Origin: Mucilaginibacter sp. SG564
GTDB taxonomy: Bacteria > Bacteroidota > Bacteroidia > Sphingobacteriales > Sphingobacteriaceae
Assembly (NCBI RefSeq): GCF_013149275.1
Contig: NZ_JABGNA010000008.1
Location: 186,001-250,000, forward strand
DNA length: 64,000 nt
Direction of reading: 5' to 3'
Shown here: positions 1 through 64,000 of the stretch, in pieces
How the letters are laid out: every line of letters starts with the position of its first letter
Position numbering within the stretch: the stretch's first letter is position 1
Notes under the pieces: generated by a model
Told to the model about the DNA's origin: nothing
Database searches by the model: none
What the model saw: the letters and a program-made list of their open reading frames with translations, nothing else
Made by a program: the position numbers and the translations under genes

Positions 1-44
1 CTTTATACATAGTTTTTACAAAGGCAGTTAATTTCATGGTGATG

Positions 45-3000
45 TTATTGTTTATAAAATTTAGCGCTGCCGATCCTTTTTCCGGTAGACTCGTCAACTG
101 CCTCTATTACGTAAAGGCCGCTCAACAGGTTACCAATATTTTGCTGTAAATAATTGGTATTGCTGGCTGTTATGGTTTTTACCACCGCTCCGGATGTGTT
201 CGCGATAGTCACCTTAATAGCGTTGCTATAGGTTTTGCCAAAGTTGATGTTGATGCTTTGCGAAGCCGTGCTGGGGTAAACAACAAACCTTAAAGGATTT
301 GTATTGAGGTAGTTAAATGTTAGGTTTTTCGAAACGTCGGTATGCCCTGTTACTAATTCCTGTTTTAAACGGTAAAGTACCTGGCCGCTGCCGGGTGTTA
401 TATCGGTATAACTATAATTACCCACCCCGGTTGATCGTAAACTATCAATAGCTATAAATAAATTGCCGCCATCAGTGCTTTTTTCGATAATAAATGTGGT
501 GAAATTACTTTCATTATCGGTTTGCCAGTTTAGTTTTATGCCGGTGGTTTGTTTAATCCCATTAAATTCACGCAATTTATATTCGTGACCCGGGGCTATA
601 GAAATACTTAAATAAAACCTGTCGCGGGCATAACTGGCCTTATCGGTGGTTACGTTGAAAGTATATCCGGCATTATGTATCACATCTAAAGAATCGTTTG
701 TGAACTTATCTTTTAAATAAACGGAGTAGCGTGCATCAATGTTTTGTTTTATGGGCGCGGTAAGTTTATAAGTGCCAAAGCTGGCATAGGCAATAAACAG
801 ATTCACCCGCTTTAGTTTCTCCAGTTGGGTGGTGTAGTTGGCAAAACAGCCTATAGAATCGGCTGTTTGCGAAAAAAAGAAGTTTCCCTGGCCCGATGAA
901 GCCAGGTAAGGCGCATCCTCACCAGGAACGAATTTTGTTTGTGCGTTTTTATCAAAATAAATATCGGTTGAACTAAAGGTGCTCGAATCCTGCATCATAT
1001 CCAACCTTAACCAAGGGGTGGTATCGCTATTGGCCGATGCTGCTGTAGTTGATGAGCTGGCTGCCTGGTTAATATCATGACGGGCATTAACAGCCAGTGT
1101 TTTTACAACCGAAGGGCCGCCTTTTTTAACATTAAAAATAGGAGGGGTAGTACCGGTATAAGTTGAGTAGCCTACTTTCATGCCTTCATCAAAGGTGATC
1201 TTGGTATTTGCAGCCGGTGCCACCACAAAAAAGCCCTGACCCGATAATACGTATTGACTGCCCCCGGTTCCTACAGCCGGTGAAGCCGTATTAGTTGTAT
1301 TGCATAGCACAAACCGTGTGGATGAACTGTTTGGCCCGGTCGAAGCGTTTTTGATGAGTAAGTAATAAAATTTCAAGGTGGTATTACCGGCGCCAACTTT
1401 GGCCAGGTCAATAACAGAGGCGTACGGGTTACCCACTAAATTATACCCTCTTTTTGTCGTTGAAGTTGTGGTATGAAATGATAACGTGTTGAGATTAAAG
1501 GCAGTGCCTGTTAAAGGATATGTTGACGCGTCTGCTGACGTGGTGGCGGGTAAATTAATAATATTAGGCGTCATCGGGGAGTTGGTGGCTGTTGTTCCCT
1601 TGATAACCGATCCGAAAAACGTTAATGTGCCATCATCGGCAGCGGGGAAGGGTTTTACAAAAGGCGCTCCCGTGGCCGCGTTTAACAGAGCCCTGCTTCC
1701 TCTATAATAAAGCAATATGCCGTTACCCATGGGTATAGATACACTGGTATTGGTTAGCCCTTTATACTCGTTGCCGGCCACCTGGTTAGGGTCTGTTGAG
1801 CCTGGCGCGTTTTCATTATAAACAAAAACAGAGGGACTGTTACCCGTAGCCGGGGCGCTGTCAAAACCATTAGCAGCGCCATTTAACCCGGTAACAATGG
1901 TGCTGGTACCTGCCGCCCCCGGTAATATGATTGGTTTCAGGCTGTAGCTGTTGGAGGTGCTGCTTATAGCGGTATTGGTAGTATCAGCAACCGGCGATGA
2001 AATAAGCATATACCTGCGGGCGCCGCCTTTTATAAAGCGTTGCACTTCAATTTTACCGGCGATGGTACCGGCGGTTAAGTTGCCGATACTGGCATCACCA
2101 GCAGATGTAGAAAGCAACGTTAGGGCCGAAGTATAGGTTGCAGGCGTATTTTCTACCGTCAATATACCCGATCCGTTTACGTTGATGGTATAAGTGGGAT
2201 TAATAAAAAAATTACTGCCTCCTATCATCCGCTTGCCTGTGGCACTTGTTGAACCATTGGTAAAAAACACATTGTTGAATTTTGTGCCTGCAGTGGTTTT
2301 ATCAGTTAAAGTTTGTCCGGCGGCACCATCAAAAGTGATAATAGCAGTGGTATTTGGCGTAAATACACCGGTATTATTGTAATCTTTAGCTATATTGAGG
2401 TTGCCTGTACCCATATTCATGGTTCCGGCGTTGATGAGGCTCCCGTTGATGTCTGTGCTGCCTGCCCCACCTGTGATCACTGCGGGCGAATTATTTGTCC
2501 AGGTAGCTGCTGTTGAAGTACTTATTCCAATCGTTGTAGTAGTATTAACGGTACCGAAAGTTACATTGGCCGATGTGGTAAATGTCGAATCTATATTTAA
2601 ATAACTGGTTTGAGCCGGAATTGTGCTGCCAACAACCGGACCACCAATGACAGCGTTGCTCCCCTGGATAACCAGATTATCATAAGTAACATCGGTTGAG
2701 GCGGTTGTACTTACTTTGCCGCCATTTGGGCCAAAACCCTGTGTTGAAGAAGTATATACAACCGCGTTAGGAGCTGTGTAATAAATGGTTACCCGTCCAC
2801 CAAGCGTTCCGCTTTGTCTGTTACCATCCAGATTTATAGAGCCATATGGCGCCGCCAGAGCGCCTATCGCATTGGCGTTGTTCAGGTATAATGTAGGACT
2901 ACTCTTTGGCGCGCTGGTGTTATATGTGCCATTTACGGTAAAGTAAGCTAGGTTATTACCAGAAGTATAGCCATTTGGATTGGTAATGCTTATCTGTCCA

Positions 3001-3641
3001 TCCAGTCGCATAATACCATCTTCCAACCGGAAACCACTGCCGTTTATTAAGCTGGTACTGGGTATGATAATAACATTCCCTGATACATTCAAATTGGCTA
3101 TATGAGAAAATAAAAAGCTATTTTGCCCACCAGTAGTGCCATTTAACCCAACCCTGATGTTAACACATTTAACTGTTGCGGTGCCGTTTATAAAGTTATT
3201 GATGGTTGTTCCGTTGCCGTTGCTTGTGTTGGGGTTTTGGGTGATATCGCCCGTTACTATCAATGTTCCGGTGTTGCCATTTACAGTTAACGTTGTTCCG
3301 GGTGTTGAGGAACTGTATTGCCTTGTCCCAAACGTAATAGAGGCTATAGTTAAGGTTTGATTGGCAGTTAGGGTTAAAGTTGGCTGGTTAGTATAAACCC
3401 CGATCGAAGTACTTACCCCAAATAGCACAATATCATCTGTTCTGCCCCCGCTTCCGGGATAGTCTGCTGTACCGGTTCCGCTTCCGGTAACTGTCCAGTT
3501 GGCGGTGGTTGTCCAGGCGGTTGAGCTACTACCATCCCAATTAAAAGTATAGGCAGCAAGAACTCTACTTTGGATAATGATCAGGAAAATAAAAGTCAGG
3601 AGGATTTTTGGTAAACGATTTTGCGAATTCGGGAGTAACAA
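45..3641 (-). CDS. Giant secreted protein with type IX secretion C-terminal domain
   Basis: A 1198-residue protein that probably reaches the cell surface through the type IX secretion system. An N-terminal hydrophobic stretch (about residues 10-29) ending in A-A looks like a signal peptide. Residues 30-530 are Thr/Asn/Gly-rich, as in beta-helical surface proteins. Residues 535-830 hold motifs such as RRYMLISSPV and GYNLVGNPYAS that recur in the next gene. A fibronectin-like stretch near 1020-1110 precedes a final 80-residue domain ending GKRIGSAKFYKQ, the usual form of a type A sorting domain. No ATG is available near the start, so TTG at 3641 is the likely initiator. Adhesin or surface-layer role is inference. 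Confidence 0.85.
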   Translation of the reverse strand: MLLPNSQNRLPKILLTFIFLIIIQSRVLAAYTFNWDGSSSTAWTTTANWTVTGSGTGTADYPGSGGRTDDIVLFGVSTSIGVYTNQPTLTLTANQTLTIASITFGTRQYSSSTPGTTLTVNGNTGTLIVTGDITQNPNTSNGNGTTINNFINGTATVKCVNIRVGLNGTTGGQNSFLFSHIANLNVSGNVIIIPSTSLINGSGFRLEDGIMRLDGQISITNPNGYTSGNNLAYFTVNGTYNTSAPKSSPTLYLNNANAIGALAAPYGSINLDGNRQSGTLGGRVTIYYTAPNAVVYTSSTQGFGPNGGKVSTTASTDVTYDNLVIQGSNAVIGGPVVGSTIPAQTSYLNIDSTFTTSANVTFGTVNTTTTIGISTSTAATWTNNSPAVITGGAGSTDINGSLINAGTMNMGTGNLNIAKDYNNTGVFTPNTTAIITFDGAAGQTLTDKTTAGTKFNNVFFTNGSTSATGKRMIGGSNFFINPTYTINVNGSGILTVENTPATYTSALTLLSTSAGDASIGNLTAGTIAGKIEVQRFIKGGARRYMLISSPVADTTNTAISSTSNSYSLKPIILPGAAGTSTIVTGLNGAANGFDSAPATGNSPSVFVYNENAPGSTDPNQVAGNEYKGLTNTSVSIPMGNGILLYYRGSRALLNAATGAPFVKPFPAADDGTLTFFGSVIKGTTATNSPMTPNIINLPATTSADASTYPLTGTAFNLNTLSFHTTTSTTKRGYNLVGNPYASVIDLAKVGAGNTTLKFYYLLIKNASTGPNSSSTRFVLCNTTNTASPAVGTGGSQYVLSGQGFFVVAPAANTKITFDEGMKVGYSTYTGTTPPIFNVKKGGPSVVKTLAVNARHDINQAASSSTTAASANSDTTPWLRLDMMQDSSTFSSTDIYFDKNAQTKFVPGEDAPYLASSGQGNFFFSQTADSIGCFANYTTQLEKLKRVNLFIAYASFGTYKLTAPIKQNIDARYSVYLKDKFTNDSLDVIHNAGYTFNVTTDKASYARDRFYLSISIAPGHEYKLREFNGIKQTTGIKLNWQTDNESNFTTFIIEKSTDGGNLFIAIDSLRSTGVGNYSYTDITPGSGQVLYRLKQELVTGHTDVSKNLTFNYLNTNPLRFVVYPSTASQSININFGKTYSNAIKVTIANTSGAVVKTITASNTNYLQQNIGNLLSGLYVIEAVDESTGKRIGSAKFYKQ

Positions 3642-3828
3642 TGTTTTGTATATTAAGCTTCTATAATATAGAACTTATACGACCAAACTTTCGTCAGAGT
3701 TTCATTTTTGTTGCCTAAAGACATCTTTTTGAGTGAATAAAATGAACAAGACAAGAGCTTTTAGTCAATTTTTAAAGAAACAGACCAACTTGGCTTGCCA
3801 AATTATAACAAACCGGTTTTTGGATTTA

Positions 3829-6800
3829 TTATTGTTTAAAGAATTTGGCGCTGCCGATGCGTTTGCCCGTGTTGGTATCAATAGCTTCTACAATGTAAAG
3901 TCCTTTAATAAGCCCGGCCACGTTTTCCTGTACCGAATCGGTGTTGGCAGAGGTTAAGGTTTTTACCATGCCGCCGGTGGCGCTTATAATATTGATCTTG
4001 ATGTTATTGGTGTAGGTTTTACCCAGTTTAATGTGGATGTCCTGGGCCGTGCTTGTAGGATATACCATAAATTTTAAAACATTCAAATCACTATTGTAAT
4101 CAAATACCAGGTTTTTTGACAGCTGCATATCGCCGGTTACCAGGCTCTGCGCCAGCCGGTAAGTGATCTGGCCGGTACCCGGCGCCGGATCTGTAAAGGT
4201 ATAATTCCCGGATCCGGTTGATTGCAGGCTATCGATCATCATAAACGACTTACCCCCGTTAATGCTTTTTTGAACCGCAAAGCCTGTAAAATTACTTTCA
4301 TTATCGGTTTTCCAGGTAAGTTGTATACCGCTTGTTACTTTTGTGCCGCTAAAGTCCAACAGTTTATAATCATGCCCCGGTGCGATGCCAATGCTCAGGT
4401 AAAAGCGGTCGCGGGGGTAACTGGCCGGGTTTTGATCAACATTAAAAGTATAAACCGGGTTGTGTACCACATCCAGGGAATCGTTGGTGTATTTATCTTT
4501 TAAATAGATGGTATAGCGTTCGTCGATGTTTGATTTAACGGGCGCTGTAATTTTGTACTGGCCAAAAGTCGAAAACGCGATAAACAAATTGATGCGTTTC
4601 AGTTTCTCGAGGTTAGCGGTATAGTTTGCAAAACAAGCAACAGAATCGGCCGATTGTGAATAGAAGAAATCGCCCTGCCCCGACGCAGCTATGTATGGTG
4701 CATCTTCGCCGGGCACAAATTTGGCGCTGGAGTTTTTATCAAAGGCGATGTCGGCGGTATTCAAAATGTTGGTATCCCGCATCATTTCTAAGCGTAACCG
4801 GGGCATAGGGTCTGTAACGGTTTCGGCAGATGCCGGTGAGCTGGAAGCGGCAATTTGCTGCGTCGCATTTTTATCAGGGCTAACCGCCAAAGTTTTAGCC
4901 ACCACAGATGGGTTACGTATCACATTAAACACCGGACTGGTTGAAGAATATGAAGTATAAGGCGCCTTCATAGTTTCATCAAATGTTAGCGTTGAAGTTG
5001 TGGTAGGGGCAACTATAAAAAAGCCCTGTCCGGATACGGCGTATCTGCTTGCTCCAGCAGGTATAATTGCATTCGTCGCGTCATAAACAGCATACTTAGT
5101 GGAGAAGCTATTGGGGCCAGTAGTTACGTTTTTAACCAGCATATAGTAAAACTTGTATTTATTAGCGTTAACAGAATAAACCTTTTGCAGGTCAATTGCC
5201 GATGGATAAGGATTGCCAACCAGGTTAAGTCCCAATTTTGTTGATGCCGAACTATTACGTGATAAATTGTTTGAAAGTGTAACCGCCGATGAGCTATAAT
5301 AAGGTGGTGGGGTGGCAGGGAAGTTAATTATACTTGCCGTGAAAGCACCGTTTGTACCAGCGCCTTTATACACAGCGCCCGAAAAATTTAACGTAGCATT
5401 ATCAGGAGCAGGGAAGGGGCTCAGAAATACCGTAGAAGCAGGCACACCCGTACGGCTGCCCCTGAAATAAAATTCTACACCATTGCCCATGGGTACGGTT
5501 TCGTTCATGGTAGCAAAGCCTTTAAATTCGTTGCCAGTTACTACATTGGGATTTGGTGTAGTCGGCGCATTTTCGTCATATATAAAAACGGATGGGTTGT
5601 TCTGAGGCGAGGTGTCAAAACCATTGCCCGTACCACCCGGACCGGTAATATAGGTAGTGGCAAAAAATGGCTGCAGGTTATATGTACTGGCCGAAGCATT
5701 GGCAACCGGCGAGGAAATAAGCATATAACGGCGCGGCCCGGTTGATCCACCACCGCCTTTTACCCAGCGCTGTACGTTAATGGTACCGGTAACCGTGGCT
5801 GTGATGGCGACGGCGCTGGCATCGGCGCTTAAACTGGCAATACTGGCGTCGCCGGTACTGTTTGATAATAGGGTGAGGCTATTGGATGCTGTAGCATCCA
5901 CATTCATGGTAGTGTTGTTCGTCTTTAAAAAGGCCAAAGTTCCCTTGGCGGCTATATTATTACGTCCGCTTAAGGTTGCAGTTGTGGCTGATGAAGTAAG
6001 ATTATAGAATACAGTACCAACGGGTGAGGCGGGCAAACCTGTGTTGACATATGACCCACCGGCGATGGTTTGGGTAATACCAGTCGGACCGGTTAATTGA
6101 ACTGTATTGGTATTGGTAACAAAATCAATAGGCGAGCTTGCAGAATTATCTATATTACCGGCAACGGTTAGCAAGCCGGATGTAACAGTAGGACGCTTAT
6201 TACCTGTGCTTGTAAATGTCAGATTTTGATATAATGCCGGGCTTATATCTAAATTACTAATACCGGTTGTTGCATATACCGTTTGTATGCCTGCACCTGG
6301 ATACGCGTAATTAACGGTTGCTTGCCCTGTTCCTGTGCTGTTATAAAAATCGATAGAGCCTGCATACGTTGATCCGGAAACAGGTGTTGTATTGATAGGA
6401 TTTGCATTGGTGAGTATTAATGTAGCAGTGGAACCAGTAGGAGGATCGATACTAAATACGGGATTTCCTACACTATTGCTGAGGCCGAGTATGCGAAACA
6501 GGGTGTTTTGTGTAAGTATTTGTCCGCCAATAGTAGTAGTTCCGCTTACTAATGAAAACCTTCCGTCAATTTCCCCCAATGGGATAACAAGGGCTACAAC
6601 AGTAGTTGAATTAACAGTTACGTTTCCACTAACATTTAAATTTTGAAGAGTTACTATAAAATTTAAACTCGGGAAGATACCTAATAAAGCGCTACCGGGG
6701 TTTGAATTATTGTTAATTTGGATAGAACCGCAGTTAAGGGTACCGGTACCGGATAATGGAACCGAATAGGAAATTAATAAAGTTGGTTGCTGGGTAATGG

Positions 6801-7119
6801 AATTGGTTACATTTAAGGTGCCGTTCACTGTTAAAGGTACAGTGGTTAAAGTTAGTATCACGCCAAACGTAATGGACGCACAGGATACGTTATCCCCGGC
6901 ATTTACGATAGGAGGATTGGTGAAAAAAAGCAACGCACCAATGTTTACGTCATCTGCGGCTGTGGGTACTCCTGCCGGCTGCCAATTAGCTCCGTTATTC
7001 CAGTTAGACACATCACCCGCGGCTCCGCCTGCCCATGATTTATTAGCCGCTTTTACATTTGTTACCTGTAAGCCAAGCAGTATCAGCAACAATATCCAGT
7101 AACGTAAAAAGCTTTTCAT
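3829..7119 (-). CDS. Giant secreted protein with type IX secretion C-terminal domain, paralogue of the neighbour
   Basis: A 1096-residue paralogue of the protein encoded just downstream on the same strand. It has a clear signal peptide ending VKAA (residues 1-25), a Thr/Asn/Gly-rich beta-structured body, the shared RRYMLISSPV and GLNLVGNPYPS motifs, a fibronectin-like region and a sorting domain ending GKRIGSAKFFKQ. From about residue 440 to the end the two proteins can be followed side by side, whereas the N-terminal halves differ. This suggests a tandem duplication whose exposed portion diverged. ATG start at 7119. Substrate or partner unknown. Confidence 0.87.
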   Translation of the reverse strand: MKSFLRYWILLLILLGLQVTNVKAANKSWAGGAAGDVSNWNNGANWQPAGVPTAADDVNIGALLFFTNPPIVNAGDNVSCASITFGVILTLTTVPLTVNGTLNVTNSITQQPTLLISYSVPLSGTGTLNCGSIQINNNSNPGSALLGIFPSLNFIVTLQNLNVSGNVTVNSTTVVALVIPLGEIDGRFSLVSGTTTIGGQILTQNTLFRILGLSNSVGNPVFSIDPPTGSTATLILTNANPINTTPVSGSTYAGSIDFYNSTGTGQATVNYAYPGAGIQTVYATTGISNLDISPALYQNLTFTSTGNKRPTVTSGLLTVAGNIDNSASSPIDFVTNTNTVQLTGPTGITQTIAGGSYVNTGLPASPVGTVFYNLTSSATTATLSGRNNIAAKGTLAFLKTNNTTMNVDATASNSLTLLSNSTGDASIASLSADASAVAITATVTGTINVQRWVKGGGGSTGPRRYMLISSPVANASASTYNLQPFFATTYITGPGGTGNGFDTSPQNNPSVFIYDENAPTTPNPNVVTGNEFKGFATMNETVPMGNGVEFYFRGSRTGVPASTVFLSPFPAPDNATLNFSGAVYKGAGTNGAFTASIINFPATPPPYYSSSAVTLSNNLSRNSSASTKLGLNLVGNPYPSAIDLQKVYSVNANKYKFYYMLVKNVTTGPNSFSTKYAVYDATNAIIPAGASRYAVSGQGFFIVAPTTTSTLTFDETMKAPYTSYSSTSPVFNVIRNPSVVAKTLAVSPDKNATQQIAASSSPASAETVTDPMPRLRLEMMRDTNILNTADIAFDKNSSAKFVPGEDAPYIAASGQGDFFYSQSADSVACFANYTANLEKLKRINLFIAFSTFGQYKITAPVKSNIDERYTIYLKDKYTNDSLDVVHNPVYTFNVDQNPASYPRDRFYLSIGIAPGHDYKLLDFSGTKVTSGIQLTWKTDNESNFTGFAVQKSINGGKSFMMIDSLQSTGSGNYTFTDPAPGTGQITYRLAQSLVTGDMQLSKNLVFDYNSDLNVLKFMVYPTSTAQDIHIKLGKTYTNNIKINIISATGGMVKTLTSANTDSVQENVAGLIKGLYIVEAIDTNTGKRIGSAKFFKQ

Positions 7120-7361
7120 AAAACGCAGGTTATAACCACAGATATTCCTATCAGCTATTAAACTAATAAGTAATTTACGGTTTATTACGTGTGTTTTATC
7201 AGAAGGATATAGTGTTTAAATTAATGAACAAAATGAATGAATAAATGGCATTTAAAAGAAAAAATTGATAAGAATTAATAAAGTTTAATTTAACTATTAT
7301 GTAAAATTTAACTTTCAATGACGGGGATATACTACAGCGCATGTAGTGTTTATTGTACACG

Positions 7362-8867
7362 CTAATTAACTACTTTACCTTTATCTAGTCGCAGTACTTT
7401 ATCAACACTGTTGGGTATTTCGTGCTGGTAGTGGGTTACGTAGATAAGGGTAACATTACTCAGGCTGCAAATGGTATCAACCAGGTTTTTAAAATGCTGC
7501 TGCTGATGATCATCCATGCCCTGACAGGGTTCATCAAAAATAAGCAAAGCGGGGTTTTTGATCAGCGCCCGGGCCAGTAAACATAAACGCTGGGCGCTGG
7601 CCGGAATGTTTTTTAAAAGGGTGCGGGCATAACGATCAATCTCCAGGGCTTTCATCCATCGCAGAGCAATGGCCGCCCGCTCGGGGTTACTTGGCCTGAA
7701 TAGCCCAAGGGTGTCATAATAGCCCGATTCAATTACCTGCAGGCAACTGTTATCGGTAGGGAAATACTGGTGCAGCTCGGGCGATACAAAACCGATCTTC
7801 TTTTTAATATCCCATATGCTTTCGCCGGTACCGCGTTTTTTGTCAAACAGGATAATGTTATTGGCATAGGCCTGCGGGTTATCCCCATTGATCAGGCTCA
7901 ACAGGGTTGATTTACCCGCGCCGTTGGGTCCAAGTAGTGCCCACCTGTCGCCCGTTGTTATCTGCCAGTTTACATTATCCAATATCACCTTGTCGCCATA
8001 CTGAATATGTACCTTATCCATGGTTACTACCTGGTTAAACGTAACCGGGTTTTTATTGATATTGAGTAGTTCTGCAAGTTCCTGTTTGTCAATATGATCT
8101 GATGTGTCTGTCGCAAACAGTTCGGGGGTAAAGGCTTCCCTGGTGCTTTCATGAACAATTTCGCCGGCTTTTAAAACGGCTATATGGGTAATGGCTTCGG
8201 GTATTTCATGTACAGAGGTAGCCATGATAATGCTGATACCCGACGCGGTGATCTGCTCAATAATGCCATTAAACTCCTGTCTGGTTTTTACATCCAAACC
8301 GGTCAGGGGATTGTCGAGCAGTAATAATATGGGATTTTTAAGCAGGGCGGCGGCCAGCATTAAACGTTTGGTTTCGCCGTTGGAGAGCTTAATAAGCTGC
8401 TTATCGCGTAAGGCGTGCAGGTTTAACAAGCTAAGGATATTCTCCAGCGTCCAGTGTATTCCAGGGCGCGGAATGCTTTTTACCGATAACAGGTAATCAT
8501 TAACAGTTAAGGCATCTTCGGAGTCTGAGGAATTGTATCGTTGCTGGTAATAAAAATCAGTAGTGTTTGACAGGTTGCGGAAATGGTGTTTGGGTTCAAC
8601 CAGGGATATGAGTTTGCTGTGCAGATTTTGGCCATTTTGCGCCACCTGCAATCCCGAAACATCATTCTGGAAATAGTAATTGATGGTACCTCCGGTAATA
8701 TTAAAGCGCCCTGCTATAGTTTGTAGCAGAGCGCTTTTACCTGAACCACTTTCGCCTATCAGAGCCCAGTGTTCGCCTTTATTTATCTTGAATGTAAGAT
8801 TATTGAACAGGGTGTTGGTCAGAAATCTTACGGTAGCATTGTTTATTGAAAAAAGCATCTTGAGCAT
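7362..8867 (-). CDS. Double-domain ABC ATPase, ModF-like
   Basis: A 501-residue soluble protein with two fused ATP-binding cassettes and no membrane segment. Domain 1 has Walker A GESGSGKS (about residue 38), signature LSNGE (about 161) and Walker B LLLLDNP, where the catalytic Glu is Asn. Domain 2 has Walker A GPNGAGKST (about 314), a degenerate signature (PASAQR) and Walker B LLIFDEP. This layout matches ModF/PhrA-type ATPases, often named molybdenum transport ATPases, but no permease or binding protein lies nearby, so the substrate is unknown. The start could also be the ATG three codons later. Confidence 0.85.
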   Translation of the reverse strand: MLKMLFSINNATVRFLTNTLFNNLTFKINKGEHWALIGESGSGKSALLQTIAGRFNITGGTINYYFQNDVSGLQVAQNGQNLHSKLISLVEPKHHFRNLSNTTDFYYQQRYNSSDSEDALTVNDYLLSVKSIPRPGIHWTLENILSLLNLHALRDKQLIKLSNGETKRLMLAAALLKNPILLLLDNPLTGLDVKTRQEFNGIIEQITASGISIIMATSVHEIPEAITHIAVLKAGEIVHESTREAFTPELFATDTSDHIDKQELAELLNINKNPVTFNQVVTMDKVHIQYGDKVILDNVNWQITTGDRWALLGPNGAGKSTLLSLINGDNPQAYANNIILFDKKRGTGESIWDIKKKIGFVSPELHQYFPTDNSCLQVIESGYYDTLGLFRPSNPERAAIALRWMKALEIDRYARTLLKNIPASAQRLCLLARALIKNPALLIFDEPCQGMDDHQQQHFKNLVDTICSLSNVTLIYVTHYQHEIPNSVDKVLRLDKGKVVN

Positions 8868-8961
8868 GGCTTTATAAGTAAGGGGTAAAAATACTTATCT
8901 GCCTTAAAAAGCCGTACTGTTTTACTTAATTTTTAGTAATGCAGTACTATAAGCCTGATAC

Positions 8962-9183
8962 TTAAGCTATTTTTTTAAGCGTTTGGTTAGGCTTAATATT
9001 GGTGTTGGTTTTATTCAGTCTGTTCCAGGCCGCAAAATTAACGATCTCGTCTTTTACAATATTTTTGCAATCGTTATTAGGGCATGAAATGATCCAATAC
9101 TTTTTTATTTGCTGAACTTGTGGACGTGCACCACATTTAATGCAATTTTCGCAATGGATATTTGGCTGTATTTGTAAACTCAT
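8962..9183 (-). CDS. Small Cys-rich (zinc-ribbon-like) protein
   Basis: A 73-residue protein with an N-terminal CENCIKCG and a downstream CPNNDC, spaced like a four-cysteine zinc ribbon, followed by a Lys/Asn-rich tail. It resembles the short restriction-alleviation (Lar)-like zinc-binding proteins of phages and bacteria in its final FAAWNRLN motif; that is family recall, not proof. It stands alone between the ABC ATPase and a gene-free stretch. A role in nucleic-acid binding is inference. Confidence 0.6.
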   Translation of the reverse strand: MSLQIQPNIHCENCIKCGARPQVQQIKKYWIISCPNNDCKNIVKDEIVNFAAWNRLNKTNTNIKPNQTLKKIA

Positions 9184-9667
9184 ATTATTAGGTATATTTT
9201 ATTAAGGAAAATGTAATGCAAATTTATGTAAATTAATTCAGTTAGCTTTAGTGTTTGATCAAAACATGCACTATAAGTATGTAAGCTTTAACTTTCAATT
9301 AGCAAAATCTATATTTTAATACTGAAAATTATTTTTTGGCTAATTGATAGTTAATATCCTAATCACTTATACATTGTTCACCCGGATTATTTTTTCCAAC
9401 GTTGCTCATTTCGACTGTTAAACCGCCCGAAGGTTTAATTAAAATTTTTATTAATTATATCTAAGCTGTATGCATAAATCGTTCCAATATTTGGTGTAAC
9501 ATTAAATTATAGCGGCAGTCTATTTTTTTAATCAACAGTATAAAAGTTTAACTTCTGGGTCGTCTTTTTTAGCGCAGCTACCTTCATCTTATTTCATGGC
9601 AAACAAAAAACAGGGCAGTGGTGTAGTAAATAGTATAGTTAAACAAATAATCACAAATAACCAACAT
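9184..9667. other. Gene-free AT-rich stretch with one small hairpin
   Basis: Nearly 500 bases without a convincing gene. The only structure I see is a short hairpin, TTAAACC (9418-9424) with GGTTTAA (9432-9438), followed by an AT-rich run; it has no gene directly upstream on either strand. The right end must hold the promoter of the small lipoprotein gene at 9668. Confidence 0.4.
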
Positions 9668-9835
9668 ATGAAAAACGCACATTTGATATTTATTACCCTG
9701 CTACTGTTCACCTTGAGCGGCTGTTCGGTGATTGAAGGGATCTTTAAAGCCGGCGCGGTTGCGGGTATCGTAGCTGTAATCGTAGTTATCTTGATATTAG
9801 TTTGGATCATCTCTTTATTCAGAGGGAAATCATAG
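9668..9835 (+). CDS. Small lipoprotein with one membrane helix
   Basis: A 55-residue protein beginning MKNAHLIF with a hydrophobic stretch and lipobox LSGC (Cys at residue 19), then a second hydrophobic segment (about residues 28-50) and a basic end RGKS. The reading frame stays open upstream to 9596, but the internal ATG at 9668 gives a normal lipoprotein signal peptide, which decides the start. Similar small proteins are common in Sphingobacteriaceae and have no known function. It is followed 87 bp later by a PA2169-like gene on the same strand. Confidence 0.65.
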   Translation: MKNAHLIFITLLLFTLSGCSVIEGIFKAGAVAGIVAVIVVILILVWIISLFRGKS

Positions 9836-9922
9836 AATTTTATTTATAAATAGGATAATATTTTTATTTAAAATTAAACAATTTAACCTTTGTGCTGTTG
9901 ATTTTGTATAAAACTTATAACT

Positions 9923-10378
9923 ATGGAAAATGCACAAGCAACAGCCGGGATATTAAATGACCTGGTACAAATTAATAATGATCGCATTGAGGGGTATCAA
10001 CGCGCTTTGAAAGACTTGAAAGATAATGAGGGTGGGCTTAAGGATCTTTTCACTACGCTCATCGGCGATAGCCACCGGTTTAAAATTGAACTGGGTACCG
10101 AGATTCAGGTGTTAGGACAAGACATAGATACCAGCACAAGCACCAGTGGTAAAATTCACAGAACGTGGCTTGATGTTAAAGCTGCCTTCACCGCTCATGA
10201 TACACACGATATACTGGAGGAATGTGAATTTGGAGAAGATGCTATTGTAAAAGCTTATCGTGAAGCATTGGAAGAAGAATCCCTGCCCGCCCACTTACTC
10301 CAGATAGTGAGTGCACAACTGGATAAACTGCTCGATGCTCATGATGAAATAAAAGCGCTGCGCGACCAGGTTCGATAG
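9923..10378 (+). CDS. PA2169-type four-helix-bundle protein (DUF2383)
   Basis: A 151-residue, almost entirely helical acidic protein without signal peptide or membrane segment. The sequence matches the ferritin-like PA2169/DUF2383 family in length and pattern: N-terminal LNDLVQINNDRIEGY, central LLGDSH-like segment, and EEALEEE-type helices near residues 110-125. In Bacteroidota such proteins are usually linked to general stress. A strong terminator at 10395-10442 follows directly. Biochemical function is unknown. Confidence 0.8.
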   Translation: MENAQATAGILNDLVQINNDRIEGYQRALKDLKDNEGGLKDLFTTLIGDSHRFKIELGTEIQVLGQDIDTSTSTSGKIHRTWLDVKAAFTAHDTHDILEECEFGEDAIVKAYREALEEESLPAHLLQIVSAQLDKLLDAHDEIKALRDQVR

Positions 10379-10394
10379 AAATATAATTATTGCC

Positions 10395-10442
10395 TTTCCT
10401 AAAAAAAAGACCAGCCAAACAGCTGGTCTTTTTTTTAGGAAA
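10395..10442. terminator. Bidirectional intrinsic terminator
   Basis: The palindrome has GACCAGC and GCTGGTC arms flanked by eight A and eight T, with further pairing of TTTCCT/AGGAAA outside. It lies between the convergent ends of the PA2169-like gene (+) and the 10451 gene (-), so it can serve both. Confidence 0.9.
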
Positions 10443-10450
10443 TAAGTTTG

Positions 10451-10897
10451 CTAATTGATGTCGGGCGATATGCTTACTGATTTAACCTGCCAGCTTGTTT
10501 TTTCAGACCAATCGCCGCCGGTGTAATGCATGTCCACAACCCACTCCGCGTTTATGGTTTTGCCCTGAATATTTAAAGCTTTTACGGTCGACCGGATCTG
10601 GTAATTGTTGTTGGCTGTATCAATCACCGGCTTAAAATCATGACCTGGGAATTGCGCTGTTGAAGGTTGTTTCAGATGATCTTTTACAATACCCCTGGCC
10701 ATATTGAAGGCTTCCTGTGCAGTGGGCTTACGGTTAAGGTGTACCATGCTATTTTTACTGATGCCGAAAACCACAGCTATAAAAGCGATAATAAAAGCGA
10801 TGCTGAAAAGTGTAGCAGTTTTAATATGCGGATGCCGGTGCCAGCCTATGCTTTTGCGTTCGTCTGTACTGAGTGATTGCCATTCGGAATATTTCAT
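10451..10897 (-). CDS. Membrane-anchored protein of unknown function
   Basis: A 148-residue protein with a short cytoplasmic N-terminus (SEWQSLSTDERKSIGWHRHP), one membrane helix (about residues 31-50) and an exported domain of about 95 residues carrying QPSTAQFP and WVVDMHYTGGDW. The exported domain resembles small cystatin-like or Coa1-like folds seen near membrane helices, but I do not recognise a defined family. ATG at 10897 is preferred over the one six codons upstream because the resulting start matches the conserved-looking cytoplasmic segment. It ends 9 bases from the shared terminator. Confidence 0.65.
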   Translation of the reverse strand: MKYSEWQSLSTDERKSIGWHRHPHIKTATLFSIAFIIAFIAVVFGISKNSMVHLNRKPTAQEAFNMARGIVKDHLKQPSTAQFPGHDFKPVIDTANNNYQIRSTVKALNIQGKTINAEWVVDMHYTGGDWSEKTSWQVKSVSISPDIN

Positions 10898-10959
10898 ATA
10901 ATTTAAACTTATCATATGAAGTAATATCTATCCAAATTGTTTTACGCAACAAAATTAAG

Positions 10960-11003
10960 GAAACAAAAAAACGCCCCGGTAAGCCAGGGCGTTTTTTTGT
11001 TTC
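10960..11003 (-). terminator. Intrinsic terminator of lipoprotein gene 1
   Basis: Inverted repeat with ACGCCC/GGGCGT arms bordered by A7 and T7 tracts and extended by AAAC/GTTT pairing. It lies 14 bases beyond the stop codon of the lipoprotein gene at 11018-11227. Confidence 0.85.
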
Positions 11004-11017
11004 TAAAAAATGAGAAA

Positions 11018-11227
11018 TTACATTTTTTTAGCTGTGTCTTTTTTAGCTGTGTCAGCTTTTGCAGTGTCAGCTTTAGCCGAATCAACAGCAGTAGTTTTAG
11101 CTGAGTCCATTTTAGCTGAGTCCATTTTAGCTGAATCGGCGTTTGAAGCTGAACCAGAACCTTTACAAGCAGCAAATGAAACAGCGATAGCCAGGGCTAA
11201 AAAGCCAAGTTTGAATGAATTTTTCAT
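11018..11227 (-). CDS. Small D-S-A-K repeat lipoprotein 1
   Basis: A 69-residue predicted lipoprotein. The signal peptide has lipobox SFAAC (Cys at residue 21). The mature part is a run of pentads of the form x-D-(S/T)-A-K, at least seven of them, ending KKM. Its first 34 residues are identical to those of the neighbour at 11403. The composition (Ala, Lys, Asp) suggests an extended or helical envelope spacer, loosely like Braun lipoprotein; that comparison is inference. It carries its own copy of the bipartite promoter motif at 11264-11292, leaving a leader of about 30 nt. Confidence 0.8.
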   Translation of the reverse strand: MKNSFKLGFLALAIAVSFAACKGSGSASNADSAKMDSAKMDSAKTTAVDSAKADTAKADTAKKDTAKKM

Positions 11228-11263
11228 GTTTAATTTTTAATAAGTGATTATATAGTTTTCTTG

Positions 11264-11292
11264 TTAATACCTAAAACAAAAAAAGGTAACCC
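11264..11292 (-). promoter_or_regulatory. ECF-type promoter motif, lipoprotein gene 1
   Basis: Read on the minus strand: GGGTTACC, 13 nt, GGTATTAA. The element lies 36 bases upstream of the start codon. It is one of five copies in this locus with the same spacer, so it is probably the -35/-10 pair of a dedicated sigma factor. Confidence 0.75.
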
Positions 11293-11326
11293 ATAATTTT
11301 TAATTAAAAATCACGGGTTACCTTTT
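11279..11326 (-). terminator. Terminator of lipoprotein gene 2 overlapping promoter of gene 1
   Basis: Arms AAAAGGTAACCC and GGGTTACCTTTT enclose a second palindrome around TTTTTAATTAAAAA. On the minus strand the stem is followed by a T-rich tract. The descending arm is the GGGTTACC element of the next promoter, so one sequence appears to end gene 2 and start gene 1. Confidence 0.7.
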
Positions 11327-11402
11327 AAGTTAAAGAATAACTAAAATACCAATAAAAAGCGATTGAAATTTATGTTTCAAGCACTTTTATATCATGGTAT
11401 AA

Positions 11403-11624
11403 TTATTTTTTAGCAGCAGTATCTTTTTTAGTTGAATCAACAGCAGCAGCACCAGCTTTAGCAGTAGAATCAACTTTAGTAGCTGAATCAGTTTTTGCAG
11501 AGTCAACTTTAGCTGAATCAGCTTTAGCAGAATCAGCGTTTGAAGCTGAACCAGAACCTTTACAAGCAGCGAAAGAAACAGCGATAGCTAAAGCTAAGAA
11601 ACCTAATTTGAAAGAATTTTTCAT
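11403..11624 (-). CDS. Small D-S-A-K repeat lipoprotein 2
   Basis: A 73-residue predicted lipoprotein with the same signal peptide and lipobox (SFAAC) as copy 1, and a mature part of Ala/Asp/Ser/Lys pentads mixed with Val/Thr, ending DTAAKK. The C-terminal lysines recall the peptidoglycan-linked lysine of Braun lipoprotein, but attachment is only a guess. The gene has its own bipartite promoter at 11670-11698 and ends at a hairpin at 11279-11326. Copies 1 and 2 look like a recent duplication; copy 3 is older. Confidence 0.8.
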   Translation of the reverse strand: MKNSFKLGFLALAIAVSFAACKGSGSASNADSAKADSAKVDSAKTDSATKVDSTAKAGAAAVDSTKKDTAAKK

Positions 11625-11669
11625 TTTGTGAGTTTTAAAATTTAAATATTTTGTGATCGTTTTCAGGTA

Positions 11670-11698
11670 TTAATACCGGTATGTAAAAAAGGTAACCC
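11670..11698 (-). promoter_or_regulatory. ECF-type promoter motif, lipoprotein gene 2
   Basis: Minus-strand GGGTTACC, 13 nt, GGTATTAA, identical in both boxes to the copy in front of gene 1. It lies 45 bases upstream of the start codon, while the spacer sequence is unrelated, which argues for selection on the boxes. Confidence 0.75.
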
Positions 11699-11723
11699 AA
11701 GTTTTTAAAAAAAATAAAAATAT

Positions 11724-11762
11724 TTTTCCCTTGTTTATAAATGATTGATAAACAAGGGAAAA
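11724..11762 (-). terminator. Intrinsic terminator of lipoprotein gene 3
   Basis: Perfect 15-bp arms (TTTTCCCTTGTTTAT and its complement) with a 9-nt loop, followed on the minus strand by a long T-rich tract. It lies 33 bases past the stop codon of gene 3 and so separates the units of genes 3 and 2. Confidence 0.85.
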
Positions 11763-11795
11763 GTAAACAGGCTTTTTTTTTACTGTATTCTTCGG

Positions 11796-11996
11796 TTATT
11801 TTTTAGTCGAATCAGAAAGAACAGCGGTAGCAGAATCGGCAGCAAGAGTTTTGGCCGAGTCTAATTTAGCTGAATCAATTTTTGTTGCGTTGGTTTTAGC
11901 AGAATCGACAGGTGTTTTTGATGCATCGCCACCACAAGCGGTAAAAGAAATAGCGATAGCTAACGCGGCTAAACCGGTTTTGATTGAATTTTTCAT
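11796..11996 (-). CDS. Small D-S-A-K repeat lipoprotein 3
   Basis: A 66-residue predicted lipoprotein, diverged from copies 1 and 2. The signal peptide starts MKNSIKTG and has lipobox SFTAC; the mature part has DSAK, DSAKLDSAK and ends SDSTKK. It is the copy nearest the sigma gene, which it faces divergently across 340 bp containing three copies of the promoter motif. Function unknown; the shared architecture and promoter suggest that all three products act together in the envelope. Confidence 0.78.
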   Translation of the reverse strand: MKNSIKTGLAALAIAISFTACGGDASKTPVDSAKTNATKIDSAKLDSAKTLAADSATAVLSDSTKK

Positions 11997-12032
11997 TTTA
12001 GTACGTTTTAAGTTTTAATTGTTTTTTTGGTA

Positions 12033-12061
12033 TTAATACAGTGGAAATAAAAAGGTAACCT
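12033..12061 (-). promoter_or_regulatory. ECF-type promoter motif, lipoprotein gene 3
   Basis: Minus-strand AGGTTACC, 13 nt, TGTATTAA. Each box differs by one base from the copies of genes 1 and 2 and the spacer length is the same. It lies 36 bases upstream of the start codon. Confidence 0.7.
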
Positions 12062-12091
12062 TAGCCTTACATTAAAGGAGATGACCTGCGA

Positions 12092-12138
12092 ATACCGGCG
12101 ATTGACGAAATGTTTTGAGGCCGGTTTTTTTTATTGCA
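12092..12138 (+). terminator. Orphan terminator-like hairpin between divergent units
   Basis: ACCGGC (from 12094) pairs with GCCGGT some 23 nt later and is followed by eight T. No coding sequence ends upstream on this strand, so it may end a short untranslated RNA or simply insulate the sigma promoter. Weak stem; low confidence. Confidence 0.35.
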
Positions 12139-12179
12139 GATTTGCCATCTTATAAAAAAAATGGAGGGGCGGAGGCGAT

Positions 12180-12208
12180 GGGTTACCTTGTTGAAATTAG
12201 GGTATTAA
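12180..12208 (+). promoter_or_regulatory. ECF-type promoter motif, sigma gene, distal copy
   Basis: GGGTTACC, 13 nt, GGTATTAA, with both boxes identical to those of lipoprotein genes 1 and 2 but pointing towards the sigma gene 128 bases downstream. This predicts positive autoregulation. Confidence 0.7.
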
Positions 12209-12305
12209 AAAACGAATTGAACATTCGGGCGTATAATTGTTACAACACTAAATATCCATGTTGATGCTAATGATTTATTTTAGGTAAATTATTTTTTATG
12301 ATGAT

Positions 12306-12334
12306 GGGTTACAATTTTATATAAATAGTATTAA
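12306..12334 (+). promoter_or_regulatory. ECF-type promoter motif at the sigma gene start
   Basis: GGGTTACA, 13 nt, AGTATTAA. The -10-like box ends two bases before the GTG initiator, so a transcript from here would start inside the gene. It may be a binding or pausing site rather than a productive promoter. Confidence 0.5.
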
Positions 12335-12336
12335 GA

Positions 12337-12906
12337 GTGAATAAAGAGTTAAAAGCTTCGGCACCAACAGATAGCGAGATAGTTCTTGGTATACTCAACA
12401 ACTCGGAGATAGTGTTAAAAAAGTTATACACTACCTATTTTCCGATGATACTGCAGTTAATTATCAATAACAACGGGGATGAGGATGATGCCAAAGATGT
12501 ATATCAGGAAGCGATCATCGTTCTTTATAATAAGATAAAGTCGGGCAAATTTGAACTGAGCAGTAAGCTTAAAACGTATATCTATTCGGTTTGCCGCAGG
12601 CTCTGGCTTAAAAGACTGAGCCACATGAACAGGTACGGAGGCGATATTCGTGATTTTGAAGAGTACCTGCCTGTTGACGAAGAGGTTGACGACCATAATG
12701 AGCGGGATGTGCAGTTTGGAAAAATGGAAAGTGCCCTGCAATTGCTGGGTGAACCCTGCAAAACCATTATGGAAGACTTTTATATACATAACAGATCTAT
12801 GCAGGATATCTGCGAACGTTTTGGCTATACCAATGCCGATAATGCCAAAACACAAAAATATAAATGCTTGCAAAGGCTCAAAAAGCTGTTTTTTCAGCAA
12901 AAATAA
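12337..12906 (+). CDS. ECF-type RNA polymerase sigma factor
   Basis: A 189-residue sigma-70 family protein with region 2 (about residues 25-90, including EDDAKDVYQEAIIVLYNKI and the SKLKTYIYSVCRR segment) and region 4 (about 125-185, with MQDICERFGYTNADNAKTQKYKC as helix-turn-helix). No region 1 or 3, as in ECF factors. GTG at 12337 is the only sensible initiator before residue 37. The next gene starts 17 bases after the stop and has an anti-sigma-like N-terminus, so the two form an operon. Its own upstream region carries two copies of the motif found before the lipoprotein genes. Confidence 0.88.
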   Translation: MNKELKASAPTDSEIVLGILNNSEIVLKKLYTTYFPMILQLIINNNGDEDDAKDVYQEAIIVLYNKIKSGKFELSSKLKTYIYSVCRRLWLKRLSHMNRYGGDIRDFEEYLPVDEEVDDHNERDVQFGKMESALQLLGEPCKTIMEDFYIHNRSMQDICERFGYTNADNAKTQKYKCLQRLKKLFFQQK

Positions 12907-12923
12907 GGAAGGAAAGCAAAGAG

Positions 12924-14036
12924 ATGAGTGATCACCAACTTACGGAATTAATTGAAAGGTACTTTGACGGCAGCATGACCGCCGACGAACGTACCCAGTT
13001 TGAATTGCTCCGCAAAAACGACGCGACTGTAGAAAGCCGGGTTACCGAGCACATGCAGTTTATTGGTTTACTAAAACAATACGGCGAACGCCTGGAGCTG
13101 GAAAAACGCCTGAACGCTATTCACGATGAGATAGATGTGCACGCCCTGAAAGAGGAAGTAACCATCCATCCAACCTGGGTAGTACGTATGTGGCGCAACC
13201 ACCACTCCAAAATATCTGTAGCGGCATCTATAGCTATTTTTGCTATTTTGGGTACGCTGTTTTTTACCGGTAAACTGAATAATCATGAATCGAATTTTGA
13301 GCAGTTGAGCCAGGAAGTAGGCAGGCTTAAGTATAAAACAGATAAGTTGGAAGGTCAGGCAAATACTTTTATTAATAATTTACCTGTTAAACCCAAAGCC
13401 AGGCCATCTAACCCCGGTAATTTCAGAGGTACCGGTTTCGCGCTTTCGTCAAACGGATATATTGTTACCAATTATCATGTCATTAAAGACGCCGATTCTG
13501 TATATGTTCAAAACGCTGCCGGTGAATCTTTTCACAGTAAAGTAATTTATACCGAACCTGTAAATGATATCGCTGTATTACAGATCAATGATGATGCATT
13601 TACAGGTTTGGGTGCGATACCTTATTACTTTAAACGCTCATCTACAGACCTTGGCGAAAACGTAATTACTTTTGGTTATCCGGATGGTAAGGTTGTTTTT
13701 GGACAGGGGGCTTTAACATCAGCCACCGGTTATCAAGGTGATACTACCGAGTATCAGGTTTCTATTCCTGTTAATCCGGGTAACAGCGGCGGTCCGTTAT
13801 TGGATGAGAAAGGTAATGTGATCGGTATCATCAACGCTAAACAAACACAGATAGCAGGAGCAGCATTTGCTGTAAAATCAGCATACCTGTTAAAAGCTAT
13901 CCAGAATATACCTTCAGATTCATTAAGTAAATCATTAACCTTAAGCACCAAAAACACGCTGGCTGGTTTAAGCCGTAAGCAACAGCTGAAAAAACTTAAA
14001 GACTATGTTTTCATGGTTAAAGTTTACAATCAATAA
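12924..14036 (+). CDS. Membrane-anchored trypsin-like protease with anti-sigma-like N-terminus
   Basis: A 370-residue protein in two parts. Residues 1-90 resemble the cytoplasmic N-terminus of Bacteroidota anti-sigma factors (LTELIERYFDGSMTADER). A membrane helix (about 97-116) leads to a periplasmic coiled linker and an HtrA/trypsin-like protease domain with His185 (TNYHVI), Asp215 (NDIAVL) and Ser288 (GNSGGPLL). No PDZ domain follows. ATG at 12924 is preferred to the upstream in-frame one that overlaps the sigma gene. The gene follows the sigma gene by 17 bases, so it probably binds and regulates that sigma factor, with the protease as sensor or effector. The mechanism is inference. Confidence 0.85.
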   Translation: MSDHQLTELIERYFDGSMTADERTQFELLRKNDATVESRVTEHMQFIGLLKQYGERLELEKRLNAIHDEIDVHALKEEVTIHPTWVVRMWRNHHSKISVAASIAIFAILGTLFFTGKLNNHESNFEQLSQEVGRLKYKTDKLEGQANTFINNLPVKPKARPSNPGNFRGTGFALSSNGYIVTNYHVIKDADSVYVQNAAGESFHSKVIYTEPVNDIAVLQINDDAFTGLGAIPYYFKRSSTDLGENVITFGYPDGKVVFGQGALTSATGYQGDTTEYQVSIPVNPGNSGGPLLDEKGNVIGIINAKQTQIAGAAFAVKSAYLLKAIQNIPSDSLSKSLTLSTKNTLAGLSRKQQLKKLKDYVFMVKVYNQ

Positions 14037-14070
14037 TTTGCCCAACCAATAAAAATTAATAATTGAAAAG

Positions 14071-14097
14071 GAGGTGTCGTAAGGGACCTCTTTTTTT
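14071..14097 (+). terminator. Intrinsic terminator after the sigma/protease operon
   Basis: GAGGT and ACCTC arms with a 10-nt loop followed by seven T, 35 bases after the protease stop codon. Confidence 0.65.
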
Positions 14098-14125
14098 GTT
14101 TGATGGATTTCTATATAAAATAAAT

Positions 14126-14205
14126 TGTCATGTTGAACGAAGTGAAGCATCTATTATGCGAGGTGCCTGTTCAATAATAGATCCTTCGCTGCGCTCGGGA
14201 TGACA
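14126..14205. repeat. Intergenic hairpin repeat, family A
   Basis: Begins TGTCATGTTGAACGAAGTGA and ends with the complementary form ATCCTTCGCTGCGCTCGGGA-TGACA. The same imperfect palindrome recurs near 15.6, 24.9, 27.8, 28.3 and 34.7 kb. It lies between convergent gene ends and may act as a transcription barrier. Confidence 0.7.
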
Positions 14206-14221
14206 AAATGTGAAACTGATG

Positions 14222-15451
14222 TTACCTGTCCACTTCGCCCAGTACAAAGTCAATGGAGCCTACAATGGCTATCAGGTCGGCGATGAGTACGCCTTTGGAA
14301 ATTTCGGGTAATACGGAAAGATTGTTAAAACTTGGTCCGCGTGCTTTTACACGGGTAGGGATCTCCGATCGTCCATCGGCCATAAAATAAAAACCCAGTT
14401 CGCCTTTGGCGCCTTCGCAGCGCACATAGTAATCCTGCGCTTTGGGGGTTATTTTACGCGGCATTTTAGCCCGCGGGTCAAAATCGGGGGTGCGTTTTAG
14501 CTCGTTTTGCAGGCGGTCAAGGCATTGCTCCACTATGCGCAGGGATTGTTCAATCTCATCCACACGCACTTTGTAGCGGTCCCAGCAGTCGCCTACGCTA
14601 CCCATTAAGCCTGTGCCAACTGGGATCTCGAAATCAAGTTCGGGATAAGCAGAATAATTATCAATGCGCCGCAGATCCCATTTTAAACCCGATGCCCGCA
14701 GCATGGGGCCCGAGCAGCCATAATTAATAGCCACATCCAATGGCAGCACACCCACATTGGCCGTGCGCGATATAAACACCTGGTTATCGGTAAGCAGCTG
14801 GTTAAGCTCCGCCATTTTAGGTTTAAAATATTCTACAAACTCGCGGCAGCGTTCCTCAAAGCCTACCGGCAGATCGTAAAATAAACCGCCCACCCATATA
14901 TAGTTATATAGCATGCGCGAGCCCGAGGCCCACTCCAGCATACCCATAATATGTTCGCGGTCCCTAAAACACCACAGGAAAGGGGTAAAAGCGCCTATAT
15001 CAATACCATAAGTGCCAATGGCTATCAGGTGCGATGCAATGCGGTTGAGTTCGCATACCAGCACGCGGATGTACTCCACCCGTTTGGGGATATCTTTATC
15101 AATGCCCATCATCCGTTCCACACCCATCACAAAAGCATGGCTATTGTTCATGGATGCCAGGTAATCCAGCCTGTCGGTAAATGGAATAGTTTGCTGGTAG
15201 GTTAATGATTCGGCATGTTTCTCGAAACAGCGGTGCAGGTAACCGATATGCGGGATAACCTCTTTTACAATTTCGCCATCGGTGATCAGCTCCAAACGCA
15301 AAACGCCATGTGTAGACGGATGCTGCGGGCCCATATTGAGCACCATATCCTCCACGCTGGCTTCCGCTATTTTTTTATGGTAGTTATTTAAAGCTTCTTC
15401 GTATTTCGGGTTTGTGATCACCAATGTTGTATGCTGTTTTGTAGGTTTCAA
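14222..15451 (-). CDS. nuoD: NADH-quinone oxidoreductase subunit D
   Basis: A 409-residue subunit of respiratory complex I (49-kDa type), part of the peripheral arm near the quinone site. The family hallmark [15 protein letters not shown] appears at about residue 39, with [12 protein letters not shown], and the end VLGEVDR is the typical C-terminus. No ATG is available upstream of the conserved core; TTG at 15451 follows a stop by one codon, and other non-ATG starts (TTG/GTG about ten codons on) are possible. It stands alone: nuoA/nuoB lie 4.4 kb away on the other strand and nuoC 19 kb away. Confidence 0.95.
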
Positions 15452-15518
15452 AAATCAACATTTTTTTGGTTTTATCGGGATAAAAATCTATAAAAATTGT
15501 AGTCTTTAGAGGGTATAT

Positions 15519-15759
15519 AGTCGACTCACCCCGACATCGCTGCGCTCGCCACCCCTCTCTCCGCTTCGCGCATAGAGGGGGCTTTACTTCTTTTTTGTCA
15601 TCCTGAGCGAAGCGAAGGATCTGTTGTTCATTATGCAATCGCAGAATAGATCCTTCGTTCCTCAGGATGACAAATTTCTTTTATAACTTTTCAATTCCCT
15701 CTATGCGCCAAAGGCGGAGAGAGGGGTGGCGAGCGCAGCGATGTCGGGGTGAGTCGACT
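15519..15759. repeat. Nested composite inverted repeat
   Basis: Outer arms of about 60 bp (15520-15580 and 15697-15758) run from GTCGACTCACCCCGACATCG to a CCCTCTATGCG end and are nearly complementary. Between them lies a complete family A hairpin (15596-15671: TGTCATCCTGAGCGAAGCGA ... CTCAGGATGACA). The right arm stops four bases before the cupin gene's stop codon. It looks like one repeat inserted into the loop of another. Confidence 0.8.
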
Positions 15760-15762
15760 CTG

Positions 15763-16611
15763 CTACCTCCCTTTCAACACCTCCCCAATTTTACAGCTTT
15801 GCGTAGCCAGCGCCGCATAAGCGTACATGGCTACAGCTTTCAGCTTGCTGTCGCGTTTTTTAAAGGTCCATACATCCTTCATGAATTCCTTGTGATTTTT
15901 GCTGTTGAGGGTATCAAAAGCGACCGAAATGGTTGGCGTAAGCGAATAAGCCGTATGCCAGGTACCAAAGGGTATAAATAAAGTTTCGCCGGGGCCAACC
16001 ACAAAATTTATGGGCGTGGCATCTTTAAACAGCGGGTATTTTTCATAATCGGGTTCAAATACATTGAGCTCCGAGCGCCATGGATCATCCGGGCGGGGGT
16101 AAAGCATATGTTCCTGTCCGCGCGGAAAAACGGTGAAGCGCTTTTCGCCATACAATTGCGTTATCCAGGCATTCAGGTGGTAATAATCAATATGCATGTA
16201 GGGGAACCTGCCGCCCGGGCCACCCACAAACATTTCGGTAGCGCCGCCCCATTTGCCAACGCTGAACATTTTATTTTTGAGCCAGTTGGGCGATGCATAG
16301 TTCAGATCCAGCGGATCCAACAGGGGCAATATCTCGGGCAGGGTTGCTGGAATATCAAAAATAATGGGGTAGGGAGCGGGTTTATCTTCGGTAGCGGCCT
16401 CTACCATATCCATCACCTGCTGCATAGTATAGGTGGTGCCCCGGCAATCGGTTTTACGGTCGGGGTAATTGGCCCGGAACCAATCGGGACTAAACAATCC
16501 GTTAGCCTTCCACACTTTGGCGGCATTGGTAAACACCAACGGTATGCCGGGTTTATAATGCTCTTCCATAAATTCCTCATAAGTAATGTTATCTCTTCTG
16601 ATGATATCCAT
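15763..16611 (-). CDS. Cupin-like (JmjC-type) domain protein
   Basis: A 282-residue protein of the cupin_8/JmjC-like group, which are typically Fe(II)/2-oxoglutarate-dependent hydroxylases. Candidate iron ligands are in YMHIDYYHLN (H-x-D, about residues 140-147) and the distal His in FGTWHTAYS (about residue 222). N-terminal ITYEEFMEEHYKPGIPLVF is the usual start of the fold. It could modify a protein or a small molecule; neighbours give no hint. ATG start at 16611. Confidence 0.8.
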   Translation of the reverse strand: MDIIRRDNITYEEFMEEHYKPGIPLVFTNAAKVWKANGLFSPDWFRANYPDRKTDCRGTTYTMQQVMDMVEAATEDKPAPYPIIFDIPATLPEILPLLDPLDLNYASPNWLKNKMFSVGKWGGATEMFVGGPGGRFPYMHIDYYHLNAWITQLYGEKRFTVFPRGQEHMLYPRPDDPWRSELNVFEPDYEKYPLFKDATPINFVVGPGETLFIPFGTWHTAYSLTPTISVAFDTLNSKNHKEFMKDVWTFKKRDSKLKAVAMYAYAALATQSCKIGEVLKGR

Positions 16612-16854
16612 ATGTAAATTGGTTGCAGGGACGATACAGGTTTAGTAAAAGATTAAACCTTTAGCTTAATAATTAATTGATTTCTTTAAAATTATGAGGC
16701 AGATGGATATTTAACTGTATTACGTAAATAACAACTGAAGGTTGTAAAATAACATGAAGATTGAGTGAACAAAATGCACAAGGTAAATTTAGCTTCAACA
16801 AATATCATCTTACTTTTTATCAAAATTACCCCTTGTTTAAATACCTTTGGCTTA

Positions 16855-17736
16855 ATGAAAGTATCCGGATTTACCTTTATCAGAAACGCGGTTAAAAATG
16901 ATTACCCCATTGTTGAAGCCATCACCTCCATTTTGCCGCTGTGCGATGAGTTTATCGTGATGTCCGGAAATTCTGATGATGGCACGCGCCAGTTGATCGA
17001 AGCTATTGGCTCGCCCAAGATCAGGATCATTGATTCGGTTTGGGACGATACCCTGAAAGATGGCGGACGGGTTTTTGCCGTAGAAACCGACAAGGCCTTT
17101 GATGCCATATCGCCCGATGCCGACTGGGCTTTCTACATTCAGGGCGATGAGGCCGTGCACGAAAAATATCATCCCCTCATTAAAAAAGAAATGGAGGAGG
17201 CACTGAATAAACCAAACATCGAGGGCCTGCTGTTTAAATACCTGCACTTTTATGGTTCCTATGATTATTATGGCGATTCGCGCCGCTGGTATCGCCGCGA
17301 AATCCGTTTGGTGAAGAATATTAAAGGTATCCGCGCTTATCGCGATGCGCAAGGTTTCCGGCTTAATGATCGTAAGATTAAGGTAAAACTCATCGATGCA
17401 TACATCTATCATTACGGCTGGGCCAAACCACCACAAGGCTTGAATAATAAGATCCGAAATTTCAATAAGTTTTATCACGACGATGCCTGGATGGAGCAAA
17501 ACCTGCCCGAAACCTATGAGTTTGACTATGGCAATGCCGATAAGCTGGTGCACTTTACCGGCACACACCCAGCGCCCATGCAAAAACGTATAGCCGCCAC
17601 CAACTGGAAGATCGATTTCAGCACCAAGGCGCTTCGTAAAAACATGACCTTTCGCCGTAAATTCCTGCAAAGGGTTGAACAGCTGACCGGCTGGCGCATA
17701 GGCGAATACCGGAATTATGAAATTGTTGAACGATAA
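16855..17736 (+). CDS. Glycosyltransferase, family 2-like
   Basis: A 293-residue predicted glycosyltransferase. It begins MKVSGFTFIRNAVKNDYPIV, typical of GT2-like cytoplasmic enzymes, followed by CDEFIVMSGNSDDGT and AFYIQGDEAVHEKY, where the acidic residues replace a classical DxD. The frame stays open 30 codons upstream, but the ATG at 16855 fits the family start. A DUF1569 gene begins at the stop codon. No polysaccharide cluster surrounds it, so the acceptor is unknown. Confidence 0.82.
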   Translation: MKVSGFTFIRNAVKNDYPIVEAITSILPLCDEFIVMSGNSDDGTRQLIEAIGSPKIRIIDSVWDDTLKDGGRVFAVETDKAFDAISPDADWAFYIQGDEAVHEKYHPLIKKEMEEALNKPNIEGLLFKYLHFYGSYDYYGDSRRWYRREIRLVKNIKGIRAYRDAQGFRLNDRKIKVKLIDAYIYHYGWAKPPQGLNNKIRNFNKFYHDDAWMEQNLPETYEFDYGNADKLVHFTGTHPAPMQKRIAATNWKIDFSTKALRKNMTFRRKFLQRVEQLTGWRIGEYRNYEIVER

Positions 17737-17743
17737 AGTAATT

Positions 17744-18199
17744 ATGGCTCAGTTTTTTGATATCAACAACCGGGCAGAACTACGCCGATTATTATTGTCA
17801 CTTGATCCGGATACCACGCCTATCTGGGGTAAAATGAAGGCACAGCAAATGGTAGAGCACCTGGTTGACCAGGTGGAATGGACAAACGGCAAAAAAACAC
17901 CTTTTTGTGAGCAGCCGGCCGACAAGGCTTCCCAAATGAAACAGCTAATGGTATACTCCGACAAGGAGATCGGGCGAAATGTAGTTTTTCAAGAGCCCCC
18001 TGAGTATTACCAGTACCCCAATATAGCAACCGCCGTTAACCAACTGATGCAAGAACTGGAAGCCTTTGACCGTTATTTTGAGCAGCCCGGCATCGTGGCT
18101 ATCCATGGCGGTTTCGGCCCCATGAATCATCACGAATGGCTTATATGGCACGGTAAGCACTTTACCCATCATATGAAACAGTTTGGGCTGATAGAATAG
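17744..18199 (+). CDS. DUF1569/DinB-like protein
   Basis: A protein of about 151 residues, or 160 if the ATG at 17717 inside the previous gene is used. The motif IWGKMKAQQMVEHLVDQVEW near residue 28 and FGPMNHHEWLIWHGKHFTHH near the end give the three-histidine pattern of DinB-like/DUF1569 metal-binding four-helix bundles. It is co-oriented with and directly adjacent to the glycosyltransferase. The biochemical role is unknown. Confidence 0.78.
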   Translation: MAQFFDINNRAELRRLLLSLDPDTTPIWGKMKAQQMVEHLVDQVEWTNGKKTPFCEQPADKASQMKQLMVYSDKEIGRNVVFQEPPEYYQYPNIATAVNQLMQELEAFDRYFEQPGIVAIHGGFGPMNHHEWLIWHGKHFTHHMKQFGLIE

Positions 18200-18208
18200 C
18201 AATAAGTG

Positions 18209-18545
18209 TCATCTCGAACGAGGTACGAGGAGAGATCTTATACGTTATTTGTCAGAACCGTGATTTTCGAGATTAAAAGATTTTCTGATTACCTCCCCAA
18301 GTCATGCCGAACTTGTTTCGGAACCCCATATGCAAGGTGTACAGCCTGAAGGTCAACCTGTCCTGTGGAATCCTGAAATAAGTTGAGGATGGCTTGTATT
18401 TTTGGCTTGAAAATAAAAGCCCGGGCCTGGTGCGATTCCTTCCCTCGGAAAGGGGGAGGAAGGGGTTTCTACACCATATAAATTTGCATCGCGCATAAAC
18501 CCCTCCCTGCCATTGCACGTACCCATCGCACCCCTCCCGTGGGGA
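18209..18545. repeat. Repeat-rich intergenic region (families A and B)
   Basis: Holds two partial family A pieces (from 18209 and from about 18298, GTCATGCCGAACTTG) and a family B element: TGCGATTCCTTCCCTCGGAA with AGGAAGGGGTTTC, then AAACCCCTCCCTGCCATTGC and CGCACCCCTCCC. The same words recur at 22.0, 22.6, 27.5-28.2 kb. Open frames here are by-products of the repeats and no gene is called. Confidence 0.65.
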
Positions 18546-18601
18546 GGGAACTGAAAAATTCTGTTAATTCTAAAATTCTGGAAATTCTGATTCAGACAAC
18601 C

Positions 18602-19816
18602 CTACAGATTCTGCGCTATCACAAAACCGCTGGCCCAGGCCCATTGAAAATTGTAGCCGCCCAGCCAGCCGGTAACATCCACGCATTCGCCGCCGAAAAA
18701 CAGACCGGGCACTTTCTTCGCTTCCAGCGTTTTGGAGGATAATTCGTCGGTGGATACGCCACCGCGCATTACTTCGGCTTTGTCGTACCCTTTGTCACCG
18801 GCAGGTTTTACTTTGAATTCGTGTATCAGCTCGCTGATGTTTTCGATATCGGTTTTGGTGAGCGAGGCCAGGTTTTTCTCCACGGGCAGCTTATCGCTCA
18901 GGGCCTCGGCAAATTTGCGGGTATAAAGGCCTGCCAGGTAGGCCAGCAGCATTTTTTTGCCGTTGGCTTCTTTTTCCTGCAGCAGCAGATCAGCAATGTT
19001 TTGGTTAGGGAGCAGGTCGATGTTGATGTATTCGCCGGGTTTCCAGTAGGAGGAGATCTGTAGGATGGCTGGTCCGCTCAGTCCCCAATGCGTAAACAGT
19101 ATATTTTCTTCAAAGCTGATCCTGTCGTTCCAAACCCGGCAAAAAATACTGTTGCCGCTCAGCTGTTCGTACCAGGGCTGATCTTTCCCGGTAATAGTGA
19201 GCGGAACCAGGGCAGGGGCGGTATCTACAATTTTAAGGTCGAAATTGCGGGCCGTACGCAAGCCAAAATCGGTAGCGCCCATTTTGGGGATAGGCAAACC
19301 ACCCGCCGCAATCACCACACTGGGCGCACTGATGTATTCCTGCCGGCCATCAACCTCGGCCCGAACGGTAAAGCCATCGGCAGTTTTCTCCACCATTTTT
19401 ACTTCGGCATCACACCAGATCTCCTGATCCATATCGGCACAAAGATCAATAAAAACCTGTACCACATCTTTAGCCTTATCACTCACCGGGAAAAGCTGGC
19501 CCAGTGTTTTCTCCTTGCCTTCAATACCATAAGCTTCAAAAAAGCTGATGGTATCCTCCACCGTCCACTGCGAAAATGCCGATTTGCAGAAATGCGGGTT
19601 TTGCGATATAAACTGCTGATCGGTAGCATACAAATTGGTATAGTTACAGCGGCCGCCCCCGCTGATCAGTATCTTGGCACCCACACGATCGGCCTTTTCC
19701 AGTATCAGCGTGCGCTTTCCCAAAAAGCCCGCCTGTACGGCGCACATGAGCCCGCAGGCGCCGCCGCCAATAATTATTGCATCAAAATGGGTTTGTTTTG
19801 TTAAATTTGTAGTCAT
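18602..19816 (-). CDS. NAD(P)/FAD-dependent oxidoreductase, HI0933/BaiN-like
   Basis: A 404-residue flavoprotein. The N-terminal dinucleotide-binding motif DAIIIGGGACGLMCA and the HI0933-family stretch ADRVGAKILISGGGRCNYTN are clear; the end (GECVDVTGWLGGYNFQWAWA) is also family-typical. The family is often annotated as a flavoprotein of unknown substrate. Initiation at 19816 uses a CAT that overlaps the nuoA ATG on the other strand (shared CATG 19814-19817); an in-frame ATG 14 codons upstream is possible and would extend into nuoA. Confidence 0.88.
   Translation of the reverse strand: MTTNLTKQTHFDAIIIGGGACGLMCAVQAGFLGKRTLILEKADRVGAKILISGGGRCNYTNLYATDQQFISQNPHFCKSAFSQWTVEDTISFFEAYGIEGKEKTLGQLFPVSDKAKDVVQVFIDLCADMDQEIWCDAEVKMVEKTADGFTVRAEVDGRQEYISAPSVVIAAGGLPIPKMGATDFGLRTARNFDLKIVDTAPALVPLTITGKDQPWYEQLSGNSIFCRVWNDRISFEENILFTHWGLSGPAILQISSYWKPGEYINIDLLPNQNIADLLLQEKEANGKKMLLAYLAGLYTRKFAEALSDKLPVEKNLASLTKTDIENISELIHEFKVKPAGDKGYDKAEVMRGGVSTDELSSKTLEAKKVPGLFFGGECVDVTGWLGGYNFQWAWASGFVIAQNL
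19802..19809 (+). promoter_or_regulatory. TAnnTTTG promoter element of nuoA
   Basis: TAAATTTG, a match to the Bacteroidota -7 consensus, five bases before the nuoA ATG. It lies within the first codons of the divergent flavoprotein gene. A transcript would have almost no leader. Confidence 0.5.
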
Positions 19817-20429
19817 GACCGATGTTTCGCAAATATCAGAATTTGGCAAGATACTCATCTTCCTGATTACCGGAATAATTATGGTATGTGTTATATTTTT
19901 TATTAACCGCCTGCTTGCTCCAAAAAATCCGAATTACGAAAAATTAACCTCGTACGAATGCGGCGAAGAACCCACCGGTAATGCCTGGCTGCCCTTCAAT
20001 TCGCGTTTTTATGTGATTGCCCTCATATTCCTGCTGTTTGATGTAGAAATGGTATTCATTTTTCCCTGGGCAACGGTATTTGGCAGTCATGAAATCATCG
20101 CGCAGGATGCCCGCTGGGGATGGTTTTCGCTGGCCGAAATGTTTGTGTTTTTAGGCATCCTGATATTGGGCCTGGTGTACGTTTGGCGCAAAGGCGACCT
20201 GGAATGGATAAAAGCCAAACCCGTAGTACCTGTAACCGATGTCACCATTCCCGCATCTTTATACGAACAATTAAATATGGAGCAAGGGAAATTTGTGGTG
20301 AAACCCTTTAGCATGGGTAATGAGCCTGTAGCTGCCGAAGCAGCCGTTGCCGAAGCACCTGCCGAAGCCGCGCCTATCCGCAAACCCATGTTTAAACCCA
20401 CCTTTAAAAAGCCAGGAAATGAGCAGTGA
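19815..20429 (+). CDS. nuoA: NADH-quinone oxidoreductase subunit A with long tail
   Basis: A 204-residue membrane subunit of complex I. Three membrane helices are visible, with the family motif [16 protein letters not shown] in the first loop and [14 protein letters not shown] in the second helix. Bacterial NuoA is usually 120-150 residues; here a Pro/Ala/Glu-rich tail of about 65 residues ends [15 protein letters not shown]. The frame is open upstream, but ATG at 19815 follows a TAAATTTG element and gives a normal N-terminus. It overlaps nuoB by 11 bases. Confidence 0.92.
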
Positions 20430-20901
20430 TATAACAAGTGAAAGCGGCGGTGTTGTAGTAACCAAACTGGACGATCTGCTTAATTGGGCGCGCCTGTCAT
20501 CCCTGTGGCCCCTGAGCTTTGGCATTGCCTGCTGTGCTATTGAAATGATGGGGTCGATGGCATCTACGTATGACCTTGATCGTTTTGGCGTATTTCCGCG
20601 CCCATCAGCCCGTCAGGCCGATGTGATCATCATAGCCGGTACCGTTACCTTTAAAATGGCCGAGCGCATTAAACGCCTGTACGAACAAATGCCCGACCCT
20701 AAATATGTGATCTCGATGGGCTCCTGCTCCAATTGCGGCGGTCCATACTGGCAGCATGGCTACCATGTTGTAAAAGGCGTGGACAGAGTGATCCCTGTGG
20801 ATGTATACGTGCAAGGCTGCCCACCCCGCCCCGAGGCCCTCATCGGCTCCATCCTTGAACTGCAAAAGAAAATTGAGCAGGAACATTGGGTGAGAGGGTA
20901 A
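20419..20901 (+). CDS. nuoB: NADH-quinone oxidoreductase subunit B
   Basis: A 160-residue subunit of complex I that binds Fe-S cluster N2. Cysteine motifs: [10 protein letters not shown] (two adjacent Cys), [12 protein letters not shown] and [11 protein letters not shown], as in the family. The frame is open upstream within nuoA, but the ATG at 20419 (MSSDITSES) overlaps the nuoA end and gives the usual length. In most genomes nuoC follows; here three unrelated small genes follow instead. Confidence 0.95.
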
Positions 20902-20906
20902 GCAGA

Positions 20907-21179
20907 ATGAAGTGGTTTGTGAACAAGCTTAAAAAAAAATTACAAGCATTACTGGATGTAGCCGAAGAATCCGGACTAAATAATCAAGCTATCATAATCG
21001 CGAAAGAGTTTCTTGAATACAATGAAACAGGCTTGTGTTTTGATCATATCCTCATACAAATGCACGAATATGATATCGAGATAACTGAGGCAACTTATCT
21101 GCTGATTTGCGATATTGGAGATAAGTTAAAACGGACCGCAGAAAGCTATTCATATATAAAAGAGTTAATAAAGCTTTAA
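20907..21179 (+). CDS. MafI-like immunity protein
   Basis: A 90-residue acidic helical protein. The segments LLDVAEESGLNNQAIIIAKE, FLEYNETGLCFDHI and HEYDIEITEATYLLI resemble the MafI family of immunity proteins from polymorphic toxin systems. ATG at 20907 is preferred over one seven codons upstream that overlaps nuoB. No toxin gene is present next to it, so it is either an orphan immunity gene or has another role. Family assignment is by recall. Confidence 0.6.
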   Translation: MKWFVNKLKKKLQALLDVAEESGLNNQAIIIAKEFLEYNETGLCFDHILIQMHEYDIEITEATYLLICDIGDKLKRTAESYSYIKELIKL

Positions 21180-21196
21180 ATGTTTTTTAACAGGCT

Positions 21197-21532
21197 ATGG
21201 GCGCATTTAACATATTGACTATTCAGGCAAATTGTAACAATTGCGGTGGTGTAATGATGTACCGTGTACAGTTTAAATTTGGTGAGGTTTGGCAATATGA
21301 GTATAAACTTGGTGACAAAATTAAAAGAGCAGAACCATATTACGATAGGGGCAAGCCCAACTTACCCCGGGTTATATGTAATGGAGCCCTGGAAAATAAT
21401 ATTTGCCCGCATTGTAATTACGAAAATCCCGAGGACTTTGATATTATATTCGAGTATGATATCATCAAAAGTATAAAGCCATCGGTTAATTGGGATAGAT
21501 ATGATGATGACGGTTGTTATATTGATGGGTAA
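21197..21532 (+). CDS. Hypothetical protein with paired CxxC motifs
   Basis: A 111-residue protein with CNNCGG near residue 13 and CPHC near residue 72, which could form one zinc site, separated by a Tyr/Lys-rich region; the C-terminus is acidic (WDRYDDDGCYIDG). It lies 17 bases after the MafI-like gene and overlaps the frame of the next gene's upstream region, so it is probably in the same unit. I do not recognise the family; such proteins occur in toxin-immunity arrays, which is inference from context. Confidence 0.6.
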   Translation: MGAFNILTIQANCNNCGGVMMYRVQFKFGEVWQYEYKLGDKIKRAEPYYDRGKPNLPRVICNGALENNICPHCNYENPEDFDIIFEYDIIKSIKPSVNWDRYDDDGCYIDG

Positions 21533-21557
21533 AATCCAGCAGGGGACAAAATACAAT

Positions 21558-21863
21558 ATGACACAAGAAGAGAAAAAATTTGAATTGTACCGGACAGTTC
21601 TCAGGTTTCTATCACATAAGATAACTGAAAATTTAAGGCGTATATATCTTGATGTCGATTTGGATATGCACCAGATCCATTTAACGGCTTATTACACCTC
21701 TCCTCCTTCAGAATTGGAGCTGGAGTTATTAGATGATATAGAAACTAATAGCCAGACACACATCCCGGATCTGCTGGTTTATTTAAAAATTAAATTAGTG
21801 AATGAGTACAGTGAAAATGAAAAGCACGATTTTACTGTATTTGCATTTTATGAAGAAATTTAA
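21558..21863 (+). CDS. Hypothetical small acidic protein
   Basis: A 101-residue protein (MTQEEKKFELYRTVLRFLSH) with alternating helical and strand-like segments and a conserved-looking DVDLDMHQIHLTAYY. No signal peptide or membrane segment. The frame is open 19 codons upstream within the previous gene, but ATG at 21558 is a better start. The size, acidity and position after a MafI-like gene fit an immunity-type protein. An inverted repeat begins 11 bases after the stop. Confidence 0.55.
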   Translation: MTQEEKKFELYRTVLRFLSHKITENLRRIYLDVDLDMHQIHLTAYYTSPPSELELELLDDIETNSQTHIPDLLVYLKIKLVNEYSENEKHDFTVFAFYEEI

Positions 21864-21873
21864 TTAAAAATTC

Positions 21874-22007
21874 CCGCAGTCGCTTGGCTCCAGCCGAGTG
21901 ACGATTATTACCCGGCCTCCGGCCGCTGTAAAAAGCAAGATTATATTTGTTTAGCAGGTCAAAGGCCTGCAAATAGTCGTCACTCGGCTGGAGCCGAGCG
22001 ACTGCGG
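21874..22007. repeat. Large intergenic inverted repeat
   Basis: Arms of about 35 bp (CCGCAGTCGCTTGGCTCCAG ... and its near complement ending CGAGCGACTGCGG) are each self-complementary at GGCTCCAGCC. Two smaller palindromes (CGGCCTCCGGCCG; GCAGGTCAAAGGCCTGC) sit in the loop, so it can fold into a branched structure. Confidence 0.75.
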
Positions 22008-22040
22008 AGTTTAATAAATTGGTTAATCTGCCGCACGTAT

Positions 22041-22164
22041 AAACCCCTCCCTGCCATCGCGCAAACCAACCGCACCCCTCCCAAGGGAGGGAACTGGAAA
22101 ACACGATCTAAAAAAGCTCTGGCTCGTGCGATTCCTTCCTTGGGGAAGGGTAGGAAGGGGTTTC
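22041..22164. repeat. Family B repeat pair in inverted orientation
   Basis: AAACCCCTCCCTGCCATCGC and CCGCACCCCTCCC on the left face GTGCGATTCCTTCCTTGG and AGGAAGGGGTTTC on the right. This matches the element near 18.4-18.5 kb with the order of halves reversed. Confidence 0.6.
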
Positions 22165-22235
22165 TGCTTCTGTCTAAGCTCCCTCCTCTCAGCGAGAGCC
22201 AGAGAGGAGGGGAAAAATAGTCTGGGAACCTTAGC

Positions 22236-22436
22236 TTAACCCCTGCAGCCGCACCAGCATGGGTTTTCGGTACAACGGCATATTTCGCCGCCGGCACAGG
22301 TAATGCTGGTATTGCAGCCACCCTGGTTAATGCTGCAGGTTGGGCCGCTGGCACCGCCTGTCAGTTTTTTCAATTGAGCTCTGTTCAGCACTTCGCTGGC
22401 ACCCAGGTCTAATGCTTTCAATTTTAAATTTTTCAT
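22236..22436 (-). CDS. GG-leader peptide with Cys-rich core (RiPP or bacteriocin-like precursor)
   Basis: A 66-residue peptide. Residues 1-28 form a leader (KLKALDLGASEVLNRAQLKK then LTGG) of the type seen in Bacteroidota peptide precursors (TIGR04149-like), with a double-glycine cleavage site. The 38-residue core has eight cysteines, several as CRC or CWCGC, with many Gly, Thr and Ser. No modification enzyme, protease or ABC transporter is encoded next to it in this window. A secreted, disulfide-linked or modified peptide is likely; activity is unknown. Confidence 0.7.
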   Translation of the reverse strand: MKNLKLKALDLGASEVLNRAQLKKLTGGASGPTCSINQGGCNTSITCAGGEICRCTENPCWCGCRG

Positions 22437-22570
22437 GGTTTTTGTTTTAAATGGTGGTCCATACTTACACTTAAAAGTAAAGCGGTAATGTTACCTTATG
22501 GTAAATTGACCATAGTGTTTTTCGACAAAGGTTAAGAACTCCCACACTTGAGGATTCAAAGAGCAAGGCC

Positions 22571-22610
22571 TTGTGCGATTCCTTCCCTTGGGAAGGGGAG
22601 GAAGAGGTTT
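22571..22610. repeat. Family B repeat half
   Basis: TTGTGCGATTCCTTCCCTTG followed by GGAAGGGGAGGAAGAGGTTT, a single half of the repeat found in full at 22041-22164 and 27.5-28.2 kb. Confidence 0.5.
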
Positions 22611-22749
22611 ATGGAATAGGATGATCATCCCGCGTAGAACTTCTCCTGAGTCTAATCATGAGCTACCACTCCCGGAATCTCCCGTCAGGAGCAAAAACGT
22701 ATGCTTTCTAATTGTCAAAATAGTCACATAAATAAAACATCATTATAAA

Positions 22750-22767
22750 TGAATGAATATTTATTTA
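22750..22767. promoter_or_regulatory. Probable TetR operator
   Basis: An 18-bp imperfect palindrome, TGAATGAATATTTATTTA, that overlaps the promoter of the TetR gene 13 bases upstream of its ATG. TetR repressors commonly bind such sites at their own promoter. The -7 element TATCTTTG (22766-22773) starts within it. Confidence 0.5.
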
Positions 22768-22773
22768 TCTTTG
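22766..22773 (+). promoter_or_regulatory. TAnnTTTG promoter element of the TetR operon
   Basis: TATCTTTG, seven bases before the ATG at 22781, so the mRNA should have little or no leader. Confidence 0.5.
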
Positions 22774-22780
22774 TATCGTT

Positions 22781-23371
22781 ATGCGATCAAGGAATACAGA
22801 CAAGGAAGAATTGGTAAAGCAAAAAGCTATCGAGCTCATCATCAAGGATGGTTTAGAAGGCTTTAGTATGAATAAACTGGCCAGGGCTTGTAAAATTTCG
22901 GTAGGTACGCCCTATATATATTATAAAGACCGCGACGATTTGATCATGAAAGTGGCTATGGAGGAGCTGAGGGTGATGGAAGAATTTTTTATCAGAGACT
23001 TTGATCCGGAAGAGCCTTTTGAACAGGGCTTGCGTAAACAATGGGAAAACCGTTACCGTTACGCCAGGGAAAAGCCTAAGATGAACCAGTTTTTTGATCA
23101 GCTGCGCAGTTCAAGTTACCAGGAAGAGTTTCTTTCGGGCTTTATGCCCGGCTTCATCAGCGCCATGACCAGGTTTATGCACAATATTACAGAGCGTGGC
23201 GAAATAGAAACCATGCCTTTTGAGGTGTATTGGTCAATAGCGTTCGGTACTTTATATAACCTTATCCGCTTTGATATGGAGGGGAAAAGCCTTGGTGGCA
23301 AGCCCTTTAAAATGACCGACGAGGTACTCTGGCGGGCGTTTGACCTGGTTGTGAAATCCTTAAAAAAATAA
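22781..23371 (+). CDS. TetR/AcrR family transcriptional regulator
   Basis: A 196-residue repressor. The N-terminal helix-turn-helix (residues 10-55: LVKQKAIELIIKDGLEGFSM, LARACKISVGTPYIYYKDRD) is typical TetR; the rest is a helical ligand domain. It heads an operon with a 77-residue protein (5-base gap) and an MFS transporter, so it probably senses a compound exported by that transporter and controls the operon through the palindrome in its promoter. Confidence 0.9.
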   Translation: MRSRNTDKEELVKQKAIELIIKDGLEGFSMNKLARACKISVGTPYIYYKDRDDLIMKVAMEELRVMEEFFIRDFDPEEPFEQGLRKQWENRYRYAREKPKMNQFFDQLRSSSYQEEFLSGFMPGFISAMTRFMHNITERGEIETMPFEVYWSIAFGTLYNLIRFDMEGKSLGGKPFKMTDEVLWRAFDLVVKSLKK

Positions 23372-23376
23372 AACTG

Positions 23377-23610
23377 ATGGAAACAGCTTTAAATTTTAAT
23401 CATATCCTGCTGTTTAAAACCAACATCAGCAGCCATAAAGGTAAGCAGCTGCTGCATACACTACTGGATAAGCATCCTGCGGTACAATGCTGGAATATCG
23501 ACATGGAGGATAGCGACTATGTATTGCGCATCATATCAGAAACATTGTCGCATACACAAATTATTGAAATTATAAATCATCATGGCTATCAATGCTGTGA
23601 ACTAACTTAA
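23377..23610 (+). CDS. Small ferredoxin-fold-like protein (HMA-like without CxxC)
   Basis: A 77-residue protein between the TetR and MFS genes. The order of predicted elements (strand HILLFKTNI, helix GKQLLHTLLDKHPAV, strands CWNIDMED and YVLRIIS, helix TQIIEIINHHGY) is that of a heavy-metal-associated ferredoxin-like domain, but the metal-binding CxxC is missing; two Cys occur at the end (QCCEL). The function is unknown; operon position suggests a link to export. Confidence 0.65.
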   Translation: METALNFNHILLFKTNISSHKGKQLLHTLLDKHPAVQCWNIDMEDSDYVLRIISETLSHTQIIEIINHHGYQCCELT

Positions 23611-23618
23611 AGTACATT

Positions 23619-24893
23619 ATGGATAATCAACAACCGGTAGCTTTTACAGGTTACCAAAAACTCATTATATTTCTGCTGGCTATCACCCAGTTTACCGTGA
23701 TACTTGATTTTATGGTAATGTCGCCGCTGGGCGATATATTGATGAAATCGCTTAACCTGAAACCTTCGGCCTTTGGTATCGCAGTATCTGCTTATGCCTT
23801 TAGCGCGGGTATATCAGGCTTGCTAACCGCTGGCTTTGCCGATAAGTTTGATCGTAAAAAGCTGCTGCTGTTCTTTTACCTGGGCTTTATTACCGGTACT
23901 GTTTTTTGCGGTTTGGCGCAATCATATGCCGTGCTGGTTGCCGCGCGTATCATTACCGGCCTGTTTGGCGGGGTTATAGGCTCTATATCCATGGCTATTA
24001 TTACCGATCTGTTTGCCCTGCAACAACGCGGACGGGTGATGGGTTTTGTACAGATGGGCTTTGGCGCAAGCCAGGTTCTTGGCGTGCCTATCGGTCTTTA
24101 TTTAGCCAACGCCTGGGGTTGGGAAGCTCCATTTTGGATGGTAGCCCTGTTAAGCATCAGCATTGCAGCCTTAATAGCCATTAAAATGAAACCCGTGGTA
24201 GCGCATTTACTCATAAAAACCGAAAAAACGGCTTTTAAACATTTGTTACACACGGTTACCAAAAGCAATTATCGTGTAGGCTTTGCGGCTACAGCCTTGC
24301 TGTCTATAGGTGGCTTTATGATGATGCCTTTCGGCAGCGCTTTTGCTATCAATAACCTGGGACTAACCAACGGACAATTGCCTATCCTGTTTATGATATC
24401 GGGCCTGAGCGCATTGGTGATCATGCCAGTGGTGGGTAAGCTAAGCGATAAGATGAGCAAGTTTAAAATATTTACAATGGCTACCGTGTGGATGATGCTG
24501 ATGTGTGTATTGTATACCAATTTGGGAGTTACCGCGTTTCCGTTGGTTATTTTTTACAATATATTAATGATGATGGGCGTAATGAGCAGGATGATACCAT
24601 CATCGGCCTTAACCAGCGCCATACCCGATATGGCCGATCGTGGCGCCTTCATGAGCATCAACTCCTCGTTACAGCAAATTGCGGGTGGTGTTGCCGCCGC
24701 GGTTGCGGGCATGATTGTAACGCAGCCGGGCAAAGGCGCCCCGCTGCAACATTATAACATAGTAGGCTATGTCATTGTCGCGATCTCCATCATCGCTATC
24801 CTTTTAATGCGCAGGGTTGATAATCTTACCAAAAAGAAAGCCGAAGGCGGCAAATCGATCATCCCCGATGAAGTTATGATTTTGGAAGGGTAA
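23619..24893 (+). CDS. MFS transporter (drug/sugar efflux type)
   Basis: A 424-residue membrane protein with about twelve hydrophobic helices. The loop motif GFADKFDRKKLL after helix 2 and GLFGGVIGSISMAIITDLFA fit the major facilitator superfamily, in the AraJ/YdhP-like efflux group. It starts 8 bases after the 77-residue gene and belongs to the TetR-controlled operon. The substrate is not visible. Confidence 0.88.
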   Translation: MDNQQPVAFTGYQKLIIFLLAITQFTVILDFMVMSPLGDILMKSLNLKPSAFGIAVSAYAFSAGISGLLTAGFADKFDRKKLLLFFYLGFITGTVFCGLAQSYAVLVAARIITGLFGGVIGSISMAIITDLFALQQRGRVMGFVQMGFGASQVLGVPIGLYLANAWGWEAPFWMVALLSISIAALIAIKMKPVVAHLLIKTEKTAFKHLLHTVTKSNYRVGFAATALLSIGGFMMMPFGSAFAINNLGLTNGQLPILFMISGLSALVIMPVVGKLSDKMSKFKIFTMATVWMMLMCVLYTNLGVTAFPLVIFYNILMMMGVMSRMIPSSALTSAIPDMADRGAFMSINSSLQQIAGGVAAAVAGMIVTQPGKGAPLQHYNIVGYVIVAISIIAILLMRRVDNLTKKKAEGGKSIIPDEVMILEG

Positions 24894-24921
24894 GTTAGTT
24901 GGGAGCTTTTAGCACCATTTT

Positions 24922-25003
24922 TGTTATCCTGAGTAACGAAGGATCTTCTTCAGTTAGCATACATAATGCACAAACAGATGCTTCGTTCCACTCAGCATGA
25001 CAA
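24922..25003. repeat. Intergenic hairpin repeat, family A
   Basis: TGTTATCCTGAGTAACGAAG ... and CTTCGTTCCACTCAGCATGA-CA form an imperfect hairpin of the family also seen at 14.1 and 15.6 kb. The remainder of the stretch to 25316 shows nothing I can support. Confidence 0.65.
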
Positions 25004-25316
25004 TATTTTATCGGAGTCATCAACACTCCACCAGAAATTTCGTATAGTTATATCAGCAGCCCGGGCACCTTTTAACAGCGCCCCGGCTGTTTTATTAAAC
25101 GAAAAAAAAACCGACCGTTTGGTATGTAGGTGTTTGATAGCCGATAAATAATACTTTTTAAACTTTTTAAAACCTGCCGAAACCGTATTGAAATTTGTTA
25201 AAAGCGGTAAAATGAAAATTATTGGAAGGACTTTAAGCTGTTTTTGACTCAATTTTGAATAGAAATTTGTTAAAACCCGAGGTTTAAAAAGTGTTGAGAA
25301 GGTAAGAAATTAACAA

Positions 25317-25946
25317 TTAGAACACTACTTTTTTCTCGTCGACTATCTCTTTCAAAACAGCTTGCAGCACCACGGCGTTCCAGTCTTTGGCAAAACTGCG
25401 GCTTTTGTATTGTTTTTTGTTTTTACGATTGTAGATCATGAAATAATTGTAGTAGCTGCTAATACCTACCTCGTTCCATTGCAAAATGTTGAGCGCATCC
25501 CAGCCAATACCATTGGGATGAAAATAAATGCCGCAAAGTTCAAAAGCCTGGTTTATCTTGTACAGATCATAATAGTAATTGTACTGGTTTACAAAGTAAT
25601 AGCGCCACAACTGATGAATGATCTCTGACCAGAGCTGGTCATACAGCTTTTTACGGATGCTGTAATAACTGCCCAATTTGATGCTGATGACTTTTTGCTG
25701 ATCGGTTTGAATTTCAATAAAGTACTGTCTGCCAATGGTAAATGCATAGCCGCGCACCCAACTAACACCATACCGGAAACCTGCAATGGTAGCTGCGGGT
25801 ATAAAATCGGGCGGTTTTATACCTGTGGGTTTTTCGATGATCAGGCTTTCTGTTTTAAACGTCAGTATCCTGCTCGTTTTTTTACTCAGCAAAGCCGGAA
25901 CCTCAATAAGGCAGGTGCTATTATTCATTGCCATAAAAATAAGCAT
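25317..25946 (-). CDS. Hypothetical protein, Tyr-rich
   Basis: A 209-residue soluble-looking protein rich in Tyr, Asn and Lys, with basic beta-type N-terminal half (RILTFKTESLIIEKPTG, FRYGVSWVRGYAFTIGRQYF) and a long middle segment with repeated YY/YN. There is no signal peptide. The pattern of the N-terminal half recalls a PH-like fold, but I cannot name a family. ATG at 25946 or the one six codons downstream (MNNSTC) may be the start. Confidence 0.6.
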   Translation of the reverse strand: MLIFMAMNNSTCLIEVPALLSKKTSRILTFKTESLIIEKPTGIKPPDFIPAATIAGFRYGVSWVRGYAFTIGRQYFIEIQTDQQKVISIKLGSYYSIRKKLYDQLWSEIIHQLWRYYFVNQYNYYYDLYKINQAFELCGIYFHPNGIGWDALNILQWNEVGISSYYNYFMIYNRKNKKQYKSRSFAKDWNAVVLQAVLKEIVDEKKVVF

Positions 25947-26041
25947 CTGTTACAAAAATTTACTTAAACGCAAAAAATAAATTAATAATGTTCATATCGT
26001 AACTTTATAAAAAACATAAATTAGCCAAATCAAATTTCCTG

Positions 26042-26545
26042 ATGCAAAAAGAAAAAGCTACTATACCTCGTATAAATAACATTGTGCTCAATATTTTGGG
26101 TATTGGGTTAATAACCGGCACGCTTGATGGTTTAGCAGCCCTGTTATTGAACTACAAAATACAGCCTGCCATAATTTTTAAATTTATAGCCAGCGCCGCC
26201 TTTGGCAAGGCTGCTTTTAAAGGCGGGGCCGAAATGGTGGTTGCCGGCGTGGTATTTCATTACCTGATCGCTATTTTGTTTACCAGCGCGTTTTATCTGT
26301 TGTACCCTTTCTTTAAAAAAGGGCTCAGGAACGCCTACCTCATTGCATGTTTGTACGGCTTTACCGCCTGGATCATCATGAACCTGGGCGTTATACCGGT
26401 TACGCAAAAGGCCTTTCCGGTTGTTAAATTACCTGTTTTGGTAACCGGTATAGCCATCCTGATCATTTGCCTGGGCTTGCCCATAGCCCTTATAGCAGAC
26501 AGGCACCTGAAGCAAGGTAAGTTTGCTGCTCTATCTAAAAAATAA
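26042..26545 (+). CDS. Four-helix membrane protein (DUF1440/YagU-like)
   Basis: A 167-residue membrane protein with four hydrophobic segments (about residues 15-35, 70-95, 105-125, 135-155). The first segment, GLITGTLDGLAALLLNY, and the second, KGGAEMVVAGVVFHYLIA, resemble the YagU/DUF1440 group of inner-membrane proteins. Function unknown. A bidirectional terminator follows at 26554-26588. Confidence 0.65.
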   Translation: MQKEKATIPRINNIVLNILGIGLITGTLDGLAALLLNYKIQPAIIFKFIASAAFGKAAFKGGAEMVVAGVVFHYLIAILFTSAFYLLYPFFKKGLRNAYLIACLYGFTAWIIMNLGVIPVTQKAFPVVKLPVLVTGIAILIICLGLPIALIADRHLKQGKFAALSKK

Positions 26546-26553
26546 TCAAAAAA

Positions 26554-26588
26554 AAAAGAGTCTGGTACCTGCATACCGAGACTCTTTT
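26554..26588. terminator. Bidirectional intrinsic terminator
   Basis: AAAAGAGTCT and AGACTCTTTT arms with additional GGTA/TACC pairing inside, preceded by a long A tract. It lies between the convergent ends of the 26042 gene and the fasciclin gene. Confidence 0.85.
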
Positions 26589-26616
26589 GGATTTAGAATT
26601 AAACAAAACGAACTTT

Positions 26617-27216
26617 TTACTGAGGTAACAACACTGCATCGAGACCGTGTATAACACCGTTACTGGCCAATGCATCAAATGATACTACAACCGCGGTACC
26701 TCCCTTGGCATCTGTGAGTTGCAGGTTACTCTTATCGTTAACCGATAGGGTTATGGCATCACCGTCGATAGTTTTTAAAACAGCCTTGCCTTTACCGGCA
26801 TTAAGCGCTTTAATGATATCGGTTTTGGTGTATTTACCGGCTATTACGTGATATTTTAAAACTTTGGCCAGCTTGGCATGATCCTTCATCAGATCGTCCA
26901 TAGTTGGTTTGGGTACTTTACTGAAGGCCACATCGTTTGGTGCAAAAACGGTAAATGGTCCGGCAGCTTTTAAGGTAGCTTCCAAATCGGCATTCTTAAT
27001 GGCCAGAGCCATTGGAGCAAAAGCGGTAGAGCTGGAAAGCACACCAACCACATCGCCCGATGCTGCGGAAGGAGCAGCAGTTGAGGCAGGAGCGGTTTTG
27101 TTAGTTGTATCGCGTTTAGTTGTGTCTTGTTGCTGTGTTTGGGCAATTGCATTGGTTGATAAAAAACCGATAGTAAGTGATGCAATAGCAATTAAAACTG
27201 ACTTTTTCATGTTCAT
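26617..27216 (-). CDS. Secreted fasciclin-domain protein
   Basis: About 199 residues. A signal peptide (residues 1-25, ending AIAQ) precedes a Thr/Ala-rich linker (about 25-60) and one fasciclin domain with FTVFAPNDVAFSKVP (H1 box) and GVIHGLDAVLLPQ (the conserved I-H near the end). Such proteins act at the cell surface or periplasm in adhesion-like roles. The start is ATG at 27216 or two codons later at 27210; a longer start at 27246 would put a charged stretch before the signal peptide. Confidence 0.85.
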   Translation of the reverse strand: MNMKKSVLIAIASLTIGFLSTNAIAQTQQQDTTKRDTTNKTAPASTAAPSAASGDVVGVLSSSTAFAPMALAIKNADLEATLKAAGPFTVFAPNDVAFSKVPKPTMDDLMKDHAKLAKVLKYHVIAGKYTKTDIIKALNAGKGKAVLKTIDGDAITLSVNDKSNLQLTDAKGGTAVVVSFDALASNGVIHGLDAVLLPQ

Positions 27217-27548
27217 CTTTCTTTTGTTTTTGTTAGTAATTAGCATGTAAATGAGTAGCAGTTTCTCTTATAAATTATCGTTTAAATTAATAGTTCATTT
27301 CGATTTATGTAGATTTATAACTTATAATTACAATGAATGGTTTTTAAATAATTAAAATTCATGTATAAACCGCTAAGAAAGAGGGAAGTAAAAATTGTAC
27401 GAATTACACAAATGGGGGCGAATTACACGGTTTATTAGGATCTGCCCACCATGCTGCGACGGAGCTCAGCACGGCAGCCGATCAAAAAACCAAAGCCTTG
27501 TGCGCTTCCTTCCCTCGGGAAGGAATAATGCCATTAATTAAAGATGCT

Positions 27549-27679
27549 CCATAGGAGTAAAAGCTTTGTAGCAAATAAACAAAAATCGTTTAGCATGCCG
27601 TAGGTATGCAACCTGAGTACAGTACCTACGGCACTGCAAGGGAATCGACTTTTTCTACAAAGCTTTAACCCCGATGGGG
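27549..27679. repeat. Nested palindromic element, copy 1 (family C)
   Basis: An outer inverted repeat (GTAAAAGCTTTGTAG with CTACAAAGCTTTAAC) and CCAT/ATGG ends enclose an inner hairpin, GCCGTAGGTA (27597-27606) with TACCTACGGC (27623-27632). The second copy is at 27970-28099. Confidence 0.75.
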
Positions 27680-27969
27680 TTTGCAAGGTCCCTTAACCTA
27701 AATAATAGTGCGGGAGAGGAAGGGGTTTATGGGATAGATCAGTCATCGCGGGTAGAAACCCCTTTCCATGATGAAATGCCCTATGATATAAGCGAATGGA
27801 TGAAAATGTTCAAAAGGAGGGCTGTCACCCCGAGCTCCGTCGAAGGGTAGGGCGTAGAGGCCTGCCCACCATGCTTCGACGGGGCTCAGCATGACAGCCC
27901 TCCAAAAAAGCCCCGGCCCCGTGCGATTCCTTCCGTCGGGGGAAGGGTAATGCCATTATTTAAGATACT

Positions 27970-28099
27970 CCATAGGAGTAAAAGCTTTGTAGAAAGCAAA
28001 CAACCATCATTTAGCATGCTGTAGGTATGCAACCTGAGTACGGTACCTACGGCACTGCAAGGGAATCGACTTTTTCTACAAAGCTTTAACCCCGATGGG
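27970..28099. repeat. Nested palindromic element, copy 2 (family C)
   Basis: Same design as the copy at 27549-27679, with the inner hairpin GCTGTAGGTA/TACCTACGGC and the outer AAAGCTTTGTAG/CTACAAAGCTTT arms. The arms are kept while the part between them drifts. Confidence 0.75.
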
Positions 28100-28329
28100 T
28101 TTTGAAAAATTCCTTAACTTAAATAATAGTGCGGGAAGGGGAGGAAGGGGTTTATGAAACAGGATTATCATCGCGCAAAGAAACCCCTCCCCATGATGAA
28201 ATGCCCTATGATGTAAGAGAATGGATGAAAATGTTCAAAAAGGTGAACTGTCACCCTGAGCTCCGTCGAAGGGTAGGGCGCAGAGGCCTGGCCACCATGC
28301 TTCGACGACGCTCAGCATGACAGCCTTTT

Positions 28330-28455
28330 TACCCCAAAAACACGGTTTACACTTTTTTGAGAAAATCTGGCAAAATAGAATTTAATTATCTGATTATCAA
28401 TTAATTGAATTAATGTTGACCTTAAAAAGTGTAAACCCATGTAAACCCACTTTTT
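28330..28455. repeat. Intergenic repeat family F, copy 1
   Basis: TACCCCAAAAACACGGTTTA-CACTTTTTT (28330-28358) and AAAAAGTGTAAACCC-ATGTAAACCCACTTTTT (to 28455) form inverted halves around an AT-rich centre. A second copy lies at 40434-40563 after another gene end. Confidence 0.65.
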
Positions 28456-28493
28456 ATCAATTTTTGGTTGATATACCTTATTAGTTAAATGGC

Positions 28494-28528
28494 ATAAAAA
28501 AGCCCGTGATCAGTCACAGGCTCATTTT
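28494..28528 (-). terminator. Intrinsic terminator of isocitrate dehydrogenase gene
   Basis: On the minus strand AGCC-TGTGA and TCACG-GGCT arms are followed by six T, 22 bases past the stop codon. Confidence 0.75.
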
Positions 28529-28549
28529 ATATTGATGTAAAGCAGATAC

Positions 28550-30004
28550 TTATTGACCCTGTGCCAACGTGTAACCAATTTTACCATCAAAGTTCATCAG
28601 GAATTCTACAGAGCAAACTTTGGCCAATTCCGAAAAATCGGCCGCTATGTGCAGCAGTTCTTTCTGGGTGATCTCTTTACCGGCCTTCTTTTCAAAACGT
28701 ACGCGGTACTCGTTCACCAGCTCGGTATAAATGGAGCCTGTAGGCCAAACCTGGGTGCCACGATTGGATATCATCACCAGTTCAAAATTGTCGGTCAGTA
28801 CCTTTTTGGCCATTTCGGCAAGCTCATTGGGTTGTACCCGTGCTTCCACAAACACATCTACACCAATCATCTCTTCTTTGATGTTTTTGGTAACGGTAAG
28901 CTTGTTTTTTATGGGTTGCAGATGGCTCACGCGGGCCTCAAAATCGGGATTTGAAAAAACACCGCCGTTGGCCGGTACCTGGCCTATATTGGCAATAATA
29001 GCATCGGTAAAGGCATTGGTATTGGATGCTGGGATGGACCTGTTGCCAAAATCACCTGTATGTACGCCTTGCTCCAGGGTATACAGCAGCGCATTTTCTA
29101 TGGCCGCCGCGTTTTTGGAGAAACCTAAAAAGCGTAACATCGAAATACCCGACAGCAATAGAGCGGTAGGATTAGCTATGCCTTTGCCCGCGATATCGGG
29201 AGCGGTACCGTGTACGGCCTCAAATATGGATATATTATCGCCAATGTTGGCTGATGGCGCGAAGCCCAATCCACCTACTAAACCAGCGCAAAGGTCTGAT
29301 ACGATATCGCCTTGTAAATTGGTTAAAACAATGGCCTCGAACGTTTCCGGGCGGGTTACCAACTTCATGCACAGGTCGTCCACGATAATGTCTGATGCCT
29401 CAATTTCAGGATATTCCTTGGCTATCTGCTGAAAAGTTTCCAGGAAAAGACCATCAGTAAGCTTCATGATATTGGCTTTATGGCCGCAGGCTAGTTTTTT
29501 TAAGCCTTTGCGTTTGGCCATTTCAAAAGCATAGCGGATCACCTGCGCCGAGCCCGGGCGGGTAATAATACGGCGACCAACAGCAACGTCGTAAGTCAGC
29601 AAATGCTCAATGCCGCCATAGGTATCCTCAATGTTTTCGCGGATGATGGTAAGGTTGATCGGGATACCTGCTTTGGAGAAAACGGTATCAACACCATTTA
29701 AAGTCCTGAAATCGCGCTGGTTGGCATAGGTATTCCAAACTTTACGGGCGGTTACGTTGATGCTTTTTACGCCCTTACCTTTTGGGGTTTCCATAGGGCC
29801 TTTGAACAATAGGCCCAGGGTTTCAATGGTTTCTTTTGCCTTAGCTGTCATGCCGGTAGAGTGCCCCGCATCAAAATACGACTTACCCATCTCCACAAAT
29901 TCATACTCCAATGGTACATCATTGGCCTCAAAAACTTTAAGTACGGCCTGCATTATCTCGGGACCTATCCCATCGCCGTTGGCTACTGCTATTTTGGTTT
30001 TCAT
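28550..30004 (-). CDS. icd: NADP-dependent isocitrate dehydrogenase
   Basis: A 484-residue enzyme of the tricarboxylic acid cycle that converts isocitrate to 2-oxoglutarate and CO2. The family start KIAVANGDGIGPEIM, the NAD(P)-binding VHGTAPDIAGKGIANPTA and the metal-binding DDLCMKL are visible. The C-terminal extension of about 130 residues beyond the usual core (from VSHLQPIKNKLT) is that of the Thermus/Rickettsia type isocitrate dehydrogenases. Cofactor choice is inferred from that subfamily. ATG start at 30004. Confidence 0.9.
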   Translation of the reverse strand: MKTKIAVANGDGIGPEIMQAVLKVFEANDVPLEYEFVEMGKSYFDAGHSTGMTAKAKETIETLGLLFKGPMETPKGKGVKSINVTARKVWNTYANQRDFRTLNGVDTVFSKAGIPINLTIIRENIEDTYGGIEHLLTYDVAVGRRIITRPGSAQVIRYAFEMAKRKGLKKLACGHKANIMKLTDGLFLETFQQIAKEYPEIEASDIIVDDLCMKLVTRPETFEAIVLTNLQGDIVSDLCAGLVGGLGFAPSANIGDNISIFEAVHGTAPDIAGKGIANPTALLLSGISMLRFLGFSKNAAAIENALLYTLEQGVHTGDFGNRSIPASNTNAFTDAIIANIGQVPANGGVFSNPDFEARVSHLQPIKNKLTVTKNIKEEMIGVDVFVEARVQPNELAEMAKKVLTDNFELVMISNRGTQVWPTGSIYTELVNEYRVRFEKKAGKEITQKELLHIAADFSELAKVCSVEFLMNFDGKIGYTLAQGQ

Positions 30005-30187
30005 AGAACGTGTATTTATATGTAAAAACGGCGCTAAGGTAGCTGTTTTTGGGGTATTCGGGGGACATAAGGCTTACTGTATCCCAATTTGTGACAATAG
30101 GATTAAAGCTTTTCGGGCGCATATGCGTTTCTTTGCAGCCATAATACCGGCGCATAACCGGGCTTATTTATTATATTTGATATCAAG

Positions 30188-30568
30188 ATGAAAACAATTC
30201 CTAAACAACTTTTCAGGGTCTTCTTATTCTCAGTTATCCTGTCTATAGCTGCCGTATGCGTTTATTACAATATAGAGCAAAAGAGCGACGACTATACCAA
30301 GACATTACCTAAGATCATGGAGAATGTCACCTTTTTAAATATCATCATTTTTGTAATGACCCTGCCTGCCATGTTCCTGGTTAACCCACAATACTGGAAT
30401 AACCGCATTGTACGTTTTCTGCTGTATTTTGGCGGATCGGTAGTGTTTATTATTACCGCCCTGAGCATGAAAATGACTCCTGCCGGCAGAATGGTTTACC
30501 TCATAACAGGTGGCATATTCCTGGTTGTACACGCTGTGTTTTATTATTTGCTGGTTAAAAAGCGGTAG
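30188..30568 (+). CDS. Four-helix integral membrane protein, unknown
   Basis: A 126-residue protein made almost wholly of four hydrophobic helices (about residues 8-27, 52-70, 80-98, 103-122), with short basic loops. No family recognised. It lies 67 bases upstream of purK on the same strand, so it might be transcribed with it. ATG at 30188. Confidence 0.6.
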   Translation: MKTIPKQLFRVFLFSVILSIAAVCVYYNIEQKSDDYTKTLPKIMENVTFLNIIIFVMTLPAMFLVNPQYWNNRIVRFLLYFGGSVVFIITALSMKMTPAGRMVYLITGGIFLVVHAVFYYLLVKKR

Positions 30569-30635
30569 TTTGCTATAGATGTTTTAAGCATTTTATGGCT
30601 TTTTGAAAGATTTCAGGTAAACTTGCATCTTCAAC

Positions 30636-31775
30636 ATGAAAGCATTCTACGGAGATTTAAAATTAGGTATCCTGGGCGGCGGCCAGCTTGGTCGTATGCT
30701 GATACAACAGGCCATAAATTATAATGTTACCATAAAAGTTCTTGATCCCGACCGGGAAGCGCCTTGTCGTAAACTCTGTGATGAGTTTACTATAGGCTCT
30801 CTGAGCGATTATGAAACTGTTTACAATTTTGGTAAAAATGTAGACATGATCACCATCGAAATAGAAAAGGTGAATGTTGACGCTTTGGAACAATTAGAAA
30901 AAGAGGGCGTGATGGTTTATCCGCAGTCGCGGATTATCCGGCTGATACAGGATAAGGGTTTGCAAAAGCAATTCTTTAAAGAAAACGGTATCCCTACGGC
31001 CGATTTCCAGATCATATCATCGCCACAGCAATTACAGCAAAGCTTTATACCATTCCCGTACATTCAAAAGCTGCGTAAAGACGGTTACGATGGTAAAGGT
31101 GTTTATAAAGTAGCCGACGAAAGCTACTTATCAGGCGCGTTTAAAGAACCCAGCCTGATCGAGAAATGGATCGATTTTGAAAAGGAAATAGCCGTAATTG
31201 TAGCCCGGAATGAGAATGGCGACATAAGCACATTCCCCTTAGTGGAGATGGAGTTTAACCCACAGGCCAACCTGGTTGAGTTCCTGATATCGCCATCAAC
31301 CTTACCATTCGAAATACTGGAACGAGCTGAACAGGTAGCCAAAAAGATTGCTGAGAGTCTTAAAATTGTAGGTATACTGGCGGTAGAAATGTTTTTAGAT
31401 AAGCATGGTAAAATACTGGTGAATGAGCTGGCTCCACGACCACACAACAGCGGCCACCAAACTATTGAAGGCAATGTGGTTTCGCAGTTTGAACAGCATT
31501 TAAGGGCCATATTTAACCAGCCACTGGGCGATACAGCCTGCCTCAACAATGCCATTATGGTGAATATTTTAGGTGAAGTAGGTTATGAAGGTCCGGCCAT
31601 ATACCAGGGCATCGAAAAAATATTGAAAATTCCGGGTGTATATGTACACTTATACGGAAAAGCCTTAACCAAGCCATTCCGCAAAATGGGTCACGTAACC
31701 ATTGTTGATGCCGATCGGAAAAAAGCCATCGAAAAAGCAAGATTAGTGCAGCAGACGTTGAAGGTGATTAGTTAG
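30636..31775 (+). CDS. purK: N5-carboxyaminoimidazole ribonucleotide synthase
   Basis: A 379-residue ATP-grasp enzyme of purine synthesis that makes N5-CAIR from AIR, bicarbonate and ATP. Start region LGILGGGQLGRMLIQQAI, the LRKDGYDGKGVYKV loop, and NELAPRPHNSGHQTIEG are family hallmarks. purE, the next enzyme, lies 450 bp downstream, but a four-helix-bundle gene flanked by inverted heptad-word arrays intervenes. TAAACTTG ten bases before the ATG may be the promoter -7 element. Confidence 0.95.
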   Translation: MKAFYGDLKLGILGGGQLGRMLIQQAINYNVTIKVLDPDREAPCRKLCDEFTIGSLSDYETVYNFGKNVDMITIEIEKVNVDALEQLEKEGVMVYPQSRIIRLIQDKGLQKQFFKENGIPTADFQIISSPQQLQQSFIPFPYIQKLRKDGYDGKGVYKVADESYLSGAFKEPSLIEKWIDFEKEIAVIVARNENGDISTFPLVEMEFNPQANLVEFLISPSTLPFEILERAEQVAKKIAESLKIVGILAVEMFLDKHGKILVNELAPRPHNSGHQTIEGNVVSQFEQHLRAIFNQPLGDTACLNNAIMVNILGEVGYEGPAIYQGIEKILKIPGVYVHLYGKALTKPFRKMGHVTIVDADRKKAIEKARLVQQTLKVIS

Positions 31776-31780
31776 GTTTT

Positions 31781-31810
31781 GGTTCATAGTTCATGGATCA
31801 TAGTTCATAG
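31781..31810. repeat. Heptad-word array, left arm of purK-purE insert
   Basis: Four 7-nt words in phase: GTTCATA, GTTCATG, GATCATA, GTTCATA. It is the inverted mate of the array at 32212-32240, on the other side of the four-helix-bundle gene. Confidence 0.75.
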
Positions 31811-31849
31811 TAGAACAGGTTATTTAGATATTCAATAAATAAAAGATAA

Positions 31850-32200
31850 ATGGCATTTAGGTTTGAAGATCTCCAGGTGTGGCAGAAGGCCATGGACTTA
31901 GATGAACAAATCAACCAGTTGACTAAAACCTTTCCCAAAGAAGAAATATATATCCTAATATCCCAGATAAAAAGGGCCGCTGATTCGGTAGTGCTAAATA
32001 TTGCCGAAGGCTCAACAGGGCAAAGCAAAGCTGTTTTTAAAGTATTTTTAGGCTACTCACTAAGATCTGCGATAGAAGTTGTTAGTTGTTTATTTATCGC
32101 AAGAAGAAGAGCCTATCTGAAAGAAGAGGATTTTAACGTACTATATAATGAATATGAGGTATTGGTAAAAATGATCACAGCACTCCGAAATTCAATCTGA
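31850..32200 (+). CDS. Four-helix-bundle protein (S23/IVP type)
   Basis: A 116-residue protein of the family encoded in intervening sequences of some 23S rRNA genes. Hallmarks: FEDLQVWQKAMDL at the start, ISQIKRAADSVVLNIAEGS in the middle and a helical end. Family members are thought to bind nucleic acid. The gene sits between purK and purE, flanked by inverted arrays of 7-nt words, which suggests insertion as a cassette. Confidence 0.88.
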   Translation: MAFRFEDLQVWQKAMDLDEQINQLTKTFPKEEIYILISQIKRAADSVVLNIAEGSTGQSKAVFKVFLGYSLRSAIEVVSCLFIARRRAYLKEEDFNVLYNEYEVLVKMITALRNSI

Positions 32201-32211
32201 CGATTTTTTGC

Positions 32212-32240
32212 CATGAACCATGAACCATCAACTATGAACT
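32212..32240. repeat. Heptad-word array, right arm of purK-purE insert
   Basis: Read on the minus strand: GTTCATA, GTTGATG, GTTCATG, GTTCATG. The array contains the purE start codon(s), so it encodes the first residues of PurE if the upstream ATG is used. Confidence 0.75.
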
Positions 32241-32734
32241 TAGAGAAAGAACCAAAAGTAGCCATCATTATGGGCAGCAAATCGGATTTAAACGTAATGC
32301 AGGATGCCGCTGATGTTTTAAAAGAATTAGGTGTTGATTATGAGATCACCGTAGTATCGGCACACCGTACGCCCGACAGGATGTTCAGTTATGCCCGTGC
32401 TGCAGCTGATAGGGGTATTAAGGTGATTATTGCCGGCGCCGGTGGTGCCGCGCATTTGCCAGGTATGGTTGCATCGTTAACGCATCTGCCGGTAATCGGC
32501 GTGCCCGTAAAATCAAGCAACTCTATTGATGGCTGGGACTCGATACTATCTATATTGCAAATGCCAAATGGCATCCCTGTGGCTACTGTGGCCCTTAACG
32601 CGGCAAAAAACGCCGGTATCCTTGCCGCGCAGATATTATCTACGGCTGATGAATACCTGGTTAAAAACCTCATCAACTTTAAAGAAGATCTTAAGAAAAA
32701 AGTAGAAGATTCTGCTAAGGAAATGGAAGGATAG
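32234..32734 (+). CDS. purE: N5-carboxyaminoimidazole ribonucleotide mutase
   Basis: A 166-residue enzyme that converts N5-CAIR to CAIR in purine synthesis. Motifs: [16 protein letters not shown] at the N-terminus, [15 protein letters not shown] with the catalytic His, and [17 protein letters not shown] at 32234 gives the expected start; an ATG at 32213 would add MNHEPST, translated from the heptad array. Followed 12 bases later by another heptad-word hairpin. Confidence 0.95.
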
Positions 32735-32746
32735 TGAACGTTATAT

Positions 32747-32806
32747 GTTTTACGTGTTACGTTATACGTTTTTTATACATATAACGTAACACGTCCAACG
32801 TAAAAC
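32747..32806. repeat. Heptad-word hairpin after purE
   Basis: Left arm words GTTTTAC, GTGTTAC, GTTATAC; the right arm read on the minus strand gives GTTTTAC, GTTGGAC, GTGTTAC, GTTAT. A T6 run lies in the loop. It lies between convergent purE and yqgE-like gene ends and could act as a terminator. Confidence 0.75.
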
Positions 32807-32819
32807 CTCATCTAAAAGC

Positions 32820-33383
32820 TCAATTCAAAGCCGGGTTCTCCGGGAAATTGGCTATGTGGGCATAACGTTGGCCCAGGCCTATAACAACCTCTTTCCATAG
32901 GTTTTGCTCGTCATTGGAAAATAATGTTTCTGATTTGAACTTTTCGGCTACTATCCAGCTGTCCTGTAGTATTTCTTCTTCCAATTGTTGTGAGGTCCAG
33001 CCGGAGTATCCTGCAAAAAATTTGATCTCGTTTTCTGTCAGTTGGTAGTTGGATATTAATTCCTTTGCCTGTTCAAAATCTCCGCCCCAAAACACCCCTT
33101 CGGCTATTTCAATACCACCTTCTATTTTTTCGGGGCAGCAATGCATAAAATGTAAAGTGTTTTTGGCTACCGGTCCGCCGTCATAAACCGGCATTTCTGA
33201 GTAAGAAACATCAGGTAATACATCGCCCAGCATATATTCACTGTGATGGTTTAAAATAAACCCCATAGCACCTTCAGCAGAGTATTCCGTCAGTAAAATA
33301 ACCGATCTTTTAAAATTCGGATCCATCATAAAAGGCTCCGAAATAAGCAGACGCCCCGCGGCGGCAGGTATAGGACTTAACAT
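32820..33383 (-). CDS. YqgE/AlgH family protein
   Basis: A 187-residue protein of the YqgE/AlgH family. The start PAAGRLLISEPFMMDPNFKR-SV, the central GFILNHHSEY and GGPVAKNTLHFMH, and AGYSGWTSQQLEEEI are all family motifs. Its cellular function is not firmly known; a role in gene regulation was proposed for AlgH in Pseudomonas. ATG start at 33383. Confidence 0.9.
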   Translation of the reverse strand: MLSPIPAAAGRLLISEPFMMDPNFKRSVILLTEYSAEGAMGFILNHHSEYMLGDVLPDVSYSEMPVYDGGPVAKNTLHFMHCCPEKIEGGIEIAEGVFWGGDFEQAKELISNYQLTENEIKFFAGYSGWTSQQLEEEILQDSWIVAEKFKSETLFSNDEQNLWKEVVIGLGQRYAHIANFPENPALN

Positions 33384-33463
33384 AAGGTTCAGTTTTTAAA
33401 AAGTACAACAAGCATAATAAAAATATGTTCAATTATTAAATTAAAATTTCTGTACCCGCTTTC

Positions 33464-33558
33464 GGTATCAAGGTGTTAGTATTAAGATGCTTTTATATTA
33501 TAAATGTTACTTTTAAAAACTGTCTTGATACTTGATACTAACTACTTGATACTAATTT
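33464..33558. repeat. Heptad-word inverted arrays upstream of pdxH
   Basis: Right arm (33524-33558): CTTGATA, CTTGATA, CTAACTA, CTTGATA, CTAATTT. Left arm (from 33464), in the complementary sense: TATCAAG, GTGTTAG, TATTAAG. The right arm runs into the promoter element of pdxH. Confidence 0.7.
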
Positions 33559-33559
33559 G

Positions 33560-33567
33560 TAAGTTTG
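33560..33567 (+). promoter_or_regulatory. TAnnTTTG promoter element of pdxH
   Basis: TAAGTTTG, six bases before the pdxH ATG; a short leader or none is predicted. It directly adjoins the heptad-word array. Confidence 0.5.
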
Positions 33568-33573
33568 CATACA

Positions 33574-34221
33574 ATGAATCAGCAGGAAATACAAAATTTA
33601 AGGCAGGATTATACTGCCGCTACATTATCCGAAAATGATACCAAGGGCGACCCAATAAATCAGTTCGAACAATGGTTTAACGAAGCTTTAGCCGCAAAAT
33701 TGCATGAACCCAATGCCATGACGCTGGCAACAGCTACCACCAACGGAAAGCCATCAGCTCGTATTTTATTATTAAAAGGGTTTAACCAGCATGGTTTTAT
33801 ATTCTATACCAATTACTTAAGTCGTAAAGGCAAAGAGATCACCAAGAACCCACAGGGAGCTATTACTTTTTTTTGGGGCGAACTGGAACGCCAGGTACGT
33901 ATTGAGGGTACGATAGAAAAATTGAGCAAGGAAGATTCCGAAAGATATTTCCATTCGCGCCCAAAAGGCAGCCAGATAGGGGCTGTAGCTTCGCCGCAAA
34001 GCCAGGAGATCGAAGGTCGTGAAGGTCTGGAAAAAAAATGGAGCGAGCTGGAAGCAGAATATGAAGGTAAGGAAGTGCCCAAACCATCATTTTGGGGTGG
34101 CTATATCCTGAACCCGCAACTGGTTGAGTTTTGGCAGGGACGTTCAAGCCGTTTACACGATCGGATCCTGTATAAAAAAGTTGATAAAAAAAGCTGGAAA
34201 AAAGTACGTTTGGCACCATGA
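33574..34221 (+). CDS. pdxH: Pyridoxamine 5'-phosphate oxidase
   Basis: A 215-residue FMN enzyme that makes pyridoxal 5'-phosphate. Motifs: NAMTLATATTNGKPSARILL, GFIFYTNYLSRKGKEI, FFWGELERQVRIEG, and the C-terminal FWQGRSSRLHDRILY with RLAP at the end. ATG at 33574 chosen by the promoter element six bases before it. The stop overlaps the nuoC start as ATGA, so the two are translated together. Confidence 0.95.
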   Translation: MNQQEIQNLRQDYTAATLSENDTKGDPINQFEQWFNEALAAKLHEPNAMTLATATTNGKPSARILLLKGFNQHGFIFYTNYLSRKGKEITKNPQGAITFFWGELERQVRIEGTIEKLSKEDSERYFHSRPKGSQIGAVASPQSQEIEGREGLEKKWSELEAEYEGKEVPKPSFWGGYILNPQLVEFWQGRSSRLHDRILYKKVDKKSWKKVRLAP

Positions 34222-34715
34222 TGTTTAACGATATTAAGCAATTGCTTATTCAAAAATTTGGCGAAACTGTAATTACAGGCGAAGAAACAGGCGGGCTGCA
34301 GCCTGCCTTGTTGATCAAACCTGATGATATTACGGCTGTATGCCTGGAGCTGCGCAATAACGATAAAACTTATTTCGATTTTTTGTCGAGCCTGAGTGGT
34401 GTGCATTACAATGATGAGGATAATCGTTACGGTGTGGTTTACCATTTGGCATCAATACCCTATAAAACACAGCTCACACTTAAAGTGAGCAAACCACACA
34501 ACAGGGAAAGCGCCGAATTGCCCGAATTTAAAAGCATAACCACCGTATACCGTACCGCCGACTGGCATGAGCGCGAGGCCTATGATCTGTTGGGTATATT
34601 TTTTGAAGGCCACCCCGATCTGCGCCGGATATTGCTGCCCGATGACTGGGAGGGTTTCCCGCTCCGGAAAGATTATAAGAATGCAGAATATTATAAGGGC
34701 ATCAAGATAGATTAG
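34218..34715 (+). CDS. nuoC: NADH-quinone oxidoreductase subunit C
   Basis: A 165-residue peripheral-arm subunit of complex I (30-kDa type). Family motifs: DFLSSLSGVHYND, TVYRTADWHEREAYDLLGI and PDLRRILLPDDWEGFPLRKDY. The start may be 34218 or the ATG at 34221. Overlap with pdxH by four bases means it is not in an operon with the other nuo genes of this window, which is unusual. Confidence 0.95.
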   Translation: MMFNDIKQLLIQKFGETVITGEETGGLQPALLIKPDDITAVCLELRNNDKTYFDFLSSLSGVHYNDEDNRYGVVYHLASIPYKTQLTLKVSKPHNRESAELPEFKSITTVYRTADWHEREAYDLLGIFFEGHPDLRRILLPDDWEGFPLRKDYKNAEYYKGIKID

Positions 34716-34725
34716 GAAAAAGCAC

Positions 34726-34820
34726 TGTCATGCTGAACTCGTTTCAGCATCTCATTAGGATATTAAATCATATATGACGCAGCTTAACGTGTGGGATGCC
34801 GAAATAAATTCGGCCTGACG
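34726..34820. repeat. Intergenic hairpin repeat, family A (degenerate)
   Basis: TGTCATGCTGAACTCGTTTC-AGCATCTC on the left and GGGATGCCGAAATAAATTCG-GCCTGACG on the right, in the same sense pattern as other family A hairpins. It separates nuoC from the next convergent gene. Confidence 0.6.
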
Positions 34821-34828
34821 CTTCTTAT

Positions 34829-35518
34829 TTAGGGCGCGGCACTTTTAAGCCTTGTTTCGTTATAATACTTCAGCAGCTTATCTATATTTTTTAAGCCATA
34901 TTGGTGAGCATGTATTTTTTCAACCACATCGGGGTCATCGCCCATAATGTCGGTCATGATGTCCTCAAAATTCTCGTCGGTCAATTGTTTCATTTCGGCA
35001 GTATTGGTGCCATAATAATAAACTGTTTTACCACCTTTACGGCCACGCCCGCCACCAAGTGATATCCCAATACCACCGCCTACGCCACCGCCATAGCCAC
35101 CGGTGCCATAACCCAGACCAACACCCGGTGAAATGCCGAAGCCGCTTCCACCGCCGCTGCCTTTGCCACCCTCTGCTACATAGAGTTTGGTAGGTTCGTC
35201 TATCACTACTTTTACAAAATCGGTCTCCTCTTTGCCCCAGGCGCCATTTTGAGGGGCATGGGCCACTACAAAGCTATCTTTAGCTACGATGAATGACCGC
35301 AAATCACTGGCGCTTAATTTATAGGGATTGTTCTTTTCGGTTTCTTTAAATTCAATAAAGCCTTCATCTTTTATAGGTCCTTTCCCGGGAGGGTTAAGCC
35401 TGATAAAGCCGGTTTCGCGGTTGCCTTTTACATCAGTAAAAGTACCGGGCTGCCATTTTTGAGCCTGTGCCGATGTGAAGCTCAATACGATCAATGAAAG
35501 AAGTATAGTTGTGCGCAT
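34829..35518 (-). CDS. Secreted Gly-rich protein, unknown
   Basis: A 229-residue protein with signal peptide MRTTILLSLIVLSFTSAQAQ. Residues about 20-110 look like a small domain (KWQPGTFTDVKGNRETGFIR); a Gly-rich low-complexity stretch of about 45 residues follows (repeated GYGTGGYGGG and GGGRGRKGG), then a helical end. The frame is open upstream to 35584, but the ATG at 35518 starts a proper signal peptide. I do not recognise the family. Confidence 0.65.
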   Translation of the reverse strand: MRTTILLSLIVLSFTSAQAQKWQPGTFTDVKGNRETGFIRLNPPGKGPIKDEGFIEFKETEKNNPYKLSASDLRSFIVAKDSFVVAHAPQNGAWGKEETDFVKVVIDEPTKLYVAEGGKGSGGGSGFGISPGVGLGYGTGGYGGGVGGGIGISLGGGRGRKGGKTVYYYGTNTAEMKQLTDENFEDIMTDIMGDDPDVVEKIHAHQYGLKNIDKLLKYYNETRLKSAAP

Positions 35519-35661
35519 AATGAGTTTAAAAACGAAGAACGTGATTTTGTGAAATTTAATATGATTGCTGTGTACCTGTAACACATAAAATACACAATAA
35601 TAGTAAAATTGTACCTATATGATTTAGATTTGAATATCTAAAATAGGAATTAAAAATTACC

Positions 35662-36678
35662 ATGCAATTAACTGTTGATTTACGCAGCGATACGGTTACC
35701 AAACCGACACCCGGAATGCTCGAAGCCATGTGGAGCGCCAAAGTAGGCGATGATGTTTTTGGCGAAGACGAAACCGTTGCCGAACTGGAAAATAAAGCCG
35801 CAGCCATTTTTGGGATGGAAGCAGGCTTGTTTTGCCCCTCGGGCACTATGACCAACCAAATAGCTATTAAATGCTTTACACAGCCCCTGGATGAGCTGAT
35901 AGCCGACCAAACCGCGCATGTTTACCGTTATGAGGGCGGGGGTATCGCTTTCAATTCGGGTGTATCTACTCGTTTGTTAAATGGTTACCGGGGTATTATC
36001 ACCGCCGAGATGATAGCACCTGAGATCAATGCCGAAAATATCCATTACCCGCATACCAGCTTAGTGGTATTGGAAAATACAGTAAATAAGGGTGGTGGCA
36101 GCTGTTATACACTGGCCGATATTGCGCCTATCGCCGAACTATGTCAAACAAAAGACTTAAAATTGCACCTCGATGGCGCACGTATATTTAATGCTTTGAC
36201 ACATACCGGCGATAAAGCAGTTGATTACGGCAAATACTTTAACGGGATATCTGTTTGTTTGTCAAAAGGACTGGGTGCGCCTGTAGGCTCGGTTTTACTG
36301 GCCGATGCGGCAACCATTAAATACGCACGTCGTATCCGTAAAGTTTTGGGTGGCGGATGGCGCCAGGCAGGTTTTTTAGCAGCCGCAGGTATCTACGCGT
36401 TGGATCATCATGTAGAGCGATTGAAAATTGATCATGCCCATGCCGCTATTTTAGGCGAAGAACTAAGCAAATTATCCTGGGTAAGCAATGTATTGCCTGT
36501 GGAAACCAATATTGTGCTTTTTGATACCGTTGAGCCTGCAACTTCCGTATTGGCCAAACTGGCTATACATGGTATCAAAGCCATCGACACGGATAAACAC
36601 CGTATCCGCTTTGTAACTCACCTGGATTTTCACCCAGAGCAGGTAGAACACGTTATTAAAGTGTTAAAGAGTTTATAA
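35662..36678 (+). CDS. Low-specificity L-threonine aldolase
   Basis: A 338-residue PLP enzyme that cleaves threonine to glycine and acetaldehyde. DLRSDTVTKPTPGMLEAMW at the start, GDDVFGEDETV, and the PLP-lysine motif VCLSKGLGAPVGS (Lys near residue 198) are hallmarks; HLDGARIFNA holds the PLP-binding Asp. ATG at 35662 gives the usual length. A terminator follows at 36698. Confidence 0.92.
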   Translation: MQLTVDLRSDTVTKPTPGMLEAMWSAKVGDDVFGEDETVAELENKAAAIFGMEAGLFCPSGTMTNQIAIKCFTQPLDELIADQTAHVYRYEGGGIAFNSGVSTRLLNGYRGIITAEMIAPEINAENIHYPHTSLVVLENTVNKGGGSCYTLADIAPIAELCQTKDLKLHLDGARIFNALTHTGDKAVDYGKYFNGISVCLSKGLGAPVGSVLLADAATIKYARRIRKVLGGGWRQAGFLAAAGIYALDHHVERLKIDHAHAAILGEELSKLSWVSNVLPVETNIVLFDTVEPATSVLAKLAIHGIKAIDTDKHRIRFVTHLDFHPEQVEHVIKVLKSL

Positions 36679-36697
36679 GAACTATGTAAAATCAAAA

Positions 36698-36726
36698 GCC
36701 CGGAGTTTTAAGCTCCGGGCCTTCTT
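36698..36726 (+). terminator. Intrinsic terminator of threonine aldolase gene
   Basis: GCCCGGAG and CTCCGGGC arms with a 7-nt loop, followed by a T-rich run, 20 bases after the stop codon. Confidence 0.85.
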
Positions 36727-36777
36727 TTTGAGTTATTAACACACTTTCCCCCTCATAACTCAAAGTTCATGAATATC

Positions 36778-37293
36778 TTATTTGGTTACCGGAACGCTCA
36801 AGGCAATATCCAGGTAATCGGGCGAGCCGTTTTTGGTAATGCCGAAATCTTTGGTGATCACTTTAAAATCGCCTTTAAAAATACCTTCATTCCCTTTGTC
36901 GTCAAACGTAAAATGAATGGTAATAGGTTTGGTAACACCTTTTAGGGTAAGCTTGCCATTGGCATCATAACCTGCACTGGTTTTGCTCACGGCAGTTGAT
37001 GTAAAGCTGATAGTAGGATAATGGTCAACATCGATAGCGTCTTTAGAATGACTGGTTTTAATAAAAAAGCCAGTGCTTAAAGTAGTGGCATCGATAGTTG
37101 CCGAAATCTTCGCGTCTTCAGGATGCGCTTTATCAAACTGAATATTGGCTTTTAAGCCTTGAAACTCTCCGTGTATCTTACCGTTAGAAAATTTTATTTC
37201 ATAAGGATCCTTTACTTTCCAGGTTGTTGCCGCAATAAAAGCCGAAACGCTAATGAATAATATAATTAGCGCGGGATAGATAGTTTTTTTCAT
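36778..37293 (-). CDS. YceI-family periplasmic protein
   Basis: A 171-residue lipocalin-like protein of the YceI family, which bind polyisoprenoid or other lipids in the periplasm. A hydrophobic N-terminus (residues 5-22) serves as signal or anchor. YceI motifs include GFFIKTSHSKDAIDVDHYPT, ISFTST, and KLTLKGVTKPITIHFTF. It is divergent from the 37505 gene across a 210-bp gap with a 12-bp inverted repeat. Confidence 0.88.
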   Translation of the reverse strand: MKKTIYPALIILFISVSAFIAATTWKVKDPYEIKFSNGKIHGEFQGLKANIQFDKAHPEDAKISATIDATTLSTGFFIKTSHSKDAIDVDHYPTISFTSTAVSKTSAGYDANGKLTLKGVTKPITIHFTFDDKGNEGIFKGDFKVITKDFGITKNGSPDYLDIALSVPVTK

Positions 37294-37367
37294 GTCAGTA
37301 CTTTTTTGGTTTGATATATAACCTCTGTTAAATGATGATCGTTACAAAAAATACGAAGGGTTTTGGT

Positions 37368-37452
37368 AATAGGTTGCCTATGGCGAAAATTTCCTTTGTG
37401 AGGTTCTTTTTGCCTTATTTGAAAAAATAAATTAGGAATGAGGCAACCTATT
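37368..37452. repeat. Inverted repeat between yceI-like gene and 37505 gene
   Basis: Perfect 12-bp arms AATAGGTTGCCT (37368-37379) and AGGCAACCTATT (37441-37452) with a 61-nt loop, in the shared upstream region of two divergent genes; could be a regulator site. Confidence 0.5.
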
Positions 37453-37504
37453 TGTAAATGAGATAGTAATGTATATAAATATTGTTTACTAAAAATCATT
37501 ACAA

Positions 37505-38041
37505 ATGAAAAAACTATCAAAACTAATAGGTGTAGCTTTTATGGCAACTATTTTGTTTTTTGCAACCAACGTAAAAGCACAAACTACCCCAGCCAAAGAC
37601 TTTGTTTTAAGCTTAGGTATTGAATCGGGTCTGCCGACTGGAGTTGCCAAACTGGGTACAAACTTTAGTCTTGGCGGAACCGCACGCCTGCAGTACGGTG
37701 TTACTAACGATCTGGCTATCACCTTTACTACCGGGGGCTATCACTTCTTTCCGAAAAAAATACCCGGACAGGACAAAAGATATCAAAGCTATGGTGAGAT
37801 ACCTATAAAAGCGGGTGTTAAAGAGTTTTTTCTGCCCAATATATATGTAGGCGGCGAAATTGGTGTTGCCTTTGAGAAATTGGAAGGTCCGGACTGGGGC
37901 CCTCATCGTTTAGATCTGTCGCCTAACTTAGGTTATGCCACTAAACATTGGGATTTTGGTATTCATTATGATTACTTAACTCATAAAGAAGATCACCTGG
38001 GCATATTTGCCTTACGCATAGCTTATGGATTTGGCTTATAA
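37505..38041 (+). CDS. Outer-membrane beta-barrel-like secreted protein
   Basis: A 178-residue protein with a signal peptide of 26 residues ending NVKAQ. The mature part alternates aromatic and polar residues as in small outer-membrane barrels (FVLSLGIESGLPTG, LAITFTTGGYHFF, YVGGEIGVAFEKLE, DFGIHYDYLTH) and ends with an aromatic-rich strand AYGFGL. Function unknown. ATG at 37505. A strong terminator follows. Confidence 0.75.
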   Translation: MKKLSKLIGVAFMATILFFATNVKAQTTPAKDFVLSLGIESGLPTGVAKLGTNFSLGGTARLQYGVTNDLAITFTTGGYHFFPKKIPGQDKRYQSYGEIPIKAGVKEFFLPNIYVGGEIGVAFEKLEGPDWGPHRLDLSPNLGYATKHWDFGIHYDYLTHKEDHLGIFALRIAYGFGL

Positions 38042-38056
38042 TTTTACTATCTAACA

Positions 38057-38093
38057 CAAAAAAGGGAAGCTACATCATGGCTTCCCTTTTTTG
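38057..38093. terminator. Intrinsic terminator between convergent genes
   Basis: Perfect arms CAAAAAAGGGAAGC and GCTTCCCTTTTTTG with a 9-nt loop; A and T tracts on either side allow it to act in both directions. Confidence 0.85.
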
Positions 38094-38110
38094 TTAAGCT
38101 GTGTAATGGC

Positions 38111-38146
38111 CCTCAAAACTCGCTACTCACAACTCATTAACTCACC
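38111..38146. repeat. Solo heptad-word array
   Basis: In-phase words CTCAAAA, CTCGCTA, CTCACAA, CTCATTA(A), CTCACC directly before the aldo/keto reductase stop codon. I see no inverted mate nearby. Confidence 0.5.
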
Positions 38147-38149
38147 TGC

Positions 38150-39163
38150 CTATCTGAAGCGGTGCTGATAATCAATGATCCAGCCTGGGTATTCAACCGG
38201 GAGTGCGCTTACCTCATCAATTTTTTTCAGGTCATCGTCAGATAATGTAATTTCGGTCGATTTGATATTATCCAGCAATTGATCATTATTTTTTGCACCA
38301 ATGATAGTACTGGTGATACCTTTTTGCAGGCGCACCCAGGCCAGGGCTATCTGCGCTGCCGATACATTATGCTGTTTGCCTATCTCTATAATGACATCGA
38401 TTATATTATAGGCTTTTTCTTTATCTATCGGTGGAAAGTCAAAGGTTGCCCTGCGTGATCCTTCGGCATTTTGATTATCCCGGGTAAACTTGCCCGATAA
38501 AAAGCCGCCGGCCAGCGGGCTCCAGGGCATCATACCCATGTTTTGATCAATGGCAACCGGTAATATCTCCCTTTCAATATCCCTGCCTGCCAATGAGTAA
38601 AAGCACTGCATACCCACAAATTTGTTCCAGCTATTGTTCTCGGCAATACCCATGGCTTTCATCACCATCCAGCCGGGCCAGTTGCATACGGCTACATAAC
38701 GTACCTTACCACTTAAAACAATATCGTTTAATGAGCGCATGATCTCTTCAACCGGGGTATGATAATCCACACCGTGCACATACAATATGTCGATATGATC
38801 AAGCTGAAGCCGTTTTAGGCTGGCATCAACCGATTGAAATATATGGTACCGGGATAGGCCCCCGCTGTTTTGTCCCTGGTTTAAAAAAGCGCGTACTTTG
38901 GTGGCAATAACCAACTGGTTGCGATCGAGCCCCACGTCTTTGATAGATTGGCCGAGCAGCGATTCGGACTCGCCAAAGGAATATACATTGGCGGTATCAA
39001 TAAAGTTGATACCCGAGTCAACAACCGTTTTCATGATCTCATTAACCTCTTTTTGCTGAGCCTTACCAATGGCTTCGTACAAACCCGTACCGCCAAAGGT
39101 CATAGTGCCAAAGCAAAGCTCAGAAACCAGCAAACCGGTGTTGCCTAAAAAATTGTATTTCAT
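38150..39163 (-). CDS. Aldo/keto reductase
   Basis: A 337-residue NADPH-dependent oxidoreductase. The start KYNFLGNTGLLVSELCFGTM, the catalytic region DTANVYSFGESESLLG (Asp and Tyr), and the YVHGVDYHTPVEEI segment with the active-site His are typical of the potassium-channel-beta/YajO-like branch. The substrate is unknown. ATG at 39163. Confidence 0.9.
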   Translation of the reverse strand: MKYNFLGNTGLLVSELCFGTMTFGGTGLYEAIGKAQQKEVNEIMKTVVDSGINFIDTANVYSFGESESLLGQSIKDVGLDRNQLVIATKVRAFLNQGQNSGGLSRYHIFQSVDASLKRLQLDHIDILYVHGVDYHTPVEEIMRSLNDIVLSGKVRYVAVCNWPGWMVMKAMGIAENNSWNKFVGMQCFYSLAGRDIEREILPVAIDQNMGMMPWSPLAGGFLSGKFTRDNQNAEGSRRATFDFPPIDKEKAYNIIDVIIEIGKQHNVSAAQIALAWVRLQKGITSTIIGAKNNDQLLDNIKSTEITLSDDDLKKIDEVSALPVEYPGWIIDYQHRFR

Positions 39164-39314
39164 AAGTTGGTGGTTTTTTGTTTGATGTGAAATTAGTTAC
39201 AATACCAAAGTTTATAAAATGTAAACATCATTATTAAGTAAAAGTTGGCTTGTGTACCTAAGTCGTTACTAACCATTGCAAAACTTAATTATAAAGCCTT
39301 TGTTGTTTATCATT

Positions 39315-40400
39315 ATGAACCGATTGCTGCGAAAACTGGAAAAAATTGGTCGCGACCCTAAGGTCAGCGCGAGGGCTGTTGGTTTAAGGTATGTATCAGA
39401 TTCATCACCGGGTTATACCCGTAAACGATCGGGAAAAGGCTGGAGTTTTTACGATGCCGAGGGCAAACTGGTAAAAGATAAGGAACTGATAAACAGGTTT
39501 ACCCATCTGGTGATCCCTCCGGCTTATACCAACGTTTGGATATCGCCCTATGAAAATGGTCATTTGCAGTTTACCGGGATCGACGCTGCCGGGCGGAAAC
39601 AATACCGTTACCACCCGGGCTGGAACCAGATACGCAATCAATCCAAATATCATCGGCTACAGGCTTTCGCTTCTTATTTGCCTGTGATACGTGAGCAAGT
39701 GGATAAGGACCTAGCCCGGCATAACCTTGGTCATGAGAAAGTACTGGCCCTTGTCGTACGCCTGATGGAACTGACCAGCATCAGGGTAGGAAATGAATCC
39801 TATCAAAAACTATACGGCTCTTTTGGATTAACCACGCTGCAAAACCGGCATATTAAAATTGAAGGGGCAACTATCCGGTTTGAGTTTAAAGGCAAAAAGG
39901 GTATTCAGCACAAAATAAGCCTGCAAAGTCGAAAATTGGCCCGACTGATCAAGCAGTGCCGCGATATTCCGGGAAAAGAGCTTTTTCAGTACTATGATGA
40001 AGCAGGCGAACGACACAGTATCGACTCTGGCGATATTAATAATTACCTCAAAGAAATTACCGGCGAAGATTTTACAGCCAAGGACTTCCGTACCTGGGCA
40101 GGCAGTGTAAGCGCCTTATACGCGTTTAAAGCAGCTGGTGAATTTGCTAATGTAACCGAGTGCCGTAAAAAAATAATCAGCGTAATTGACGAAGTGGCTG
40201 TTACTTTGGGTAATACCCGTTCGGTTTGTAAAAAGTATTACGTGCATCCCTCGGTGATCAAAAGCTATGAGGATGGTACCCTGTTTAAATACATAAGCGG
40301 CCTTGATGAAGCTAAGGATGAAAAAGCCACCGAACTTAACCAGGCCGAAAAGGCCTTGCTTACCCTCCTGGAAACAGAAAAACTGGCCGAAGCCAGTTAG
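39315..40400 (+). CDS. DNA topoisomerase IB
   Basis: A 361-residue poxvirus-like type IB topoisomerase, which relaxes supercoils through a 3'-phosphotyrosine. Motifs: RYVSDSSPGYTRKRSGKGW at the N-terminus, VVRLMELTSIRVGNESY with a catalytic Arg, DFRTWAGSVSALYAF with another, and the probable nucleophile Tyr in KYYVHPSVI near the end. ATG at 39315 (MNRLLRKLEK) chosen over an upstream one. Stand-alone gene. Confidence 0.9.
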   Translation: MNRLLRKLEKIGRDPKVSARAVGLRYVSDSSPGYTRKRSGKGWSFYDAEGKLVKDKELINRFTHLVIPPAYTNVWISPYENGHLQFTGIDAAGRKQYRYHPGWNQIRNQSKYHRLQAFASYLPVIREQVDKDLARHNLGHEKVLALVVRLMELTSIRVGNESYQKLYGSFGLTTLQNRHIKIEGATIRFEFKGKKGIQHKISLQSRKLARLIKQCRDIPGKELFQYYDEAGERHSIDSGDINNYLKEITGEDFTAKDFRTWAGSVSALYAFKAAGEFANVTECRKKIISVIDEVAVTLGNTRSVCKKYYVHPSVIKSYEDGTLFKYISGLDEAKDEKATELNQAEKALLTLLETEKLAEAS

Positions 40401-40433
40401 TTGGTATAACAAATTTTGACATGCAAACCATTA

Positions 40434-40563
40434 TTTTACCCCAAAAGTGGGTTTACATGGTTTACACTTTTTTATGGTTTACACTGTATTATATTGTTGA
40501 TAATTAGGCGTTTATGTTTTATTTTTTACCGTTTAATGGGGTTTTATGTAAACCCACTTTTTG
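40434..40563. repeat. Intergenic repeat family F, copy 2
   Basis: TTTTACCCCAAAAGTGGGTT-TACATGGTTTACACTTTTTT on the left and ATGTAAACCCACTTTTTG on the right, an inverted arrangement matching 28330-28455. It lies between convergent gene ends. Confidence 0.65.
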
Positions 40564-40616
40564 CCTCTGGATTCCTCTGTGAAAGTCCTTAGGTATAATA
40601 GCCTTTCAGACAATCT

Positions 40617-42386
40617 TTATTCAGTATTCTTTTTAGTTGCAATCTGTACAACCCCATTTTTTGCCTTGTTACCGTATTTTTTTAGGGTGCTTTCGTCGTT
40701 ACTAACAGTCATGCTTTCAATTGCATTAGGGGTTATTTTATTTATATCAGCGGCTGGCACTTCTTTTCCATCTATAATAACCAGCGGTGTTTTATCCTTA
40801 TCAAAAGCGATATGCATGCCTTTGTCATTATCTACGGAAATGTTTTGAGAAGAGGTGTTTTTACCATCTACTGATACGCTCGAAGAGGATGAAACCCTTA
40901 TAATGTGGGCCTTTGTATTGTTTTTTACGTTTGCCTTTATAGCAGTATCAACAGTAGTTGCAAACTGGGCAACACTTACACTAGTGCTTGTAGTAGCTGA
41001 GGCTGGAGGATAGGCCTTTACAGTAGATGCAGATGAATTTTTATGAAGTGGCTTATAATTTAAGGAGCCTCTTAATAAAACCGTACCAGAATTAGATGTA
41101 TTATCTGATTTTTTCAAGTATACCTTTCCTTCGGGCGAATCTTTGGTAACAACCACCACTACACCTGCATTTTTTACATCATCCGGGTTAACAAATGGAG
41201 GCAAGTCACTTACACGGTCGCCTTTTAAAACAGTAACGTTTGATATATTATCCGGGTCTACATTTTTTAGGCTGCCTTTTACACCATTGATATAATAAAC
41301 TACAGAGTCCCTGGTGTTTTTATCTCTGATAACGAGTACTTTTTTGATGGTATCCGGTTTTACAACCAGCATAGTTTTAGCTGCCTGGCGGCTAACCTTT
41401 TTTGGTTTAGGGAACAAAATCTTACCCACAGGGCTGGGTAAGGCTGCAACAGTAACCATATTTTGAAGCGGTTTAACCACGTTAACCAGTTTTATCCTGA
41501 TTGGTTTGGCAAAATCGGCTTTTGATATACTGAATACCAGCAGCAAAGTAATCACCGCGGGTACCAGGAAGGCATACCGGGTGAGGTTTATTTTTGAAGA
41601 TCTTTTAGCGTTCATCATGATAATGCGTTTTTTGATGGTTGATATATTAAAATGGTTCACTATACCGGGTTGCCGGTTATTAAAACTTACCGAAACCAGG
41701 CTATACTGGTAAGTTTTACTGTCGATACCCTGATTCAATATCTTGCGGTCGGTTATAAATTCTATGTTTTCTCGGATGGCCTTTTTCATGAGCCATATGC
41801 CTGGGTTAAACCAATAGAAAATACTGCTTATTTCGGCCAGTAATATATCAGCGGTATGCCACTGGTTCACGTGTATCTGTTCATGTAACAATATGGCTTT
41901 CAGATCTGAGGGTTCATGTTTTGAAGGATTTACAAAAATGCTTTGCCAGAAAGAAAAAGGTGCTGCGTCTTTATCCATAATTCGCACCTGGTGGTTGTTA
42001 ATAGTGGCCGGTTTGGAGCTTTTATATAATCTGTATAGCGAAAATAATTGCACTACCAGTTTAAGGGCCAGTATATAAGCGCCTAACCAGAAAATAACCT
42101 CGGCCCAGCGCCAGTAATCGGGTTGGCTTAAGGGCTTTACCAGATTTTGTACAGGTGCCTGCCAGTTGATAACCACCTTTTGTACCGGTTTTACCAGTTC
42201 CTCGTGCCGTTGTATAAATGCCGAAAAGTTTAGCCATGGGTAAACACTGGCAAAAACGATGGCTGCAAGCAGATAAATACGGTTAAGCGTATAAAAAGTA
42301 AGTGGCCTGAGCACCAGGTAATAGCCGGCGCAAAATAGCAAGAGAGCAGTATTTACTTTGAGTAAAAAAACAAACAATGCTGGCAT
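40617..42386 (-). CDS. BlaR1-like M56 membrane peptidase with plug-like C-terminal repeats
   Basis: A 589-residue sensor peptidase. N-terminal membrane helices (about residues 5-25, 38-50, 95-115) surround the zinc motif HEQIH (168-172) in the M56 domain, and another helix follows near 270-290. The C-terminal half has no penicillin-binding sensor domain; instead it carries two stretches with plug-domain-like pattern (YYINGVKGSLKNVDPDNIS and VIDGKEVPAADINKITPNAI ... KNGVVQI). A BlaI-like repressor gene lies 11 bases upstream, so it probably cleaves that repressor on sensing an envelope signal. Confidence 0.85.
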   Translation of the reverse strand: MPALFVFLLKVNTALLLFCAGYYLVLRPLTFYTLNRIYLLAAIVFASVYPWLNFSAFIQRHEELVKPVQKVVINWQAPVQNLVKPLSQPDYWRWAEVIFWLGAYILALKLVVQLFSLYRLYKSSKPATINNHQVRIMDKDAAPFSFWQSIFVNPSKHEPSDLKAILLHEQIHVNQWHTADILLAEISSIFYWFNPGIWLMKKAIRENIEFITDRKILNQGIDSKTYQYSLVSVSFNNRQPGIVNHFNISTIKKRIIMMNAKRSSKINLTRYAFLVPAVITLLLVFSISKADFAKPIRIKLVNVVKPLQNMVTVAALPSPVGKILFPKPKKVSRQAAKTMLVVKPDTIKKVLVIRDKNTRDSVVYYINGVKGSLKNVDPDNISNVTVLKGDRVSDLPPFVNPDDVKNAGVVVVVTKDSPEGKVYLKKSDNTSNSGTVLLRGSLNYKPLHKNSSASTVKAYPPASATTSTSVSVAQFATTVDTAIKANVKNNTKAHIIRVSSSSSVSVDGKNTSSQNISVDNDKGMHIAFDKDKTPLVIIDGKEVPAADINKITPNAIESMTVSNDESTLKKYGNKAKNGVVQIATKKNTE

Positions 42387-42397
42387 GGTATTAGGTT

Positions 42398-42754
42398 TTA
42401 TTGTTTTTCAATTAGTTTAATGATCTCCTGCAAATCGCTGGCGCTTATCTTTTTTTCGTTGGCGAAAAAGGTAACCAGGTCTTTGTATGAATTTTGAAAG
42501 TAATCGCTCACAAAACCACTCATGAAGCGTTTTTTATATTCCTCTTCCTTAATAGCAGGAATATAGCGGAGCGAATTACCCATCTTTTCACTTGTTAAAA
42601 AGCCTTTGCGTTCCAGGTTCTTGATCGTTGATGCCAGGGTGGTATAAGGAGGCTTGGGTTCTGCCAGCTGATCCAGAAAATCTTTTATAAAACCGGGGCC
42701 GCACTGCCACACCGCCTGCATGGCCTCTTCCTCTTGCTGCGATAATTTTTCCAT
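42398..42754 (-). CDS. BlaI/MecI/CopY-family repressor
   Basis: A 118-residue winged-helix repressor. KLSQQEEEAMQAVWQCGPGF, PPYTTLASTIKNLERKGFL and the helical C-terminus for dimerisation (ISASDLQEIIKLIEKQ) are family features. It forms an operon with the M56 peptidase gene and its own promoter has two TACGAAANANTCGTA dyads, so autorepression is likely. ATG at 42754. Confidence 0.9.
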   Translation of the reverse strand: MEKLSQQEEEAMQAVWQCGPGFIKDFLDQLAEPKPPYTTLASTIKNLERKGFLTSEKMGNSLRYIPAIKEEEYKKRFMSGFVSDYFQNSYKDLVTFFANEKKISASDLQEIIKLIEKQ

Positions 42755-42760
42755 TGTTTT

Positions 42761-42794
42761 TACGATTGTTTCGTAAATCTACGAATATTTCGTA
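42761..42794. promoter_or_regulatory. Tandem operator dyads of the BlaI-like repressor
   Basis: Two 15-bp dyads on the minus strand, TACGAAATATTCGTA (42780-42794) and TACGAAACAATCGTA (42761-42775), with centres 19 bp apart, 7 bases upstream of the start codon. The spacing and position suit cooperative dimers. Confidence 0.7.
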
Positions 42795-43011
42795 GATATC
42801 CAAATTTATTTTACTTTTTTCGAAATAGAGGCACCGAGGTTATTTTCAAGCATGCTCCAATTACCTTACGTTTACCTAACATATGATAAACCGTCCGCAT
42901 CCGAACAATTACTATAATATATCCGTACGGAGCTTTATAATGTGTTTTGTATTAATTGGTTGATAATTAATTGTTTATGCGAATGGCATAATCTTAGCAG
43001 GCACGCTGATA

Positions 43012-43019
43012 TAAATTTG
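43012..43019 (+). promoter_or_regulatory. TAnnTTTG promoter element of the FtsX-like permease
   Basis: TAAATTTG, four bases before the ATG at 43024, so the transcript is probably leaderless. Confidence 0.5.
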
Positions 43020-43023
43020 TACA

Positions 43024-45381
43024 ATGCTGAAAAATTATCTCAAAACCGCCTGGCGTAATTTGTTAAAAAACAAATTTTACTCTGCTATCAATATCGTTGG
43101 TTTAACTGTTGGCCTGGCTATCGGGATACTGATATTATTATGGGTGCAGAACGAGTTAAGCTTTGACAGCTTTCACAAAAAAGCGCCTAATATTTACAGA
43201 ATGGCAATTTTTGGCGGTACCGGGGCCAGCAGGCAGATCTGGACGCAGGATGTTGCCCCGATGGGGCCGCTGGCCAAGCAACAATTATCGGGCGTAAAGG
43301 ATCAGGTACGTATCACAGGCAACGAATTTTTTTCGATGTTCAGATACCGGGATAAAGTTTTTGGTAATGAGAACGTTGTTTTTGCCGATCCATCATTTTT
43401 CTCGGTTTTTGACTTTCCATTAGTGCAGGGCAATACAGCAAAGCCTTTTGCAAACGATAATACCGTGGTAATTACCAAAAAAACGGCTAAGAAATATTTT
43501 GGGGACGAAAACCCGATGGGTAAAGTAATTATAGCTGATGATAAAGCCAGTTTTACGGTAGGAGGTGTTATTAACGATTTTCCGGATAATTCAAGCTTTA
43601 ATATGGATCTGATCATGCCGATGAGTTACCATATCAACAAAAAACTCACGGATAACAAGGAAGACGTAAATAGCAATTTTAGCAATTTTAATTATGAAAC
43701 TTATCTTTTACTTAACCCGGATATTGCTCCGCAAAGCTTAAAGACCAAGTTGTTTGACATTCACATCAGCCATAAAAAAGAAGATACTGATGTGGAATAT
43801 TTATTGTTACCCTTAACCAAAATGCACTTATATCATCTTGATGGTAGCGATGGGGGTATAAGCACTGTAAGGATATTTATTGTTATAGCCTTATTAATAT
43901 TGGTAATAGCCTGTATTAATTATGTAAACCTTTCAACCGCGCGCTCAATGCTGCGGTCAAAAGAGATCAGCATGCGTAAAATTATCGGGGCAGCAAAAGC
44001 ACACTTGTTTTTGCAATTTATTGTAGAAACCGCTTTGCTGTTTTTAATTGCCGCAGGTTTGGCCATCATGCTTATTTATGCCCTGATGCCGGCGTTTAAT
44101 GAACTATCGGGTAAACAACTGGTATTTAACCTGAATGATTATCATGTATGGATGGTTATATTGGCAACCATATCGGGTACGCTTATTGTATCAAGTATTT
44201 ACCCTGCCTTGTTGCTGTCGTCATTTGAGCCGCTTAAAGCATTAAAGGGTAAAGTTTCTGCCGGGATTGGTGATGTTACTTTCCGGAAAATATTGGTGGT
44301 TACCCAGTTTACATTTTCGGTTATACTTATCATTGGCACAATGGTGATCACCAGCCAGCTTAATTTTATCCGGTCAAAACAGTTGGGCTATGATAAAAGT
44401 CATGTATTTGCTTTCTGGATGCGCGATATGGCCAAACATTATGATGCCGTAAAAGCCGAACTCTTAAAACAGCCAGGCGTATTGGGTGTTACCCGGTCCA
44501 ACTCCAACATTGTAAGACTTGGCGGCGTCTCGGGCGATAATGATTGGGATGGTAAAGCGGCTAATCAAACATTTATTGTACACCCTATGGCCATTGATAA
44601 GGATTTTATGTCCTTTTTTAAAATGAAACTATCACAGGGAGCTGTTTTTACTGGAGCTGTGGCCGACTCAACCCATTTTATTTTAAATGAGGCAGCGGTT
44701 AAAGAAATTGGCTTAAAAAATCCGATAGGGAAAAGATTCAGGATGTGGAAAACTAATGGCACCATAATAGGTGTGGTAAAAGATTTTCACTTCGCTTCCA
44801 TGAGGGAGAAGATCTCACCTTCTATTTTTTACTATACAAAGGATTTAAATTCCATGTATATCAAAACAGATGGTCGTAACGCGCAAAAAGCTATTAACGC
44901 TGCCCAGGATCAGTTTAAACAATACAATGGACAATACCCTTTTGACTATACCTTTTTGGATGATATTTTTAACAATCTTTATAAAGGCGAACAACGGGAA
45001 GGAACCCTGTTTAATTATTTTGCGGGTATTGCTATCATGATCTCGTGTTTGGGTTTGTTAGGTTTAGCCGCCTTTACGGCGCAAGTGCGCACCCGCGAAA
45101 TAGGTGTTCGAAAGGTATTAGGCGCCACCGTTAGCGAAATTATTGGCCTGCTGGCAAAAGACTTTATCAAACTGGTGCTTATAGCTATAGCTATAGCTAT
45201 TCCGGCCGCATGGTTCAGCATGAATAAATGGCTCGAAGATTTTGCTTACCGCATCAATATTGGCTGGTATGTGTTTGTATTGGCAGGCTTAACGGCAATA
45301 ATAATAGCTTTTATCACGATTAGTTTTCAATCCGTTAAAGCGGCATTGGCAAACCCAGTGAAGAGTTTAAGAAGCGAATAA
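43024..45381 (+). CDS. MacB/FtsX-type ABC transporter permease
   Basis: A 785-residue inner-membrane protein of the duplicated FtsX type. KNYLKTAWRNLLKNKFYSAI then a helix (about 20-42) starts the first MacB-like periplasmic domain; helices near 285-310, 335-360, 380-400 and 425-445 follow; a second periplasmic domain spans about 450-665; three helices end the protein (680-705, 720-740, 755-780). RSMLRSKEISMRKIIGA and QVRTREIGVRKVLGA are the paired FtsX motifs. No ATPase gene is adjacent. Export of an envelope factor or peptide is inference. Confidence 0.9.
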   Translation: MLKNYLKTAWRNLLKNKFYSAINIVGLTVGLAIGILILLWVQNELSFDSFHKKAPNIYRMAIFGGTGASRQIWTQDVAPMGPLAKQQLSGVKDQVRITGNEFFSMFRYRDKVFGNENVVFADPSFFSVFDFPLVQGNTAKPFANDNTVVITKKTAKKYFGDENPMGKVIIADDKASFTVGGVINDFPDNSSFNMDLIMPMSYHINKKLTDNKEDVNSNFSNFNYETYLLLNPDIAPQSLKTKLFDIHISHKKEDTDVEYLLLPLTKMHLYHLDGSDGGISTVRIFIVIALLILVIACINYVNLSTARSMLRSKEISMRKIIGAAKAHLFLQFIVETALLFLIAAGLAIMLIYALMPAFNELSGKQLVFNLNDYHVWMVILATISGTLIVSSIYPALLLSSFEPLKALKGKVSAGIGDVTFRKILVVTQFTFSVILIIGTMVITSQLNFIRSKQLGYDKSHVFAFWMRDMAKHYDAVKAELLKQPGVLGVTRSNSNIVRLGGVSGDNDWDGKAANQTFIVHPMAIDKDFMSFFKMKLSQGAVFTGAVADSTHFILNEAAVKEIGLKNPIGKRFRMWKTNGTIIGVVKDFHFASMREKISPSIFYYTKDLNSMYIKTDGRNAQKAINAAQDQFKQYNGQYPFDYTFLDDIFNNLYKGEQREGTLFNYFAGIAIMISCLGLLGLAAFTAQVRTREIGVRKVLGATVSEIIGLLAKDFIKLVLIAIAIAIPAAWFSMNKWLEDFAYRINIGWYVFVLAGLTAIIIAFITISFQSVKAALANPVKSLRSE

Positions 45382-45533
45382 TAAAGGAAAACCTGCATAA
45401 TAAAATTTGAGTATTTCAATAGAATTGTAAAAGTATTGATGCCAATCAAAAAAATCCCTCTTTAGCAAGTTATGGGCTAAAAAAACAAGTATCTTGCAAA
45501 TCTGAAAGTTATCTTTTTCAGAGGGTAGAGGGT

Positions 45534-46397
45534 ATGGCTTTAAAAACAACCATCATTACGGGTGCAACATCGGGCATAGGCGAGGAAACCGCTTTGGCGT
45601 TGGCAGCACAAGGGCACGCGCTTTATTTACTGGTGCGTAATACGCCTAAAGGCGAAAGGCTCAAAAATCAAATAATAGGTAAAACCGGCAATAAAGAAAT
45701 ATATGTGGTACGGTGCGATCTGGCCGATTTGCAAAGTGTGCGCGAAGCTGCAGACGAGCTAACAGAAAAACTATTTGCCATTAATATACTCATCAACAAT
45801 GCCGGGGGCGTTTTTGAAGAACGCCAGATAAGCAAGAACGGATTTGAGATGACATTGGCCACTAATCACCTGGGCCATTTTTTACTAACCCACTGCCTTA
45901 TGCCCTTGCTGCAAAAAGGACAGGCACGCATTATAAACGTAAGTTCAGAAGCGCATAAATGGAGCAAGCCCCAGTTTGATGACTTACAGTGGACACAATC
46001 ATATAACGCAATGAAGGCTTATGGTATGAGTAAGCTGTTCAATATTTATTTCACCCAGTCACTGGCCGAAAAATATGCAGATAAAGGTATCCTGGCATTC
46101 TCCGCGCATCCGGGTTTGGTAAAAACGGGTTTTGGGGCCATGCTCAAAGGTTTCAATAAAATAATGATGTTACTTGCCCGCCCGTTTATGATAACTGCTG
46201 AGCAAGGAGCCCAAACCATCATATACCTTGCTACCGCTTCAAAACTCGAAAAACATAATGGAGCCTATTTTATAAAAAAGAAGGCAGCCAAAACTTCAGT
46301 TATCGCGACGGACAGTGAGTCGCGGAATAGGCTATGGGCCATCAGCGAAAAATTGCTTTCCCGCTATTTGATCTGGCCGGTTATTAATGCCGGATAA
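45534..46397 (+). CDS. Short-chain dehydrogenase/reductase
   Basis: A 287-residue NAD(P)-dependent oxidoreductase. Cofactor motif TGATSGIGEETA near residue 9, NNAGG near 90, and the active-site region NVSSEAHKWS with Tyr in YGMSKLFNIY (YxxxK). It resembles the retinol dehydrogenase-like SDRs. Substrate unknown. ATG at 45534. A heptad-word hairpin starts at its stop codon. Confidence 0.9.
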   Translation: MALKTTIITGATSGIGEETALALAAQGHALYLLVRNTPKGERLKNQIIGKTGNKEIYVVRCDLADLQSVREAADELTEKLFAINILINNAGGVFEERQISKNGFEMTLATNHLGHFLLTHCLMPLLQKGQARIINVSSEAHKWSKPQFDDLQWTQSYNAMKAYGMSKLFNIYFTQSLAEKYADKGILAFSAHPGLVKTGFGAMLKGFNKIMMLLARPFMITAEQGAQTIIYLATASKLEKHNGAYFIKKKAAKTSVIATDSESRNRLWAISEKLLSRYLIWPVINAG

Positions 46398-46495
46398 GAA
46401 TCAGGAACCAAGAGTCAAGAATCAAGATAAAAAAAAACATTTTAAATAAACGAAAAACAAGGTTCATCTTGATTCTTGGCTCTCGATTCTTAACT
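46396..46495. repeat. Heptad-word inverted arrays after SDR gene
   Basis: Left arm words AAGAATC, AGGAACC, AAGAGTC, AAGAATC, AAGATAA (46396-46430); right arm (46464-46495), in the complementary sense: AAGAATC, GAGAGCC, AAGAATC, AAGATGA. The centre is AT-rich. Confidence 0.75.
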
Positions 46496-46599
46496 CCCCC
46501 CGAATCCCGATTCCATAAAATGTATCTTAAAAATTACCTTTTTTACGGAATTCGGTGTTGTGGCATTAAAAGTTAATAGTTATTTTCGGTGACTTAAAT

Positions 46600-47100
46600 A
46601 TGACAATAATGCCTTTTAATAGAAAAATAGTTGCTACCGTTGGGTTATTATCCATTGTGGTATTAGGTGCCATGACATCCATGACCCCTAAAAAGCCGCA
46701 GGATGAGGGTTTTAAAAACTTGAAAGTGTTGCCGAAAAATATTTCTGGCGATAATCTTCATAAAGTAATGGAAGAGTGGGAGCACTCCTTAGGGGTACAT
46801 TGCAACTTTTGTCATGTGCGTAACGAGGAAACCAAAAAAATGGATTGGGCAAGCGATGCTAAACCTGAAAAGGAAATGGCCCGTGATATGTTTAAGATGA
46901 TGAATAAAATAAACCAGAAATATTTTCACGCCAAAAAAGATTCATTAGGCATGATCTTGCAATCTGGTGTTAACTGTAATACCTGTCACCGCGGTACCGC
47001 ACACCCCGAAGTAGTTATTCCCGCAGGTGGAGCCCCTGGCGGTATGCCTCCGGGAGGTCAGCCAGGCGCGGGCAGCCCGGCTCCAGAAAAAAAAGGTTAA
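46600..47100 (+). CDS. c-type cytochrome, reaction-centre-cytochrome-like
   Basis: A 166-residue exported protein. A hydrophobic N-terminus (about residues 9-24) precedes HCNFCH (near residue 68) and NCNTCH (near 126), two CxxCH haem c sites, and a Pro/Gly-rich tail. The domain pattern (GDNLHKVMEEWEHSLGVHCNFCH) is that of the CytoC_RC family in Bacteroidota. ATG at 46600 or the in-frame one at 46609. The redox partner is unknown. Confidence 0.88.
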   Translation: MTIMPFNRKIVATVGLLSIVVLGAMTSMTPKKPQDEGFKNLKVLPKNISGDNLHKVMEEWEHSLGVHCNFCHVRNEETKKMDWASDAKPEKEMARDMFKMMNKINQKYFHAKKDSLGMILQSGVNCNTCHRGTAHPEVVIPAGGAPGGMPPGGQPGAGSPAPEKKG

Positions 47101-47162
47101 TCCGAAAACAATATCGAAAGCGCCCCTTACCTAAAGTTTGGGGTGTTTTGATTTATAAGTAA

Positions 47163-47672
47163 ATGATGAACAGTATAATAAATGTCAGAAACGCGAATGA
47201 GGGTGATCTGCTGTCCATTCTGCACATCTATAACGATGCCATATTAAATACAACCGCGGTTTACAGCGAAGAACCCCATACGCTTGAAATGCGTCAGGCA
47301 TGGTACCAGGAAAGAGTGAATAACGGTTTTCCGGTGCTAGTGGCAGAAACGGGCGGCAAAATAGCCGGTTTTTGTACTTACGGGCATTTTCGCGCCTGGC
47401 CATGTTATCGTTATACTGTTGAACATTCCGTTTATGTTGATCCGGTTTTTCAGGGACAAGGTATCAGCAAGCTTTTGCTCAGGCCGCTTATTGATATAGC
47501 ACGAAAGAATGGTATTCATGCGGTGATAGCAGGTATCGATAGCGAAAATCAGGTTAGTTATCATCTACACCAGTCGTTGGGTTTTAGACAAGTTGCGCAC
47601 TTTAAAGAGGTTGGATTTAAGTTTAATCGGTGGCTCGACCTGCTTTTTATGCAATTATTGCTTGATGGATAA
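47163..47672 (+). CDS. GNAT acetyltransferase, phosphinothricin-acetyltransferase-like
   Basis: A 169-residue acetyl-CoA transferase. INVRNANEGDLLSILHIYND, AGFCTYGHFRAWPCYRYTVE, VYVDPVFQGQGISKLLLRPL (acetyl-CoA site) and GIDSENQVSYHLHQSLGF fit the PAT/YncA group that acetylates amino-acid-like compounds. ATG at 47163 or 47166. Confidence 0.9.
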   Translation: MMNSIINVRNANEGDLLSILHIYNDAILNTTAVYSEEPHTLEMRQAWYQERVNNGFPVLVAETGGKIAGFCTYGHFRAWPCYRYTVEHSVYVDPVFQGQGISKLLLRPLIDIARKNGIHAVIAGIDSENQVSYHLHQSLGFRQVAHFKEVGFKFNRWLDLLFMQLLLDG

Positions 47673-47831
47673 TATTGATTTTATTTTTTAAGCAAAAAAA
47701 GCTATAGAATTTATTATTTTTAAGTTAACTTTAGTCGCCCCTCGATTGAAATGTGAACTTATTGGATAACTATGCACTTTTGATAGTTTTATTTCAGTCG
47801 GGCAGTAAAAAACCCCCTTAATTAGCTGACC

Positions 47832-48041
47832 ATGACTGTTGAAATTGAAGAAAAACCCATTCTTTCCATCGCTTCAAGGCGAACAAGCCATACACATAAT
47901 GTTTATTGTAAGCGTTGTAATAATACCAGCGTTAGTCGCATACCACGTGGCCCTTTAGTAAAATTATTTTTGTTTTGGCTGCCGCTTAAAAGATATGTTT
48001 GCTATCGCTGTCATCGCAAATCATACAGATGGAAACCCTGA
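47832..48041 (+). CDS. Small zinc-ribbon-like protein
   Basis: A 69-residue basic protein with YCKRCNNTSVSR and VCYRCHRKSYRW, two CxxC pairs about 30 residues apart, enclosing a hydrophobic stretch. It may be a small zinc-binding membrane-associated protein. Family unknown. Start at ATG 47832. Confidence 0.6.
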   Translation: MTVEIEEKPILSIASRRTSHTHNVYCKRCNNTSVSRIPRGPLVKLFLFWLPLKRYVCYRCHRKSYRWKP

Positions 48042-48097
48042 TCAAAGCAACAGAAAATAAGTAAGGAAAAAAACACCCGTTTTTTAATATAGGGATA

Positions 48098-48742
48098 TTA
48101 CAGTAATTCCGTTAGTTCGCTAAAACTGTCTATAGTAGCTACCATTCCATCGGGTACTTTACCAAAACCATAGCTGGCAAAAATAAAAGGCACATCGGCC
48201 TGGTTTGCTGCGGTATAGTCGCCCATGGTATCGCCTACGTACACTGGTGCTTTAAGCTGATGAACATTTACAATATCCCTAATATTATCAGCCTTAGGAT
48301 TGCCTTTGGTGCCAAAGCATTGGTGCCCTAAAAAATGCGCGTGCATATTATTCAGGTCCAGGAACAGCTCGATATAGCCGCTTTGGCAATTGCTTACTAT
48401 ATACAGTTTGTATTTGGTGCCCAGGTATTTCAAAGTTTCTTCCAGCTGCGGATAAAGCTCACCGCCTTTGGTATGCAATATCTCCAATTCGCTAACAGCG
48501 CAAAGGGCTTGTACTTCTTTGCGTTGCTCGGTATCAAGATTGGGGAATAGTTTATCAAAAATGGCATCGTAGGTCATGCCGGTGATGGATTTAACACGTT
48601 CTACGGTCATCAGTTCATCAATATAATCCACTTTTGAAATAGCTGCCTGCCAGGCCAGGGCCACGTTGGCTGTACTGTCCCAAAGGGTGCCATCAAGATC
48701 AAAAATTATACTGTCGAATTGATTGTGTAGTGTAGTTGTCAT
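48098..48742 (-). CDS. HAD-superfamily hydrolase, phosphoglycolate-phosphatase-like
   Basis: A 214-residue phosphatase-type protein. Motif I DSIIFDLDGTLWDST gives the nucleophile Asp; KLYIVSNCQSG is motif II; VYVGDTMGDYTAANQADV is motif IV; a helical cap lies between I and II. The substrate (phosphoglycolate, a sugar or nucleoside phosphate) is not determinable from sequence. ATG at 48742. Confidence 0.88.
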   Translation of the reverse strand: MTTTLHNQFDSIIFDLDGTLWDSTANVALAWQAAISKVDYIDELMTVERVKSITGMTYDAIFDKLFPNLDTEQRKEVQALCAVSELEILHTKGGELYPQLEETLKYLGTKYKLYIVSNCQSGYIELFLDLNNMHAHFLGHQCFGTKGNPKADNIRDIVNVHQLKAPVYVGDTMGDYTAANQADVPFIFASYGFGKVPDGMVATIDSFSELTELL

Positions 48743-48888
48743 AATGCCGGCAAAAGTAATAAAAACTGGGTTATGGTTTTGACTGGTGGTTTATGAAAAA
48801 ACAACTCAGTGTAAAATAAATTCCCTCTTTGGTGGGGAGGGCACTAATTGGTTAAATTCGCTTATTACCAATAAGAAAGAAGATAATA

Positions 48889-50727
48889 TTGAAGACCGAC
48901 CGTCCACCAAAAAATACCATTAATACTAAAGTTACCTTAAAAGAGCGTTTTGAGGCCTTACGTAACCTGCCCGCCTTTTTTAAACTGGTATGGCAAACCA
49001 GTCGCTGGATGACAGTGGTAAATGCCTTACTGCGTATCATCCGTTCGGCCATGCCTTTGGGGCTGTTGTATGTGGGCAAGCTGATCATCGATCAGGTGGT
49101 TATGGTGAGCCATGAGCACGTTAAGGACATGACCTATCTGTGGCAATTGGTAGGGTTGGAGTTTGCCCTGGCCATATTAACTGATGCTCTTAGCAGGGCC
49201 ATCACCCTGATGGATAGCCTATTGGGCGATCTGTTTAGCAACTATACTTCTGTCAGAATCATGGGGCATGCCGCTACGTTGGATCTGGATCAGTTTGAAG
49301 ATTCGGTATTTTATGATAAACTGGAACGGGCGCGGCAGCAAACCATAGGCCGCACCATATTGCTCTCGCAAGTAATGAGCCAGGTGCAGGACCTCATTAC
49401 CATGGGTTTCCTGGCTGCTGGATTAATGGCTTTTAATCCCTGGCTTATTGTATTGCTGCTTATTGCTATTATCCCCGCTTTTTTGGGTGAATCATATTTT
49501 AACGATCAAAGCTATGCGCTAACCCGTGGGCAAACACCTGAGCGGCGCGAACTTGATTATGTACGTTACCTGGGGGCCAGCGACGAAACAGCCAAAGAAG
49601 TAAAGATATTTGATCTTTCGGGTTTTATTATCGACAGGTTCAGACTCCTGTCTGATAAATTTTATGGCGATAATAAACGGCTTGCCATAAAACGATCCTT
49701 ATGGGGTACGTTTTTTGCCATGTTGGGCAGCCTGGGTTATTATGCGGCTTACCTGGTGATTATTGTACGCACGGTTAATGGTAGCGTAACTATAGGCGAA
49801 CTGGCATTCCTGGCAGGTTCATTCAGGCAGTTGCGTGCTTTGCTCGAAGGTATTTTAACCCATTTTACGGCAGTATCGCAGGGTGCTATTTACCTGCGCG
49901 ATTTTTTTGAATTTTTTGAAATCATACCCAAGATCAAATTGGCAGAAAATGCGTTGCCATTCCCTAAAACTATACAACAGGGTTTTACTTTTGAAAACGT
50001 TGGTTTCCGTTATGTTAACTCCGACAGGTGGGCCAACCGCCATTTGAATTTCACGTTATACCCGGGCGAAAAGCTGGCGCTGGTAGGCGAAAATGGGGCG
50101 GGTAAAACCACACTGGTAAAACTGCTGGCCCGTTTGTACGACCCAACAGAAGGGCGCATATTACTGGATGGCATCGACCTGAAACAATATGACCTGGCTG
50201 ATCTGCGGCTTAATGTGGGCGTTATTTTCCAGGATTACCTGCGTTACCAGATGTCTTTTGCGCAGAATATCGCAGTTGGTAAAATAGGCGAAAAGGAAAA
50301 CCGCCCGCTTATCGAAAACTCGGCCCGTCAAAGCCTGGCAGATATATTGGCAGCAAAGCTTCCTGGTGGCTATGATCAGCAATTAGGCAAACGCTTTGCC
50401 GATGGGGTTGAGTTATCTGGGGGCGAGTGGCAAAAGGTTGCCCTGGCACGGGCCTACATGCGCGATGCCCAGTTGCTGATTTTGGATGAGCCTACCTCAG
50501 CCCTTGATGCCCGGGCCGAATACAATGTTTTTGAGCGCTTTGCCGAATTAACCAAAGGTAAATCAGCAGTGCTGATCTCGCACCGTTTTAGCACCGTTCG
50601 CATGGCCGACAGGATCCTGGTGCTGGAAAAAGGAGAGCTGATAGAAATAGGCAGCCATCAGGAGCTATTGCTTAAAGGAGGCCGTTATGCCGAATTATTT
50701 GACCTGCAGGCTGCAGGTTACCGGTAA
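48889..50727 (+). CDS. ABC exporter, fused permease and ATPase
   Basis: A 612-residue half-transporter. Six membrane helices in the first 340 residues, then the ATPase with Walker A GENGAGKTT (about 399), signature LSGGEWQKVALARAYM and Walker B LLILDEPTSALD. It resembles the MsbA/lipid-peptide exporter class without a peptidase domain. No upstream ATG; TTG at 48889 follows a purine-rich AAGAAAGAAG and is the probable start. Substrate unknown. Confidence 0.87.
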   Translation: MKTDRPPKNTINTKVTLKERFEALRNLPAFFKLVWQTSRWMTVVNALLRIIRSAMPLGLLYVGKLIIDQVVMVSHEHVKDMTYLWQLVGLEFALAILTDALSRAITLMDSLLGDLFSNYTSVRIMGHAATLDLDQFEDSVFYDKLERARQQTIGRTILLSQVMSQVQDLITMGFLAAGLMAFNPWLIVLLLIAIIPAFLGESYFNDQSYALTRGQTPERRELDYVRYLGASDETAKEVKIFDLSGFIIDRFRLLSDKFYGDNKRLAIKRSLWGTFFAMLGSLGYYAAYLVIIVRTVNGSVTIGELAFLAGSFRQLRALLEGILTHFTAVSQGAIYLRDFFEFFEIIPKIKLAENALPFPKTIQQGFTFENVGFRYVNSDRWANRHLNFTLYPGEKLALVGENGAGKTTLVKLLARLYDPTEGRILLDGIDLKQYDLADLRLNVGVIFQDYLRYQMSFAQNIAVGKIGEKENRPLIENSARQSLADILAAKLPGGYDQQLGKRFADGVELSGGEWQKVALARAYMRDAQLLILDEPTSALDARAEYNVFERFAELTKGKSAVLISHRFSTVRMADRILVLEKGELIEIGSHQELLLKGGRYAELFDLQAAGYR

Positions 50728-50997
50728 AATTTGACCAAAAGTTTATTAGTAATCAATAAACCACTCTAAGAAAAACACTGTGGTTACTTACCTTCGTAGG
50801 CTTTTTTAATTTTGATAAATTAATGGTTTTAATCATTAATTATTATCAATAAATCAATAGTTTATTTCATGGAATGTAAAAATGCGTAGAAATACGTAGG
50901 CGATACCGTATTATCACCCTGTTATTTGAGTTGTAGTAAGATTAATTTTGGATTCATGTTTAAGAGGGCCACTTTAACATTTACAAAGCTATTTACT

Positions 50998-51315
50998 ATG
51001 AAACTTTTTTACCACTTTTTAATTTTAGTTTTCGTTTCTCTTATACTCGTGGCATGTGCCAGAATATTTACTTCAGATAGTGAAATAAAAACATTTAATA
51101 GCCAACCATCTGAAATTAAGCAGCAACAGGATCATCAGGCAGATAGTGTAGCACAGGTTGATCTTAAAGGAGATTTTCCTACGATCACCAATTTTGACTA
51201 CCGAAGTCTTTTAAAAACAAAAAGGTGGACGGATAATCAATGTGGTTTTAATAGTGTTTTTTATATTAAAAATGTGCAAATGGTTATGAATCATTTAAGC
51301 CGGTATGCACAATAA
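50998..51315 (+). CDS. Small predicted lipoprotein, unknown
   Basis: A 105-residue protein with a signal peptide MKLFYHFLILVFVSLILVAC and lipobox LVAC. The mature part is polar, rich in Gln, Asp and Ser, with no family match. ATG at 50998 is chosen because it gives a normal lipoprotein signal; the frame is open further upstream. It is flanked by a hairpin-rich region downstream. Confidence 0.6.
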   Translation: MKLFYHFLILVFVSLILVACARIFTSDSEIKTFNSQPSEIKQQQDHQADSVAQVDLKGDFPTITNFDYRSLLKTKRWTDNQCGFNSVFYIKNVQMVMNHLSRYAQ

Positions 51316-51377
51316 ATATTAATAGTCGTTTTTAGTTTAGTTAGTTTAATTAGGGAAACAGTTGGCAAGCGGTCATT

Positions 51378-51439
51378 ATAGCAATATAATGGCTGTCTTG
51401 TTTTTACCCGGTTTGCAGATCATGTTGCTGCAAACCGGG
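51378..51439 (+). terminator. Paired hairpins after the lipoprotein gene
   Basis: A weak stem (GGTCATTATA with TATAATGGCTGTC) followed by TTGTTTTT, then a perfect 12-bp hairpin, CCCGGTTTGCAG (51407-51418) with CTGCAAACCGGG (51428-51439). The first resembles a terminator; the second has no T run. Confidence 0.5.
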
Positions 51440-51454
51440 ATTAATAAATAGTAC

Positions 51455-51607
51455 TTAAAACTTAGGAAATTGACCGAATGTAAAGAGTAAAGCAAAACAA
51501 GGAATGGCTAGTAAAAAATAAACCCTTGCTAATTGCTGCTCATCAGCATTACCCATTACAAATACATTATAGAGGTCTTTCTTTATGATGTTAAATCGTG
51601 CTTTCAT
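51455..51607 (-). CDS. Possible 50-residue membrane protein
   Basis: ATG at 51607 opens a 50-codon frame: a basic amphipathic start (KARFNIIKKDLYNVFVMGN), then DEQQLARVYF and a hydrophobic segment (LLAIPCFALLFTFG), ending PKF. The start region and single helix look like a real small membrane protein, but length limits certainty. Confidence 0.45.
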   Translation of the reverse strand: MKARFNIIKKDLYNVFVMGNADEQQLARVYFLLAIPCFALLFTFGQFPKF

Positions 51608-51688
51608 GGTTCAAAAAATATAGATGTTATACATAGTTATGACCACAAGTGTGCGTCATAGTTTAATCATGGCAAGATTATTAGATCA

Positions 51689-51725
51689 TAAAAAAAGCGC
51701 CGGAAGGTAAAACCCACCGACGCTT
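51689..51725 (-). terminator. Intrinsic terminator of AraC/DUF983 operon
   Basis: Minus-strand AGCGTCGG and CCGGCGCT arms (one mismatch) followed by a run of seven T, about 22 bases past the DUF983 stop codon. Confidence 0.75.
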
Positions 51726-51746
51726 ATCATCATCGTCATCAAAAAA

Positions 51747-52154
51747 TCAGTTTGTTTTGTCGCGGCTCATTTCGGGGTGATAGTGCAGACCCGGGGTAAG
51801 CCAATACAATAGCATAACCCTGGAGTACCTGAAGTTAAATGGCGAAAGTATTACCGCTGCAGTAAGTATAACAGAAACATACAACCATGGATTTTGGCTT
51901 CCTGTTAAAACGCTGATGGCAACCGCGATCGTTACCATTTCGGCAACATTTAGCGCGTAGCTGGCAAACATAGCCACATAAAAATAGCCCGGCTCCCGCT
52001 CATAAACCAAGCCACAGTGCGAACATGTTTTATGCATTTCCTGTCCGCGAAAGCCATACATGCCATTGGCAAACATATCACCACGCCTGCAGCGCGGGCA
52101 TTTGGCATGTACAAAAGCTGGCCATGCCGCTAATTTATAGTTGTTATTTTCCAT
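51747..52154 (-). CDS. DUF983 membrane protein with zinc-ribbon
   Basis: A 135-residue protein. KCPRCRRGDMFANGMYGF and TCSHCGLVYEREPGYFYVAM are the DUF983 signature with paired CxxC; two hydrophobic helices follow (about 62-83, 90-108). The start at 52154 overlaps the end of the upstream AraC-type gene by 11 bases, so the two are one operon. Function unknown. Confidence 0.85.
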   Translation of the reverse strand: MENNNYKLAAWPAFVHAKCPRCRRGDMFANGMYGFRGQEMHKTCSHCGLVYEREPGYFYVAMFASYALNVAEMVTIAVAISVLTGSQNPWLYVSVILTAAVILSPFNFRYSRVMLLYWLTPGLHYHPEMSRDKTN

Positions 52155-53028
52155 GATCGTATAATAATTTTTTTCTGAATTCTTCGGGTGTAACATCTTC
52201 CAGCTTTTTAAAAAATTTGGTAAAGTAGGAGTTGTCACTGAAGTTTAATTTTAGTGATATTTCGCTGATACTGAGTTGAGGATTAGTCAGCATACGCTTA
52301 GCTTCCAGCATAATCCTGTTACGGATCATTTCACCGGCAGGTATCCCCATCATATCTTTACAAACCGCATTAAGATGGTTAGGCGTTATATATAACATAG
52401 CGGCATAATCCTTCGGTAACCTGATGTCGATATAATGATGTTCAATTAAATTTTTAAAGTTTTTGAGCAGGGTTTGATTGTAGGATGAATTATTATTTAC
52501 CACAGGTACCGAGGTTACCCGGTTAACCCTGATAAATATCTGAAGCATCAATAATCTGATCATATCGGCGGCCGAGGTGCCCAGACTGACTGCTTCTGTT
52601 AATATTGTTTCAAAAACTGGTTTTATGGCCGCATAGGTTTCGGCAGGTAAATTGATCACCGCATCAGAAAGGTTACCGCTAAAAAATGAAAAATTATCCA
52701 GGTAGCCGTGCTGCAACAAAAATGATTGTATAAATGATGCCGAAAAATTGATGATGTAGCCGTCGGTAAAACCCTCAAAGCTCCAGGAATGTACCTGGCC
52801 CGGTATCATGAAATAAATTTGCCCGGGTTTAACATCAAAGCTTTCAAAATCTATAGTGTGACTACCCGCCCCTTCTGTAAATAATACCAGGTGATAAAAC
52901 GAATGACGGTGGGTGGTAAACAGGTTTTTATGGGTATCCAGGTATGGCGCAAAACGGCTTATCAGTATGTCATCCTGATTGATATCAGATAACGAGCAGA
53001 TGTCATATAGTGGTATGTTTTGTAACAT
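52144..53028 (-). CDS. AraC-family transcriptional regulator
   Basis: A 294-residue activator-type regulator with an N-terminal cupin-like domain (HSFYHLVLFTEGAGSHTIDF, IYFMIPGQVHSW) and a C-terminal HTH pair (about 205-285: PKDYAAMLYITPNHLNAVCK, SISEISLKLNFSDNSYFTKF). It overlaps the DUF983 gene. Its divergent intergenic region contains ATGGTACTATT half sites and a 34-bp perfect palindrome, likely operators. The start is ATG at 53028. Confidence 0.9.
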   Translation of the reverse strand: MLQNIPLYDICSLSDINQDDILISRFAPYLDTHKNLFTTHRHSFYHLVLFTEGAGSHTIDFESFDVKPGQIYFMIPGQVHSWSFEGFTDGYIINFSASFIQSFLLQHGYLDNFSFFSGNLSDAVINLPAETYAAIKPVFETILTEAVSLGTSAADMIRLLMLQIFIRVNRVTSVPVVNNNSSYNQTLLKNFKNLIEHHYIDIRLPKDYAAMLYITPNHLNAVCKDMMGIPAGEMIRNRIMLEAKRMLTNPQLSISEISLKLNFSDNSYFTKFFKKLEDVTPEEFRKKLLYDHGK

Positions 53029-53061
53029 GAAACAAAATTACGCACCAGCTTGCCATTTATA

Positions 53062-53116
53062 ATGGTACTATTTTTATTTTAAATGGTACTATTCAATTAT
53101 AATTGAATAGTACCAT
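53062..53116. promoter_or_regulatory. Half sites and 34-bp perfect palindrome
   Basis: ATGGTACTATT occurs at 53062-53072 and 53083-53093 (21 bp apart) and inverted at 53106-53116. The second and third form a perfect, loopless 34-bp palindrome (53083-53116). Its placement near the AraC gene start suggests an autoregulatory operator. Confidence 0.65.
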
Positions 53117-53120
53117 AACA

Positions 53121-53152
53121 TTATTCGATACAGAGCACCCGGTATCGAATAA
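53121..53152. promoter_or_regulatory. Inverted repeat TTATTCGATAC
   Basis: TTATTCGATAC (53121-53131) and GTATCGAATAA (53142-53152) are perfect 11-bp arms with a 10-nt spacer, right beside the 34-bp palindrome; a second regulator site is likely. Confidence 0.55.
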
Positions 53153-53225
53153 TGAAGGACGAAATTGACGTTGGGACATTCAAAATTTATTATTCAATAT
53201 GGTTTCTTCTTAAATTAATGCCAGT

Positions 53226-53291
53226 GGTGTTATACGCATATTTTTAGGGTGTTATACGCATATTTTTAAGGTGCTATACACACATTTTTAT
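53226..53291 (+). repeat. Three tandem 22-bp direct repeats in a promoter region
   Basis: GGTGTTATACGCATATTTTT-AG at 53226 and 53248, and a degenerate third copy starting GGTGCTATACACACATTTTT at 53270, all at a period of exactly 22 bp (about two helical turns). A TATTTTG element follows the last copy, so an activator may bind three times on one DNA face. Confidence 0.7.
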
Positions 53292-53329
53292 TTTGCAGCC
53301 GTAGTGAAATTTGATAAAAAAATATCACA

Positions 53330-53812
53330 ATGAAAAATAAATTTTTGGTGGCTTGTTTAGTAAGTTTATTATCAGTCACATCAATCTACGCTTATACAGG
53401 TCCAAAAACCGAAGGTGCAGGCTACGCAGCCGTGATCCGCGATTTTATTGATAGCCATATGAACGGCAATTATAAAGAGCTTAACAAGATCCTGGACGAA
53501 AATTATACATTAAAAATTCCGCGCGGCAATAAAGTGATCCTGCAAAATAAATCAAGTTTGGTTGAAGCCATGAAAAAAGAAGCAGGCACCCAGCAAAACT
53601 GCCAGTCAAATTACGAAGTGCTGGCTAAAAGCGATGCGCTGGTGATAGCCAGGGTGGATTTTAGCTATCACGATAGTATACAGCATAATTATCTTACACT
53701 TGAAAGAGATGATGATAATAACTGGAAGATTACCCAGGTTTGTAAAATGTTTGAGGATCTGCAAACCACCACCCCAACAGGAACCACCGGTGATGTTACC
53801 GCTAAGAATTGA
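53330..53812 (+). CDS. Secreted NTF2-like protein
   Basis: A 160-residue exported protein. A signal peptide (to about residue 22, SIYAYTG) precedes an NTF2-like/DUF4440-type domain: IRDFIDSHMNGNYKELNKIL, NYTLKIPRGNKVILQNKSSL and the final KITQVCKMF. Such domains bind small ligands, but no ligand can be named. The gene lies downstream of 22-bp tandem repeats and just upstream of a sensor kinase gene, and may be its output or input. A terminator follows at 53880. Confidence 0.78.
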   Translation: MKNKFLVACLVSLLSVTSIYAYTGPKTEGAGYAAVIRDFIDSHMNGNYKELNKILDENYTLKIPRGNKVILQNKSSLVEAMKKEAGTQQNCQSNYEVLAKSDALVIARVDFSYHDSIQHNYLTLERDDDNNWKITQVCKMFEDLQTTTPTGTTGDVTAKN

Positions 53813-53879
53813 GTTTTAATAACTGATCTTATAATAAAGTTTTATAGGGGATTTTGACCAATATACCCTATATTAAATG

Positions 53880-53908
53880 AATCACCCCAAAAGGGTGATT
53901 TTTTTTAT
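53880..53908 (+). terminator. Intrinsic terminator of NTF2-like gene
   Basis: AATCACCC and GGGTGATT arms with a CAAAA loop, followed by a run of eight T. Confidence 0.85.
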
Positions 53909-53971
53909 TTTATTTAGCTTTATTTTGAAATTTAATTGCGGTGATACTGCAACCTATTAATTTGCGCGTAA

Positions 53972-56920
53972 GTGAACAAGTGTTTTTTATATCAGGTGAG
54001 GGTGTTTTGGTGTGTTGTACTCATTTGTTTGGTGCAGGTATTTCCGGCATTAGGGCAAAAATATACGTTTGCGCATTATGATATTGACGATGGCCTGATC
54101 CAATCGCAGGTGAATAAATTTACGATGGATAAAGATCATCGTTTATGGATAGCCACCTTTGGCGGAGCCTGCCGCTTTGACGGAAAAGAATTTTCGGGAT
54201 ATTCCAGGCAAAACGGATTACCCAACAACTATGTAAGCACCATTTTTTCTGATCGTGCAGGGCACGTATGGTTTGGTACACTTGACGGACTGGCCATGCT
54301 TTCTGCCGGCAAGATTATTAGCTACAAACCCATAGCTTCTCAAAAACACAATATTGTAACCGATATAATCCAGGACACAAATGGCACTATCTGGGTAGTG
54401 ATGAGCTATGGCTTATTTAAAATTACCGGTAACCAAATGGAACCGGTAACCTTTGATGACAGTAGCAAGGTAACCACCATAGCTGTTGATAAAACAGGAA
54501 AACTTTACGCTGCCGTTTACGGGAAAGGCATCTATTCCTTAAACCATGGACGCTGGGAATATTCTACGCCCTTTAACGGCAAATATGAACAACTGGCCGT
54601 AAGAAAAATGTTGTTTGACAAATTTGATGCTCAAAAAGCCTATCTGCTAACCTGGAAAGGCCTTTTCTACACCAATAATAATCAGGTAATGCCTTATGCG
54701 CCTAAACAAATGGCAAACGTGAAAGGACAACTGTTATGTATTGAACAGGATGAGTACAAAAATATCTGGATAGGTACCGATAATGGCGCCTACTGTTTAA
54801 TGGATGATGACGTTATTCATTACGACTCATCCAACGGCCTTACGGATATTTCTATCGCGGATATATATGTGGATGGGGATAATAATATATGGCTTGGGAG
54901 CCTGGGCAATGGTTTATATCGTTGCGAAGGCAGCAGGTATGTAACTTTTGATGGTACGCAAGGCCTGCCGGAATCGAAAATAATTATGGCCATCACTAAG
55001 GATTGGAACGACCATATTGTGTTAGGTGCCGATGGGGGAGGGTTAATAAGATATGACGGGAAAAAGCTCAGCAATATACCAACCCCACCCAATTCCAAAT
55101 ATCTGGCGGGCATACAATGTTTGTACACTGACAAAAATAAAACTGTTTGGATTGGCACCAGCCAGGCCGGATTATGGCAATATGATCAAAAAGGCTTCAG
55201 GTCGATAAAGGGAAGTGATGAAATAGCTTACCATGCTATTACGGCCGATGGTAATGGGGTTATCTGGTTGGCCACATCATTAGGGTGCTATTATTATGAA
55301 AAAGGTTTACTTAAACAGTTGGATGGTGTGCCCGAATACTCATCATCATTAGTATCAACAGGTAAAGATTCTGTATTTATCGGCACGCAAAATGGCATCG
55401 TGTTATTGGTTAATAAAAAGGTGGTTCAGACGTACAATCAGAGCTTTCTTAAAAATTCAGCTATCCTTACCATGATCAAATATCGTAACCAGATTTTAAT
55501 AGGTACGGATGACCGCGGCTTATTTGTCTGGAACCTGGAAAATAATCATTTAAAAAGGTATACTGTTAAGGATGGGCTCAAAGCAAATACTATATACAGC
55601 CTGGTAACTGATGAGGCAGATCATGTTTGGATAGGTACGGGTAAAGGAGTTAATCAAATGAAGTTTGATAGTGTCGCAGATAAATTCATGATTATTGATA
55701 ATTCCGGTTCAAAAGAGCCCGTTTTTGAAACCAATCAAAACGCTATACTTTATAAAGACCATCAGGTTTGGGTAGCAACTACAAAATCTGTGATGGTTTA
55801 TAACACCCGGGTACAAACAAAATCACCGTCACCACCACATATCATTATTGAAAATGTGAAGTTAATGCCGCAAATAAGCAAAAGTCAGGACACCGCCTTT
55901 TCTTATTTAACCGATGGGGTTACGTTAACATACAATCAAAATCACCTGGCTATTTCTTTCTTAGGTATCTATTTGAAAAATCCTTCGAGTGTATCATATC
56001 GTTATAAGCTGGTTGGTTTAGACAGTACTTTTTGTGCTCCCGTAAAAAATAATGTTGTTGAATACCCCATGCTGCCTCCGGGTAAATATACATTTAGGGT
56101 AAAAGCCATCAGTCCGGATGGTAAGGTTTCGCCAGATACGGCTAACTTTAGTTTTGAAATTGTTCCGCCATTTTATAAAACGCTTACTTTTCAAATATCG
56201 GCCGTATTGTTTTTTGTGTTAATAGGTTTTGGTTTGCAAAATATCTGGCATCATAGCAAAATACAGCGACAGCAGGCCATTGAAGCTATTAAGCAGGAAG
56301 AAAAAATAAAGATCAGGCAGCAAACAGCCGAAGATTTTCACGATGACCTGGGTAATAAACTCACCCGAATTTCTATACTTACAGAAATTTTAAATGCTAA
56401 AATTGATCAAACTAAGGCCGATCAGCATGGTCTTGTTGACCAGATCAAACAAAATGCAGCCGCTCTTTATAACGGCACCAAAGATATTTTATGGGCCCTT
56501 GACCCTAAAAGCGATAATTTATATGAAACTTTGTTGCATATAAAAGAAATCGGTATAGAACTTTTTCAGGATGTTCCGGTTGATTTTGAATTTAATAAGA
56601 TAGACGATAACCTGAAACAGGTTAAGCTGCCCATGGAGTATAGCCGCAATATTACCATGATATACAAAGAGTTGCTCAATAACACGCTTAAACACGCCGA
56701 CGCCGGGCAGGTGATGTTGCACTGGGCATATGCCGATAAAGATGAGATTAGTTTGCGCCTTACAGATAATGGTAAGGGTTTTAACGATAGTACCCTGTCA
56801 AAGGGGCATGGTATGCATAACATAAAAGCAAGGGCAAAACGTATTAATGCCGAGCTGATCATTATTTCGGAAGAAGGCAAAGGGACTTCGGTGGAGTTAA
56901 AGTTTAAAAAAATATTGTAG
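53972..56920 (+). CDS. Propeller-type sensor histidine kinase
   Basis: A 982-residue membrane sensor kinase. Signal peptide (about residues 8-28), then two-component-regulator propeller repeats of the DxxGxIWxGT type (about 40-620), a Y_Y_Y domain (about 650-735), a membrane helix (about 738-758), dimerisation helix with phosphoacceptor His790 (EDFHDDLGNKLTR) and an ATPase domain (NTLKHADAG, TDNGKGF, KGHGMHNI). The kinase type is HisKA_3 and the response regulator is encoded separately just downstream, so it is not a one-protein hybrid regulator. GTG start at 53972. It likely senses an extracellular signal such as a glycan. Confidence 0.92.
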   Translation: MNKCFLYQVRVFWCVVLICLVQVFPALGQKYTFAHYDIDDGLIQSQVNKFTMDKDHRLWIATFGGACRFDGKEFSGYSRQNGLPNNYVSTIFSDRAGHVWFGTLDGLAMLSAGKIISYKPIASQKHNIVTDIIQDTNGTIWVVMSYGLFKITGNQMEPVTFDDSSKVTTIAVDKTGKLYAAVYGKGIYSLNHGRWEYSTPFNGKYEQLAVRKMLFDKFDAQKAYLLTWKGLFYTNNNQVMPYAPKQMANVKGQLLCIEQDEYKNIWIGTDNGAYCLMDDDVIHYDSSNGLTDISIADIYVDGDNNIWLGSLGNGLYRCEGSRYVTFDGTQGLPESKIIMAITKDWNDHIVLGADGGGLIRYDGKKLSNIPTPPNSKYLAGIQCLYTDKNKTVWIGTSQAGLWQYDQKGFRSIKGSDEIAYHAITADGNGVIWLATSLGCYYYEKGLLKQLDGVPEYSSSLVSTGKDSVFIGTQNGIVLLVNKKVVQTYNQSFLKNSAILTMIKYRNQILIGTDDRGLFVWNLENNHLKRYTVKDGLKANTIYSLVTDEADHVWIGTGKGVNQMKFDSVADKFMIIDNSGSKEPVFETNQNAILYKDHQVWVATTKSVMVYNTRVQTKSPSPPHIIIENVKLMPQISKSQDTAFSYLTDGVTLTYNQNHLAISFLGIYLKNPSSVSYRYKLVGLDSTFCAPVKNNVVEYPMLPPGKYTFRVKAISPDGKVSPDTANFSFEIVPPFYKTLTFQISAVLFFVLIGFGLQNIWHHSKIQRQQAIEAIKQEEKIKIRQQTAEDFHDDLGNKLTRISILTEILNAKIDQTKADQHGLVDQIKQNAAALYNGTKDILWALDPKSDNLYETLLHIKEIGIELFQDVPVDFEFNKIDDNLKQVKLPMEYSRNITMIYKELLNNTLKHADAGQVMLHWAYADKDEISLRLTDNGKGFNDSTLSKGHGMHNIKARAKRINAELIIISEEGKGTSVELKFKKIL

Positions 56921-56937
56921 CTTAATTTTTAAAAGAG

Positions 56938-57564
56938 ATGGATCGGAGTATAAAAATAACCATTATTGAGGATGATGAAACTATTAGGAATGGTTATGCT
57001 TATCTCATTGGCGCTACAGAAGGGTATGAGGTGGTAAGTACCTACTGCTCTTATGATGAAGCCGCTAAAAAAATAACCACCGACCGTCCGGATGTTGTAC
57101 TATTGGATATTGAATTACCCGGCACCAATGGGGTTGATGCTATCCCTAAATTAAAAAAGTTATTACCACAATGTTATGTGCTCATATTAACGGTTTATGA
57201 ATCGGAAAAATTAATATTTAACGCGTTAGCTAACGGAGCATCAGGATACCTTACTAAAAATACGCCATCGGCTAAAATAATTGAATCTATTAAAGAAGTT
57301 AAGGACGGCGGTGGCCCCATGAGCATTAATATTGCTAAATTGGTTATACGTTCGTTTCAAAAAAACCAGGAGTCTCCTTTATCCAGACGCGAAACCCAGA
57401 TACTGGAACTGATAGGGGATGGGAAAAGCCGGAGCCAAATAGCCAAAGAACTATTTATCGACCTCGAAACCGTACGCAGTCACATCAAAAATATATACGT
57501 AAAATTAGATGTTAACTCCCGTGCCGATGCCATAAAGATGGCCAAACAAAACAAACTTATTTAG
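56938..57564 (+). CDS. LuxR/NarL-type response regulator
   Basis: A 208-residue DNA-binding regulator. The receiver has acidic pocket ITIIEDDETI and phosphoacceptor Asp57 in VVLLDIELPG; Thr near LILTVYES and Lys in YLTKNTPSA complete the site. The C-terminal HTH (SRRETQILELIGDGKSRSQI, VRSHIKNIYVKL) is of the LuxR type. It lies 17 bases after the kinase gene and is presumably its partner. Confidence 0.93.
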   Translation: MDRSIKITIIEDDETIRNGYAYLIGATEGYEVVSTYCSYDEAAKKITTDRPDVVLLDIELPGTNGVDAIPKLKKLLPQCYVLILTVYESEKLIFNALANGASGYLTKNTPSAKIIESIKEVKDGGGPMSINIAKLVIRSFQKNQESPLSRRETQILELIGDGKSRSQIAKELFIDLETVRSHIKNIYVKLDVNSRADAIKMAKQNKLI

Positions 57565-57645
57565 CCCAAAAAAGGTCTTTACGCTGTAAAAGAGCAACTT
57601 CCCGCGTTTTACTTAATATGTCTGTTAAAGTTTAATAATAAATAA

Positions 57646-57664
57646 ATCCCCCTATTTGGGGGAT
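57646..57664. promoter_or_regulatory. Short perfect hairpin upstream of VOC gene
   Basis: ATCCCCC and GGGGGAT arms with a 5-nt loop, 80 bases after the response regulator stop and about 145 bases before the VOC gene. No T run follows, so an operator is as likely as a terminator. Confidence 0.45.
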
Positions 57665-57809
57665 ACGTTGCCTTTGCAACCAACTTATCTTTGGTATGTG
57701 CAGTAGTTTTAACTGATCGGCTGCAACCCACACCAAGAATTATCACCCCTAGTTAATGTTATTGATATCGGGTTGATTTCCATAAAATCTTTTATAGAGC
57801 TATTGCAAT

Positions 57810-58166
57810 ATGAAATTGAAATATATCCCTGTTTTTGCAGAGGACGCCGATGCGCAGATAAGTTTTTATACGCAAAAGTTAGGCTTTAACCCGATCAGTA
57901 ATATGTTTTTTGCGGAAGGTGAGGAATATACTGTTTTAAAGGCCGATAATCTGGATGTTGCGCTTGTTGTTGGCGGCAACGCCTTTAAGAGCTGTATTAT
58001 TTTAAATACTGATGATTGTTTGAAAGATTATCATTTATATAAAACCGCGGGCGTGTTTTTTTCCACAGTTCCACGTTACCTGCCCACCGGCCTTGCGGCT
58101 GAGTTTCTGGACCCCTCAGGTAACCGGTTTATTTTACTGGAAGAAAGAAATTATACAGAAATATAA
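57810..58166 (+). CDS. VOC-superfamily (glyoxalase/bleomycin-resistance-like) protein
   Basis: A 118-residue vicinal-oxygen-chelate protein. The start KYIPVFAEDADAQISFYTQK-LGF and the end LAAEFLDPSGNRFILLEERN are family motifs; the usual first metal His is Pro/Val here, so catalysis is uncertain. It lies 8 bases before an AraC-type gene and forms an operon with it. Confidence 0.82.
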   Translation: MKLKYIPVFAEDADAQISFYTQKLGFNPISNMFFAEGEEYTVLKADNLDVALVVGGNAFKSCIILNTDDCLKDYHLYKTAGVFFSTVPRYLPTGLAAEFLDPSGNRFILLEERNYTEI

Positions 58167-58174
58167 ATTTTTAT

Positions 58175-59044
58175 ATGATGGATTATTCAAAAACATTACG
58201 GAATAATAATAAAATTTATAGCCGTAGCAGCAGCCAGAAGCAAAATCAGCAGTACAGCTCAGATTTTAGCCTGAGGTTTGTTTTTGCAGGAAATGAACGT
58301 TACGATATAGGTAAACGGCATTTATCCATATATCCCGATTCTTTTTTAATATTGAACAGGGGTACACAATATTCAACCGATACCGATTCAGACATCCCAG
58401 TACAATCCTTCAGTATTAGTTTTGACCAGCAATTTTTGAAAGATTTTAAGGATTGTTGGACAACTGCCGATAGTCGCCTGGTAGGCAGGGGAGGTTATAA
58501 AGTAAAACAGCTTCAGGAATTTGACGAAACTATTTACCCGTTTACGGGTGATATCAGGCACAATGTATATCATCTTAAGCATTACCTGGATAACGGTATG
58601 CATGATGAATTACTGATTAATGAGTATTTACACCATTGTCTTATTAATTACTTTAGTATCTATAACGAAGAGATATTTAAAAAGGCTGAAAAGCTTCACT
58701 TTTTAAATCCAAGCACCAAAATAGAGATCCTGCGCCGGCTTAACCTGGCAAAAGAATATTTGTACAGCAACTATAATCAAAATATAAGCCTGGAAGATCT
58801 GGCCGAGCATTCATGCCTTTCTGTTAATCACCTGTTGCGCACATTTAAACAAGCCTTTAACCTAACACCGCATCAGTTTTTAATACAGCTGCGTTTAAAA
58901 AGAGCGCAATTGCTGTTAAAAAGCACAGCTTATCCCATCAATGAGGTAGTAAACCTTATTGGTTTTGAATGCCCGAGCTCCTTTATCAGATTGTTTAAAA
59001 CCCATTATAAAATTACTCCTTTAAAATACCGGCAAACAGCTTGA
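58175..59044 (+). CDS. AraC-family transcriptional regulator
   Basis: A 289-residue regulator. The N-terminal domain (FSLRFVFAGNERYDIGKRHL, LILNRGTQYSTDTDS) looks cupin-like; the C-terminal HTH pair is clear (LEDLAEHSCLSVNHLLRTFK-QAF, INEVVNLIGFECPSSFIRLF). It is translationally coupled to the VOC gene and precedes the SusC gene by 340 bp. A palindrome with 17-bp perfect arms follows its stop. Target genes unknown; SusC/SusD is one candidate. Confidence 0.9.
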   Translation: MMDYSKTLRNNNKIYSRSSSQKQNQQYSSDFSLRFVFAGNERYDIGKRHLSIYPDSFLILNRGTQYSTDTDSDIPVQSFSISFDQQFLKDFKDCWTTADSRLVGRGGYKVKQLQEFDETIYPFTGDIRHNVYHLKHYLDNGMHDELLINEYLHHCLINYFSIYNEEIFKKAEKLHFLNPSTKIEILRRLNLAKEYLYSNYNQNISLEDLAEHSCLSVNHLLRTFKQAFNLTPHQFLIQLRLKRAQLLLKSTAYPINEVVNLIGFECPSSFIRLFKTHYKITPLKYRQTA

Positions 59045-59093
59045 TAATGTTTCGCTTAGGTTAAATAATATTTATAATAATAAGTTTTCCTTT

Positions 59094-59148
59094 AATAGGG
59101 TAATGTGCGAGAATGATCAAAATGGTGATTATCGCACATTACCCTATT
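59094..59148. repeat. Long perfect palindrome between AraC and SusC genes
   Basis: AATAGGGTAATGTGCGA (59094-59110) and its exact complement (59132-59148), 21-nt loop. No T run on either side. It is a candidate regulator site or a terminator of the AraC gene; the remainder of the gap to 59387 shows no other structure. Confidence 0.65.
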
Positions 59149-59387
59149 TGCGTATATGTTATTATTGTGTTTGTATTACTGGTATGAGCTGTGAACCAGA
59201 CTTATATAATATTAATTAACTATTAAACACACTTCTATGATAATAGCGCCTACTTAAATATTTTCTATTTTTTTATTTACCGGAAATTCTCAAAATATCA
59301 GCATCCGGCCCCCTGGTACTATTGACTGTTCCCCTTTCTCAATCAGTACCTATTAAGATCTTAGTAATACTAATAAATTCAAAAAGC

Positions 59388-62300
59388 ATGAAACACAAAT
59401 TACTCAAACTTTTCATGGTTTGCTTTTTTTGCACGGCTTCTATGGCCTTTGCACAAAATAAAACGATTTCCGGTACGGTTACTTCAAAAGAAGACGGTTT
59501 GCCTATACCTGGAGCGTCGGTAAAAATAAAAGGAACCAGCACTGGTGGCCAAACCAATTTAAATGGTAAATATACTATAAGCGCTCCGGAAGGATCAACG
59601 CTTATCTTTAGCTTTATAGGTTACGCATCACAATCATTTGTAGTAGGAAACAAAACAACAATTGATGTAGTTTTAATATCAGATTCTAAAGCATTAAGTG
59701 AGGTGGTGGTAACCGCTAACGCTATTACAAGAGAGAAAAGATCATTAGGTTACTCTGCACCAACAGTTAAGGCTGATGAGTTAACGCAAGGCGGAAGCCC
59801 AAGCGCCATTAACTCTTTGTCTGGTAAGGTGGCAGGTGTAAATATTACCTCAACATCAGCAACTCCGGGAAGTTCTTCACGTGTGGTTTTACGCGGCGGA
59901 TCATCTATTTCTGGTAATAACCAGGCTTTGCTTGTTGTTGATGGTTTACCTATCGATAACTCCAGTGTTATTGGTGGCGGGGTTATTGGTAGCGGAGACG
60001 CTCGTTCAGCTGTTGACTTTGGCAACAGGGGTAATGATATTAACCCAGATGATATTGCTTCTATTACCGTATTGAAGGGTCCTGCGGCGGCAGCTCTTTA
60101 TGGTTCGCGCGCATCTAATGGTGCCTTGATCATCACTACTAAATCTGGAAATAAGAATGCCGAAAAAACGTCTATAACTTTCAATTCAAAAAATACTTTA
60201 TCTTCTATCCTTAAATTACCTGATTTTCAAAATCAATATGGTCAGGGATATTATACTGAAGCAGGTACCAATGACGCGAATACAACTTATTTTAATGACC
60301 CAAGAGAGAATGGTAGCTGGGGCGCTCCTTTTACAGGAAAAGTTCAGCCATGGGGGCAGGAAATTGATGGTGTTCAGCAAACAAAAGCCTACTCGAATCT
60401 TCCAAATAATATCCGCGATTTTTTCAGCACGGGCTATGCTGCTGATAACAACTTGACTTTTTCTGGCGGTTCAGAGAAATCAACGTTTTATTTAGGATTG
60501 AATGCCCTAAACAGTAATGGTATTCTTCCGGGCAATAGCGACACCTATAATAAATACGGGGTGAGATTTAACGGTCATACAGATTTTAGCAATAAATTCT
60601 CTGCCGGTATATCTTTTAACTATAATAAAATTAATGCTAATGAAGTAGCGGGTGGTCAGAATAACTCTTCTGTTTACAATAACCTTTTACAAACACCAAG
60701 AGATATACCTGTTACATCATTAAAGGATTTAAATAATAAATACAATAGCTTTGGCAGTTATGTTGATGCTAATGGCGTAACACACCCTAATACCTATGGG
60801 TATTATGGCGCTTATACCGTTAATCCTTATTGGATACTGCAAAACTATAAAAACCTGGATGACGTAAGCCGTATTACCGGTAACGTAAATTTGGGTTATA
60901 AGCCTTTAAGCTGGCTTAACATTCAGGAGCGGTTTGGTATAGACTCATATTCTGACAGGCGTAGGTTTATTGCACCAAAATATGCTAATGCTCCGGCTGA
61001 TACACAAAGCGACAATTATGATCCAACCGGTAACTTACAATCAAGCAATGGTAGCTATGAGATCGATCAGCTTAATGTAACGGAGTTTGTTCATGATTTA
61101 ATGGTAACCGCTACCCATAAATTTAATAATGATTTTAGTGGATCATTTATGTTGGGTAACAATATTCGTCAGCGTGAAGAAAATACTTCAGCAGTTTCAA
61201 CAAATACATCTGGCGGTTTGGTTGTGCCAAACTTGTACAATCTGACTAACAGTAACGGACCGCTTACTGTACTTACTGATAATATCAATAAAAGAAGATT
61301 AGTAGGTTTATATGCAGATTTAAACCTTTCATATAAATCACTCATCTTTTTAGAAGCAACCGCCAGGAATGACTGGTCATCTACTTTGCCAACACAAAAT
61401 AATTCGTTCTTTTATCCAAGTGTAGCCGGTTCATTTGTTTTCTCAGAACTATTAAAAGGCTCTTCCATAGCCAATGTTTTAAGCTACGGTAAATTAAGAT
61501 CAAGCTGGGCTCAGGTTGGTAATGATACCAGCCCTTACCAATTGTTAAACTATTTTTCAAGAACCATCGTTAATGGTAGTTTTGGTAATACCACTTTCCC
61601 TTTCCCTAACGTAGGTGGGCTATCAGCCAATAATACAATTGGAAACGCTAATCTTAAACCCGAAAAAACCTCTTCTTTTGAAATAGGTACTGAACTTGGA
61701 TTTCTGGACGGTAGAATATCAGCCGACTTTAGCTATTATAAAAATAATTCTAAGAATCAGATCCTGGCTATTCCTATTCCTAATTCAACCGGATATGGTT
61801 TTTCAGTTGTAAATGCAGGTGAAATTCAAAACAAAGGTATTGAAGTAAGCTTAAAAGGAACAGTGGTTAAAACCGATGATATCACCTGGGATCTTTACGG
61901 AACATATACCAAAAACAATAATAAAGTAGTTTCGCTGATGCCAGGAATTGATCAGGTTGTACTTGGTGGTTTTGGCGGCATGAGTATTGTTGCAGCTGTT
62001 GGCAAACCTTATGGTGAGTTTTACGCGGTTACCAACCAAACAGACCCTCAAGGCAGAACCGTTGTAAGCGCAACAAGAGGTCTTCCGCTGGCTACAGCAA
62101 AAGCACAATACTTGGGTAGCTATAATCCAAATTATCAGGCATCATGGGGTACCAACTTCCGCTACAAGCAATTATCTTTAAACGTATTGTTTGATACCAA
62201 GCAGGGTGGTAAATTATATTCCAGAACAAAAGATATTACAGGATTTAACGGAACATCGGCAGAAACTGGCGGTGTAAGGATGGGTGCCATATTCCCTAAT

Positions 62301-62654
62301 TCTTCTTATTTGCAAAACGGTGCATATGTGCCGAATACAAGCGTAACATATAACAAACAGGATCTGTATACAAGCGGTACAAACCCAGGTGTTAGCGTTA
62401 TTGATGCGTCATATGTTAAATTACGCTCAGCCGGTCTTTATTATACATTTAATAAGAGCCAGTTAAGAGGAACTCCTTTCGGCGCTCTTTCTGTAGGTTT
62501 ATATGGTAACAATTTGTTCCTGTGGACTGCAAAAGAGAATAAATTTGTTGACCCCGAGGTTAACTCAGGAGGTGCAGGAAATGCGCAAGGGTTTGACTAT
62601 TCTGCTCAACCGTCTGTACGCAATTACGGTTTTGACGTAAAAGTTTCATTTTAA
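59388..62654 (+). CDS. SusC/RagA-type TonB-dependent outer-membrane transporter
   Basis: A 1088-residue outer-membrane transporter, partner of the lipoprotein SusD homologue downstream. A signal peptide (to about residue 22, AFAQ) precedes a carboxypeptidase-regulatory-like domain (about 25-100: ISGTVTSKEDGLPIPGASVK), a plug domain (about 115-230, ending ALYGSRASNGALIITTKSGN) and a 22-strand barrel. ATG at 59388 fits the signal peptide. Binds and imports an oligosaccharide or other nutrient with TonB energy; the substrate cannot be told from sequence. Confidence 0.95.
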   Translation: MKHKLLKLFMVCFFCTASMAFAQNKTISGTVTSKEDGLPIPGASVKIKGTSTGGQTNLNGKYTISAPEGSTLIFSFIGYASQSFVVGNKTTIDVVLISDSKALSEVVVTANAITREKRSLGYSAPTVKADELTQGGSPSAINSLSGKVAGVNITSTSATPGSSSRVVLRGGSSISGNNQALLVVDGLPIDNSSVIGGGVIGSGDARSAVDFGNRGNDINPDDIASITVLKGPAAAALYGSRASNGALIITTKSGNKNAEKTSITFNSKNTLSSILKLPDFQNQYGQGYYTEAGTNDANTTYFNDPRENGSWGAPFTGKVQPWGQEIDGVQQTKAYSNLPNNIRDFFSTGYAADNNLTFSGGSEKSTFYLGLNALNSNGILPGNSDTYNKYGVRFNGHTDFSNKFSAGISFNYNKINANEVAGGQNNSSVYNNLLQTPRDIPVTSLKDLNNKYNSFGSYVDANGVTHPNTYGYYGAYTVNPYWILQNYKNLDDVSRITGNVNLGYKPLSWLNIQERFGIDSYSDRRRFIAPKYANAPADTQSDNYDPTGNLQSSNGSYEIDQLNVTEFVHDLMVTATHKFNNDFSGSFMLGNNIRQREENTSAVSTNTSGGLVVPNLYNLTNSNGPLTVLTDNINKRRLVGLYADLNLSYKSLIFLEATARNDWSSTLPTQNNSFFYPSVAGSFVFSELLKGSSIANVLSYGKLRSSWAQVGNDTSPYQLLNYFSRTIVNGSFGNTTFPFPNVGGLSANNTIGNANLKPEKTSSFEIGTELGFLDGRISADFSYYKNNSKNQILAIPIPNSTGYGFSVVNAGEIQNKGIEVSLKGTVVKTDDITWDLYGTYTKNNNKVVSLMPGIDQVVLGGFGGMSIVAAVGKPYGEFYAVTNQTDPQGRTVVSATRGLPLATAKAQYLGSYNPNYQASWGTNFRYKQLSLNVLFDTKQGGKLYSRTKDITGFNGTSAETGGVRMGAIFPNSSYLQNGAYVPNTSVTYNKQDLYTSGTNPGVSVIDASYVKLRSAGLYYTFNKSQLRGTPFGALSVGLYGNNLFLWTAKENKFVDPEVNSGGAGNAQGFDYSAQPSVRNYGFDVKVSF

Positions 62655-62672
62655 AAAATAACTCTATTAATA

Positions 62673-64000
62673 ATGAGAACAAAAAATATATTTAACACTA
62701 AGAAATGGTTATACCTGTTTCTTATTGGCGCGGCTGGATTTACGGGGTGCAAAAAATTTCTGGATGTAAATCAGAATCCTAATAACCCATCAAGTGCAGA
62801 TCCTACGTTGTTATTACCTACAGTTGAAGCTGCATTGGGACAAGCAATGGGTAACAGTTTGCAAATAACTGGCAGTTTTTATGCCCAATACTGGACTCAA
62901 AGTACTTTTTCCAGCCAGTACAAAACAACAGATCAATATGCATTAAGGAATTCCGATTTTGATGTTCCCTGGAGAATCCTTTATCAAAGTTCATTGATAA
63001 ATGCTCAGTTGATTATTGATAATAAAACTGCTGGCTCCGATGTTAAGGGGATCGCTTATTTGTTAAAAGCATATACGTTTCAGGTTGCTACGGATGCTTT
63101 TGGCGATATTCCGCTTACCCAGGCTTTAAAAGGCGTTACCTACGGAAGTCCTAAGTACGAACCTCAACAAGCAGTTTATGACAGTGTTTTTAGTTATATT
63201 GACAAAGGTGTTGCACTATTAAAAATACCAAATACACTTACGCCGATTGGCACCCAGGATATGATTTTTCAGGGTGATGTAGACAAATGGACAGCATTTG
63301 GCAATACATTAAAATTAAAGGCTTATTTACGTATATCAGGTAAAGATGCAGCCAAAGCTTCAGCTGGCATTGCGGCGTTGTACCAGGCAAAAGCAGCCTT
63401 TTTAACTACAGATGCGCAAATGACTTATAACAGTATAGGTGGTAATGAAAATCCGCTTTATAACGAAATGGCATCCCCGATACTTGGAAAAACCCAAAAC
63501 CTGGTAGCCAGCGCCACGGCTGTTAATGCCATGGCAGCTAATAATGACCCAAGGTTGTTTCAATTTTATGACCCGCTTGCCGGAACAGGACATGTCATAA
63601 CCGCTATTCCACAGGGAGGTTATCTGTCTAATCCTAATAAGAAAGTGTCGCTTCCTACAGCATTAGTGGCCGGAAATCCGCAGTTACCAGCGTCAGCATT
63701 AGCACCTGTTAAGTTCTTTTCATTATCAGAAAGCTATTTTTTACAGGCAGAAGCAGTAGCCCGGGGCTGGGCTTCTGGATATGTTGGAGATGTAAGCACG
63801 TTGTTTATAAATGGAGTTAACGCCAGTTTTGTAGCAACAGGGCTTACCATGGGCAATGCTACCACCTATCTTAATAGCGGTGTTCGGGATGTGCAGTTAA
63901 CCGGAGTTCAGGATACTATAGTTAAACGGATCATTACCCAAAAGTATTATGCCATGAATGGTACACAAGGTTTTGAAGCCTGGACTGAATACCGCAGAAC
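62673..64000 (+). CDS. SusD/RagB-type nutrient-binding lipoprotein (cut by window end)
   Basis: ATG at 62673, 18 bases after the SusC stop, opens a frame that continues beyond the window. The signal peptide MRTKNIFNTKKWLYLFLIGA is followed by lipobox GFTGC, KKFLDVNQNPNNPSSAD, and helices of the SusD-like_2 type (YWTQSTFSSQYKTTDQY, LINAQLIIDNKT, YAYTFQVATDAFGDIPLTQA-like region). 442 residues are visible without a stop. It should cap the SusC barrel and bind the substrate at the surface. Confidence 0.92.
   Translation, partial: MRTKNIFNTKKWLYLFLIGAAGFTGCKKFLDVNQNPNNPSSADPTLLLPTVEAALGQAMGNSLQITGSFYAQYWTQSTFSSQYKTTDQYALRNSDFDVPWRILYQSSLINAQLIIDNKTAGSDVKGIAYLLKAYTFQVATDAFGDIPLTQALKGVTYGSPKYEPQQAVYDSVFSYIDKGVALLKIPNTLTPIGTQDMIFQGDVDKWTAFGNTLKLKAYLRISGKDAAKASAGIAALYQAKAAFLTTDAQMTYNSIGGNENPLYNEMASPILGKTQNLVASATAVNAMAANNDPRLFQFYDPLAGTGHVITAIPQGGYLSNPNKKVSLPTALVAGNPQLPASALAPVKFFSLSESYFLQAEAVARGWASGYVGDVSTLFINGVNASFVATGLTMGNATTYLNSGVRDVQLTGVQDTIVKRIITQKYYAMNGTQGFEAWTEYRR

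Follow-up and report, generated by a model that had tools for sequence, protein, structure and literature searches.

How many control systems share the crowded intergenic stretch between two divergent genes of this Mucilaginibacter genome, and which regulators would read them? The stretch in question (positions 53029-53329 of the window, i.e. of the whole 64,000 nucleotides of DNA that were analysed) is 301 bp long, has a GC content of 30% and lies between AraC1, a gene on the minus strand for an AraC-family regulator of 294 aa (52144-53028; AraC_binding PF02311 and HTH_18 PF12833, both above cutoff), and a gene on the plus strand for an NTF2-like protein of 160 aa (53330-53812; weak Pfam match to Lumazine_bd_2, PF12893, and an N-terminus that looks signal-like by eye). 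The first-pass annotation described it as one divergent promoter region that holds four types of regulator-like repeats. The repeats themselves are not a matter of chance, because none of 1000 dinucleotide-preserving shuffles of the 301-bp stretch reached any of four measures, namely the longest palindrome (34 bp observed against 22 in the best shuffle), the longest exact direct repeat (21 against 15), the self-match at a lag of 18-26 (39/44 against 28) and the longest inverted arm (15 against 12). Judged from sequence and its conservation, however, the stretch is not a single multi-regulator switch: it is made up of two separate, conserved sites of predicted AraC type that lie side by side. 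We hold it to be quite probable that these mark two independent, back-to-back promoters that resemble AraC-type class-II activator promoters, the one read by AraC1, the other, with its 22-bp repeats, by a second AraC-family regulator (AraC2) encoded further downstream, and that the remaining inverted repeat, TTATTCGATAC, is a remnant. The sites, their conservation, their spacing, their register and their genomic association are the observed part of this explanation.

On the AraC1 side two ATGGTACTATT half-sites lie 21 bp apart (53062-53072 and 53083-53093), as had been described. Both are on the minus strand, the first being the promoter-proximal half-site (AATAGTACCAT on the gene strand) and the second the distal direct one, and an AraC-type HTH regulator is encoded right beside them. 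The palindrome of 34 bp (53083-53116) is indeed perfect, but it is not a separate feature, for it consists of the second ATGGTACTATT copy together with a third, inverted half-site (53106-53116, plus strand). Half-sites and palindrome thus form one operator. Most genomes of the genus that were searched have an AraC1 orthologue, and in all 30 orthologues compared (57-100% identity) the upstream region carries a TAAATAGTACCAT-like pair of half-sites 21 bp apart, including the proximal one, that ends 29-36 nt before the ATG. A box of the TAnnTTTG type, known as the -7 element of the phylum's primary sigma factor (a -33 TTTG is found in some species only; PMC7366714, PMC9723704), follows 1-7 nt before the ATG in 30/30 cases, with all six fixed positions in 29; in our genome it reads TAATTTTG (53033-53040, minus strand) and stands 4 nt before the ATG. 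As a consequence of this position in all 30 orthologues, the AraC1 mRNA is predicted to be near-leaderless throughout the genus. The distance between the end of the proximal half-site and the end of the -7 box is almost fixed as well (28 bp in 19 orthologues, 29 bp in the other 11), so that conserved direct half-sites about 21 bp apart adjoin the -33/-35 region in 30/30.

Here the half-site nearest the promoter borders on the -33 region, an arrangement known from class-II activation by AraC-family proteins, and the AraC1 operator looks like one of class-II autoregulation. An AraC1 dimer would sit on the two direct half-sites 21 bp apart, and the downstream half-site, abutting the -33 region, would activate (or otherwise autoregulate) AraC1's own near-leaderless transcript. 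Protein binding, ligands, the sign of regulation and the start sites are the inferred part of our explanation, and the sign in particular could be the reverse: AraC1 may repress itself, if RNA polymerase is kept off, rather than recruited, by the half-site next to the -33 region. Operator geometry alone leaves the sign unfixed and autorepression is common among AraC-family proteins, yet the fixed register of 28-29 bp to the -7 box, which matches that of the AraC2-type promoters described below, is what the positioning of an activator predicts, and we therefore consider autorepression possible, albeit distinctly the less probable option.

Does this operator serve AraC1 or its divergent neighbour? 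The gene upstream of AraC1 varies among relatives: in four genomes (G013, G020, G026, G032) its product, of about 590 aa, looks by eye like a hybrid histidine kinase, and in two others (G064, G085) it is an aldo/keto reductase-like gene. The operator is kept in front of these other neighbours, and we therefore assign it to AraC1 rather than to its divergent partner. The third half-site, and with it the palindrome, recurs with small changes in G159, G103 and G106 and is also present in G064 and G085, two genomes without an adjacent NTF2-like gene; it is absent in G111 and in the more distant orthologues. It appears to be a more recent part of the operator, which in close relatives only would add AraC1 binding to the same promoter. 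That AraC1 acts on both divergent promoters, with the inverted half-site also controlling the NTF2-like gene, is suggested by the location of the palindrome between the two genes and by the direction of the third half-site, which points toward the NTF2-like gene. Nevertheless, G064 and G085 also have the three-site operator although an aldo/keto reductase gene, oriented like AraC1, intervenes there, the palindrome is some 190 bp away from the -7 box of the NTF2-like gene, and no such sites were seen at NTF2-like promoters elsewhere, all of which makes a dual role improbable. Autoregulation is in fact the only AraC1 target that can be named, because a search with up to 3 mismatches found the strict pair nowhere else in its own genome and a relaxed search performed no better than the reversed control (25+30 against 25+29 matches), so that no further targets are nameable. 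The local AraC protein, one of the two candidates put forward earlier, is thus the best candidate for the ATGGTACTATT sites.

Next to this operator lies the inverted repeat CATTATTCGATAC-N10-GTATCGAATAATG (53119-53154, unstranded). The repeat had been noted before with 11-bp arms; it is present, and its perfect arms in fact measure 13 nt (53119-53131 and 53142-53154). Arms of this perfection, beyond what shuffling yields, could speak for a real operator or a regulatory hairpin. The segment is absent in G159, however, and in G103 and G106 a related sequence that is not inverted occupies its position, while in all three the flanking operators have been conserved; moreover, the surroundings resemble other intergenic stretches of the genome (weak, partial matches at several places, with best non-self E-values of about 0.01-0.1 for one genome). 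We thus regard a regulatory role as unlikely and the repeat as probably not an operator. The best reading appears to be that of a degenerate remnant of an interspersed intergenic repeat, a part of our explanation that is less certain than the others. As an aside, the whole of 53119-53222 has the appearance of degenerate intergenic repeats, the words TCGAATAATGAA and TTCATTATTCGA recurring at several places in the genome. The proposed four types of repeats are thereby not upheld, given that half-sites and palindrome are one operator and that the unconserved TTATTCGATAC repeat is probably none.

On the other side of the stretch three tandem direct repeats of 22 bp are present, as reported, all on the plus strand: a distal copy (53226-53247, half-site GGTGTTATACGCATAT, taken as the 100% reference), a middle copy (53248-53269, half-site GGTGTTATACGCATAT, 95% identity to the first) and a proximal copy (53270-53291, half-site GGTGCTATACACACAT, 82% identity to the first). 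The third copy starts 44 bp from the end of the -7 box of the NTF2-like promoter (GAAATTTG, 53306-53313, plus strand). The same register is found among relatives: in 22 of the 28 NTF2-like promoters a half-site start and the -7 box end are exactly 44 bp apart. The six exceptions include L079 and L149, for which a different TTTG had been picked as the box, and L128, whose proximal copy has changes in the first bases and did not pass the filter. All named records with NTF2-like orthologues are from Mucilaginibacter, and where the orthologue is located at another locus it is preceded by 1-3 copies of GGTGTTATnnGCATAT with a period of 21-22 bp. The repeats thus belong to the NTF2-like gene and accompany it to other loci, which, together with the persistence of the AraC1 operator beside other neighbours, lends no support to the notion of one shared divergent promoter. 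The further matches to the strict NTF2-type motif in the own genome are in coding regions. Two of the earlier expectations on the stretch do find support, namely that the period of 21-22 bp places the sites on the same face of the DNA and that more than one regulator probably acts here (two predicted AraC-type operators). Conservation of spacing in relatives, named earlier as a check, is observed (the 21-bp pair at AraC1 in 30/30, the 44-bp register in 22/28 NTF2-like promoters).

Which protein, then, would read the 22-bp repeats? The NTF2-like gene is the first of a conserved block with the order NTF2-like protein, sensor kinase, NarL-type response regulator, glyoxalase-fold protein, AraC2, SusC and SusD. 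In the window, all on the plus strand, these include a Reg_prop/Y_Y_Y sensor histidine kinase, as identified by domain search (53972-56920), the LuxR/NarL-type response regulator that was the second candidate of the first-pass annotation (56938-57564), AraC2, the AraC-family regulator that we propose as binder of the repeats and that the first-pass annotation had not named, about 5 kb downstream (58175-59044), and susC, which encodes a TonB-dependent receptor (59388-62654, from the likely ATG). The NTF2-like gene is followed by a terminator-like hairpin (53879-53901, plus strand; consensus scan only), which separates it from the gene for the sensor kinase, so that transcription may not run from one into the other. 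G008 (L038) has a LytTR-like gene on the upstream side of the NTF2-like one, which suggested yet another reader; this idea was dropped because no such gene was seen beside the NTF2-like gene at the other loci and AraC2 is the constant neighbour.

The response regulator, in its phosphorylated form, might bind the repeats and control the NTF2-like gene, as it is encoded just two genes downstream and is linked to that gene in most relatives. Five genomes without an orthologue (G113, G128, G032, G025 and G022, at E<=1e-40) nevertheless keep AraC2 together with half-sites at 44 bp, so that the sites are not confined to genomes with a regulator of this type, and in three others (G008, G062, G155) the closest homologue by sequence is located at another locus while the NTF2-like repeats stay beside AraC2. 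A half-site of about 16 bp in direct repeats of 21-22 bp is, furthermore, typical of AraC-type and not of NarL-type sites. There is consequently little to recommend the response regulator as the reader; it and the sensor kinase, linked as they are to AraC2 in most genomes, may have an indirect role.

Because AraC2 is the constant neighbour and the sites persist in genomes without the response regulator, AraC2 is the likely binder of the 22-bp repeats: it is the AraC-type HTH regulator that is consistently linked to sites of this kind, and the three GGTGTTATnnGCATAT half-sites with their 22-bp period would be read by it. Its two recognition helices are nearly invariant wherever the half-site motif is the standard one, and differ in a clade (L158-L161; one clade only) in which the half-site is GGTTTTTTTCGAA(C/T)AT. 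The link between AraC2 and the sites is not universal, since no site scoring at least 12 was present in some AraC2 neighbourhoods (L144-L147 and L155-L157, among them that of G023, which is without the response regulator). In front of four AraC2 paralogues (L152, L153, L154 and L164; about 50-55% identical), 56-62 bp upstream of their own start, stands a single half-site of this type in the opposite orientation; these paralogues adjoin pairs of histidine kinase and response regulator without an NTF2-like gene.

A second set of sites is found between AraC2 and susC, where a half-site similar to that of the NTF2-like promoter (GGTGATTnnCGCATAT, differing from GGTGTTATnnGCATAT at several positions) occurs in inverted or in 21-bp direct pairs. 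In our genome the pair is inverted (59103-59139, with GATCATTCTCGCACAT at 59103-59118 on the minus strand and GGTGATTATCGCACAT at 59124-59139 on the plus strand) and the -7 box of the susC promoter (TATTATTG, 59160-59167, plus strand) ends 44 bp from the half-site start. Matches to the inverted form were recovered in 9 of 149 genus genomes and each of them is beside AraC2. For the sites downstream of AraC2 a -7-like box was present at exactly 44 bp in 29/36 cases, whereas 132 background matches gave no peak, with the proviso that the AraC2 motif matrix was built partly from loci that were later scored with it, and that the counts of sites overstate their independence because the species are related. 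The direct repeats of 21-22 bp at a fixed promoter register are thus a recurrent arrangement, of which some promoters have a single copy and the susC promoters often an inverted one. The register is, moreover, that of AraC1, as 44 bp minus a half-site of 16 bp leaves 28 bp. AraC2 would then read half-sites that are closely similar and share the 44-bp register at three places, the NTF2-like gene, the susC operon and a small RNA.

The small RNA came to light through a half-site match in the own genome about 5.6 kb past the end of the window (G000:C8:255577), which leads to a TATGTTTG box at the same 44 bp. Behind this box follows a conserved stretch of about 85 nt that ends in a terminator hairpin (L248:6125-6208, corresponding to about 255624-255707 of G000:C8). 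Of the loci examined, 28 carry it, placed either close to AraC2 or a few kb further down, and in 24/25 of its promoters the site is exactly 44 bp from the -7 box. The core of the candidate RNA (AGTTAATAGTTAAT) is near-invariant and the loop CGCGAGG invariant; 8 of the 12 pairs of the terminator stem have changes on both sides, and the stem scores 0.456 for covariation, against 0.217 when shuffled and no more than 0.175 for slid controls. With no Rfam family matching above the gathering score, the RNA is apparently undescribed. The other one-mismatch matches to the susC-type half-site in the own genome were inspected and none was established as a target.

A stretch of 15 nt in the susC leader (TTAATTAACTATTAA, 59212-59226, plus strand) is a perfect complement to this core. 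This complementarity extends over 12-16 nt in close relatives and G111, and is mostly absent in more distant loci; in 911 kb of sequence the 11-mer TTAACTATTAA is, antisense copies of the small RNA aside, seldom encountered and mostly confined to these leaders. Such pairing suggests that the small RNA may act on the susC mRNA. That the AraC2 regulon as a whole comprises the (probably exported) NTF2-like protein, the susC/susD operon and a small RNA pairing with the susC leader via AGTTAATAGTTAAT is a tentative proposal, which we put somewhat below even chances.

Both operators are new examples of an already known kind of AraC-type operator. As in E. coli AraC at araI1-araI2, direct half-sites lie about 21 bp apart with the downstream one adjoining the -35/-33 region, and the proteins share the AraC-type binding domain with two HTH motifs that is characteristic of the family. 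In contrast to the E. coli system, the -7 box of the promoters here is that of the Bacteroidota, an inverted third site is part of one operator while the other has 1-3 tandem copies, and no counterpart was identified of the distant araO2 site, from which AraC classically shifts, i.e. from araO2/araI1 to araI1/araI2 beside the polymerase (PMC6018408). Closer to home, the AraC-type HTCS regulators of Bacteroides have motifs whose published form is a 21-bp direct repeat of 16-bp sites with a 5-bp spacer, and have the AraC-type HTH and the linkage to susC/susD in common with the present systems (PMC3878776). AraC1 and AraC2 are nevertheless stand-alone proteins of 289-294 aa and not HTCS proteins, because kinase and AraC domains reside on separate proteins rather than being fused, and AraC2-type sites also come as inverted pairs. 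The small RNA, lastly, is near a susC/susD locus like the antisense RNAs of the type of DonS, which is associated with a PUL of Bacteroides (PMC7366714), but differs in that it is encoded separately, under an AraC2-type promoter and with a terminator of its own, and has a short complementarity to the susC leader. A search for literature on AraC regulators or small RNAs in Mucilaginibacter or Sphingobacteriaceae returned nothing on point.

In the Sphingobacteriaceae, regulators have rarely been matched to their sites. Here, a promoter region that looks crowded resolves into two clean and separable operators, each with a named candidate regulator, and the exact register (44 bp from the half-site start to the end of the -7 box) is usable for finding AraC targets in this family. 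The search for AraC2 sites has in addition brought to light a conserved small RNA that seems to be controlled in the same way and for which a specific mRNA partner can be tested. If the proposed regulon is true, one regulator would activate an uptake operon and at the same time tune its mRNA by means of an RNA, that is, it would constitute a feed-forward loop.
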